From Balneolales bacterium (GTDB taxonomy: Bacteria > Bacteroidota > Rhodothermia > Balneolales > Cyclonatronaceae), in NCBI GenBank assembly GCA_020832405.1, contig JAFIET010000024.1, forward strand, positions 1-43,075: 43,075 bases of DNA, read 5' to 3'. This document shows, in pieces, positions 1 through 43,075 of this stretch. Position numbers and translations under genes: made by a program. The notes under the pieces are model-generated. The model had not been told where the DNA came from. It saw only the letters and a list, made by a program, of their open reading frames with translations, and did not search any database. Each line of letters begins with the position of its first letter. The first letter of the stretch is position 1.

Positions 1-299
1 GCGGCGTTCATCCTTCCGAAAAACCATCAAAGCTGGGCGAAGCACGCCTGCAGCATTTTGCGGAAACCGCCCTGCTGATCAGCAACCGGGCCTTCGATAC
101 GAAAGGCATAACCCTCGATGAATCCCGTGTTGCACAGGCGAAATCAGCGGGCATAAAGCGGCGCGGTTACCGGCACTACGTTTTCGCCCGCGAAGCTGAA
201 GCCTGCTACAGTTGCGGTACTGAAATCGAGAAAACGGCCATGAACAGCCGGCGTATCTATCTCTGTAAAACTTGTCAGCCCGTACCGGCCAAAAGCTGA
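1..299 (+). CDS. Fpg/Nei-family DNA glycosylase, C-terminal part (5' end outside window)
   Basis: An open frame enters from the left edge (first full codon at base 3) and stops at 297-299, giving about 98 residues. It ends in a zinc finger of the form C-x2-C-x16-C-x2-C (CYSCGTEIEK...LCKTCQP), with RRGYRHYVFAREAEACYSC just before it. This is the C-terminal signature of the formamidopyrimidine-DNA glycosylase / endonuclease VIII family, which excises oxidised bases in base excision repair. The preceding stretch (SEKPSKLGEARLQHF...) fits the end of the helix-two-turn-helix domain. The catalytic N-terminus is not in the window, so Fpg and Nei cannot be separated; the KRRGYRHYVFAR wording leans towards the Nei-like group. 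The stop codon lies inside the loop of a perfect hairpin that acts as the gene-end terminator. Confidence 0.85.
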   Translation, partial: GVHPSEKPSKLGEARLQHFAETALLISNRAFDTKGITLDESRVAQAKSAGIKRRGYRHYVFAREAEACYSCGTEIEKTAMNSRRIYLCKTCQPVPAKS

Positions 300-313
300 T
301 ACGGGCTGACAAG
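271..313. terminator. Bidirectional hairpin terminator overlapping a gene end
   Basis: A perfect 14-bp inverted repeat has arms at 271-284 (CTTGTCAGCCCGTA) and 300-313 with a 15-nt loop. It sits between two convergent genes. On the minus strand the second arm is followed directly by TTTT; on the plus strand TTTT follows after a few bases. The left arm is coding sequence of the glycosylase zinc finger. Confidence 0.75.
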
Positions 314-344
314 TAAGTTTTGCTGATACCTGAGCGGGGCGGGC

Positions 345-1118
345 TTAGTCTGCGAGATTATCCTTCAGGTCGGCCATAAAACGCTGTACCCGTTTTGCAT
401 TTACGCCGAGATCAGTGCCGCCGATGCGCGATTTGGATCGCATGTCGAATACGGTGCGGCCGTTATCGGAAACCAGCCGGATAACGACATCATCCTTAAA
501 ACCGAACCACGGCAGCTTTTCGGTTGCCTCGATAAGGCCGGTTTCGTAATTGCCGGCTACCAGATCCCAGCCGCGCGCGCCTATCAAACTAACTGCTTCG
601 TCGTAAACGCGCTGCTTCGGGTGAGGCAGGTAGATGGTGATCAGATCAGGGAAGGCTGCCCGCTGCAGCATGGCAACCGCATCCCCGCCGAATTCGGGCG
701 GATTAGGCGCATCGGCACGGAGCGGCAGAATGGCATCAAAAGCAGGCGGGTTTTGGGTATCAGTCGATACTTCGTGCAGAAACGGGTTGTTGTTAACCTG
801 TGCCTGCCAGTAAAGCGCGATCGAAACGGCCGTGACGCTTAGCAAAACCGTAAGCAGGGTGTACGACAGATGAAGACCCCTGCTGCGGCTGCGGTTGGCA
901 AAGTACAGGGAAAGCAGCCCGGCAATTCCGAACACAATCAGCATGTATCCGCTGATGCGCAGCACGGCAAACGCTGTGCTCAGCCCCCAGATGCCCCAGT
1001 TATAGCCGTATCCGGAAAAGGCAAAAGCCAGTGCGGTGAGCGCAGTAAGTCCGAACAAAGTCGAAAAATACCAGGATGAAAACGCAGAGGATTTTGGTTC
1101 GGCTTCAGGGTTTTCCAT
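345..1118 (-). CDS. DUF1499 domain membrane protein
   Basis: A 257-residue protein. The N-terminal ~105 residues hold three hydrophobic segments (about 15-37, 44-72 and 82-104), so it is an inner-membrane protein. The C-terminal half (about 140-257) carries the DUF1499 pattern: a conserved Trp/Phe-Gly-Phe-Lys-Asp-Asp core, then RTVFDMRSKSRIGGTDLGVN and a final helix NAKRVQRFMADL. The biochemical role of DUF1499 is unknown. The start ATG is 36 bases after the stop of the upstream M14 peptidase gene, so both are probably one transcript with dapA; the hairpin at 271-313 would end it. No odd residue or frameshift was seen. Confidence 0.8.
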   Translation of the reverse strand: MENPEAEPKSSAFSSWYFSTLFGLTALTALAFAFSGYGYNWGIWGLSTAFAVLRISGYMLIVFGIAGLLSLYFANRSRSRGLHLSYTLLTVLLSVTAVSIALYWQAQVNNNPFLHEVSTDTQNPPAFDAILPLRADAPNPPEFGGDAVAMLQRAAFPDLITIYLPHPKQRVYDEAVSLIGARGWDLVAGNYETGLIEATEKLPWFGFKDDVVIRLVSDNGRTVFDMRSKSRIGGTDLGVNAKRVQRFMADLKDNLAD

Positions 1119-1153
1119 GGAGAGATGCTGTTTGGTTGAATAAATCGGAAGTG

Positions 1154-3694
1154 CTACTGACCCACAAAGAACAGCGCATTCGCAAACAGCAGGGCGCCGT
1201 TGTGCCAGAATCCGCGAAAGATGGGGTTGTCGTTAAGGTACACAATATTCCCGCGCCCGTATGGCTGAACGCCGAAAACGAGAGAGTTTTCTATGTGTTC
1301 TTTCACCCGGTAGCCTTCAAAACCGGAGCGGTGAGCGCCGGTTTGCAGGGTACCCACGTTGAAACCGTTCTCCAGGTATTCAAAAGCTGTTGCGCCTGAT
1401 TTCAGCGAGTAGTAAAATTCCGGGTAACCAAATGCAAGCGGATGGCTGTTATCAAGGGCGATATAATAGATGCTGCCGGTAATCAGGCTCGCGGCGGCAT
1501 CGCGCTGCCGGTCTTCGGTGCGGAGCAGCTGCCGTGCCGTGCGCTCTTCATCCGTAAGCTCGGGCATGCCGCGCATCTGCTGAAACTGATCACCATTATC
1601 AAGGGCACGGATAGAGTTACCGAAGGTAATCATGCGGCCTCCGTTGCGAATCCAGCGGCGAAGATCATCTTTCACCTGTCCGCTCACCTGATTGAGGTAT
1701 CCGCCTTGCGGCAGAACGATGACATCAAAATCAGAAAAATCGACCCGGTTCAGGTGGGTATGCTCAAAAACGGAGTGCGGATACTCCAGCTCCTGATCCA
1801 GGAAATGCCAGATTTCACCGAAGTTGTTTGGGTTAGCACCCGGACCGCCGATGAGCGCAATACGCGGCGCATGCACCATAGGTACGCTTGAGGAGCCAAA
1901 ATCACGGCCGTTCATCACAAGTCCGGTGTTAAGGGCAACCAGCTCACGGCCGAGTTCTTCCGAAAGCTCCCGAACGATGGTATCAAACCGGTCGCCAAGG
2001 TTCTCGTTACCGCGGCGGGTAAGGATGAGCGTGCCCCGCTCCCAGGTGCGCTGCCCGTCCATGCTGAATGGCTGCGTTGCGAAGCGCACGCGGATGTTGT
2101 GCTGCAGCAGCTGCGCCAGGAAAAAAGCATCCTGTTTGCTGCCCCAGCCGGCAAGGTAGGCGTAGGGCTTATCTGGCATGACGCTGAAATCCGTTACGGG
2201 ATGGCTCACCGCAAAAGTCCCGGCCGGATCAATGCGGCGCTCTATCGCGAAAGCTTCCAGCCCCATGGCGTAAGGTACCGCCCATGCGGTGATGTCGTAG
2301 GTGAGGGAATCTACCACGGTTGTGCGGGGCTCAAAAAGCACGTTCAGCAGAACCGATTTGGGCTGATGCGCGCTGATGAGCAGGTCCTGACTGCTCAGGC
2401 TGATGTTGCGCTCATCGAGCGACTGATAGTCGAGGGCGCGCACCGAGCGCACTTCCGGCGCCTTACCATAGCTGATGCCCCAGGCATCGAGGTAGCTGGT
2501 GAGCAGCTCGAGTTTATCCGCGCTGTTGTTGCCGGAAACCACATAGGTTTTGTGCGGCGCATAGGGCGTTGCCGCGGCATCGCGGAAAAAACGGAAGAAC
2601 TCTTCAGCAACCCGCTCATAATGCAGCGAGGTAACTTCCACCGTTGACATGCCCGCAACATGCTGATTCAGGATGCGGCGTGCAAAAGTGAGGGTGTCGC
2701 CTTCAGCCGTTATCACGCTGAGGCCGCCCTGCGAGTTGCCGGCCTGCTCGTAGGTCATGCCGATGGCCCCGTTAAAGGTCGGGTAGGTATCGCCGTAGCT
2801 CGGGTAGAACAGGTCGAAGAATTCGCGGGTGAAATAAATCCGGAAATCTTCATCAAAATGACGGGCGTGGTTTTCCCCAATCGTCTGCTGAAAATCCCGC
2901 TGCCAGTCGGAGATGGCAACATGAAACGGCTCGGCGGCCGGCGGAAAATAATACGGCTGATCTACGCCCATTTCGTGGAAATCGGCATGGATATGCGGCA
3001 TCCACTGATGATAGGCTGCCATCCGTTGCCGGGTTTCGATCTGTACCTGCCAGGCCCAGTCGCGGTTAAGGTCGTAGTTGTAGTGGTTAGACCGGGCGTT
3101 GGGCCAGGGTTCGATATGCTCGCGGGAGGCACGGTACGGATCGGGCTGTCGCCCGGCGGTTTGGTGGTACCAGTTTACGTAGCGGTCGCGTCCGTCGGGG
3201 TTCAGCAGCGGATCGATGATTACTACGGTGTTCTGAAGATGGGTGTCGTCGCCGGTGGCAAGCTCATATAGCGTGAAAAGCGCGGCTTCCGTAGCGGATA
3301 TTTCGTTGCCGTGCACGTTGTAGCTCAGCCACACGATGGCCTTCGATTCAAGGGTGGTAGCCTGCCCTTCCAGCAGACCCGCGCGGCGCAGGTTGTTCGT
3401 TCTGATTTCTTCCAGGCGGGCCAGGTTTTCAGGCGTGCTTACATACAGCAATACGAGGCTGCGGCCTCCGTACGACTTCCCGTACGGCTCAGCCACTACA
3501 CGGTCGCTGTTTTCAGCTACATGCATCACATAATCCATCACTCGGTGATGCGGGGTAAGGCGTTCCCCTTTGGCGTAGCCCAGAAAAGCCTCCGGCGACT
3601 GTACCTGCTGTGCAAAGGCTGAAGAAACTGTGGCGAGCTGCATCATCCCAAATAAACAAAGCAGAGCCATCGTGGCGCGTAACGTACGATTCAT
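1154..3694 (-). CDS. Secreted M14-family zinc carboxypeptidase-like protein
   Basis: The M14 zinc-binding HxxE is seen as HGNE (residues ~128-131 counted from this start), followed by NPDGRDR, a second zinc-ligand region HADFHEMG about 107 residues later, and MTYEQAG carrying the likely catalytic Glu. The C-terminal third contains a class I glutamine-amidotransferase-like fold segment (RIALIGGPGANPN ... DVIVLPQGGY), an arrangement known from large bacterial M14 proteins. The start at 3694 was chosen because MNRTLRATMALLCLF...SSAFAQ is a clean signal peptide; the longer frame (to 3745) would bury it behind 17 residues. It should act in the periplasm or outside the cell on peptides. There is no T9SS tail. 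It lies 53 bases downstream of dapA and is probably cotranscribed. Confidence 0.88.
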   Translation of the reverse strand: MNRTLRATMALLCLFGMMQLATVSSAFAQQVQSPEAFLGYAKGERLTPHHRVMDYVMHVAENSDRVVAEPYGKSYGGRSLVLLYVSTPENLARLEEIRTNNLRRAGLLEGQATTLESKAIVWLSYNVHGNEISATEAALFTLYELATGDDTHLQNTVVIIDPLLNPDGRDRYVNWYHQTAGRQPDPYRASREHIEPWPNARSNHYNYDLNRDWAWQVQIETRQRMAAYHQWMPHIHADFHEMGVDQPYYFPPAAEPFHVAISDWQRDFQQTIGENHARHFDEDFRIYFTREFFDLFYPSYGDTYPTFNGAIGMTYEQAGNSQGGLSVITAEGDTLTFARRILNQHVAGMSTVEVTSLHYERVAEEFFRFFRDAAATPYAPHKTYVVSGNNSADKLELLTSYLDAWGISYGKAPEVRSVRALDYQSLDERNISLSSQDLLISAHQPKSVLLNVLFEPRTTVVDSLTYDITAWAVPYAMGLEAFAIERRIDPAGTFAVSHPVTDFSVMPDKPYAYLAGWGSKQDAFFLAQLLQHNIRVRFATQPFSMDGQRTWERGTLILTRRGNENLGDRFDTIVRELSEELGRELVALNTGLVMNGRDFGSSSVPMVHAPRIALIGGPGANPNNFGEIWHFLDQELEYPHSVFEHTHLNRVDFSDFDVIVLPQGGYLNQVSGQVKDDLRRWIRNGGRMITFGNSIRALDNGDQFQQMRGMPELTDEERTARQLLRTEDRQRDAAASLITGSIYYIALDNSHPLAFGYPEFYYSLKSGATAFEYLENGFNVGTLQTGAHRSGFEGYRVKEHIENSLVFGVQPYGRGNIVYLNDNPIFRGFWHNGALLFANALFFVGQ

Positions 3695-3747
3695 AAACGG
3701 GTAGTTAGTAGTGTGGGGAAAAAGAAAACCGATCCGGAACATCATGT

Positions 3748-4647
3748 TCAGACCAGTTTCAGGTTTTGAAGTTCTTCGGTAAGGCTGGTGCGCAGGCGCG
3801 GGCTCATGGGTACAAGCGGGAGCCGGAGCACGTTTTTGATGAGGCCCATTTCGGCGAGAGCTGCTTTCACTACGGTGGGGTTGCTCTCCCAGAAGTTGGC
3901 TTTCATAAGGGGAAGCAGCTGATAATGCCGGGCACGTGCCTGCTCAAAATCACCGCTGAGTGCCGCGTTTACCATCTGCACCATCAGTGCCGGTGCTTCA
4001 TTGGAAATCACCGAGATGGTTCCCCTGCCGCCGCAGCCCAGCACGGGCAGGGTGATGGGATCGTCGCCGGCCAGCACCGTAAACGGCTGCGGAACCCGCT
4101 GAATCACATCCATGATCTGATTGATATCGCCGCTTGCTTCCTTAACGGCAATAATATTAGGATGCCGTGCCAGTACGATGAGCGTATCTGTTGTGATGTT
4201 CACGGCCGTGCGGCCAGGCACGTTGTACACAATTATGGGCAGATCAACGGCATCCGCAACAGCGTGATAATGGGCAAGCAGGCCGTTTTGGGTGGGCTTG
4301 TTGTAGTAGGGAGATGCAATCAGCAGGGCCTGTGCCCCGTGTTCGCGGGCCAGCTTTGAGCGGGTGATGGTAGTTTGCGTGCAATTGGTTCCGGTACCGG
4401 CTATCAGCAGTGCCCTGCCGCTGAGCTTTTTGCGGGCAAAACCGAGCAGCTGCACGAACTCGGCCTCCGAAACGGTGGGGCTTTCCCCGGTTGTGCCGCA
4501 GACCACAACCCCGCTTACGCCGCCTTCGAGCTGCCAGTCCAGCAGTTTTCCGAAAGCAGCAAGATCCAGGCTGCCGTCTTCCGTAAAAGGCGTTACAATT
4601 GCCGTATATACCCCCTCAAGCCTGAGGTTATGCTGTGATGCGCTCAT
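3748..4647 (-). CDS. dapA: 4-hydroxy-tetrahydrodipicolinate synthase
   Basis: A 299-residue TIM-barrel enzyme condensing pyruvate with aspartate semialdehyde in the lysine/diaminopimelate pathway. Visible family motifs are GTTGESPT (51-58), SPYYNKPTQ (112-120), the catalytic Tyr141 in IVYNVPGRTAVN, and the Schiff-base Lys169 in IIAVKEASGD. Length is normal for DapA. The family also includes N-acetylneuraminate lyase and related aldolases, but the combined motifs and the GRTAVN loop favour DapA. It appears to be the first gene of a minus-strand set with the M14 peptidase and the DUF1499 protein; that pairing has no obvious metabolic logic beyond amino-acid supply. Confidence 0.92.
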   Translation of the reverse strand: MSASQHNLRLEGVYTAIVTPFTEDGSLDLAAFGKLLDWQLEGGVSGVVVCGTTGESPTVSEAEFVQLLGFARKKLSGRALLIAGTGTNCTQTTITRSKLAREHGAQALLIASPYYNKPTQNGLLAHYHAVADAVDLPIIVYNVPGRTAVNITTDTLIVLARHPNIIAVKEASGDINQIMDVIQRVPQPFTVLAGDDPITLPVLGCGGRGTISVISNEAPALMVQMVNAALSGDFEQARARHYQLLPLMKANFWESNPTVVKAALAEMGLIKNVLRLPLVPMSPRLRTSLTEELQNLKLV

Positions 4648-4745
4648 AAATGGATGATGAAATCAAAATTCGTATGAAAAAACCGGATCATTTTGAATAT
4701 ACGAAAGTAAACGGATGAGCAACATTCGGCGGACTTCAAGCCATG

Positions 4746-4775
4746 TAAAAGGGCGTGAATGCTCACGCCCTTTTA
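4746..4775 (-). terminator. Terminator of ppc
   Basis: A 13-bp perfect stem (4746-4758 with 4763-4775; TAAAAGGGCGTGA/TCACGCCCTTTTA) with a 4-nt loop lies just downstream of the ppc stop. The T-rich 3' side of the stem is within the arm, and the palindrome is symmetric enough to work on both strands. Confidence 0.8.
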
Positions 4776-4797
4776 GCATTTTTCGCAAAACTGCGGT

Positions 4798-7617
4798 TTA
4801 GCCGGTGCTCTGCATTGCAGCAGCTATGCCGTTAATGCTGGTGAAAAGTAGGTACCGGAGCTCACCGCCTTCGTCTGATTCCGGTTTTTCACGCCAGCGG
4901 GTCATCAGCTCGGCCTGCACAAGGTTGAGTACATCGGTGTAGGGGTTACGCAGGCGGATTGATTTCTGAATGACCGGGTTGTTATCGAGCAGCTCTTTCT
5001 GACCGGTAATCTGAAGGATGGCTTTTTTCGCAAGGCCAAACTCCTGATGGATGAGATCGGGTATGGTGCTGATTTCACTCAGGCTCGTGTAATAGGGAGC
5101 GATTGAAAAATGTGCCCGTGCCATTTCGCGCTGTGCGTTGTCGAGCACAACCCGGAAAAACGGCCATTCCCGGTACATCTGCTGCAGCTTTTCGAGCTTT
5201 CCGTGCGTCCCGATTTGCTCGTTCAGCGCAGAGCCGACCCCGAACCAGCCGGGGATGTTGTGCCGGATCTGTGTCCAGGCAAAAACCCAGGGGATGGCGC
5301 GCAGGCTGCTGAAATCGACTTCGCTGCCTGTTTTGCGCGAAACCGGGCGGGATGCAATCGGAAGCCGCGAGATGTGCTCGATGGGCGTAACCGAGGTGTA
5401 CCAGCTCCAGAAATCCTCATGGTGAATCAGCCCGTGATATGCATTCATGGAGCGGTCTGCTATTTCGCTCATCACCGCTGAAAAGCCACCGTTTTCCGGC
5501 TCGGCTGACTCCTTGTGGTAGCCGAGTCCGGAGGCGGTTGCCCGCAGCATGGCGTTCACAATCTGCTCGATGTGCCGGTGCGCTACGTGCGTGTGCGCAT
5601 AGCGGAAGGAGATTACCTCGCCCTGCTCGGTAAAGCGGATGCGCCCGCTGTGGCAGACCGGCGGCAGGGCCAGCATACCCTGATTGGCCCGGCCTCCCCC
5701 CCGGCCTACAGAACCGCCGCGGCCGTGAAACAGGCGGAAGTCGATGTCATAATTACGGCACACCCTCGCCAGCTTTTCCTGAGCCAGGTGCAGCGACCAG
5801 TTCGCCATCCAGTAGCCGCCGTCTTTGTTGCTGTCGCTGTAGCCCAGCATGATTTCCTGAAAGCGTCCGCGGGCTTCAAGGTGCAGGCGGTAAACCGGGT
5901 TTTCGTACAGCAGTGCCATGAGTTTGTCACTGTTTTCGAGGTCTTCCACGGTTTCAAAAAGCGGCACTACATCAATCCGGCTTTTTACTTTTCCGGCTTC
6001 AAGCTGCCATAGGCCGCACTCTTTGGCCAGAATCAGCACTTCCATCATATCGCTCACCTGATGCGTCATGCTGATGATAATGCTGCCAATGGCCTGCGGA
6101 TCAACCCGCGTCGTTTTGCGGATGGTGTGGAAAATGTCGATCGTATCCTGCGTTTGGTCGCTCAGTTTTGTGCTGAAAGGTACGAGCGGCCGCGGGTTTT
6201 TGAGCTCTTCGCTGAGCAGTCTGATGCGCTCATCTTCGCTCAGGCGCGAATAGTTTGCGGTTACGCCGGCCTGTGCGAACAGCTCATTGATGGTGTGCTC
6301 AAAAACAGAGCTGTGCTGCCTTATGTCGAGCGAAGCCAGTGAAAGGCCAAAAGTGCGCACCTGCATGAGTAGCGTTGCGATGGAACCGTTGTCGGCCATT
6401 TCCGCAAAGTTTTGTTCGCGCAGGCAGTTTTGAAGAAACTGAAGATCGTGCAGAAAGGCCTCAAGCGTATAAATAAAAGCCTCTTCATCGGGCTTGGCAG
6501 GGCGCAGCAGACCTTTGTCATCAGGCGGAAAGCTGAGCTGCAGCTTGGCCATAATCTGACTGATGCGGATGCGGTATGGTTCGTATTTGTGAACAGTCTC
6601 GATTTCCTGACTGAGCCTAACCGTGCTGCGGTCGGCTTCGATAGTATCCGAAAGTTTTTGCGGCACGCTGATTTGCCGGGTCGAAATACTGAGCTCACTC
6701 CGGAGCTCTTTGAGGGCTTCGAGGTACAGCTCAACAACGGCATTGCGCTGCGCCTGCAGGGTGAAGCGGCTCACCTCGGGCGTAACAAAAGGGTTGCCGT
6801 CGCGGTCGCCGCCAATCCACGAGCGGTAGCGGATAAAAACCGGCATTTCTGGGGCCTTGCCGTAATGCGTAATCAGCGCCTGACGCATATCCCGGTAAAT
6901 GAGCGGGATGGTTTTCCAGATCGCGTTGGTGAAAAAGTACAGGCCGTTTTTGATTTCATCATAAACGGTGAGGCGGGTGCTGCGTACATCGTCGGTGTTG
7001 AGCAGCAGCTTGATTTGGCGGAACATCTCGTCAATTTCTTCGGCTTCTTCAGCCCGGGTGAGTTTTTGAGAGCCGAGCCGGCCAAGTGCTTTTGAAATCC
7101 GGTTTTGGATGCGCAGTACCGAGCGCCGTCGGGCCTCGGTCGGGTGCGCCGTAAGGGTCGGCTGAATATCCATTTTCTGAAGCACCTCAACCACCTGCTC
7201 GTAGGTAAGCCCGGAAGCTTTGAGGATGGCAACCGCCTGCGAAATGGACTCCGCCCGGGTTTTGCCGGCATCTGCCTGAAGCTCTCGCTGCCGGTTAATG
7301 CGGATGATTTCCTGCTGCTCGGCCTTGTTTACCATGTGGAAAAAAGCGGTGTAGGCGCGCAGCAGCCAGTCAATCCGCTCAAGATCGAGAGTGCTGATGA
7401 TGTGCCGGGTTTCATCCCGCAGCGCATCTTTATTTTCAAGGTAGGCTGTTTTGCACTTGCTCCGCAGCCCGTCAACGAGGTCAAACATGTCCCGGCCGGC
7501 CTGATCGCGCACGGCTTCACCGATTAATACGCCCAGCAGGTTCACCTGCTTGCTGAGTGAGGTTGAAATGCCGTCGCCTTCAGCATTTACTTGTATTCCT
7601 TTCCAGGTAGTTTTCAT
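4798..7617 (-). CDS. ppc: Phosphoenolpyruvate carboxylase
   Basis: A 939-residue cytoplasmic enzyme that carboxylates phosphoenolpyruvate to oxaloacetate and refills the TCA cycle. The active-site His is in TAHPTEARRRS (His158). Further hallmarks are GYSDSNKDGGY (~591-601) and the Gly-rich loop FHGRGGSVGRGGGRA (~628-642). Length and motif order are normal. The very C-terminus reads QSTG where the family usually ends in (Q/R)NTG. The gene is monocistronic: it has its own terminator and is separated from secG by 256 bases containing the secG terminator. A TAnnTTTG promoter-like element lies upstream at 7746-7753. Confidence 0.96.
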   Translation of the reverse strand: MKTTWKGIQVNAEGDGISTSLSKQVNLLGVLIGEAVRDQAGRDMFDLVDGLRSKCKTAYLENKDALRDETRHIISTLDLERIDWLLRAYTAFFHMVNKAEQQEIIRINRQRELQADAGKTRAESISQAVAILKASGLTYEQVVEVLQKMDIQPTLTAHPTEARRRSVLRIQNRISKALGRLGSQKLTRAEEAEEIDEMFRQIKLLLNTDDVRSTRLTVYDEIKNGLYFFTNAIWKTIPLIYRDMRQALITHYGKAPEMPVFIRYRSWIGGDRDGNPFVTPEVSRFTLQAQRNAVVELYLEALKELRSELSISTRQISVPQKLSDTIEADRSTVRLSQEIETVHKYEPYRIRISQIMAKLQLSFPPDDKGLLRPAKPDEEAFIYTLEAFLHDLQFLQNCLREQNFAEMADNGSIATLLMQVRTFGLSLASLDIRQHSSVFEHTINELFAQAGVTANYSRLSEDERIRLLSEELKNPRPLVPFSTKLSDQTQDTIDIFHTIRKTTRVDPQAIGSIIISMTHQVSDMMEVLILAKECGLWQLEAGKVKSRIDVVPLFETVEDLENSDKLMALLYENPVYRLHLEARGRFQEIMLGYSDSNKDGGYWMANWSLHLAQEKLARVCRNYDIDFRLFHGRGGSVGRGGGRANQGMLALPPVCHSGRIRFTEQGEVISFRYAHTHVAHRHIEQIVNAMLRATASGLGYHKESAEPENGGFSAVMSEIADRSMNAYHGLIHHEDFWSWYTSVTPIEHISRLPIASRPVSRKTGSEVDFSSLRAIPWVFAWTQIRHNIPGWFGVGSALNEQIGTHGKLEKLQQMYREWPFFRVVLDNAQREMARAHFSIAPYYTSLSEISTIPDLIHQEFGLAKKAILQITGQKELLDNNPVIQKSIRLRNPYTDVLNLVQAELMTRWREKPESDEGGELRYLLFTSINGIAAAMQSTG

Positions 7618-7745
7618 AGCAAAATTGAGTCTGTTTTTTATAGGTCTGTAACCGGTTCGGTCGGCCGGTACTTGTTATCTGCACTGCAGGAAGGGTTTAA
7701 CGGCATGAATAGTTCAGACTGCAAAGCTGAACGAACCCTGTTCTT

Positions 7746-7753
7746 CAAAGGTA
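7746..7753 (-). promoter_or_regulatory. Possible Bacteroidota-type -7 element for ppc
   Basis: On the minus strand the bases read TACCTTTG, an exact match to the TAnnTTTG -7 consensus described for Bacteroidota primary sigma factors. It lies ~130 bases upstream of the ppc start and after the secG terminator. A clear -33 TTG-type partner was not found, so this is tentative. Confidence 0.25.
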
Positions 7754-7822
7754 AGGAGCGAATATACACTTTTCAGGCCGCTATTGAGGGTGCTCCGAAA
7801 GCGCTTGCGGACTGTTAAAATG

Positions 7823-7855
7823 AAAAAAGCCTTCATTCCGCAGAATGAAGGCTTT
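7823..7855 (-). terminator. Terminator of secG
   Basis: A 12-bp perfect stem (7826-7837 with 7844-7855) has a 6-nt loop. On the minus strand it is followed by an uninterrupted T run (complement of 7823-7828). It starts 18 bases after the secG stop. Confidence 0.88.
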
Positions 7856-7873
7856 AAAGAAAGCATAAAAAAG

Positions 7874-8254
7874 CTATTCCTGATTACCGTTGTTTTCAGC
7901 CGGCGCCGGTGCAGGAGCGGGTGCAGGTAATGTTTCCTGCGGAAGCTGCAGGTTTGGCGGAGCAGGCTGCTCAAAGCCGGTGCTGCGCTGAATCACACTG
8001 CCTTCCTGCGGACCTTTGTCGATCAGGAAGTTGGCGAGCAGGCACAGAACCAAAAAGGTACCGCCTAAAATAGAAGTTGACTTCGACAGGAAGTCGGCCG
8101 TGCGGCGGGCTCCCACCATATTGCCGGCACCACCGCCAACGTTACCGGCCATTCCGCCGGAAAGTCCGCCACCCTGACCGCTTTGCAGCAGGATAACAAT
8201 AATCAGGACGACACAGATGATGGCAATCAGAACGATTGTAATAGAATAGAGCAT
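7874..8254 (-). CDS. secG: Preprotein translocase subunit SecG
   Basis: A 126-residue protein with two transmembrane segments (about 3-24 and 60-82) around a Gly-rich loop, and the SecG signature LLQSGQGGGLSG ... FLSKSTSILGGTF. SecG is the small accessory subunit of the SecYEG channel. The C-terminal tail after the second membrane segment is longer than in E. coli and rich in Pro and Ala (PAPAPAPAPAE), which is a low-complexity extension without known role. It is divergent from the MmcQ/YjbR gene; the 185-base gap at 8255-8439 should hold both promoters. It is followed by a strong terminator. Confidence 0.93.
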   Translation of the reverse strand: MLYSITIVLIAIICVVLIIVILLQSGQGGGLSGGMAGNVGGGAGNMVGARRTADFLSKSTSILGGTFLVLCLLANFLIDKGPQEGSVIQRSTGFEQPAPPNLQLPQETLPAPAPAPAPAENNGNQE

Positions 8255-8439
8255 AATCAGTATGGAACAACGGGTGAAGTTGGAGTGTAGCTTGGAAAAA
8301 TACGTATAAGCGCTTTCTGTATCAACATCTGATTATCCTCTTATTTTCACCGGACTTTATCTTACTGCAGGCCGGAAATCTTTAAGTATCTTTCAAAAAA
8401 AGTCTTTCCCATTAACTGCCAAAACAGAGGTGTTCACCG

Positions 8440-8799
8440 ATGGATATTGCCCGATTCCGGGATTTTTGCCTTGCTTTCCCTCATGCGGAAGAATCGCTGC
8501 CTTTCGATGAAAATGCCCTCGTATTTAAGGTGATGGGCAAAATCTTCGCCATAACCGATATTGAAAAATGGGATATGGTTATCGTAAAGTGCGACCCGGC
8601 TGAGGCCGTTGAGCTGCGCGAAACCTATGATTTTGTGCAGCCCGGATACCACATGAGCAAAAAACACTGGAACAGCATCATGATTGTGCCGGAGCTGCCC
8701 GATCCCCTGCTCAGAAAATGGGTGCAGGACAGCTACGATCTCGTGGTCGCTTCCCTCCCGGCCAAAACCCGCAGGCTGATGCAGCAGGGTAACGAATGA
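8440..8799 (+). CDS. MmcQ/YjbR-family protein
   Basis: A 119-residue cytoplasmic protein. It begins MDIARFRDFCLAFPHAEESLPF, the typical N-terminal helix and Glu-rich turn of the MmcQ/YjbR (CyaY-like fold) family, followed by FKVMGKIFAI, a VIVKCDP strand, and the conserved Pro-Gly-Tyr-His-Met-x-Lys-x-His-Trp-Asn segment (PGYHMSKKHWNS). E. coli YjbR has a DNA-binding-type double-wing fold, but the cellular role of the family is not settled. It is a single gene, convergent with mutS2, with only 48 bases between the two stops. Confidence 0.88.
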   Translation: MDIARFRDFCLAFPHAEESLPFDENALVFKVMGKIFAITDIEKWDMVIVKCDPAEAVELRETYDFVQPGYHMSKKHWNSIMIVPELPDPLLRKWVQDSYDLVVASLPAKTRRLMQQGNE

Positions 8800-8847
8800 G
8801 GAGGCCCCAATCTGCCCGGGGGCACATCATCCTGTAAAAAAAATTTC

Positions 8848-11250
8848 TCAGCCTAACTCAACAATCGTGCAGCCCGGACCGCCCTGCTCCCAGGGGGCAA
8901 ACTCAAACTTGCTCACTTCCTTCCGTTTGGCCAGCTGCTCATGCACGATTTTTTTGAGGACGCCGTCCCCTTTTCCGTGTATGATTTCAATGCGCCGAAG
9001 GCTTGAAGCGCTCACGCGGTCGAGGTAATGCATCAGCTCTGAGCCTGCCTGCTCGCCGCGGAAACCCCGGATATCGAGCGTAGCCGGCACGGGCACGGGG
9101 GTAAAATCATCATCAGCTGTGCTGAAAACCGGCTCCCTTTTCTGCTCTTTCGGTTTTTGGGTCTTAACCAGGTTCTTGTATTTGGTTTTCAGGCGCAGGC
9201 CGTTCACATCAACAACTGCCTGATTGCCGTTCACCTCGATCAGCTCGCCGGTGGCATTGCTGTCGCTCAGGCGCACGGTATCGCCCGGCTTTGGCGGACT
9301 CGCATCGGCGGCATCCGGCAGCCTGCCCTTCCGTCGGGCGGAGGTCTGCTCAAGGTCGGCCTCTACGGCCTGCCGGTGCTGATTTACCTCCGCACGGATC
9401 TGCTTTATTTTTTCCTTGTCGGTTCCGGCCTCATACACCTTTTGTATGGCCTCCTCAATCCGGGCGTTGGCAGACTGCATGATTTCGCGGGCATCCGTCA
9501 GGGCTTTTTCGCGGAGCTTATCCCGCTCGGCGGTCAGTGTTTTGAGGCGCTGCTCATAATCGCGCATGAGCTTCTCTGCCTTTACCTGCTCCCGCAGCGT
9601 CTTGGAGCGGATGTCACCTGCCTCCTGCGCTTTTTCCTCCATTTCTGTAATGAGCGATTCCAGCCTGTTTTTCGAATCCCCGACGAGTTCACGCGCTCTT
9701 TTAAGCAGATCGGGTGAAAGCCCGAGGCGCTCACTCATCTCAAAAGCATAGCTGCTGCCCGGCACGCCTTTTCTGAAGCGGTAGGTTGGGGTGAGGCGGT
9801 TCCGGTCGAACTCCATCGACGCATTCACAAAACCGGGATAGTTGTGCGCGAAAACTTTCAGGTTACCATGGTGGGTCGTGGCCAGAATCATGCATCCCCG
9901 CTGATGCAAAATTTCCAGAAAAGCCTGAAACAGCGCTACACCCTCTTCGGGGTCGGTGCCGGTGCCGGCTTCATCCACCAAAACAAGGCTTCCCGCATCA
10001 GCGCCCTTCAGGGTTTCGCGCATCCATGCCAGCCGGCTGGAAAAAGTGCTCAGGTCGTTATCAATCGACTGCTCATCCCCCATATCGAGCCACAGCCCGC
10101 TGAAAAGCGGCAGCGTTGAGGTGTCGTCGGCCGGGATGGCGAAACCGGACTGCGCCATCATCGAAAGCAGGGCCGCAGTTTTGAGGCTCACTGATTTCCC
10201 GCCGGCGTTTGGACCGGTAATAATAACGCCCTTCTCGTCGGGTTCGAGCTTCATGTTCAGCGGCACGATTTCCTCCCGCTGCTCTTTGGGCAGGCGGCGG
10301 TTGCGCAGCATCAGCACGGGGTTGCGCGCATTTTGCAGAGAAAGCTGATGCTTTGCGCCAACCGAAGGGATGCTGCACCCTAACGACAGCGACAGGCGCG
10401 CGGTGGCAAGCAGCAGGTCGAAGCGGCCGATCTGCGCGGCATTGCTCAGCAGGTGCTCATGTTTAAGCCCGATGGCGGCTGTGAGCTCCATAAGGATGCG
10501 CTCAATTTCAGCACGTTCCTGCTGTTCGAGCTCCCTGATGTCATTATTAATATGCAGCGTTTCGGTTGGCTCGAGATACACCGTTTGCCCGGTGGCAGAA
10601 ACATCCTGTACAAATCCGCTGATTTTGCGCTTGTGCTCGGCTCGTACCGGCAGCACCATGCGCCCGTTGCGGATGGTAGCCTCAAACTCGGCAAGGTAGC
10701 CGTCTTTACTCATCTGCCGGATGATGCGGTCGATGGCCGACCGAAGCTCATTGCGCCGGCTTCCGAGACTCTTGCGGATCTGCCGCAGCGCGGGGGAGGC
10801 ATTGTCTTTCACGCTGCCATGCTCGGTTATCACCTCGCCGATTTCCCTTTCAACTTCTTTGAGGGGTATAATCTGCTGAGAAAGCTGGCTCAGCAAGGGA
10901 TGTGTTTCACTTTTGGCCCGCAGATAATTCTGAAGCAGCCGGCAGGTGATGCAGAACTGCCGGATCTGATGCAGCTGCTCGGGGCTGAGCAGGGCTCTTT
11001 TTACACGGGACCTTTTGGCGGATTCCCGAATATCAAACGGATGCTCGAAAGGCACTTCGCTTTCAAACTGCAGCACATCCATGAGTTCACGCAAAAGTGA
11101 AAGCTTATGAACAACAATGCTTTCTACGGATACAGGCTTCAGGTTTTCGAGTTCCTCCTGCCCCATCACAGAGCGCAGATAAACGGAGGCAGCCTCAAGT
11201 ACGGCCGTGTAGCCGAGTTTTTCGGAGGCTGATTGCGGAAAAATTTTCAT
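8848..11250 (-). CDS. mutS2: Endonuclease MutS2
   Basis: About 800 residues from the chosen start (MKIFPQSASEKLGY); a longer frame adds 14 residues (MRALILLSSHPDYH) that do not look like the family. Domains in order: MutS core/lever region, ABC-type ATPase with Walker A GPNAGGKS (~346-353) and Walker B LVLVDEAGTGTDPEEG, a long coiled coil (~500-620), and a C-terminal Smr nuclease domain with LDIRGFRGEQA and IIHGKGDGVLKK. MutS2 lacks the mismatch-recognition domain of MutS. In other bacteria it binds branched DNA to limit recombination, and in some it acts on collided ribosomes. The two Smr motifs look intact, so nuclease activity is likely. Confidence 0.95.
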   Translation of the reverse strand: MKIFPQSASEKLGYTAVLEAASVYLRSVMGQEELENLKPVSVESIVVHKLSLLRELMDVLQFESEVPFEHPFDIRESAKRSRVKRALLSPEQLHQIRQFCITCRLLQNYLRAKSETHPLLSQLSQQIIPLKEVEREIGEVITEHGSVKDNASPALRQIRKSLGSRRNELRSAIDRIIRQMSKDGYLAEFEATIRNGRMVLPVRAEHKRKISGFVQDVSATGQTVYLEPTETLHINNDIRELEQQERAEIERILMELTAAIGLKHEHLLSNAAQIGRFDLLLATARLSLSLGCSIPSVGAKHQLSLQNARNPVLMLRNRRLPKEQREEIVPLNMKLEPDEKGVIITGPNAGGKSVSLKTAALLSMMAQSGFAIPADDTSTLPLFSGLWLDMGDEQSIDNDLSTFSSRLAWMRETLKGADAGSLVLVDEAGTGTDPEEGVALFQAFLEILHQRGCMILATTHHGNLKVFAHNYPGFVNASMEFDRNRLTPTYRFRKGVPGSSYAFEMSERLGLSPDLLKRARELVGDSKNRLESLITEMEEKAQEAGDIRSKTLREQVKAEKLMRDYEQRLKTLTAERDKLREKALTDAREIMQSANARIEEAIQKVYEAGTDKEKIKQIRAEVNQHRQAVEADLEQTSARRKGRLPDAADASPPKPGDTVRLSDSNATGELIEVNGNQAVVDVNGLRLKTKYKNLVKTQKPKEQKREPVFSTADDDFTPVPVPATLDIRGFRGEQAGSELMHYLDRVSASSLRRIEIIHGKGDGVLKKIVHEQLAKRKEVSKFEFAPWEQGGPGCTIVELG

Positions 11251-11853
11251 GTGATAATCGGGATGTGAGCTAAGCAGGATCAAAGCCCGCAAATAGAATT
11301 TAAGAAAAGAAACGCCGGCAGGAATTATCCTCTCAGAACAAAATTGAACCTCAAAAACACCGGTGATTATAAAATAGTGCGGTTTTCAGCATATCTGACT
11401 GAATTTATAAAGCAATGGGTTTTCTGAACATCAATATTTGAGAAAACAAAACCGGAAGCTATGGTTTTTCTGAATAAAAAGACTTCTTACGCAAATGGAG
11501 TGATGGCGTGAAATGCAAACAGGGTATTGTAAAGCAAAATAAAATTACAATTGCAAAAAGAGGGTTCAACAAAAGAGCGCTAATCTCAGAAAATTATTTG
11601 CTGAAACGTTAATTTGAAATGCAGAACGGAAGATATTGGGCACAAATTGAAAGTCATTTTATGAGGTGTTTGCGTAAATGGATAAATAAATTAAGGGTGA
11701 AAGAACATATCAGCTTAATAGCGTTAAGCAAACTCAGTAAATGTTCAGCCGGGAATTGGTACAGCAGTAAGTCAGCCGGCTTTGAGGGTATGAAATTGGT
11801 TGGCATATAAAAAAGGAACAATCGGGCCCTAACAAACCGGAAGATGTAAAACT

Positions 11854-11923
11854 AAAACAAGCTGCCAGGGTAATTGCCGGCAAAACTAAATTTCTAACCA
11901 ATTGAAATTATTGAGCTTGTTTT
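11854..11923 (+). other. Possible branched RNA structure with T-run end
   Basis: Outer arms AAAACAAGCT (11854-11863) and AGCTTGTTTT (11914-11923) are perfect reverse complements. Inside them a second stem, AATTTC (11889-11894) with GAAATT (11904-11909), can form. The outer arm ends in TTTTTT (11920-11925). This could be the terminator of a small transcript or chance in A+T-rich DNA. Confidence 0.3.
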
Positions 11924-12016
11924 TTACTGATACGGGGTAATTACGAAGGGATGCAGTGAAAACAAAAATTCTCATTTTGCATTTACAAGTATAAACTTAT
12001 ATTAAGTGTGCCTGTT

Positions 12017-12047
12017 TTGGCAGCTTAAAGCTGGTTTAAGCTGCCAA
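12017..12047. promoter_or_regulatory. Perfect 13-bp inverted repeat upstream of the giant secreted-protein gene
   Basis: Arms TTGGCAGCTTAAA (12017-12029) and its exact reverse complement (12035-12047) flank a 5-nt GCTGG loop. It lies 105 bases before the ATG at 12153 and is not followed by a T run on either strand. An operator or 5'-leader structure is therefore more likely than a terminator. Confidence 0.5.
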
Positions 12048-12152
12048 TAACAGCTCTTAAGTATTTGTTAATGTTAAATACGGGCAAGTACCTAAGGGCA
12101 GGGCGTAAGAGCTATACATGGTCAATCTATCCTTTAAAAATCACGAATACCT

Positions 12153-15100
12153 ATGAATAACTTTCACTATAATTTGAAAGGCACAGCTGGTGTATTCGCA
12201 TTTCTTTTGCTGTTAATGTGCTTATTTCCGGTGGCGGCCTCTGCGCAGTCATCAGGTGTAAGTCTAACCGCACAGCAGGAAAGAAATACGTTTATTATCA
12301 ATAATGCCGGCATACAAACGGCAGACAGACAGGCGATTGTGAATCGCTTTACCGAGGCAGAGATCCGGTTTTTGGGTCGGATCGCTCCGGACATTTTCTC
12401 AACATTTGATGTGGCCTCACTTGAGGTAATTTTAGCAGCAGAAAGCCGTGAGCTGGTAAATCCTTCTTTTGCACAACAGCAAATTTTGGATGAATATCAT
12501 GCATTCAGGGCGTCGCAGATGGCTAACCGTGTTCAGAATCCCATTCTGCTTGAGTTCAATCCGGATCTTGATGAAGTGTTGTCAGTTTCCGCATTTTCGG
12601 TTGTCAGCGCTCCAAACGGCGGCTCACCTGTCGTTTTTGAAGTTGAAGCTGGAGTTGAAACCTCCGGTATGGCCGTAGGCTTTACTTTTGAAGGTACGGT
12701 AGCCGGTATCACAGATAATGGCACCTGGGCTTCAGATCTTTTAATGGTTATCGAAAGCCCATCTGGCGAAACCTATCAGCTTGGTGGTTTCGGTGGTGAC
12801 AGTAACCCCTGGGGTTTCGATGGTGGTGGTTCTACCAATGATGGTACCTACATCAGCACCCATGTTGGCGACGATATTTTTGGCGAGGGCGGAACTATGG
12901 ATGCCGGAACCTGGATCATAACGTTTTCACATGGTTGGAACAGTGTGGCAGCAGCGCAAATGGACTGGACTGACGTATCCGTTACTCTTCATAAAGAAGG
13001 CGGTGCCGGCGGAGCTGATAACTTCGTATTCGAAATTCCTGAAGTGCCTTTCGCAGGCGGTGAATTCGAAGCCATTGATGAAATGTTCACCGGCGAATTG
13101 TTTGGTTTATTGCCAGACTTTTTCCCGGTTGATATGCAGGGTTTTACTTGGACCAATGACTTCGCCCTTCTGTTTGTTGATGGTGACCTGGAGACCGGTG
13201 AGCGCGTGCTGCAGGTTGGCGGTACCACAAACTTAGGAGCTGCTGCGCGGATAAACTGGACAGGCGGTGGCAATGCCGTAGATCCTGTGATTACGCCAGT
13301 AGAATTTGCCAATCCTCTGGTAATGGACGGTCTTACTGTTTTCTACGGAAATGGCTGGACACCCTCACCTGGTGGTACATGGGGCGGAACTATTGAGTTC
13401 GTGTTTGAAGCTGACGAGCCCGAGCCGATTCCCGGTGAAATTATTTGGGAGCAGACGGTATCAGCTACTAATGGTATCGTATCCGGCTTTTTTGCTGGTG
13501 AAGGAAGCGGAACCGGAGCTTACAGCGCGGATGACTTCTCTTTCGATGCAGAATCGGAAATTACAGTACTTTCTGTAGAAGGTTTCTATGGCCAGGGCTT
13601 TACCCCTGCCGGTATTACAAGCACAGGCTGGTTTATTTTCCCTGATGCAGATGGCGTACCTGCCGGAAATCCTGAAACATCTCCTGAAGCTGCTGTGTGG
13701 TCATATATTGCCGCACAAGGTGACGAAGCTCTGGTTATTTCTCCCGGCGGCAGGATAAGCCTGAATGTATTCCAAACCGGACAGGACCTGATTCTTCCTC
13801 CTGGTAAATACTGGCTTGCATTCCATACCTCTCAGGCAGGCGCGGTATCTAATGCACGCTGGAACTGGTATGCCGGAGCTCCTGTACAGCTTGACATTGC
13901 CAAACTTATTACCCCGGGTACTGCATTTGGCGGGGCATTCCCGGCATGGACAAATCTGACAGGTGTAGACCCTGTATTCGCCGGTCTTGCATTCTCCATC
14001 ACGGGTTTCCTTGGTGAGCCTGTAGACCCTGTAGATCCTATTGAAGGTGAAATCATCATCAACGGCACTTTCGATAATGGTCTTAACAGCTGGACACCCT
14101 ATGTTGCTGATTTTGCCGGCGTAAACGCTGATTTCAGTGTTGTTGACGGTGAAGCTGCTATCACAAACATGACCGGGCCAACAAATGAAGTTTGGTTTGT
14201 ACAGCTCAATCAGGTCTTCACCCAGGAGCAGATTGCTGAGCTTGAAGTTGGTGAAACTTATGTTGCCAGTTTCGATGCCCGCTCTGCTGTGGATGGTCGT
14301 CAGCTTCGGTTCTACTTTGGTGAAGATGGCGGTGGTTTTGTTCCAGTTAACATCACCGATTTCAACCTGACCACAAGTATGGAAACATACCAGGTCACTT
14401 TTGAACTGACAAACACCTTTGGTGCCATGAAGCTCGGCTTCGAAATGGGTCTGAGCAATGCTGATGTTTTCCTTGACAACGTGTCTCTCATGCTGGCTCC
14501 GGAATCTGACACCGATCCGATTGCAGGTGTGAGCCCTGATTCAATCGAATTCGATCTTGGCATCGGTGAATCAGCTACTTCAGTTCTGGAAGTACTTAAC
14601 CTGGCCGGAATGGGCGCTGATGACCTCGAATTCAGCATCGCTGTCGAAAATGCAGCTGCCCGTAACTACTCAAGCGGTGTGCGCACACAGTTTGCTACCG
14701 TTCAGGGTGCTGACCGTGCCTCCGGCGCAGTAACACCTGCCGGTACTATTGATGCAGTTGTAGCACATAATGCCGCGCTGATGGCCATCGATGAATTCAG
14801 CGAAGGCTTTGCTGATATCGAAACCCTTCCTGCTGACGGCTGGTCGCTGCAAAACCTAAGCACACCGGTGGGTACAACTACCTGGTTCCAGGGAAATCCA
14901 GCGGTCTTTCCTGCGTTCAGCGGTGAAGAAACACATTACATTGGTGCCAACTTTAACAGCACAACTGGCAGCAACACTATCAATACATGGCTGCTAACCC
15001 CGGAAGTTACCCTGCAGAACGGAACTGAACTTCGTTTCTACACCCGTTCCACCGGTGGCAATTTCCCGGATCGCCTTGAAGTTCGCCTCAGCACAGCCGG

Positions 15101-18100
15101 CGGCAGTACCAATGCCGGTACAGACCCTGCCAGCACAGGTGATTTCACAACCCTCATGTTAACAGTTAATCCGGATCTTGTAACTGGGCCAAATGGTTAT
15201 CCTGATGAGTGGACTGAATTTGTGGCTACGGTAGAAGGTTTGGATGCTGCCACAACAGGTCGCTTCGGCTTACGCTACTTTGTTACAAGCGGCGGACCTG
15301 CCGGCGACAATTCAGATTACATCGGTATTGATGAAGTTCGTGTTGTACAGCCCGAAAACGGTGAAACGCCGGAACCGCTGGTAGTTGACCCGACAAGCGG
15401 CAGTGTTTCTGCCGGTGGTTCTGCCATGGTTAACGTAACGGCAAACACACAGGGCCTCATGGTTGGCTCCTATGGCTACAACCTGCTCATCACCACCAAC
15501 GACCCCGCTAACGGCCTTATCACCTTTCCGGTAACCGTTGATGTTAATGATGACAGCTTTGCTCAGGTACAGGTTATTCACAACGCAGCAGATCCTGCAC
15601 TCGCAGAAGTTGATGTATATGTGAATGGCGGTCTGTTTGCTACGAACTTCCCGTTCCGCGGCGCAACCGAATACCTCACTGTTCCGGCCAATGTTGAGCT
15701 TACCCTCGAAATTATGGCACCGGGCGGAAGTGAAGCCCTGCTTTCACTCTCCGTAGTTCCTGAAGCTGATGAAAGCTATGCTGTTATTGCACAGGGTGTG
15801 GCTGATCCTGACGGATTTGCACCAAACCCGGATGGTCTCGAAATCGGTGCTGAGCTTGTTGTTCTGACGGATCGTCAGGCTACCGGCGGCGGCGATACCT
15901 TCGATTTCTATGTGTTCCACGGTGCTACGGATGCTCCTGCTGTTGACGTTTTCGTACGTGAACTCGGTACAAACATTCTGACAGGCGTACCTTATGGTAC
16001 CGGTTCCGGCTACTTTAGTGTAGATCCGGGTGTGTATGTGATTGAAATCAGACCGGCCGGTTCAACAACGCCGGTTGCTGCATTCATCGCAGATGTAACC
16101 GGATTCGGCGGCCTTTCCGCAGGTATTCTTGCTTCAGGTTTCCTCAACCCTGATCAGGGTGAAGCCTTCGGCCTGCTCGTAGCGCTGGAAACCGGCGATA
16201 CCGCATTCATACCCGGTACAACAGGTCCTTCTCTGCTCATTACACCGTCTGCCCTTGCCTTTGGCGAAGTTGCAGAAGGTTTCTTCGCAGAGCAGATGGT
16301 GACCTTCACCAATGCAGGTACCTCTAACCTCATAATTTTTGATGCTACCACCGATAACGATGCGTTCAGTGTTGATTTCGGCGATGTAGAAATCGTTTCT
16401 CCGGGCGGAACCAGAACTTTCACGGTTACTTTCTCTCCTGATGTAGCCGGAGAGTACAGTGGTGATCTCCTCGTTGAAACAAATGACCCGGCAGGTGTGA
16501 AAACAGCCGCGCTTACGGGTACAGGCGTATTTGGTGCGAGCGTTGTCTTCGATCCGTCTGAGATCGTAGCTGAACTTGCTGCCAATACTTCTGACACCTT
16601 TGAGCTTACCATTACCAATGAAGGTAACGGCGCGCTTGAGTTCGCTTTCCCTGATTATATCATGGAGCGCATCCTTGACGGTACCGACACCCGCTTTGAT
16701 GCTGTTCGCCAGCGCATGATGGTGCAGGTTCGTTCTGCTTTCGAAAACACCGAAGAGCAAATGAATGCAAACCTGCAGCGCTTTATGATGAATGAAGCCG
16801 GTATCAGCGGTGAATCATCAGAAAGATCAGCTTCTGCACAGTCCAGCGAGTCTGCAGATCTGAACAGCGACGGATTCCTTATTGAGTTCGAATCCGCAAC
16901 CTTTAGCGGCGGGCAGTTCCTTACAGTAGCTGATGGTCTGAATGGCGAGCTTACTGCCGTTAATCCAAACTTTGTGATGGATGTTGTAGGCGGCGGTACC
17001 TGGACAAGCGACTTTGCGGTACTCTTTACTACTGAGCCCCTTGAAACAGGTGCAGTAATTGATCCCTCTACGGTCGTATTCCAGGCAGGTGGTCTAACCC
17101 TTTACGGGCCCGCAGGTACTCGTGTAGCATGGGCCGAAGGCCAGAATGGAACGATTGGTATTCCTATTACTACACCGATCGCACCTCCGGCACCGTTTGA
17201 TATGTCGGGTCTTTATGTTTCGATTGGTCATGGCTGGTCGCCAGGCCCTGCAACTACATGGTCTGGTTCGATTGAGCTGGTTGGCGTATCAGCCGGTGCT
17301 GACTTTATCACAGAAGTAGTACCTGCTTTCGGTGTAGTAGCTCCTGGTGATTCAGAAACCATTACACTTACGCTTGATGCTGCCGGCCTTATCGGTGGTG
17401 TTTACACAGGTGTTCTTGGTGTACTCACCAACGACCCGGCAAACCCTGAAGTAGCTATCCCAGCCACGCTTACTGTATTTGGTGAACCGATTGCAGATGT
17501 AGATCCGGCTGAACTTGACTTTGGTTCTGTATTCGTTGGTAACTCTGTTACTGACGGCGTATTGTTAACCAATACAGGTTCAGATGTTCTTCTTGTATCT
17601 GGCTTTTCTACCGACAGTGAAGAGTTTGTGGTAAGCTCGCAGGAATTAGAACTTGAAGCGGGTGAGAGTGTTGTCATTAACATCTCTTTCGCGCCTGAAT
17701 CAGACGGTAATAAGTCTGCAATGCTTACCATTGAAAGCAACGCTTCTAATGGTGATGTTACTGTTGCACTTTCTGGAGTGGGCTCAAATGCTGGTATTTT
17801 AAGCTTTGACCCGAGCTCTTTCTCCGTGACTGTTGAGCAAGGTGCAACAAGTACAGCTACGCTTCTGCTCACCAACGAGGGAGAATCTGATCTGGAGTTC
17901 AACATTGGTACTTCCAATACCGTAGCTCCGACTTCCGGACGCAGCATTCTGGTGAGGAACGAGCGCTCCGCTCAGGCTATTGACCAAGTTTCATCATTGT
18001 CAAACAGTATGAGAATAAGTGGAAGCAATGCAACTCTGCAATCGGCTGCGCCTGGCTGGCATGCAGTTCGCCAAACCATGCCTTCTGTTCTGAATAGCGA

Positions 18101-19553
18101 AACCGAAATCATTTGGAATCAGCAGAACAATGGTACTGGCGGTGGTGTGTCTGACTTCTTCCAGCCATTGGGAAGCGGAGCTTACTCTGCTGATGACTTC
18201 CTCCTCGAGGAAGGAGCAAATCTCCAGGTCATTACAGCTTATGGATTTGTTGGCCCGGCCGATGGTGTACCCATTACCACGGGTGCAAATGGTGTCGGAA
18301 TATTCATTTATCCTGACAACAATGGCCTTCCAGCCGGACACCCGCAGGATGGACAAAACAGCCATGTGTTCTCCTTCACAGGTGGCTTTAATTCTGCCGG
18401 CCTCACCATCATTGAAGAGGCTGCAGGGGCTATTTTCACCGATATAGTTTTGGATATTGAAGCAGCGACAGGTTCAGCTCTAAACTTGCCAGCCGGTACC
18501 TACTGGATAATGGTATTTGTTGACACTAATGGTCAGCTTGGCGGGCCAGCTCGCTGGAACTGGTCTCAGGGTGAGCCAAATCTCAACAGTGGTCAGCTTA
18601 TTGATCCGGGTGGGTTGTTTGGAGCCAATACCAACTGGCAGTCATGGGCAGGTATTACAAATGGCGACTGGAGCGACCTTGCCTTTATGATTGAAGGAAA
18701 CTTCGGTTCTTTTGTTGATACCGATCCTGCACAGGGTGTAATTGCACCCGGTGGCTCAGTTGAAGTTGTAGTCACTTTTGATGCAACAGATCTGGAGCCT
18801 GGTGACTATTTCGCCAACATCAACATCACAACCAATTCCCCGATTACACCGTCAGCAACCATTCCCGTGGCTATGACTGTTGAAGAGGGAGCAGGTCAGC
18901 CCTCTGAACTCGTTACCTTCCAGGTTGATATGAGCGTTCAGAGTTCACTCGGTAACTTCAACCCGGGTGTTGGTGATGAAGTGTTCGTTCGCGGTAGTTT
19001 CAATGACTGGTCTGTAATTACAGGCGAGGAAATGACCGACAGCGGCGAAATGGTGTACACCTACACCGTAGAACTCTTCGGTGAAGCCGGTACCCTTTAT
19101 GAGTACAAGTACTTCATCCTTGCCGGCGACGGCCGTGAACTGCCTAACGGTGGTTGGGAATTTGATTCAGTAGGTGAGGGTGGAAGCACCAACCGCCAGG
19201 TATTCCTGACTGGTGATGACCAAACCCTGCCTGTTGTATTCTTCAACAACCAGGACGCTGTAAATGTTGAGCCTGAGTTTGACATGCCGACCGAGTTCGC
19301 TCTCAAGCAGAACTACCCGAACCCGTTCAACCCCACAACCAACATCGTTTATGCTCTGCCGGAAGCTTCTGAGGTAACCCTCGAAGTATTCAACCTGCAG
19401 GGTCAGCGTGTGGCGGTTCTGGTGCGCGGTCAGCAAACAGCCGGTTTCCATACCGTAAACTTCGATGCGTCCCGCCTTGCTTCAGGTATGTACCTGTACC
19501 GTCTGCAGGCTGGTAACTTCGTACAAACACAGAAAATGATGCTTGTGAAGTAA
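12153..19553 (+). CDS. Giant multidomain T9SS-secreted surface protein (2466 aa)
   Basis: A signal peptide (MNNFHYNL...PVAASAQ) is followed by a mosaic of extracellular beta domains. Rough positions: helical N-region 32-155; P-domain/jelly-roll-like modules 158-284, 290-422 and again 1574-1716; a ~190-residue module beginning E-I-I-W at 429-620 and repeated at 1985-2184; a CBM4/9-like lectin fold 632-785; choice-of-anchor J-like 881-1065; a DUF4397-type pair 1135-1351; choice-of-anchor D/ASH-type Ig modules ~1360-1460 and 1782-1880, with shorter pieces at 792-835, 1073-1132, 1463-1513, 1719-1780, 1881-1920 and 2185-2246; a CBM20/48-like domain (FVRGSFNDW) ~2252-2375; T9SS type A sorting domain 2387-2466 with NYPNPFNPTTNI and a final basic K. 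No catalytic domain was recognised. It is probably a surface-bound or released adhesin or polymer-binding protein. Its own terminator follows. Confidence 0.88.
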   Translation: MNNFHYNLKGTAGVFAFLLLLMCLFPVAASAQSSGVSLTAQQERNTFIINNAGIQTADRQAIVNRFTEAEIRFLGRIAPDIFSTFDVASLEVILAAESRELVNPSFAQQQILDEYHAFRASQMANRVQNPILLEFNPDLDEVLSVSAFSVVSAPNGGSPVVFEVEAGVETSGMAVGFTFEGTVAGITDNGTWASDLLMVIESPSGETYQLGGFGGDSNPWGFDGGGSTNDGTYISTHVGDDIFGEGGTMDAGTWIITFSHGWNSVAAAQMDWTDVSVTLHKEGGAGGADNFVFEIPEVPFAGGEFEAIDEMFTGELFGLLPDFFPVDMQGFTWTNDFALLFVDGDLETGERVLQVGGTTNLGAAARINWTGGGNAVDPVITPVEFANPLVMDGLTVFYGNGWTPSPGGTWGGTIEFVFEADEPEPIPGEIIWEQTVSATNGIVSGFFAGEGSGTGAYSADDFSFDAESEITVLSVEGFYGQGFTPAGITSTGWFIFPDADGVPAGNPETSPEAAVWSYIAAQGDEALVISPGGRISLNVFQTGQDLILPPGKYWLAFHTSQAGAVSNARWNWYAGAPVQLDIAKLITPGTAFGGAFPAWTNLTGVDPVFAGLAFSITGFLGEPVDPVDPIEGEIIINGTFDNGLNSWTPYVADFAGVNADFSVVDGEAAITNMTGPTNEVWFVQLNQVFTQEQIAELEVGETYVASFDARSAVDGRQLRFYFGEDGGGFVPVNITDFNLTTSMETYQVTFELTNTFGAMKLGFEMGLSNADVFLDNVSLMLAPESDTDPIAGVSPDSIEFDLGIGESATSVLEVLNLAGMGADDLEFSIAVENAAARNYSSGVRTQFATVQGADRASGAVTPAGTIDAVVAHNAALMAIDEFSEGFADIETLPADGWSLQNLSTPVGTTTWFQGNPAVFPAFSGEETHYIGANFNSTTGSNTINTWLLTPEVTLQNGTELRFYTRSTGGNFPDRLEVRLSTAGGSTNAGTDPASTGDFTTLMLTVNPDLVTGPNGYPDEWTEFVATVEGLDAATTGRFGLRYFVTSGGPAGDNSDYIGIDEVRVVQPENGETPEPLVVDPTSGSVSAGGSAMVNVTANTQGLMVGSYGYNLLITTNDPANGLITFPVTVDVNDDSFAQVQVIHNAADPALAEVDVYVNGGLFATNFPFRGATEYLTVPANVELTLEIMAPGGSEALLSLSVVPEADESYAVIAQGVADPDGFAPNPDGLEIGAELVVLTDRQATGGGDTFDFYVFHGATDAPAVDVFVRELGTNILTGVPYGTGSGYFSVDPGVYVIEIRPAGSTTPVAAFIADVTGFGGLSAGILASGFLNPDQGEAFGLLVALETGDTAFIPGTTGPSLLITPSALAFGEVAEGFFAEQMVTFTNAGTSNLIIFDATTDNDAFSVDFGDVEIVSPGGTRTFTVTFSPDVAGEYSGDLLVETNDPAGVKTAALTGTGVFGASVVFDPSEIVAELAANTSDTFELTITNEGNGALEFAFPDYIMERILDGTDTRFDAVRQRMMVQVRSAFENTEEQMNANLQRFMMNEAGISGESSERSASAQSSESADLNSDGFLIEFESATFSGGQFLTVADGLNGELTAVNPNFVMDVVGGGTWTSDFAVLFTTEPLETGAVIDPSTVVFQAGGLTLYGPAGTRVAWAEGQNGTIGIPITTPIAPPAPFDMSGLYVSIGHGWSPGPATTWSGSIELVGVSAGADFITEVVPAFGVVAPGDSETITLTLDAAGLIGGVYTGVLGVLTNDPANPEVAIPATLTVFGEPIADVDPAELDFGSVFVGNSVTDGVLLTNTGSDVLLVSGFSTDSEEFVVSSQELELEAGESVVINISFAPESDGNKSAMLTIESNASNGDVTVALSGVGSNAGILSFDPSSFSVTVEQGATSTATLLLTNEGESDLEFNIGTSNTVAPTSGRSILVRNERSAQAIDQVSSLSNSMRISGSNATLQSAAPGWHAVRQTMPSVLNSETEIIWNQQNNGTGGGVSDFFQPLGSGAYSADDFLLEEGANLQVITAYGFVGPADGVPITTGANGVGIFIYPDNNGLPAGHPQDGQNSHVFSFTGGFNSAGLTIIEEAAGAIFTDIVLDIEAATGSALNLPAGTYWIMVFVDTNGQLGGPARWNWSQGEPNLNSGQLIDPGGLFGANTNWQSWAGITNGDWSDLAFMIEGNFGSFVDTDPAQGVIAPGGSVEVVVTFDATDLEPGDYFANINITTNSPITPSATIPVAMTVEEGAGQPSELVTFQVDMSVQSSLGNFNPGVGDEVFVRGSFNDWSVITGEEMTDSGEMVYTYTVELFGEAGTLYEYKYFILAGDGRELPNGGWEFDSVGEGGSTNRQVFLTGDDQTLPVVFFNNQDAVNVEPEFDMPTEFALKQNYPNPFNPTTNIVYALPEASEVTLEVFNLQGQRVAVLVRGQQTAGFHTVNFDASRLASGMYLYRLQAGNFVQTQKMMLVK

Positions 19554-19586
19554 TTCACAGCCGCATCTGTCCCGGCTTAGCAAATG

Positions 19587-19687
19587 AGGGGAACTGCAAA
19601 CCTGCAGTTTCCCCTCCTGCTGCCCGAGCCGGCACTGCGTTTTACCTGAAAGCCCGGTTTCCTTTGCGGAAGCCGGGCTTTCTTTTT
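19587..19687 (+). terminator. Tandem hairpins ending the giant gene
   Basis: The first hairpin is AGGGGAACTGCA (19587-19598) pairing with 19603-19615 with one bulged T. The second is a 15-bp stem (19648-19662 with 19668-19682, one G-T pair) with a 5-nt loop and TTTTT at 19683-19687. The second is a canonical intrinsic terminator. Confidence 0.88.
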
Positions 19688-19787
19688 GTACCTTTCTCTT
19701 TCGTACAAGTAAAACAACAGCTCATAAAGACACGGCCCAATCAGCAGCTGATTCCTGAACTATTACCATCCACAAATAATAAAATCC

Positions 19788-22265
19788 ATGAAATCTGCTT
19801 TACGATCTGCTACAGCCCTTTTTCTGTTCACTTTTAGTATGGCTTTCTATACGGGCGCGAATGCACAGTTCACAACGCCCAATCAGAACCTCACCCTCAC
19901 CTTGTCTGATCTTGTCGAAATTTCCGGCGGTGCTGTTACGGAAGATGAAAACGGGTTTTTGATTAATGCCGAAATTACTATAGCCGAAACCGACCGCCTT
20001 CACATTTTGGAGCCGGCCGAAGTACGGGTAGCGCAGGCTGTCCGAATCGTGGTTCAGGGCGGCTTCCGGGCTGAACCTGCTTTCGGCACCGTAACCTTTA
20101 CTGCTGCCGATACAAGCAGCACAGCCGCGAACTTCCGTGGGTTTCGTTTTGAAGATGCAGATCCGGCTGTATTCCGGAACATTACGGTAAAGTATGGGGG
20201 CGGCATTCAGCTGATAGGCACCCCGGCCGTTTTTGAAGACTGCGTGATGCGAAACAACGGCTTCTCAAACGTCACGGCGGCCATCACCTACAGCGGATCA
20301 AGTCCGGTTATTAACCGATGCGATTTTATTGATAATGTCCGCTCAGCTATCGGTTCCGGCGCAAATGTTACCGGTGCCCCGCAAATCACCAACAGCCGCT
20401 TCCTGCGGAACGTGACCGATAACACCAACCGCCCGCAAATCAACCTCGGTCCGGGCATCGCCGGTGATACCCTCCGAATTGAAAACAATATCATCGAAGG
20501 CTTCAACAACAACTCCGGCGGTATCGGCCTGAGCAACCTGCTCGGCGGAGGCGTAACCGTTGCATCGATCCGTAATAACGTGATCACCGGCAACCGCTTT
20601 GGCATCACGCAAATCGGAAACAATATCTCAACGGTGATTGAGGGCAACATCATCTCCGATAACAACATCCAAAACAACCCCATGCTGGGTGGCAGCGGGC
20701 TCAACTTCCTGGCTATGGAGCCCACCAACACCTCGCGCGTGCGCCGGAACATCATCTCCGGCAACCTTTGGGGCGTAACAACGCAGCTGGGCAGTGCGCA
20801 GGCCGTGCAGGGTCCGCAGCCTGATTTTGGCACGGCCGAAGATCCTGGCGGCAACGTCTTTTTCGGTAACGGAAATAACAATGCGCTTTTTGCCCTCTAC
20901 AACAATACGATGATGGAGCTCACCGCCATCGGAAACTACTGGGGCGACAACAGTGCGGAATTCGCAGAGAGCGTCATCTTTCATCAGCCGGACGATGCCT
21001 CGCTGGGTCTTGTGGTTTTTGAGCCCATCCTGGAGCTGCAGCCAGAATTCGGATTCTTCGCCTTTTTTGCCCATGACAACCCCGGCTTAACTGAAGACGT
21101 GATCGCCGAAATTGATCCGGAGACCGCTACCATAACCGCGGTGCTGCCGATTGGCACAAGCCTAAGCGCGCTCATCCCGAGCGTTGCCGTGCCGCTCGGC
21201 GTTGAAGGTGCACCTGAAGCCGGTCAGAGTTTCAATTTTTCTGAACCGGTCAGCTTCACGCTGAGTACCCCGCATGGCGAAGAGCAAAGCTGGACGGCCG
21301 ACATCACAACCGCTTCCGCAACCGTTTTCCTGCAGTTTGCCCATTTCTCGGCCGACCCGGCACTGGAAACCGTGGCCCTATTTGTAGATGATGAACTTAT
21401 TGAAGAAAACTTCAGCTATCAGACTGCCACGGATTATTTTGAGTTTAACGCCGCATCAACTGAAATTACAATTGAGCTTAGGGAGGGTGAATCTATACTT
21501 TTTTCAGAATCCCTGCCGCTTGAACAGTTTGGTTTTGATGGCACCATTGTTTTCACGGGTGTAGCTGATCCTGATGCATTTGATCCAAACCCCGACGGCA
21601 CTGATATTTCGCTTCGGGCGGTCGTTTTTCGGAGAGACATCATCCCTGTGAACGAGTATTGGGCAGAGTACAGAATCCTGCACGCGGTAACCAATGCCCC
21701 GGCGGTGAGCCTGGTTGCGCAACCCGGCGACCTGACTCTGGGTTTCGCAGCTTATGCCGAAGAAGCAGAATTTTCAATACCAATTTTTGAGGAATTGGAG
21801 GCAGATTTACTCGAGTTGCGCACCGCAGACGGAGAAACCAGCATTGCTGTTTACAATCTGATCACGGAAGAGCTGCCCGCCAACTTCTTTTTTGTAATAT
21901 CCGGTTTTGCAGATAACCCCGAACTTGGCATACTCGATGCCGAAACCGGAACTTTTACCCCGCTCATGCGGGCAACGAACCTGCCCGGCATAGAGCAACC
22001 GCACACTTTCACACTTGAGCAAAACTATCCGAACCCGTTCAACCCGGCTACAAATATCCGCTTCAGTTTGGCTGAAAGCGGCGATGCTGTGCTCACGGTA
22101 TATAACATTCAGGGGCAGCTGGTAGCGACGCTTGTTAACGGCAGCCTGCCTGCCGGGCAGCACACCGTAAGGTTTGACGCCTCTGCCCTCGCAAGCGGAC
22201 TCTACCTCACACGGCTCCGGGCGGGAAATGAAACACAGTTAATTAAGATGATGCTTGTAAAATAA
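19788..22265 (+). CDS. T9SS-secreted beta-helix protein with DUF4397-like module (825 aa)
   Basis: Signal peptide MKSALRSATALFLFT...ANAQF. Residues ~114-384 are a right-handed parallel beta-helix: repeated short strands with Asn ladders such as IENNIIEGFNNNSGGIGLSN, RNNVITGN and RNIISGN, ending in NYWGDNS. The fold is common in polysaccharide lyases and adhesins, but catalytic residues cannot be assigned. Residues ~430-510 (TATITAVLPIGTSLSALIP...) resemble the Ig-like DUF5018 group. Residues ~515-735 are a DUF4397-type pair (QFAHFSADPALETV; VADPDAFDPNPDG; LHAVTNAPAV). A T9SS type A sorting domain (NYPNPFNPATNIRFS) fills 746-825. It is monocistronic, with a 234-base gap and terminator before it and its own terminator after. 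Confidence 0.86.
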   Translation: MKSALRSATALFLFTFSMAFYTGANAQFTTPNQNLTLTLSDLVEISGGAVTEDENGFLINAEITIAETDRLHILEPAEVRVAQAVRIVVQGGFRAEPAFGTVTFTAADTSSTAANFRGFRFEDADPAVFRNITVKYGGGIQLIGTPAVFEDCVMRNNGFSNVTAAITYSGSSPVINRCDFIDNVRSAIGSGANVTGAPQITNSRFLRNVTDNTNRPQINLGPGIAGDTLRIENNIIEGFNNNSGGIGLSNLLGGGVTVASIRNNVITGNRFGITQIGNNISTVIEGNIISDNNIQNNPMLGGSGLNFLAMEPTNTSRVRRNIISGNLWGVTTQLGSAQAVQGPQPDFGTAEDPGGNVFFGNGNNNALFALYNNTMMELTAIGNYWGDNSAEFAESVIFHQPDDASLGLVVFEPILELQPEFGFFAFFAHDNPGLTEDVIAEIDPETATITAVLPIGTSLSALIPSVAVPLGVEGAPEAGQSFNFSEPVSFTLSTPHGEEQSWTADITTASATVFLQFAHFSADPALETVALFVDDELIEENFSYQTATDYFEFNAASTEITIELREGESILFSESLPLEQFGFDGTIVFTGVADPDAFDPNPDGTDISLRAVVFRRDIIPVNEYWAEYRILHAVTNAPAVSLVAQPGDLTLGFAAYAEEAEFSIPIFEELEADLLELRTADGETSIAVYNLITEELPANFFFVISGFADNPELGILDAETGTFTPLMRATNLPGIEQPHTFTLEQNYPNPFNPATNIRFSLAESGDAVLTVYNIQGQLVATLVNGSLPAGQHTVRFDASALASGLYLTRLRAGNETQLIKMMLVK

Positions 22266-22319
22266 TCTCTGCATATAGCGTATAAACGCGGTTTTTGATT
22301 TATTGAAGAGCTGCAATGC

Positions 22320-22374
22320 AGGCTCAGAAGGTGCAGTGTGAGTCAAAGGCTTCACGGCCTTCTGAGCCTTTTTT
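22320..22374 (+). terminator. Terminator after the beta-helix protein gene
   Basis: A 12-bp perfect stem AGGCTCAGAAGG (22320-22331) with CCTTCTGAGCCT (22358-22369), a 26-nt loop and a T run through 22374. It lies 55 bases past the stop. Confidence 0.85.
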
Positions 22375-22415
22375 GTGACAGCATCAATCAATAAAATCAA
22401 ACTAAAAACTAAACC

Positions 22416-25391
22416 ATGATGACACATAAAATTGGTACCGTATGCATAGGGCTCATAATAGTGGCTGCGCTTTTCTTACTCAGCACACCTTTGCTGCACG
22501 CGCAGCAGCCTGCTGAAACACAGGTTTTTCATCCTGAAACCGGCGAACCCGTTCCGGCCTTCCGGGGAGATGCCTCCCTGCTCCAAAACTGGCTCGAAAC
22601 ATCTGAGCAGCAGGCTCAGCTGCAAAACGAAAACGGCCTTGAGCTGTCTTCATTTATTCCCGGCGGCACAAGCCGTACAGGGTTTATTGCCGGCGACTTC
22701 GCCTATTTTGGCGACGGCCCCTCCTTTGTTGCAGTCGATCTCACAAACCCACAGTCGCCCGTTGCACGGGGTAACTTCGCTTTCCCGGGGCTGATCAGCG
22801 AGATTGTGGTGGAAGGCGACCTTGCCTTCGTTGCCGTCAGAAATCCCGGCGGCGGACTCTTCATTCTCGATATCTCCGATAAAGACAATCCGCAGCTCAC
22901 CGGCTCATTTACCCCTCGTGCCGGATTTACGGTAGAAGCTTTAGGAAATCAAGCCTTTATAGGCCATGGCACACAGGGGTTTACCCGTGTTGATGTATCA
23001 AACCCTCAAGCACCGGAAGTAATCCAATATATTACAGCCGGTGGTTCAGCCAACGGAATGGCGGTGGATGAAAACTTCCTCTATGTTGCTTTTGGCGCAC
23101 CGGGTTTCCGGATATACGACATCACTTCAACGGAGGAAACACCCCTGCTTTCCACAACGGATGTCGGCGGGTTCGTAAACAACCTCGCCATTGTGGGCGA
23201 TGTCCTTTATGTATCGTCGGCTGCCGGCTTTTTGATTTATGATGTAAGCGACCGTACTGCCCCGGTTCAGCTCGGTGCCTATACTGCTGCCGGAGGAGTA
23301 TTTGGGGCAAGCGTGGTGGATGGCTTCGCCTACCTATCGGGTTCTTTTGGTCTGCGCATCCTCGATGTATCGAACCCGGCTTCCGTTTCGGTAGTGAGCG
23401 CTTCAACCCCTAATGTGCAGTCATCGCTTGATACCTTTTCTGACGGTAACCTCGCCGTGGTTTCAAGCCGCTTTTTCGGGCTTAACGTGGTGGATGTAAG
23501 CACGCCCTCAGCGCCGGTGCTCAACGGGCTGGTTGATAACCTCGGCTTTGCGTACAAAGTAGCGCTTGAAAACGGAATACTGTATGTGATGGACATCGCC
23601 GGCAAGCTCACCATTTTTGATGCCGCCAATCCGTTAGCCCCCGTTTTCCTTTCCCGGATTTTTACCACGCAGAATTCCGAAAACATCTCGGTTTCCGACG
23701 GCCTGGTTTACATTGTGGATTCAGATGGAGGCTCGGGCCGCATCACCCTCATAGATGCCCGCAACCCTGCCGCGCCGCAGATTCTGGAAGTGATCCCCAC
23801 CTCGTCCCAAAGCTTCGGCGTTGACGTAACCGCCGACCGTGCCTACACGGCTTCCGGTTTTGGCGGGCTGCGCGTGTACACCCGCGATGCCGAAAGCGGC
23901 GCGGTTTCGCTCATTTCAACCCTGCCGACCGGCAACAACGCCTATTATGTGCGCCAAAAAGACGACCTTGCGTTGATTGCCAATTTTGGCGCCGGCCTTT
24001 TCGTAGCCGATATTTCGGATGAAGAAAACCCCGTTCAGGCTTCTGCCGTAGTAACGGGTCAGCTCGTGCAGTCGCTCGATTTCAGACCCGGTGAGCCTTT
24101 TGCCGTGCTGGCCGACGGCAACAACGGCCTGACCGTTGTGAACCTCACGGACCCGACCGCGCCTGTAAACGAAGGCAGTTTCTCTGTTGCCAACAACGGC
24201 CGCGATGTGCGCATACAGCAGGATTTTGTGTACGCCGCCGCTGAATTTTTCGGCGTACGGCAGTTTGAGGGCAGCAACCTCACAAGCCTCACCGAAATTG
24301 CGTCGTTTTCAACGATAGATCGTGTTACCGGTTTATCGGTGGAAGGCGGCCTACTTGCCGCTGCCGGTGCCGAAGGCGGCCTGTACCTGTTCTCGATTCC
24401 TTTTTCGGATGCGCCCGGCCCTGATCCTGATCCGGCATTTGTGCAGCTGATTCACTCCGCCGCCGATCCCGCCGCCGCGCTCGTCGATATTTTTGTGAAT
24501 GATGCCCTCGTGGAATCTGCCTTCCCCTTTGGTGCGGCCATTCCGGTATCTCCGGCACCATCAAGCGAACTGCAGCAGCTGCGCATCAAGCTTGCCGGCA
24601 CCGACACCGTGATTCTCGAAGATACGTTTGAGTTCGAAGCCAACCGCACCTACAGCATCACGGTAACAGGCGTGGCCAACCCCGCTGACTTCGCCCAGAA
24701 CCCGGGCGGCGCCGATATTTCGGTGAATCTTGCGGTGTCCATTTATCCGCTGCTCGTTGGCCCGGCCGACTTGCACGCCTACCTGCTGCACACCGTAACC
24801 GACGCCCCCGCCGTAGATGTGTACGCCAACGGCACGCTCCTCATCGGCGGCCTCAGCTACGGCGAGCCCTCCCCTTTCACCGGCCTCAACGCCGAAACCG
24901 CAGCGCTCTCGCTAACCCTTGCCGGCACCGAAACAGAAGTAGCGCGCTTCACAGCCGACCTCAGTGTCTTTGAAGGAGAGTTTGTGGCCATTCAGGCCCG
25001 CGGCTTCCTCAACCCCGCCGAAAATCAGGATGGTGCGGCCTTTGAGCTTGTTGCGGTGCGTCCAAGCGGCGAAGTAGTGGTGTTCGATGCCGTTCCGGTA
25101 TCCGTATTGCCGGAAACCCAGCTGCCCGCTGAGCTTTCGCTGTCCCAGAACTACCCGAACCCGTTCAACCCCGCAACCAGCATCCGGTTCAGCCTGCCCC
25201 AACAGCAGGATGTACGCCTTGAGGTCTTCAACATGCAGGGGCAGCGCGTAGCAGTGCTCGCCTCCGGCCGTTTCGCGGCAGGCACGCACACCGTCCGCTT
25301 CGACGCCTCTGCCCTCGCCTCCGGCCTCTACCTCTACCGCCTCAGCACCCCCGACGCATCCCTCACCCGCAAAATGATGCTGCTGAAATAA
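22416..25391 (+). CDS. T9SS-secreted LVIVD-repeat beta-propeller protein with DUF4397-like module (991 aa)
   Basis: Signal peptide MMTHKIGTVCIGLIIVAALF...LLHAQQ. Residues ~75-660 carry about a dozen ~42-residue LVIVD-type repeats, each with a strand such as LFILDISDKDNPQLTGSF, FLIYDVSDRTAPVQLG or LNVVDVSTPSAPVLNG, which fold as beta-propeller blades in related proteins. Residues ~674-895 are a DUF4397-type pair (QLIHSAADPAAALVDIFVND; VANPADFAQNPGG; LHTVTDAPAVDVYANG). The T9SS type A sorting domain (NYPNPFNPATSIRFSL) spans 912-991. No catalytic motif is visible; ligand binding on the cell surface is the best guess. The G+C content rises strongly toward the 3' end of this gene compared with its 5' part. 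Confidence 0.88.
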   Translation: MMTHKIGTVCIGLIIVAALFLLSTPLLHAQQPAETQVFHPETGEPVPAFRGDASLLQNWLETSEQQAQLQNENGLELSSFIPGGTSRTGFIAGDFAYFGDGPSFVAVDLTNPQSPVARGNFAFPGLISEIVVEGDLAFVAVRNPGGGLFILDISDKDNPQLTGSFTPRAGFTVEALGNQAFIGHGTQGFTRVDVSNPQAPEVIQYITAGGSANGMAVDENFLYVAFGAPGFRIYDITSTEETPLLSTTDVGGFVNNLAIVGDVLYVSSAAGFLIYDVSDRTAPVQLGAYTAAGGVFGASVVDGFAYLSGSFGLRILDVSNPASVSVVSASTPNVQSSLDTFSDGNLAVVSSRFFGLNVVDVSTPSAPVLNGLVDNLGFAYKVALENGILYVMDIAGKLTIFDAANPLAPVFLSRIFTTQNSENISVSDGLVYIVDSDGGSGRITLIDARNPAAPQILEVIPTSSQSFGVDVTADRAYTASGFGGLRVYTRDAESGAVSLISTLPTGNNAYYVRQKDDLALIANFGAGLFVADISDEENPVQASAVVTGQLVQSLDFRPGEPFAVLADGNNGLTVVNLTDPTAPVNEGSFSVANNGRDVRIQQDFVYAAAEFFGVRQFEGSNLTSLTEIASFSTIDRVTGLSVEGGLLAAAGAEGGLYLFSIPFSDAPGPDPDPAFVQLIHSAADPAAALVDIFVNDALVESAFPFGAAIPVSPAPSSELQQLRIKLAGTDTVILEDTFEFEANRTYSITVTGVANPADFAQNPGGADISVNLAVSIYPLLVGPADLHAYLLHTVTDAPAVDVYANGTLLIGGLSYGEPSPFTGLNAETAALSLTLAGTETEVARFTADLSVFEGEFVAIQARGFLNPAENQDGAAFELVAVRPSGEVVVFDAVPVSVLPETQLPAELSLSQNYPNPFNPATSIRFSLPQQQDVRLEVFNMQGQRVAVLASGRFAAGTHTVRFDASALASGLYLYRLSTPDASLTRKMMLLK

Positions 25392-25466
25392 AAGCCGGTC
25401 ATAAACCCGACACGGTACATCCCGAATCAACGTGTTTTCGGGGGATGCCTTTGCAGCTTTGAATTC

Positions 25467-25508
25467 AAAACCCGCACAGCCGCCGGCCTGTGCGGGTTTT
25501 GTTTTTTT
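25467..25508 (+). terminator. Terminator after the LVIVD-repeat gene
   Basis: A 13-bp perfect stem AAAACCCGCACAG (25467-25479) with 25488-25500, an 8-nt loop, and a run of T interrupted by one G directly after it. Confidence 0.9.
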
Positions 25509-25716
25509 TGTGAAGGAATTATGGCAAACACCTTACCCTGAATCCCGAGCCCAAAAACCACGGGACTGTCCGCAGGACCGGGGGTTTTGATCTGCCGGGG
25601 CTGACCGTGATGCTCACGGAGTTCACCCAAAAAATAAAAAACAGAATTGCCGGTGTAAGTGCGCTCGGGCAAGGGAATCCCCAAACGGGCGTTTGGGGTA
25701 TTGCTGAAACTGAAAC
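25509..25716. other. Intergenic stretch between convergent genes
   Basis: There is no gene here; the only open frame (minus strand, 25427-25684) has no family pattern. A small palindrome CCCCAAAC-GGGC-GTTTGGGG sits at 25679-25698 next to the SusD terminator. Confidence 0.5.
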
Positions 25717-25753
25717 AAAAAAGGCAGCCCCCGGTTTGGAGGCTGCCTTTTTT
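25717..25753. terminator. Bidirectional terminator (SusD-like gene side)
   Basis: A 13-bp perfect stem AAAAAAGGCAGCC (25717-25729) with GGCTGCCTTTTTT (25741-25753) and an 11-nt loop. T runs exist on both strands, so it can stop transcripts of the minus-strand SusCD pair and any plus-strand read-through. Confidence 0.88.
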
Positions 25754-25779
25754 TTGAGGTTTGTTGCGTTGCGGATGGC

Positions 25780-27135
25780 TTAGTTGCCGTAGCCCGGGTT
25801 CTGGACCAGGTTCGGGTTTACTTCCATTTCGCGCTGCGGGATGGGGTACACGAGCTGAGCAGCATTGAAAGGGATATCGCCTATGCTGCGGCCGGTGCGC
25901 TTGAGGTCGTGGAGCAGGTGCCCTTCGAAGGCGAGCTCTACGCGGCGCTCGGCGAGCACGGCATCAACCGTTACATCGGCGGCGGCGAGCGGTGCAAGAC
26001 CGGCGCGTGTGCGGATGGCGTTCAGGTCGCTGGCCGGGCTGTCGCCGGTTGCAGTACCTGCCCGCAGGTTCGACTCAGCCCGGGTGAGGTAGAGCTCGGC
26101 AAGGCGGATCACCGGGATGTTGGTGAAGGTCTGCCATTTGGCCGAACGGCGCGCGCCGCCGCCGGTGTAGAAGAAATCGGCGCGGGCATCGCCGGCTTCG
26201 TAGCGGGCGAGGTGCTGGTCGAGGATGTCGATATCGCCGCGGCCGTTGAAATCGGATGAGGCGTAGAACAGGTTCAGCTCGTTGGTGCCGTCCTGAGGGG
26301 TTACGACCATGCCGTACACGGTTTCTGCTACGTTGCCGTCGTTGTTGAAGGCGCCGGCGAAGGTTGGCATGAGGCTGTAGCGGCCTGAGCCGATTACGCG
26401 GGTGGCTTCGGTTGCGGCCTGTGCGTATTCGCCGCGCATGAAGTGCACGCGGGCCAGAAATGCGCTGGCAACGAAGGTGTTGGCGAATACGCCGTTGGCT
26501 TCGGGCAGGTTGTTTTTGGCGAAGGTGAGGTCGGCAATTACGGCCTGATACACTTCTTCAACCGTAGCACGGGGCAGGAAGCTGGATTCGTCGATACCGC
26601 GGGTCGGGGTGAGTACAATGGGCACGCCCGGGTTTTGGGTCGGGTTGCCGTCGTTGTAGGCTTTCGCAAAAACCCGCACGAGTTCGAAGTGCGCTGCTGC
26701 GCGCAGGAAGCGCGATTCAGCTTCTACGCGCACGCGATCCTGCTCATCGAGGATGTCGAGGGCGCTGAGCACGTTGTTTACCCGGTTGATGGTGTTGTAG
26801 GAGCCAACCCAGACCGACTGCGTGTAGCTGTTGTCGGCTGAGATGACTTTATCGAACACCTCACGCGGCTGGAAGAAGGTGCCGGTCCAGGCGATGTCGC
26901 CGGCATCGGCGAGCAGGTCGGGCAGCATCATGTAGCGGCCGCCGTATTGCGAGCCGGTCCGGTGCTGCGAGTAGGCACCAACAAGGGCAGCCTGCACATT
27001 ACCGGGGGTGCTGAGGGCATCTGATTCATCAATAGATTGCTGCGGATCTACATCGAGCAGCGAATCGCAGGAGATCATCAAAAAGCCCGCCAATAGCACA
27101 GCAAGGGTAAGTATTGAAAATTTCGTGTTTTTCAT
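25780..27135 (-). CDS. SusD/RagB-family nutrient-binding outer-membrane lipoprotein (pair 1)
   Basis: From the chosen start, MKNTKFSILTLAVLLAGFLMISC gives a signal-peptidase-II lipobox with Cys23; the frame could start 9 codons earlier at 27162, but this start gives the clean lipoprotein signal. The mature protein has the SusD/RagB plan: N-terminal LLDVDPQQSIDESDALSTPGNVQAALVGAY, TPR-like helices including VEAESRFLRAAAHFELVRVF, and the C-terminal RLAELYLTRAE ... ILAERRVELAFEGHLLHDLKR typical of the family. It caps the SusC channel from the outside and delivers substrate. It follows its SusC partner by 27 bases on the same strand. No substrate can be read from the sequence. Confidence 0.93.
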   Translation of the reverse strand: MKNTKFSILTLAVLLAGFLMISCDSLLDVDPQQSIDESDALSTPGNVQAALVGAYSQHRTGSQYGGRYMMLPDLLADAGDIAWTGTFFQPREVFDKVISADNSYTQSVWVGSYNTINRVNNVLSALDILDEQDRVRVEAESRFLRAAAHFELVRVFAKAYNDGNPTQNPGVPIVLTPTRGIDESSFLPRATVEEVYQAVIADLTFAKNNLPEANGVFANTFVASAFLARVHFMRGEYAQAATEATRVIGSGRYSLMPTFAGAFNNDGNVAETVYGMVVTPQDGTNELNLFYASSDFNGRGDIDILDQHLARYEAGDARADFFYTGGGARRSAKWQTFTNIPVIRLAELYLTRAESNLRAGTATGDSPASDLNAIRTRAGLAPLAAADVTVDAVLAERRVELAFEGHLLHDLKRTGRSIGDIPFNAAQLVYPIPQREMEVNPNLVQNPGYGN

Positions 27136-27162
27136 AGTGTGAAATACTTTTTGGATGGGCAT

Positions 27163-30100
27163 TTAGAAACCGATATCGATCCCGAAGGTGAAAGAGCGGG
27201 CCTGTGGGGCTGAGTAGAACTCGGTACCCTGGCTGATGTTACCGGCGAGGAAGTCGGTGTTCACTTCAGGATCCCATCCGGGATATTTGGTGAAGGTGAG
27301 CAGGTTCACCCCGGTGAAATATACGCGCATGCGGTCGAGCCCGTAGTTGCTCAGGAAAGCACTCGGCAGGTTGTAGGCAAGCGTCACGTTTTTGAGGCGC
27401 AGGTACGAGCCGTCTTCGATGTAGCGGCTTGAGGGGGCAGTACCGTTGGCACGGAACAGTACCGGGCGCGGAACGTCGGTAACATCGCCCGGCTGACGCC
27501 AGCGCTTGAGCTGATCTTTGGTCTGGTTGTCGTAGAACCAGGCGTTTGCGCTCATGAAACGGCCGCTCGGCATGTACACATCGTTGCCGTACACAAACTG
27601 GAACAGCACGTTCAGCTCAATGCCTTTGTAGAAAAAGTTGTTTCCGAAACCGCCAATGAAATCAGGGTTAGGGTCGCCAACAATTACTTCTGTAGCGTTT
27701 GCCGGGTTGGTCGTGGTTTCGCGCGGGTTGTCGCCGCTGTTTACGAAGTAGAGGGCACTGCCGGTTTCCGGATCAACGCCGGCGTATTCGCGGGTGAAGA
27801 ACACCCCTATCGGCTGACCTTCAATAGCGCGGTTGATGAAGCCGGCTGTAATTACCTGACCGTCGAGGTCGGTAATTTTGTTGTTGTTGGTCGTGAAGTT
27901 GAAGTTCGAGGTCCACTGAAGTTCACCGGTTAGGTTGAAGGTGTTCACGGTGAATTCAAAGCCTCTGTTTTCCAGTTTACCAACGTTACGCAGCTGCGAG
28001 GTGAAACCGGTTGTGGCAGGCACGTTCACGTTCAGGAGCAGGTCGCGGGTATTTTTGACGTAATAATCGGCTTCAACGCGGATACGGTTGCCGAGGATGC
28101 CGAAATCGATACCGAGATCAAATTGCGCAGTTTGCTCCCAGCGCAGATCCGGGTTGGGCGACTGCGACGGGTTAATGCCTGAGAAACCGGCGTAGGAGGT
28201 GCCGCTGAAGAGTCCGCGGGAGGCGAAGTTGCCGATGGCCGCGTTACCGGTGATGCCGTAGCTTGCCCGCAGCTTGAGCAGGTCGAAGTAGGTGGCATTG
28301 CGCATGAAAGATTCTTCAGAAATAATCCAGCCTACAGAAGCGGCGGGGAAAAACCCGTAGCGGTTGTCAACTCCGAAACGGGAGGAACCATCCACACGGC
28401 CGCTCAGAGAGAGCAGGTATTTTTCGTCGTACTTGTAGTTAAGGCGAGAGAAATAGGATATGAAGGAGTAATCCGAGCCGGAAGAACTTCCTCCGATAAT
28501 TTCAGCGGCACTTGCGATGCGACGGAAGTTATCGTTGGGGAAACCGCGGCCTTCTACGAATGAACGGGTATCGGTAACGCGCTGAGCACTGAAACCGCCC
28601 ACAACTTCAAGATCATGCACATCCTGAAAGGTGTTCTGATAGGTAGCGAAGGTTTGGGAAGTCCAGTTTTGAATCTGAACCCAGCGGCTGAAGCCAAGGC
28701 CCTGCCCTTCGTTACCGCCTACACCGCGTGCGGTGAGGGCGCCGTAGTACTGATCTTCATTCTGCGTGAGCAGGTCGATGCCGTACTCGGTACGGATATT
28801 CAGGTTCGGAGAAACGCGGAAATCGCCGTAAGCCCCGCCGATGGTGCGGAAAACGGTGGTTACGTAGTCGGCGTAGTCGCGGTGGAGCAGTCCGTTGTAG
28901 TACTCGGTGAAATCGCCGCTGAGGATGGGGGTACAGCCGGGGATGGTTTCCTCATTTTCGTCGAAGCAGGTGCGGGGGTCGAAAATGGGGGTAACCGGAG
29001 GCTGTGCAACCAGCTGCATAGGTGTGGCGAAGGCATTATCAGAAGAAAGCCGGTTCATCACGCTGCGGTTGGTGCTCAGGTTCATACCGATCAGGAAGCG
29101 GTCGTTTACGGTATGGTCGAGGTTGATGCGGGCGCCGATACGCTCGAAATCGTTATTAATAAGGATACCGGTTTCGTCGGAGTAGCTGCCGCTCACGAAG
29201 AAACGGGTGCGGTCGTTACCACCCCGTGCAGAGAGCTCATGGCGGAACATGCCGGCACTTTGGAAAGCTTCTTTCTCCCAGTTGGTATCAACCACGCCAT
29301 CGCGCCATCCCCAGCTGCCGTCGGCAAACTGACGAAACTCGCCGGCGGAAAGCCATTCCATATCTTCATAGAAAAGACCAAGCCAAACTTCCGGGTCAAC
29401 GCCGTCGTCGATAGCGCGGTTTCTTGCGGCTTCTTCATACAGCTCAAAAAATTCAGCGGTGTTAAGGAAACCGCGCTGATTGGTCGGCTCGCTGATGCCC
29501 GCCTGAAAGCTGTAGCTGAACTGCGTACGGCCTTCCCGGCCACGCTTGGTGGTAATCAGAATTACGCCGTTGGATGCACGTGAGCCGTAAATGGCTGCTG
29601 CAGAAGCATCTCTGAGGATCTCGATGGATTCGATGTCGTTCTGATTGATATCCGAAAGCGGGTTGGTTGCCGATGCATTGGCCGAAAGGTCATCCATCGT
29701 TACCGGGATACCGTCGATAACATAAAGCGGCTGATTGCCGCCTGTTACCGAAGAACCGCCGCGAATACGTACCTGTGTTGCGCCGCCGAGCTTGCCGGTT
29801 TCACGCTCGATAAATATACCGGCAACACGGCCCTGTATTGCTGATTCGAGGGTATTAACGGGGGTGTTTTGAATCATTTCACCGCTTACCGTAGCAATGG
29901 AGCCGGTTACATCCCGAAGGGAACGGGTACCGAAGCCAACTACAACAACCTGATCGAGGTCAACGCGGTCGAGCACAAGGCTGAAATTGCGGCTGACATT
30001 GCTGTCAGTGATGGTTACTTCAGTGGTTTGGGTGCGGTAGCCGATGTAGGTTACCACGAGCGAATAGGTGCCGGGACTGAGCGGTATTTCATAGCGGCCT

Positions 30101-30276
30101 TCAAGGTCGGTAGTAGCACCGCCGGATAACTCCGTTACAAAAATATTGACACCAATGAGGGCTTCGCCGCTTCTTGAGTCTGTTACCGTACCACTAAGGG
30201 TATAGGTTTGCGCAAAGGCAGAACCGGATAACAAACAAAAAAGCATGAGCCCAAGCAGAATGACTCTGTGCATCAT
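27163..30276 (-). CDS. SusC/RagA-family TonB-linked outer-membrane protein (pair 1)
   Basis: A 1037-residue outer-membrane transporter. Signal peptide MMHRVILLGLMLFCLLSGSAFAQ; carboxypeptidase D regulatory-like N-terminal domain (~24-110, YTLSGTVTDSRSGEALIGVN); TonB plug (~115-235, VVVGFGTRSLRDVTGSIATV, then VRIRGGSSVTGGNQPLYVIDGIP and the end motif YGSRASNGVILITTKRG); then the beta-barrel to the terminal aromatic RSFTFGIDIGF. No STN/FecR-interacting domain precedes the plug, so direct anti-sigma signalling is not suggested. It imports large substrates with its SusD partner just downstream. It is divergent from SusC pair 2 across a 0.9-kb gap. Confidence 0.95.
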   Translation of the reverse strand: MMHRVILLGLMLFCLLSGSAFAQTYTLSGTVTDSRSGEALIGVNIFVTELSGGATTDLEGRYEIPLSPGTYSLVVTYIGYRTQTTEVTITDSNVSRNFSLVLDRVDLDQVVVVGFGTRSLRDVTGSIATVSGEMIQNTPVNTLESAIQGRVAGIFIERETGKLGGATQVRIRGGSSVTGGNQPLYVIDGIPVTMDDLSANASATNPLSDINQNDIESIEILRDASAAAIYGSRASNGVILITTKRGREGRTQFSYSFQAGISEPTNQRGFLNTAEFFELYEEAARNRAIDDGVDPEVWLGLFYEDMEWLSAGEFRQFADGSWGWRDGVVDTNWEKEAFQSAGMFRHELSARGGNDRTRFFVSGSYSDETGILINNDFERIGARINLDHTVNDRFLIGMNLSTNRSVMNRLSSDNAFATPMQLVAQPPVTPIFDPRTCFDENEETIPGCTPILSGDFTEYYNGLLHRDYADYVTTVFRTIGGAYGDFRVSPNLNIRTEYGIDLLTQNEDQYYGALTARGVGGNEGQGLGFSRWVQIQNWTSQTFATYQNTFQDVHDLEVVGGFSAQRVTDTRSFVEGRGFPNDNFRRIASAAEIIGGSSSGSDYSFISYFSRLNYKYDEKYLLSLSGRVDGSSRFGVDNRYGFFPAASVGWIISEESFMRNATYFDLLKLRASYGITGNAAIGNFASRGLFSGTSYAGFSGINPSQSPNPDLRWEQTAQFDLGIDFGILGNRIRVEADYYVKNTRDLLLNVNVPATTGFTSQLRNVGKLENRGFEFTVNTFNLTGELQWTSNFNFTTNNNKITDLDGQVITAGFINRAIEGQPIGVFFTREYAGVDPETGSALYFVNSGDNPRETTTNPANATEVIVGDPNPDFIGGFGNNFFYKGIELNVLFQFVYGNDVYMPSGRFMSANAWFYDNQTKDQLKRWRQPGDVTDVPRPVLFRANGTAPSSRYIEDGSYLRLKNVTLAYNLPSAFLSNYGLDRMRVYFTGVNLLTFTKYPGWDPEVNTDFLAGNISQGTEFYSAPQARSFTFGIDIGF

Positions 30277-31213
30277 GTTTGAAGTTTAGTTAGGTTAAGT
30301 AGAAAATGTGCGGTTGCTTACAAAGCAATACACGGGTATTTGAAGCCTAACAACCCTTATATCATCAATAAATAAGGCTATAGTTGAGTTGACAGGAATT
30401 AATTTATGAGTTTACAAATACAAGAAGGTATATGCAAATCTAAATATTCAGAAATCACAAAAGTGTAAAATATCATGGAAGCGCTACCAGGCATATCGGC
30501 TGTTAACATAGTGTTTTGTCTGAATATTTTATAAATCCAAAACTATTAAACAAACCTGTAGTTAAGATGATACGAGAAAAGTTTACGCTATTATTTTAGT
30601 TGACGTAAATGAGAGTTGAGTATTTACGTTTAAAGACAATGCACTCTGTATTCTTTGCCGGCACATTACTTTTTAGCACAATGTCGGGCTTACATGAAGT
30701 TACGTTTGTTTAGTTTATCAACTACAGCTGATGCTCTCCGGCTCAATGAAGGATGTATTTTAAGCATGTAAATAAAAACGGTACATAATCAAGTGTATCA
30801 TTTTTGTTATGAAAAATTTATATGGCAAGAAGAAAATAAATTGAATCGGGATTGCGGAAATTGTCTGTAGTCTGAGTTTAATCAAATTTACAACAATGAT
30901 TTATAAGAGCATACTCTTAAATAGTTATTAATTTGTATAAGCAAACAACGGGTTGTTGTAGCCTGGTTGCTGCATTATTTTGGCAGATCATTTGGTTAAC
31001 TGTATGAATCATAGGTGGTTGTGTTTAAAATAAATGCATTTACATGGTTTATGATTGTCGTTTTTAATACCATGTATTTTGCGGCATAAGTCGTTATTTA
31101 TAAATTACTAAGGGGTTTATTTTTTTCCTTCATACCTGGTTTCTTTCATTTGATATGCTTAAAAATTAGATTGATGATTCGAAAAACATCCATCAATCAA
31201 GAGGTCATACAGT
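30277..31213. other. 937-base A+T-rich divergent control region between two SusCD pairs
   Basis: No protein-like frame is visible. The stretch must carry the promoters of both SusCD pairs. Small symmetric elements are ACGTAAAT (30603-30610) with ATTTACGT (30622-30629), an 8-bp inverted repeat with an 11-base spacer that could bind a dimeric regulator, and a stem GATTGATG (31169-31176) with CATCAATC (31191-31198) directly before the SusC-2 Shine-Dalgarno site. No regulator gene lies nearby. Confidence 0.6.
31201..31205 (+). promoter_or_regulatory. Ribosome binding site of SusC pair 2
   Basis: GAGGT lies 8 bases before the ATG at 31214 and immediately 3' of an 8-bp stem (31169-31198). It supports this start over the out-of-frame alternatives. 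Confidence 0.5.
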
Positions 31214-34099
31214 ATGCTAAAGAAGATACTTACGCTAACGGCTTCTGTGGTTGTATTCTGCCTATTAAGTGCGGGCAGCATGCAGGCACAGACCGGGACG
31301 CTCTCTGGTACAGTGACCGATGCAACAACGGGTGAAGAACTCATTGGAGCTACGGTTTTACTTACAGAATTAGGACGAGGTGCACCAACTAACTTAAGTG
31401 GTGTGTACCGTGTAGATAACATCCCTGTCGGTACCTATCAGGTTCGGTTTTCATTTGTTGGTTATCGCTCGATTACAACAGAAATAACCATCTCAGCAGG
31501 GGAAAATACATATAACGCTACGCTGCGGGCCGATGCTACGGGCCGCGAAGAAGTTGTGGTAACTGGTATCGCGTCACGCACATCAAGGGAAATCTCTGAA
31601 GTGGCTGTGTCGCGTATTGATGCAACACAATTCACCGATAATGTTTCCTTTCAGGATCTTTCCCAGCTTGTCGGCGGCCGTGTTGCCGGTGTAGGCGTTC
31701 AGCCTTCAGGTGGTACCGTAGGTTCCGGGGTACGTTTTAATGTACGTGCCGGCGGCGGACTCGGAGGGCAGGGTCAGCCTTTAATTTTTATCGATGGTAT
31801 CCGCATCGATAACTCTGAAATCGCAGGGCCCGGCCGTGGCGGTCAGGGCGTGGGAACACTTGCCGACCTTAATATGGACGAGGTCGCTTCCATCGATATT
31901 CTTAAAGGTCCGGCTGCAGCAGCACTTTACGGAACAAGCGGCTCCAACGGCGTAGTACTGATAACGACCAAACGGGGTCAGGCACTTGGCGATCAGGGTG
32001 GCCTTAGTGTGAATGTTCGCACAACGCGCGGTGTGAGTGATTTCGCCCGCGAAAGTCAGACCAGTGCTTTCCTTTCTGAGCAAAGCATAAATGATGTGTT
32101 CCGTACCGGTTTGCTCGAGCATTACAACATTAATGCACAGGGTGGTTCTGAATTCATCCGCTTTTACACTTCCTACGACCAGCGTCTGGAAGAAGGGATC
32201 CTGCCCCGTAACTACATGGATCGCCAAAGCTTCCGTGCCAACTTCGATGCCTTCCCCCGTGAAGACCTCACCATTGGCGTAAGCGCCGGCTTCACCATGA
32301 ATGAAATTGCCCTGCCGGATAACGACAACAACGTAATCGGCTACCTCGGCAACGTAATTCTGGCACCGGGCGGCGACGACGGCACCTTCGGCTTCACCGC
32401 TGAAGAAGCCATCAACGCGATCGAAGACATTACCCGTCAGAACCGTTTCCTCGGTTCGGTGAACCTTCAGTACCGCCCGATTGAGAACCTGGAGCTGAAT
32501 GCTCAGGTCGGATTCGACGGCTCAAGCCTGCGCCGCGATGAAACCATCCCTCCCGGTTTCTTTGTAACGGGCCCCGGTACTGCCGGTCAGCGCTACATTC
32601 TGAATCGCACCAATGAGCAGTTTACTTACGACATTAATGCGCGCTACAGCTACGACATAGTTGACGGCTTGAGTGCTTCAAGCGTGGTTGGTGCACAGCT
32701 CTTTGAGCGTACCCTTCGCCAGAGCTTCAATCAGAAGCGCGGTTTTGCTTCAGCACTGATTTCCAACATTGGTGCCGGTGATGATTTCATTGATGCCAAC
32801 GAAGGTTTCCTGAATAACCGTGAAGCCGGTATTTTCTTCGAGCAAAATTTCAACTACCGCAATCAGTACATGCTGAGCGTGGGTGGCCGTCAGGATTTTG
32901 CCGCTTCTATCGGTGATGAAGCGCCGAATATTTTCTATCCGAAGGCGAGCTTCGCGGTCCGTCTGGATAACATCCTCGACCTGCCTTCCTACATCGATTT
33001 CCTCAAGCTACGCGCTGCCTACGGTGAAACAGGCCAGCTGCCCGGCTTCAACGACGGTGCAGAGCGCCTCTGGGCCGGAGCCAACTCCGCTTACGGAACC
33101 GGTGGTATTATCAGCTTTGTGGGTAATCCGGAAATTAAGCCGGAGCGCATTCGTGAGCTTGAGCTTGGTGTAGAAGCAGACTTCCTCGGCCGTTTTGGGC
33201 TGGATCTGACCTACTATCAGCTTTGGGCACAGGATTCCATCATTGATTTCCGTCGTGCTTCATCAACCGGGGTAATTAACCTGGTGCCTTTTAACGTAGG
33301 TGGTGTTGAAGGTCATGGTCTGGAAGCAACGCTGAGCATCAACGCTTATGAAAGCCGTGAATTCGGTCTCGATTTCGATATTGCCTATGCCTACCAGCGC
33401 TCTGAAGTTACCGATCTTGGCGGCGCACAGCCGATCTTTGACGGCTTCAGTGTACAGGTGCTGGCTGAAGGCATCGAGCGCTCGGCTTTCTTTGTACAGC
33501 GCGTAAACGGTGCCCTCTTTAATGACGCCGGCGTTTTCGTAGGCGTAGATGCTGAAACGGATCGCTCAGAAGTGGGAAGCCCGTTTCCGAAGCACACCGG
33601 TTCTTTTGCTATGAACCTGCGTGCTTTCCGCAACCTGAATATTTATGCTCTGGTTGACTGGGCGGCTGATCTGTACATCTACAACAACACCCGGGAATTT
33701 GCCATTTCTTTTGGCAACGACCGCGAATTTAGCGAACTGAATGCCCGTTTTGCTGATCTTACGCCTGGTACGGAAGAGTACATCGATGTAGCCAATCGCC
33801 TTGCGCGCCTGAACACCGCTTTCCCTTACAACCAGATTGAGCGGGCTGACTGGCTGAAGCTTCGTGAAGTTTCCGTAAGCTACAGCTTTAACGAGCTGCT
33901 TCGCCGCACCGATGCCGGTAACTACATCAATAGCTTGTCTGTTTCAGCCGGCGGCCGCAACCTGCTTACAAGCACCCTGTACAGCGGTCTCGATCCGGAA
34001 GTGAACTTCGACGGCGCAAGAAGCCTGATACGTGGTCAGGATTTCCTGACGATGCCTCCGGCACGTCAGTTCTTTTTCACGGTATCACTCGGATTTTAA
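31214..34099 (+). CDS. SusC/RagA-family TonB-linked outer-membrane protein (pair 2)
   Basis: A 961-residue transporter. Signal peptide MLKKILTLTASVVVFCLLSA...MQAQ; carboxypeptidase D regulatory-like domain (~26-110, GTLSGTVTDATTGEELIGA); TonB plug (~115-260) with EEVVVTGIASRTSREISEVAV, VRAGGGLGGQGQPLIFIDGI and LYGTSGSNGVVLITTKRG; barrel to the terminal ARQFFFTVSLGF. It is ~75 residues shorter than SusC pair 1 and clearly divergent from it in the barrel, so the two are not a recent duplication and probably take different substrates. Its SusD partner starts 18 bases after the stop. Confidence 0.94.
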   Translation: MLKKILTLTASVVVFCLLSAGSMQAQTGTLSGTVTDATTGEELIGATVLLTELGRGAPTNLSGVYRVDNIPVGTYQVRFSFVGYRSITTEITISAGENTYNATLRADATGREEVVVTGIASRTSREISEVAVSRIDATQFTDNVSFQDLSQLVGGRVAGVGVQPSGGTVGSGVRFNVRAGGGLGGQGQPLIFIDGIRIDNSEIAGPGRGGQGVGTLADLNMDEVASIDILKGPAAAALYGTSGSNGVVLITTKRGQALGDQGGLSVNVRTTRGVSDFARESQTSAFLSEQSINDVFRTGLLEHYNINAQGGSEFIRFYTSYDQRLEEGILPRNYMDRQSFRANFDAFPREDLTIGVSAGFTMNEIALPDNDNNVIGYLGNVILAPGGDDGTFGFTAEEAINAIEDITRQNRFLGSVNLQYRPIENLELNAQVGFDGSSLRRDETIPPGFFVTGPGTAGQRYILNRTNEQFTYDINARYSYDIVDGLSASSVVGAQLFERTLRQSFNQKRGFASALISNIGAGDDFIDANEGFLNNREAGIFFEQNFNYRNQYMLSVGGRQDFAASIGDEAPNIFYPKASFAVRLDNILDLPSYIDFLKLRAAYGETGQLPGFNDGAERLWAGANSAYGTGGIISFVGNPEIKPERIRELELGVEADFLGRFGLDLTYYQLWAQDSIIDFRRASSTGVINLVPFNVGGVEGHGLEATLSINAYESREFGLDFDIAYAYQRSEVTDLGGAQPIFDGFSVQVLAEGIERSAFFVQRVNGALFNDAGVFVGVDAETDRSEVGSPFPKHTGSFAMNLRAFRNLNIYALVDWAADLYIYNNTREFAISFGNDREFSELNARFADLTPGTEEYIDVANRLARLNTAFPYNQIERADWLKLREVSVSYSFNELLRRTDAGNYINSLSVSAGGRNLLTSTLYSGLDPEVNFDGARSLIRGQDFLTMPPARQFFFTVSLGF

Positions 34100-34103
34100 T
34101 CAT

Positions 34104-34109
34104 AGGAGA
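34104..34109 (+). promoter_or_regulatory. Ribosome binding site of SusD pair 2
   Basis: AGGAGA lies 8 bases before the ATG at 34118, an unusually clear Shine-Dalgarno for this window. It supports coupled expression with the SusC gene just upstream. Confidence 0.6.
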
Positions 34110-34117
34110 ACCAGAAC

Positions 34118-35458
34118 ATGAGAAAATATTTAATTCCCGGAATCCTGCTTCTGGTAACAAGTTTTATGCTTGCTGCCTGTGAAGACTGGGTTCTGAGTAC
34201 AGAAGAACCAATTGATGTTACCGAGGATGAATTCCTCGACGACCCGGCCGAGATCCCGTTTCTGATTACAGGTGTGGAAGCACGTTTCGCTTTCACCTGG
34301 ACCCGCCTCGGCCTCATTGCCGACCTTACTGCCGATCAGCTTATTTTTGATGAAGTGATGGATCTGGCAACTTTCCCGACCTATCGTGATATCGCGAGCA
34401 ATTTCCGCGGTGTGGGCGATCAGACGGCGTTCAGTAACAACACCATCCGGAATGCCTACAACCCGCTAAACAACTGGCGGCTGCTTTCCGACGATCTGCT
34501 TGAGCGCATCGCACGTATTGAAGGTGAACTGTCTCAGGATGTGTTCGATCGTGCAACCTTTACCGGTAATTTTTACGGAGCACTGGCCCGCTATATGATC
34601 GGCTTTTACTTCGAAGATTTTGCCTGCGGTGAAGATGCCGGTATCGGAACACCTGCTGCCGATTGTATCAGCAGTTTTGGTGCACCAATCGACCGGAGCC
34701 CGGTAATTCGTGCCGCTGATATGGCTGTAACCGAAATACTGCCGCGCCTTGCTGCTGCCGAAGCTGTTGCAACCGAAGAGGAAGTCCGCATCATTAATAC
34801 CATGCGTGCCAGAATGCACCTGTTATTGGGTAACTATGCGGAATCATTCGCAGCAGCCCAAAACGGGATGGAGCCCGGCGATGCACCTTTCCAGAGCCTG
34901 CACAATGTTCAGGCCGCTAACGAGTACTTCTTTGCAGCCGGCGACGGCCGCATTCAGGTAATCCCCGACTACCGCTTTGCGCAGTATATCGAGGATAACC
35001 CCGAAGAAGCTGCCCGTGTGCGCCTGCGTCAGGCCCCTGCAGGCCTCGTGAATGTTGATGAGCCCCGCTTCCAGCAGGATATGTACCCGACTCAGGCTTC
35101 GCCTATGGATTTCCTTACCTGGCAGGAAAATCACCTCATGCTTGCAGAGCTTGCTGCCCTGCACGGCCAAACCGGTGACGGCCTTGCCCTGGTAAATGAA
35201 GTGCGCGACTCGCACGGTATCAGTCCGCTTGCCGGCCCTATTACCGAGCAAATCATCATCGAAGAACGCGACAAAGAACTCTTCCTGATGGGCGTTCGCA
35301 TGTTTGATATGCTGCGTTTTGGCGTCTGGAATGCGGAAGTGCTCGGAACCCCCGGCACAGGCCGTACCGGTCAGCCGGTTGGTGCCTGGAGAGGCATCCC
35401 CATCCAGAACGATGAGCGCAACGACAACCCCTGCATCGCCAACCCCGATGCCTGCTAA
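34118..35458 (+). CDS. SusD/RagB-family outer-membrane lipoprotein (pair 2)
   Basis: MRKYLIPGILLLVTSFMLAAC gives a lipobox with Cys21. The 446-residue protein has the helical SusD-like plan, with ITEQIIIEERDKELFLMGVRMFDMLRFG near the C-terminus matching the family's Arg-(E/D)-x-E-L-(F/A)-x-E-G segment. Compared with pair 1 it is more distant from classical SusD: the N-terminal IDVTEDEFLDDPAEIPFLITGVEARF replaces the usual turn. The C-terminus ends NPCIANPDAC, with two Cys that could form a disulphide. It is followed by two terminators in a row (35481-35508 and 35524-35568). Confidence 0.88.
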   Translation: MRKYLIPGILLLVTSFMLAACEDWVLSTEEPIDVTEDEFLDDPAEIPFLITGVEARFAFTWTRLGLIADLTADQLIFDEVMDLATFPTYRDIASNFRGVGDQTAFSNNTIRNAYNPLNNWRLLSDDLLERIARIEGELSQDVFDRATFTGNFYGALARYMIGFYFEDFACGEDAGIGTPAADCISSFGAPIDRSPVIRAADMAVTEILPRLAAAEAVATEEEVRIINTMRARMHLLLGNYAESFAAAQNGMEPGDAPFQSLHNVQAANEYFFAAGDGRIQVIPDYRFAQYIEDNPEEAARVRLRQAPAGLVNVDEPRFQQDMYPTQASPMDFLTWQENHLMLAELAALHGQTGDGLALVNEVRDSHGISPLAGPITEQIIIEERDKELFLMGVRMFDMLRFGVWNAEVLGTPGTGRTGQPVGAWRGIPIQNDERNDNPCIANPDAC

Positions 35459-35480
35459 GCGCACATACGTGATTTGATAC

Positions 35481-35508
35481 CGGAAGCCCGCCTAAACCCG
35501 GGCTTCCG
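35481..35508 (+). terminator. Hairpin after SusD pair 2
   Basis: A 10-bp perfect stem CGGAAGCCCG (35481-35490) with CGGGCTTCCG (35499-35508) and an 8-nt loop. There is no T run directly after it; a second, stronger hairpin (repeat copy 1) follows 15 bases later. Confidence 0.65.
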
Positions 35509-35523
35509 CATCACACAAAAACA

Positions 35524-35568
35524 AAAAAAGCCGGATGAACCGCAAATGCGCGTTCATCCGGCTTTTTT
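35524..35568. repeat. Dispersed hairpin repeat, copy 1 (bidirectional terminator-like)
   Basis: Arms AAAAAAGCCGGATGAAC (35524-35540) and the exact reverse complement (35552-35568), with the 11-nt middle CGCAAATGCGC that can itself pair CGCA/TGCG. It has A-run and T-run ends, so it is a terminator in both directions. Copies 2 and 3 lie at 36119-36163 and 36611-36655. Confidence 0.9.
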
Positions 35569-35794
35569 GGTTTGGAGCCCGGATCAGTAAACTAAAGCTT
35601 ACATCACATATCGGTGAAATCCGGGATTTTGATTTGACCAGTATTCCATGCGCCCCCACAGCATCCAGGCAAAGTTCAATTCATTATCCGGGTTGTGAAT
35701 ACAGGTGCAGCTGCAAAAACCTCAGATTTGCTTCAGAATGTCGCCGCTAATGATTACTTTGAGAGATAACGACAAAAAATCAGCGTTTAATTAT
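35569..35794. other. Gap between repeat copy 1 and the first DUF433 gene
   Basis: There is no recognisable gene. An open frame continues upstream of the DUF433 start (to 35705), but the extra 30 residues do not belong to the family. The promoter of the DUF433 gene should be here. Confidence 0.45.
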
Positions 35795-36019
35795 ATGAAA
35801 AACCTCAGCAGCAGAATTACCTTAAATCCGGATCAGTGTGGAGGCAGGCTGTGTATTCGCGGGTTGCGTATAAGAGTTGTTGATATTTTGGATCTTCTGG
35901 CAGAGGGTTTGACACAAAATGAAGTGCTGGAAGAGTTTCCGGACCTGGAAATTGAAGACATTACCGCAGCACTAAAGTATGCAAGGGGTAAAATAGATCA
36001 CCCAATTGTTGCTGCATGA
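35795..36019 (+). CDS. DUF433 antitoxin-like protein (first copy)
   Basis: From this ATG the protein is 74 residues: MKNLSSRITLNPDQCGGRLC, then IRGLRIRVVDILDLLAEGLT and EVLEEFPDLEIEDITAALKYA. That is the complete DUF433 fold, a VapB-like winged/helix-turn-helix antitoxin with the usual Gly-x-x-(C)-I-R-G-x-R-I element. DUF433 genes normally overlap a DUF5615 (PIN-like) toxin gene. Here the stop overlaps an ATG (ATGA), but the toxin frame dies after 18 codons (see 36016-36072). The start was chosen because family members begin a few residues before the R-I-T strand; the longer frame from 35705 adds unrelated sequence. Confidence 0.85.
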   Translation: MKNLSSRITLNPDQCGGRLCIRGLRIRVVDILDLLAEGLTQNEVLEEFPDLEIEDITAALKYARGKIDHPIVAA

Positions 36020-36072
36020 AACTCCTGATTGATGCGCAGCGCAGGGATAGGTCACACTGCTTATCCCGCTGA
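36016..36072 (+). pseudogene. Truncated DUF5615-type (PIN-like) toxin start
   Basis: The ATG overlaps the DUF433 stop in the classic ATGA arrangement. The first residues, MKLLIDAQ, match the family's usual opening (MKLLIDAxLSP-type, with the first acidic active-site Asp). The frame then reads RRDRSHCLSR and stops. The rest of the ~110-residue toxin is missing up to repeat copy 2 at 36119. Confidence 0.6.
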
Positions 36073-36118
36073 AGGGAGGTTCCTGAAATAAGCATCAAAC
36101 CTGTTTTCGCATCATATA

Positions 36119-36163
36119 AAAAAAGCCGGATGAACCGCAAATGTGCGTACATCCGGCTTTTTT
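36119..36163. repeat. Dispersed hairpin repeat, copy 2
   Basis: Same 45-nt element as at 35524-35568, with two changes: the middle reads CGCAAATGTGC, and the right arm begins GTACATCC instead of GTTCATCC, giving one mismatch in the stem. Similarity with copy 1 continues outside the hairpin: CGCATCA upstream and TTTGGAGCC downstream are shared. Confidence 0.88.
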
Positions 36164-36326
36164 GTTTTGGAGCCTGTTGGGTGACTTCCGGTTGTGCCGG
36201 ACTTACAGGATAGTTTGGTCTGTTGCACTATTGGGCTGCATTGTATAGATTTATATGGCTTGGAAGAACTGAAAGACCGGAAAATTATAGCTCAGAACAA
36301 ACCGACCTCAATAAATACTATGTAAA

Positions 36327-36542
36327 ATGGATGCGCTAAACCAACTGATCGAAACTCGTAAGGACATTCTGGGCGGTACACCCGTTTTCAAAGGTACACG
36401 TGTGCCGGTCAGTACATTTATAGAATATCTGGAAACCGGTCATGGTATGAACGATTTCCTCGAAGATTTCCCCACAGTATCAAGGCAACAGGTAATTCAG
36501 GTACTTGAGAGATTTAAGGAACAGCTTCTTCAACCCCAATGA
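36327..36542 (+). CDS. DUF433 antitoxin-like protein (second copy)
   Basis: A 71-residue protein, MDALNQLIETRKDILGGTPV then FKGTRVPVSTFIEYLETGHG and DFLEDFPTVSRQQVIQVLERF. It is a complete DUF433 member of the other common subtype (GGxPVFxGTRVPV). It shares only the family motifs with the first copy, so the two are not a tandem duplication. The stop again overlaps an ATG (ATGA at 36539-36542), opening a 20-codon frame that ends at 36601 without recognisable toxin sequence. Repeat copy 3 follows at once. It is likely a solitary DNA-binding antitoxin whose partner is gone. Confidence 0.85.
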   Translation: MDALNQLIETRKDILGGTPVFKGTRVPVSTFIEYLETGHGMNDFLEDFPTVSRQQVIQVLERFKEQLLQPQ

Positions 36543-36610
36543 TCAGGATTGGGCGGATAACCCGAGCTCTCAATGAAGATTTAACGAATCCTCTCCATTA
36601 ATAAATAACC

Positions 36611-36655
36611 AAAAAAGCCGGATGAACCGCAAATGCGCGTTCATCCGGCTTTTTT
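36611..36655. repeat. Dispersed hairpin repeat, copy 3 (bidirectional terminator)
   Basis: Arms 36611-36627 and 36639-36655 are identical to copy 1, including the CGCAAATGCGC middle. Unlike copies 1 and 2, its flanks are not similar to the others. It lies between the second DUF433 gene and tex (reading towards it), and can terminate both. Confidence 0.9.
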
Positions 36656-36782
36656 ATTTTGTTTTGTTTTTTACCGATGGATGGCCTCACAGGCCTTAGC
36701 CGGATGCTTCAGCTGCTCAGGCTTCGTAAGGCTGTGGTGCGGTGATGTAATCTGATGCCGTCAAGCCCGATCAGCACCCCGG

Positions 36783-38993
36783 CTACACCCGCTTCAGGCC
36801 GATGCGCTGCCGCTTGATGTCAACCGTGGTGACCTCCACCTCGATAATATCCCCAACGGCTACTTCTTCGAGCACGTTTTCGACGCGCTTGCCGTCGGTA
36901 CGCATTTGTGAGACGTGCAGCAGCCCGTCAACCTTTACGCCGATATCCACAAAGGCGCCGAAATCGACCACATTGCGAACGGTGCCCTGCAGGCGGGTGC
37001 CTTCGTGAAGGTCCTCGATTTTGAGCACATCCTGCCGGAGCAGCGGCTTGGGAAGGTCTTCCCGCGGGTCGCGGCCCGGCTTGAGCAGGTTTTCGATGAT
37101 GAGTGCCAGGGTCGGCTCCCCGACTTCAAGCTCACGGGCCAGCTCGCTTACCTTCAGGTTGCGGAGTTTGATCGGGAGCAGGTCTTTTTCATCAGGCAGC
37201 CGGGTGAGGTCGATGCCGAGCTTGTCGCACAGCTTTTTGGTGGCCTCGTAGCTTTCCGGGTGGATGGCGGTGTTGTCCAGCGGATTCGGCGATTCCGGAA
37301 TACGGAGGAAACCTGCGGCCTGCTGAAAACGGAACGGCCCCACGCCGGGCACATCCTGAAGCTCGTCGCGGCTGGCAAATTTGCCGATTTTGCCGCGGTG
37401 CGCCACTACTTTGCGCGCAATGGTTTTGCTCATGCCGGAAACATAGGTGAGCAGAGCCGCGCTCGCGGTGTTCAGGTTCACGCCCACATGGTTCACGCAG
37501 CTCTCAACCACATCGCCCAGGCCGCGGCTGAGCTTCACCTGATTCACATCATGCTGATACAGGCCCACCCCGATGGATTTCGGGTCGATTTTTACCAGCT
37601 CCGCCAGCGGATCCTGCACGCGCCGGGCAATGGAGATGTTGCCGCGCTGTGCCGCATCGAGCTCGGGGAATTCCTCACGGGCTTCGTCGCTTGCAGAGTA
37701 CACCGAGGCGCCGGCTTCGTTGGTAACGAGGTAGGCGATTTCCAGCTTCGGATCGGCGGCGCGCATATCGCTGATCAGCTCGGCAACGACCTGCTCGGTT
37801 TCCCGGCTGCCCGTGCCGTTGCCGATGGCGATCAGATCTACCTTGTATTTTTGGATGAGGCGGGCCAGCACAACTTTCGCTTCCGCAATCTTCGAAAAAG
37901 GCGGCGTCGGGAAAACCGTTGTGCCCTCCTGATACGCCCCGGTTTGGTCAACCACCGCTACCTTGCAGCCGGTGCGGTAGGCCGGGTCGATGCCCATCAC
38001 AATTTTGGTGGAAAAGGGCGGCTGAAGCAGCAGGTTCCGGACATTTTCGGTGAACATGCTGATCGCGTGCTCGCCGGCAGCTTCAGACAGCTCATTGCGG
38101 ATTTCGCGGCTCAGGGAAGGGTTCAGCAGCCGTTTCCAGGCATCTTCGATGGCATCCTCCAGCTCCTCCACAAAGATGGCGTTGTCGTTGGTGATGAGGA
38201 TGTTGTCGATTTCCTCGAGCGTGCGCTCTTCCCAAACATCAAATTTGGCACTCAGAATGCCTTCGCGCTCGCCGCGGTCGATGGCCAGCACCTGATAGGG
38301 CTTCACGTACTTCACCTTGCTCTGAAAGTCGTAGTAGGTTTCGTAGGTGCCCTTTTCATCGGTGGCATCATCCACCTTTTTACACACGAGGGTGGCGAAA
38401 TTGCGCAGCTGATCGCGCAGCATTTCCCGAACTTCGGCATGCTGACTCACGCGCTCGGCCACAATATCGCGGGCGCCGGCGAGGGCCGCTTCTAAATCGG
38501 GCACGTCCTTTTCGGGATCAACATAGTGGGATGCGATTTCTTCCACCTCCCCTGTTTCGGTTTCCTGCAGCCAGATGAGGTCGGCAAGCGGCTCGAGTCC
38601 GCGTTCGATGGCCACCGAGGCGCGGGTTTTGCGCTTGGGCTTGTAGGGCAGGTAAAGGTCTTCGAGGGTGGTAAGCTCCGTAGCGGCGCGGATGGCCTGC
38701 TCGAGTTCGGGGGTGAGCTTTTCCTGCTTGCGGATGCTCTCGATAATGGTTTCACGGCGCTGTTCGAGCAGCCGGCGGAATTCCAGCTCGTCGCGCAGGT
38801 TGCGCAGCTGAACTTCATCGAGTCCGCCGGTTACTTCCTGCCGGTAGCGCGCAATAAACGGGATGGTGGCACCTTCGTCAAAAAGCTCAGCGGCTTTGCT
38901 GACCTGTTTGACCGAGAAGCCAAGCTTTCCGGCTACCGTGCTCAGGATTTGGACGTCGGTTAAAGCGCCGGTTTCAGATACGGTTTCACTCAT
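36783..38993 (-). CDS. tex: Tex-family RNA-binding transcription accessory protein
   Basis: About 736 residues from the ATG at 38993 (MSETVSETGALTDVQ); a TTG start at 39014 would add 7 residues. Domains in order: Tex N-terminal helical region (FSVKQVSKAAELFDEGATIP, PFIARYRQEVTGGLDEVQLR), YqgF-like RNase H fold beginning KIVMGIDPAYRTGCKVAVVD (~320-455), tandem HhH (GVNLNTASAALLTYVSGM, DVPGVGPFRFQQAAGFLRI), and an S1 domain (GTVRNVVDFGAFVDIGVKVD, LLHVSQM) close to the end. Tex binds nucleic acid and affects transcription and toxin gene expression in several bacteria. The YqgF catalytic acids are often absent in this family. Single gene; copy 3 of the hairpin repeat lies downstream. Confidence 0.95.
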   Translation of the reverse strand: MSETVSETGALTDVQILSTVAGKLGFSVKQVSKAAELFDEGATIPFIARYRQEVTGGLDEVQLRNLRDELEFRRLLEQRRETIIESIRKQEKLTPELEQAIRAATELTTLEDLYLPYKPKRKTRASVAIERGLEPLADLIWLQETETGEVEEIASHYVDPEKDVPDLEAALAGARDIVAERVSQHAEVREMLRDQLRNFATLVCKKVDDATDEKGTYETYYDFQSKVKYVKPYQVLAIDRGEREGILSAKFDVWEERTLEEIDNILITNDNAIFVEELEDAIEDAWKRLLNPSLSREIRNELSEAAGEHAISMFTENVRNLLLQPPFSTKIVMGIDPAYRTGCKVAVVDQTGAYQEGTTVFPTPPFSKIAEAKVVLARLIQKYKVDLIAIGNGTGSRETEQVVAELISDMRAADPKLEIAYLVTNEAGASVYSASDEAREEFPELDAAQRGNISIARRVQDPLAELVKIDPKSIGVGLYQHDVNQVKLSRGLGDVVESCVNHVGVNLNTASAALLTYVSGMSKTIARKVVAHRGKIGKFASRDELQDVPGVGPFRFQQAAGFLRIPESPNPLDNTAIHPESYEATKKLCDKLGIDLTRLPDEKDLLPIKLRNLKVSELARELEVGEPTLALIIENLLKPGRDPREDLPKPLLRQDVLKIEDLHEGTRLQGTVRNVVDFGAFVDIGVKVDGLLHVSQMRTDGKRVENVLEEVAVGDIIEVEVTTVDIKRQRIGLKRV

Positions 38994-39180
38994 GGGAGGG
39001 TCTGATCTTTTCAATTAAAAAATAAATTCATCAAGCGGACGGCAAATATACCACAATCGCGGCTGAAGCCTAAACCGCTGCTGTAAAATCGGTCAGCTCT
39101 CGTTCAAATACGCTGTGCATCGCTGCAAAAAAGGTTTATTATGAGACGGTGAGATACAATTTCAACCTAACAAAACCATC

Positions 39181-40149
39181 ATGGCCGACATCCGTTACGA
39201 TATAATTGGTGATATTCACGGGCACGTGCTCGAGCTGCGGCAGCTGCTCCAAACCCTCGGCTACCGCGAAGCCGGTGAGGGCTACATCCATCCTGAAAAA
39301 AAACGCAAACCCCTCTTCGTGGGCGACTACATCGACCGGGGCAGCGAAAGCGTAGAAGTGCTCGACCTGGTGATGGGCATGGAGCAGGCCGGTGAGGCTG
39401 TAGCGCTGATGGGCAACCACGAATTTAACGCCCTCTGCTATCATACCCCGGGTGAAGCGGGGGAGCCGCTGCGGCCGCACACGGCCAAAAACACCAAACA
39501 GCACGAAGCAACCCTCGCGGGGCTGGCGCGGCACAATACCTCCTTTTCGAAATACCGCGACTGGCTGCTCTCGCTCCCGCTGTTTTTGGAGGAAGACGGC
39601 TTCCGAGCCGTGCATGCCTGCTGGGATGAAACCCGAATTGCGTTTCTGCGCGACCGGATGCCGGCAGCGCGCCTGAGCGACAGCCTGCTCACCGAAGCCG
39701 CAGCGCGCGGCTCTGAACTCTACGACGCGGTGGAAGTTGTGCTGAAAGGCCGCGAAATCGACCTGCCCGAAGGCCTGTTTTTTTACGACAAAGACGGGCA
39801 CATCCGCTACAACATGCGCATCCGCTGGTGGGAGAATCCGGAGGGCGCCACCTACAACGATCTGCGCGTGAAGCCCGACTGCGACTGCGGAGATGCCCCC
39901 GTAGCGCTCGATTTACTGCCCGACCGGTGGCACTACGGTTCCGCGGAAAAGCCCGTGTTTTTCGGGCACTACTGGCTGCAGGGCGATCCGGCGCTGTTCC
40001 GCGATAACGTGTGCTGCCTCGATTACAGCATCGGCAAAGGCGAAACGCTGGCCGCCTACACCTGGGATGGCAAGCCCAGGCTAAACTCCGAAAACTTCAC
40101 GGCAATACGGCACAGGATGCACGGTTGGGGGGCTATACGCAGCGTTTAA
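39181..40149 (+). CDS. Calcineurin-like metallophosphatase (PrpE/diadenosine-tetraphosphatase type)
   Basis: A 322-residue cytoplasmic protein with the full metallophosphoesterase motif set: GDIHGH (10-15), GDYIDRGSES (48-57), GNHEF (78-82), then HACWDE and FGHYWLQGDP for the later His ligands. The wording of motifs I-III is closest to the Ser/Thr phosphatase-like and symmetrical Ap4A-hydrolase group, so phosphoprotein or dinucleotide substrates are both possible. An acidic insert DCDCGD (~237-242) with two Cys is unusual. Single gene, divergent from tex (187-base gap) and convergent with the lipoprotein gene. Confidence 0.85.
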   Translation: MADIRYDIIGDIHGHVLELRQLLQTLGYREAGEGYIHPEKKRKPLFVGDYIDRGSESVEVLDLVMGMEQAGEAVALMGNHEFNALCYHTPGEAGEPLRPHTAKNTKQHEATLAGLARHNTSFSKYRDWLLSLPLFLEEDGFRAVHACWDETRIAFLRDRMPAARLSDSLLTEAAARGSELYDAVEVVLKGREIDLPEGLFFYDKDGHIRYNMRIRWWENPEGATYNDLRVKPDCDCGDAPVALDLLPDRWHYGSAEKPVFFGHYWLQGDPALFRDNVCCLDYSIGKGETLAAYTWDGKPRLNSENFTAIRHRMHGWGAIRSV

Positions 40150-40270
40150 GGTGCAAATCCCAAATTATTGGCTTTGTCTGACAATTTATGCAGGTACAGA
40201 AAGAATGTTGTGCCTTGCAAGAATGCAGAATAGCCTGCAAAGCGAATCATTATGCCCGTTAGAAAAAAGT

Positions 40271-40954
40271 TTAATGACGAACGATCTGCCAGAAACCATC
40301 GGGAACCACATATCTGAAATTTCCGGACTCGTATATATTTTTGGCGAGCGTATAGGGCGTGCCGTGCCTAAAGGCATTGTCCCTAAATAAGTACAGATCA
40401 ATTTGGGAATTTTTTGACAGAAATTCGAGGCTAAACTGAGCTGAGAGTTCAGATACCGAAAAGTCCTCTGCTGAAGGCTTTACAGAGATTAAATTGTTCG
40501 GATAATACCAGGCCTCTTTTTCGGGATCCCTTGAGTAAGCAGGCAGCGCGTAACGAATAAACGGGTTATTAGCGAAACTGTCTTCCCGAAGATTATCTGA
40601 AAAACTGTAGAACTGAGCGTTATCCGCACCGGGAGGCAGTAAAAGTATAACAGGTGACTGGCTACTCAGCTGCGAGTCAGGAATCCTGGAATAATGCTGA
40701 TGTGTGAATGCTGAGATAAGCTGAAGCCCCATATCGTTTATGTAATCATGAAAAGCATCCGCGTCGGTATCCGGTTTTAGGCCAACAGAGATTACATTGA
40801 GGCTTCGGAAGGTTTTAATCTCCTTACCATCCACAAAAAATGATTCTTCTGAAAACTCATATACCGGTTCCTCAGTGCTGCCGGTTATACCTGAGCACGA
40901 ACTGAAAATTATTGCTGTGACAAGAAATGAAGAGATGAAAACCAGTTTATTCAT
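40271..40954 (-). CDS. Lipoprotein resembling a free-standing subtilisin (S8) propeptide
   Basis: 227 residues. MNKLVFISSFLVTAIIFSSC gives a lipobox with Cys20. The middle and C-terminal part (~130-227) reads FIRYALPAYSRDPEKEAWYY, NNLISVKPSAEDFSVSELSA, then IDLYLFRD ... LAKNIYESGNFRYVVPDGFW. This follows the order seen in propeptides of secreted S8 proteases of Bacteroidota: an F(I/V)RYALP strand, (E)x-I-x-VKxKP, a helix, a Y-L-(F/L)-R strand, and A-x-x-(L/I)-x-E-S-G-x-(V/F)-x-Y-x-x-P. No catalytic Asp/His/Ser domain follows. It has the best Shine-Dalgarno in the window (GGAGGT). It could be a protease inhibitor, a chaperone for a protease elsewhere, or a leftover of a truncated gene. Family assignment is by eye only. 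Confidence 0.6.
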   Translation of the reverse strand: MNKLVFISSFLVTAIIFSSCSGITGSTEEPVYEFSEESFFVDGKEIKTFRSLNVISVGLKPDTDADAFHDYINDMGLQLISAFTHQHYSRIPDSQLSSQSPVILLLPPGADNAQFYSFSDNLREDSFANNPFIRYALPAYSRDPEKEAWYYPNNLISVKPSAEDFSVSELSAQFSLEFLSKNSQIDLYLFRDNAFRHGTPYTLAKNIYESGNFRYVVPDGFWQIVRH

Positions 40955-40960
40955 TGCAGT

Positions 40961-40966
40961 ACCTCC
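40961..40966 (-). promoter_or_regulatory. Strong ribosome binding site of the propeptide-like lipoprotein
   Basis: On the minus strand GGAGGT stands 6 bases before the ATG at 40954. Most genes in this window lack such a site, so this gene is set up for efficient start or came from elsewhere. Confidence 0.65.
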
Positions 40967-41248
40967 GGGATACGGTTCGTTTATGTGATGGACCGGCGTT
41001 TATGTAACGGAGCGACCAAAAAAGAACATAAGCAGCACATCCTTGCGCATCAAGAAGAAACGCCCCTCAATGGGGAAACCGCTAAGAAAATTGATTTTAG
41101 AGTCATTTCGAGGTCTTTTTTGCAATCTTGAGGAGCATTTTTGGGGTAGTATCGAAACGGCTCTTCAAAAAAAAGGCCCGCCCATCTTCCCCGCGCAGCG
41201 CTTGCAGCGGAACCCTGAGGTTAGTCTTTAACCCCGTCGGATACCGGA
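40967..41248. other. Intergenic stretch without a recognised gene
   Basis: Only short frames with no family pattern are present (for example 62 codons, plus strand, 41043-41231). An A8 run at 41167-41174 and G+C-rich sequence next to it may be part of a terminator for the small membrane protein gene on the minus strand. Confidence 0.4.
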
Positions 41249-41464
41249 TCAGGCTGTTCCTGCCGCCTGCTGTTCATTCGCCTTTCTGGCCTTAATGAGC
41301 TGATAAGAGGCATACACAGCGCTAAACAGCAGATAGGTGATAAATGATCTTGCAGGAAGGGCGAACTCGGTACCCTGGTAAAGGCTGAAAGGATACTCAA
41401 TCAAAAATACGATCAGGCAGATACCGCCGAACATCCAAACGAGATGATCCAGGAATTTTTTCAT
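41249..41464 (-). CDS. Small two-helix membrane protein of unknown function
   Basis: 71 residues from the chosen start: MKKFLDHLVWMFGGICLIVF, then a second hydrophobic stretch ARSFITYLLFSAVYASYQLI and a charged tail KARKANEQQAAGTA. It has two likely transmembrane helices with a short loop. The open frame extends 41 codons further upstream, but that part lacks membrane or family features. No family was recognised. It stands alone on the minus strand downstream of the MazF-type pair. Confidence 0.55.
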   Translation of the reverse strand: MKKFLDHLVWMFGGICLIVFLIEYPFSLYQGTEFALPARSFITYLLFSAVYASYQLIKARKANEQQAAGTA

Positions 41465-41781
41465 GGTAGTGAAATCAGGAAATGTAGGTTTATGAATTTT
41501 GTTGATTGAAGTGCTATCTGTTATTGAGGATGCAGGATAACGGCCTGATATATCTGCTGCGGAGCGATAAGACATGAATTGAAGCATCCGTCAGCAGGAA
41601 AGGTTTGTTATATGGCCGAGCAACCATGACTTTTTTATTGATAGCGTCAATGCTAATATCATACTTGCGGTGGGTTACGTGCTGCGTAACTATCCACTGA
41701 TGCCAAATAAAACGCGAAGCAGATACTCAGAAAACTACACTGCTCCCGTAATTAGCAGGTATAGAAAGTTGTGTGGCGTAA
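41465..41781. other. Intergenic stretch with a REP-like hairpin
   Basis: No gene was seen. A hairpin at 41670-41697 combines GTGG/CCAC and GTTACG/CGTAAC stems around a TGCTG loop with a 3-base bulge. Such GGTTACG palindromes occur as repetitive extragenic elements in many bacteria; no second copy was found in the window. Confidence 0.4.
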
Positions 41782-42129
41782 TTATTCACTTTCGATAGAC
41801 AGTACTTTCGCAAGCCCAATTCTTATTTCGTTCATAATTGTCTCTGAAACAGTCCCTATTTGCTTTAAAATTCTCTCTTGTGAAACTGACCTGACTTGAA
41901 AGCTGTCTGCCGCAGAAACCTTTGTTAATCCATTCTCTTTGTCTGGCTTAAGTTTTGTCATCCATATCGCAGTTTCGTATCTGTCTTTCCAGTCTGTAAT
42001 TGGCACAATTATTTTCAGGGGTAATTTCCCCAGTGCGTTGTTGTTCACTATTATCGCAGGTCTTGTCTTTTTAATCTCGGCACCTACGGTTGGGTCAACA
42101 TTAATTAACCAGATTTCACCTTGTTTCAT
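41782..42129 (-). CDS. MazF/PemK-type mRNA interferase toxin
   Basis: 115 residues from the ATG at 42129 (MKQGEIWLINVDPTVGAEIK, KTRPAIIVNNNALGKLPLK, IIVPITDW). These are the signature strands of the MazF/CcdB fold, with the Gly-Glu-(I/V)-W start, the K-x-R-P-A-x-(I/V)-(V/I) core and the T/S of PIT used in RNA cleavage. It closes with VSQERILKQIGTVSETIMNE, also typical. It cleaves mRNA when unneutralised. The gene overlaps the end of the antitoxin gene by 14 bases. The start 4 codons earlier (42141) is less likely. It appears intact. Confidence 0.92.
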   Translation of the reverse strand: MKQGEIWLINVDPTVGAEIKKTRPAIIVNNNALGKLPLKIIVPITDWKDRYETAIWMTKLKPDKENGLTKVSAADSFQVRSVSQERILKQIGTVSETIMNEIRIGLAKVLSIESE

Positions 42130-42328
42130 AGAAGTGGTCAAAATCGAGATTCGTAAATGCAGTTAATTCTTTGTCCCTAAGATAGTCTTCGTACAATTCT
42201 TCAGCCGCCTTTTTCATTTCGTCGTCGTCTTCTTCTTTACGGATTAAATTCATTGAACGCTCAATTACATAAATCCGCTTTCTTACAGGTAGTTTCTGTA
42301 TTTCTTTAATAAGTTCTTTGGTATCCAT
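42116..42328 (-). CDS. Antitoxin of the MazF-type module
   Basis: 70 residues, MDTKELIKEIQKLPVRKRIY, VIERSMNLIRKEEDDDEMKK, then AAEELYEDYLRDKELTAFTN and LDFDHFYETR. It has an N-terminal helical segment followed by a highly charged C-terminus with an aromatic-acidic tail that probably wraps the toxin. The sequence is not of the AbrB-type MazE; it fits the short uncharacterised antitoxins found upstream of MazF in Bacteroidota. Position (directly upstream, 14-base overlap) is the main evidence for its job. It probably autoregulates the pair from the gap at 42329 onward. Confidence 0.82.
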   Translation of the reverse strand: MDTKELIKEIQKLPVRKRIYVIERSMNLIRKEEDDDEMKKAAEELYEDYLRDKELTAFTNLDFDHFYETR

Positions 42329-42577
42329 AGTGTCAATTATTTAGCGTCGAAAAGCATAGGTTTAGGGTTAAAATAGTTGCTTTTTATAGCATATAAACGG
42401 ATGAAGGAGCTATAAATATGCTGTAAAACTTGTTTGCATGCGTATTAAAGATGTACTTCACATTCCATTGTCGATTTAGGAGCGAATAAGTTTTCATTTT
42501 TATAGGGGTCTGGCATTTCTGCTGCATGGCGAGCATGACCGAATATATGCAACAAACGCTTACACCTCAGCAGGAAT

Positions 42578-42591
42578 CCGCCAGCAGGCGG
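42578..42591. repeat. REP-like palindrome at the end of the toxin remnant
   Basis: CCGCC (42578-42582), loop AGCA, GGCGG (42587-42591). It sits exactly where recognisable RelE-like coding sequence ends on the minus strand, so it may mark an insertion or recombination point. Confidence 0.35.
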
Positions 42592-42596
42592 TCTGT

Positions 42597-42775
42597 TTTT
42601 GTCGCTTTTCGGATATGCATAGAGCATATAAATTTCACCATCCTTAGCGAAGTAGTAATAAATTACACGGATGCCACCGCTTCCTTTATAACATCGCCGA
42701 ATTCTGGACTAACCGATAACTGCAATTAAGTAAACGGTATTCCTTATCAGAAACTGTCTTTTTGGTCAGTTTCAT
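42597..42775 (-). pseudogene. RelE/HigB-like toxin remnant, frameshifted and internally deleted
   Basis: From ATG 42775 the frame reads MKLTKKTVSDKEYRLLN. A second frame gives LVSPEFGDVIK. A third gives KGSGGIRVIYYYFAKDGEIY then MLYAYPKSDK. In intact RelE/HigB toxins the order is ...EYRxLQ...NPxxGDVIxGxGGxRKxRW...GKxGGxRVIYYY...IYxLYxYxKxE. So the remnant has two frameshifts, one probably a lost A in the ATAAAGG run, and lacks the piece between the two Gly-Gly-(I/V)-Arg motifs. The C-terminal LT...L helix is gone, replaced by unrelated sequence after the CCGCC palindrome. Confidence 0.65.
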
Positions 42776-43031
42776 AAAAATAAAGCTTTCAAAGAACGCA
42801 ATTAAGTAAAGGTTTTATTTTTAATAAAAAAGTACGCCAATGGCGCATAAGTTCCAACTTAATAATGTATTAGAAGTTTAATTTAGAATCTCGAAAGAGA
42901 GTAAGCGAAAAACTTCATATTGAAAAACCCCAAAATACCCACTCAAGCCATACAAGTAAAAAAAAACCAACTTAAGCGACTTCCGGGTGGTTATTAGGTA
43001 CGATAAAAGCGGGTTAATGGGTCAGAATTTT

Positions 43032-43063
43032 GAAGTCGTATAAGCACATACTTATACGACTTC
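43032..43063. terminator. Perfect 13-bp hairpin at the right edge
   Basis: GAAGTCGTATAAG (43032-43044) with CTTATACGACTTC (43051-43063), loop CACATA. The plus-strand continuation (GCTTTATTCTG) has no good T run. It may be a weak terminator of a gene beyond the window or the end of a repeat element. Confidence 0.45.
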
Positions 43064-43075
43064 GCTTTATTCTGT

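Follow-up and report, generated by a model that had tools for sequence, protein, structure and literature searches.

To our knowledge, how bacteria that export many broad proteases through the T9SS escape digestion of the envelope has been explained mainly in the case of a single oral pathogen, by its potempins. Potempins are small beta-barrels, and some of the KLIKK enzymes are S8 proteases that are exported by the T9SS. In Tannerella forsythia a potempin is a small lipoprotein whose gene directly precedes that of a secreted KLIKK protease, which it inhibits according to data that the authors had not yet published at the time (PMC7296668). Propeptides and their free-standing copies are described as potent subtilase inhibitors in a second article, which names the eukaryotic stand-alone inhibitors Pleurotus peptidase A inhibitor 1, yeast peptidase B inhibitor, Arabidopsis SPI-1, TgMIC5, and Plasmodium SUB1-ProM, the last of which inhibits SUB1 and is encoded at a locus next to subtilase genes (PMC6993865). 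In bacteria, ORF2 of Aeromonas sobria is the external chaperone of the protease ASP (PDB 3wqb); its C-terminus is located at the active site, ORF2 inhibits its protease with an IC50 of 84 nM, and a title in the reference list has it serve a propeptide-deficient protease (PMC5638518). For T9SS subtilases of Bergeyella, the propeptide is said to be unlike I9, so that a propeptide fold would not find a target in every protease of this kind (PMC11982257). Among the matches listed in a search of the open PMC literature, no title concerned a lipoprotein of Bacteroidota that consists of a stand-alone subtilase propeptide; subscription papers lie mostly outside the scope of this search.

The window, which is the whole of contig 105 of a Balneolales genome (G000) and comprises 43,075 nucleotides, carries such a gene on its minus strand (Table 1). 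A preliminary description made from the letters alone had located a real gene here, with an end at 40966 that took in the Shine-Dalgarno sequence; the open reading frame itself ends at 40954. The other features read at that time were found again: the strings FIRYALP, VKPS, YLFRD, and YESGNFRYVVP occur in the order given, the signal peptidase II site is recognizable as the lipobox IFSSC with Cys20 behind a hydrophobic signal, and when 20 likely genes of the window are compared, the Shine-Dalgarno sequence pairs most strongly here, at -10.9 kcal/mol, the runner-up having -7.3. Cys20 is invariant in 13/13 aligned stand-alone homologues, and from signal peptide and lipobox cysteine the protein is predicted to be a bacterial lipoprotein. 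The gene looks monocistronic: it adjoins a metallophosphoesterase gene on the plus strand (39181-40149, PF00149), and upstream lies a small open reading frame of at most 112 residues, which has no Pfam match when read from an inner ATG. Elsewhere in the window, three large successive open reading frames of 2466, 825, and 991 residues (12153-19553, 19788-22265, 22416-25391) each have a terminal T9SS sorting tail, and a MazF/PemK-type toxin gene (41782-42328, minus strand; PF02452, 1.4e-24) is overlapped by a small upstream gene without Pfam match that may encode an antitoxin.

Table 1. Coordinates of the lipoprotein gene and its parts in the window, and of single-domain stand-alone lipoproteins in other genomes.
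Feature	Position	Strand	Basis or remark
Stand-alone tandem S8-propeptide lipoprotein ORF, 227 aa (predicted)	40271..40954, stop codon included	minus	ATG start
Shine-Dalgarno GGAGGT	40961..40966	minus	6-base spacer to ATG
Predicted signal peptide and lipobox, Cys20 codon 40895-40897	40895..40954	minus	sequence
Predicted domain 1, residues 34-141, propeptide-like, with insertion	40532..40855	minus	AlphaFold and hhalign; fold match weak
Predicted domain 2, residues 147-221, subtilisin-propeptide fold	40292..40516	minus	AlphaFold, VIA, hhalign
C-terminal tail, residues 222-227	40274..40291	minus	pLDDT <50 from residue 223
Single-domain stand-alone lipoprotein, G001	L160:1504-1824		
Single-domain stand-alone lipoprotein, G009	L072:7974-8291		
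Single-domain stand-alone lipoprotein, G003	L159		
Single-domain stand-alone lipoprotein, G062	L161:1492-1815		
Single-domain stand-alone lipoprotein, G084	L165:1474-1842		

An AlphaFold model computed with seven family members as input (pLDDT 84.2, pTM 0.77) consists of two successive alpha/beta domains, the first of which contains an insertion that is seen in the window-type subfamily. When the whole model is compared by VIA, rows 1-9 are all taken by prodomains of S8 proteases or by ORF2, the external chaperone of Aeromonas, among them 9fie_B (Z 9.2, rmsd 2.6, 76 aligned), 3wqb_B (ORF2; Z 8.7, rmsd 2.6, 94 aligned), which ranks third, and 2z56_B (Z 7.3, rmsd 2.3, 64 aligned). This uninterrupted run of prodomains at the top outweighs the Z values themselves, because best values of 7-8 are usual without true kinship and a Z of 9 is only modestly higher. 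Foldseek returned no PDB match to the whole model at E <= 0.001; its ranking by E-value is led by RRM (RNA-binding) and ACT-type double domains, and its highest probabilities, up to 1.00, belong to prodomains. Predicted alone, domain 1 (pLDDT 90.8) again draws mostly these structures: nine of the ten first VIA rows are ORF2 or S8 prodomains, with 3wqb_B placed best, at Z values of 4.9-5.3 that are weak. The predicted fold thus agrees with the ferredoxin-like propeptide fold on which the earlier proposal had staked itself, for domain 1 alone weakly (best Z 5.3).

Single-sequence searches with the window protein found little: Pfam gave no family at E <= 10, NCBIfam nothing convincing (BamM and BamK matched weakly, from residue 1), and the PDB sequences no match. 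Profile searches of PDB sequences with an alignment of 13 stand-alone proteins (A6) and one of 19 two-domain propeptides of Bacteroidota subtilases (A5) gave chance-level matches only. Between these two alignments, hhalign finds a relationship over 173 columns that covers both domains (probability 99.2, E 2.3e-19), which is stronger for domain 2 (98.8, E 9e-17) than for domain 1 (89, E 2e-6), and inside the family the two domains match each other with a probability of only 18. An HMM built from 17 S8 propeptides, with the linked proteases left out, scores the window protein at 41.6 bits (E 3e-11 for 5,000 sequences); 2,600 shuffled family members reach 9.1 bits at most, and unrelated neighbouring open reading frames 9.6. 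All but one of the 13 stand-alone proteins outscore every shuffle, the exception being L072 with 6.8 bits. A profile search had been proposed against S8 propeptides and I9-type inhibitors; Pfam Inhibitor_I9 (PF05922) matches none of the 13 members at E <= 1. The Fervidolysin_NPro-like family (PF22148) leaves the window protein unmatched and reaches one of the 13 members at E 0.057; the second domain of the L044 protease propeptide passes its cut-off (28.1 bits against 21), which ties the propeptide group to a named family. The family profile also finds the N-terminal regions of larger open reading frames that continue into a subtilase domain, and on this profile evidence the stand-alone lipoprotein is homologous to the propeptides that precede catalytic domains.

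By Pfam, the window protein contains no catalytic Asp-His-Ser domain, and the contig has no PF00082 match. As had been claimed, the protein halts where a catalytic domain would start, 9 residues past Pro218, and protease propeptides with short linkers have about 10-13 residues between the equivalent of Pro218 and the mature part when read by eye, a few others, e.g. L048 and L054, having much longer linkers. Model and sequence profiles agree that the protein is a tandem of S8-propeptide-type domains with no enzyme, a tandem build that had earlier been missed. Seven to ten residues follow the Pro-218 column in 11/13 members, and the 77-residue propeptide of BPN' has 7 past the same column if its Asp71 is matched to Asp219. 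Asp71 is the second helix-capping residue of BPN' according to PMC6993865, and this position is Asp or Asn in 9/13 members; the first capping residue, Glu69, is kept in none of the 13. Several members end in I/V-x-R-(H/W/F), and 9/13 have a hydrophobic residue at the fourth position from the end (binomial P 0.02, for a position picked after seeing the data). By analogy, the window protein would end about where the P1 residue of a propeptide lies, and its tail may have a corresponding role.

Homologues are not always full-length proteases, an outcome on which the preliminary description had made its proposal depend: we count 14 stand-alone genes across 12 genomes. They are found in 10/128 Balneolales genomes, four more of which have only S8 matches, and in 2/164 genomes of the order to which G215 belongs. 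In the genus of the window genome, 3/6 genomes have a member, the window's being alone of its subtype. In the tree, the 13 aligned stand-alone proteins form one clade against the 19 S8 propeptides (support 98/97). Tree and alignment leave out the second G009 copy (L124), which ends early and has one TGA read through, and include the G004 copy without a start codon, as there is none where other members start. Matches in G602, G649, G062, and G513 were excluded from the member count, as were many family-profile matches above E 0.001, which span little beyond the signal peptide. A scan of genome contigs with the window protein returned no relative, and one with the Gracilimonas copy returned the strain itself only.

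The two-domain S8 propeptides of Bacteroidota are the nearest relatives in build: the same two domains occur in the same order over the homologous columns, but the stand-alone family differs from them in its lipobox, in the lack of a catalytic domain, in its separate clade, and, for the window type, in the insertion in domain 1. With the eukaryotic stand-alone inhibitors it shares the free-standing propeptide fold and not the kind of host; we know of none of these inhibitors that is lipid-anchored or tandem. Like potempin genes, the member in G055 encodes a small lipoprotein directly before the gene of a T9SS-tailed protease, and those in G007 and G022 adjoin a protease gene, but the candidate inhibitor has a propeptide fold (tandem alpha/beta in the model) instead of a beta-barrel, and the window copy, unlike potempin genes, adjoins no protease gene. 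The G055 pair is that of Gracilimonas amylolytica LA399, where the stand-alone gene lies directly upstream of an S8 protease gene (PF00082 1.1e-49), with 18 bp to the first possible start, and the protease carries a T9SS tail (Por_Secre_tail, 2.2e-9). The gene is likewise directly upstream of a subtilase on G007 contig 196 (PF00082 3.9e-47) and in G022, where the protease, identified by eye, is cut off by the contig end after its first 60 residues. On G009 contig 279 it lies two genes upstream of a subtilase (L087, PF00082 5.5e-51) that does not match the two-domain propeptide profile, and another lipoprotein gene stands between them. The linked protease frame in G007 (L123:6208-7819) has an in-frame TAA just after the signal peptide; this may be a decaying gene or a sequence error, and the G007 pair may be decaying.

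The linked genomes span three families, and in the tree the G055, G007, and G022 copies cluster into a single subgroup, so that they are not independent and count as one event at most. Proteases of bearer genomes were found via PF00082 in a search that left out G022 and G598, and catalytic motifs were read by eye, with a Pfam check for L076, L160, and L164. Among the 52 S8 rows in nine bearer genomes, 30 were read, and only two of these have a two-domain propeptide, namely the linked proteases of G055 (L083) and G007 (L091). Window-type copies show no S8 linkage on their contigs, three of which are only 14-19 kb long, and in G015 an S8 gene lies about 32 kb from the copy; the window-type loci that were read share no neighbours. 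A common second gene beside every copy was considered and rejected, as the next genes differ. In G009 the neighbour is weakly propeptide-like (E 0.01), in G007 it is an unclassified lipoprotein with no match, and in G215 a small lipoprotein (L077:5937-6371) that passes the Pfam cut-off for BsuPI, a proteinase inhibitor (35.7 against 22.9), as happens in one of the 12 bearer genomes. The neighbours in G004 (L073:6759-7798) and G598 (L152:1561-2049) are lipoproteins with no significant Pfam match.

The gene that follows the first G009 copy led to a second class, the single-domain stand-alone propeptide-like lipoproteins (Table 1). The one in G062 passes the Pfam cut-off for the Fervidolysin prodomain (29.6 against 21) and the one in G084 that for Inhibitor_I9 (36.0 against 21.2), and the one in G001, from the genus of the window genome, follows a T9SS-tailed S8 protease after a gap of 10 bp. 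A G005 subtilase reads RNQVTLRGSIPNDPLF where two stand-alone copies end, one with NNVTLR at the stop and the other with GNVTLR one residue before it, which suggests that single-domain genes stop near the inferred propeptide/mature junction. Beside the G062 gene lies another small lipoprotein (L161:826-1320) that nearly passes the cut-off for Big_14 (26.1 against 27). Other, related-looking lipoproteins stand beside two-domain S8 proteases in G457 (L126:4408-5328 and 7704-8582) and G038 (L127:3029-3613), where no stand-alone propeptide was found; these are possible further candidates for guarding proteases.

Taken together, a lipid-anchored inhibitor of the propeptide type that shields the envelope from exported subtilases is, in our judgement, the best explanation and a reasonably probable one. 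Domain 2 would dock on the surface helices of a subtilase, the free C-terminal tail would occupy the substrate cleft in the manner of a bound product, and the lipid would keep the inhibitor at the envelope, presumably in the outer membrane. There it would stop T9SS-exported subtilases from digesting the envelope; these would be produced by the cell itself or, in the case of the unlinked window copy, possibly by others. Such a membrane-tethered propeptide probably is a built-in safety lock. The linkage to S8 genes in related genomes lends the reading of a membrane-held inhibitor circumstantial support. The window genome has ten S8 open reading frames, none of them on the window contig, and for eight of them a T9SS sorting tail lies on the same contig and in the same open frame, which provides a motive for a tethered inhibitor. 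Against such an inhibitor count the loss of Glu69, the unlinked position of the window copy, and the finding that none of the ten S8 frames has a two-domain propeptide, the best being L032 with one domain at E 0.07. Proteases of the S8 family with a matching propeptide, for which a survey had been suggested, were found in other Bacteroidota and not in the window genome, in which a dedicated partner protease was sought and not found. We are less confident in naming the protease that the window copy meets than in the tethered inhibitor itself.

The linked proteases of G055 and G007 have propeptides of their own, so that the extra gene could do something else. A possible alternative is that the propeptide fold has been repurposed to bind a partner that is not a protease, as a scaffold or receptor lipoprotein. 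The absence of shared neighbours at window-type loci, the loss of Glu69 in every member, the insertion in domain 1, and the patchy occurrence within the Balneolales would all fit, but in the sister subgroup there is linkage to S8 protease genes and the length of the tail is kept in 11 of the 13 members, and we consider this reading unlikely. Quite improbable, too, is a trans-acting folding helper of an S8 protease, comparable to ORF2 for ASP, whose inhibition would be transient. ORF2 is a bacterial stand-alone propeptide-like protein among the top three fold matches of the window protein and the first for domain 1, and its gene neighbours that of its protease, for which it also is an inhibitor (PMC5638518). 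However, ORF2 aligned as one domain, is encoded downstream, and is not called a lipoprotein in that source; its partner is propeptide-deficient as far as this source goes, but the linked G055 and G007 subtilases carry two-domain propeptides, and all ten S8 frames of the window genome have an N-terminal region ahead of the catalytic domain. A lipid anchor would, moreover, be odd for a helper of a protein due for export. That the genes are debris of a broken S8 protease gene is rejected for the family as highly implausible, because the aligned members form one clade apart from protease-borne propeptides, the frames are open over 218-248 residues in each of 12 genomes (in G004 without a start at the usual place), changes are 1.5-2.6 times as frequent at codon position 3 as at position 2 in six pairs, the lipobox cysteine is invariant, the Shine-Dalgarno sequence is strong, and the contig has no S8 match, although copies do decay, as seen in the early end of the second G009 copy and in a fourth genome of the window's genus (G001 contig 219), where the profile match contains two in-frame stops.

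Returning to the lipid-anchored inhibitor, natural propeptide inhibitors may serve protease production, and Gracilimonas amylolytica LA399 is a named strain that has candidate inhibitor and protease as adjacent genes. The single-domain copies that stop near the propeptide/mature junction hint at how a propeptide may have become a free inhibitor within bacteria. More tentatively, and with somewhat more doubt than trust, we suggest that Balneolales and related Bacteroidota turned subtilase propeptides into lipid-anchored immunity proteins, perhaps repeatedly, in a tandem, a single-domain Fervidolysin-type, and a single-domain Pfam-I9-type form; several of these are co-encoded with exported subtilases and would act as a tethered off switch, and unlinked copies could offer protection from enzymes that neighbours release or that are encoded elsewhere. 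If true, a propeptide-derived, lipid-anchored class would be a second answer to the problem of envelope self-protection, in environmental bacteria.
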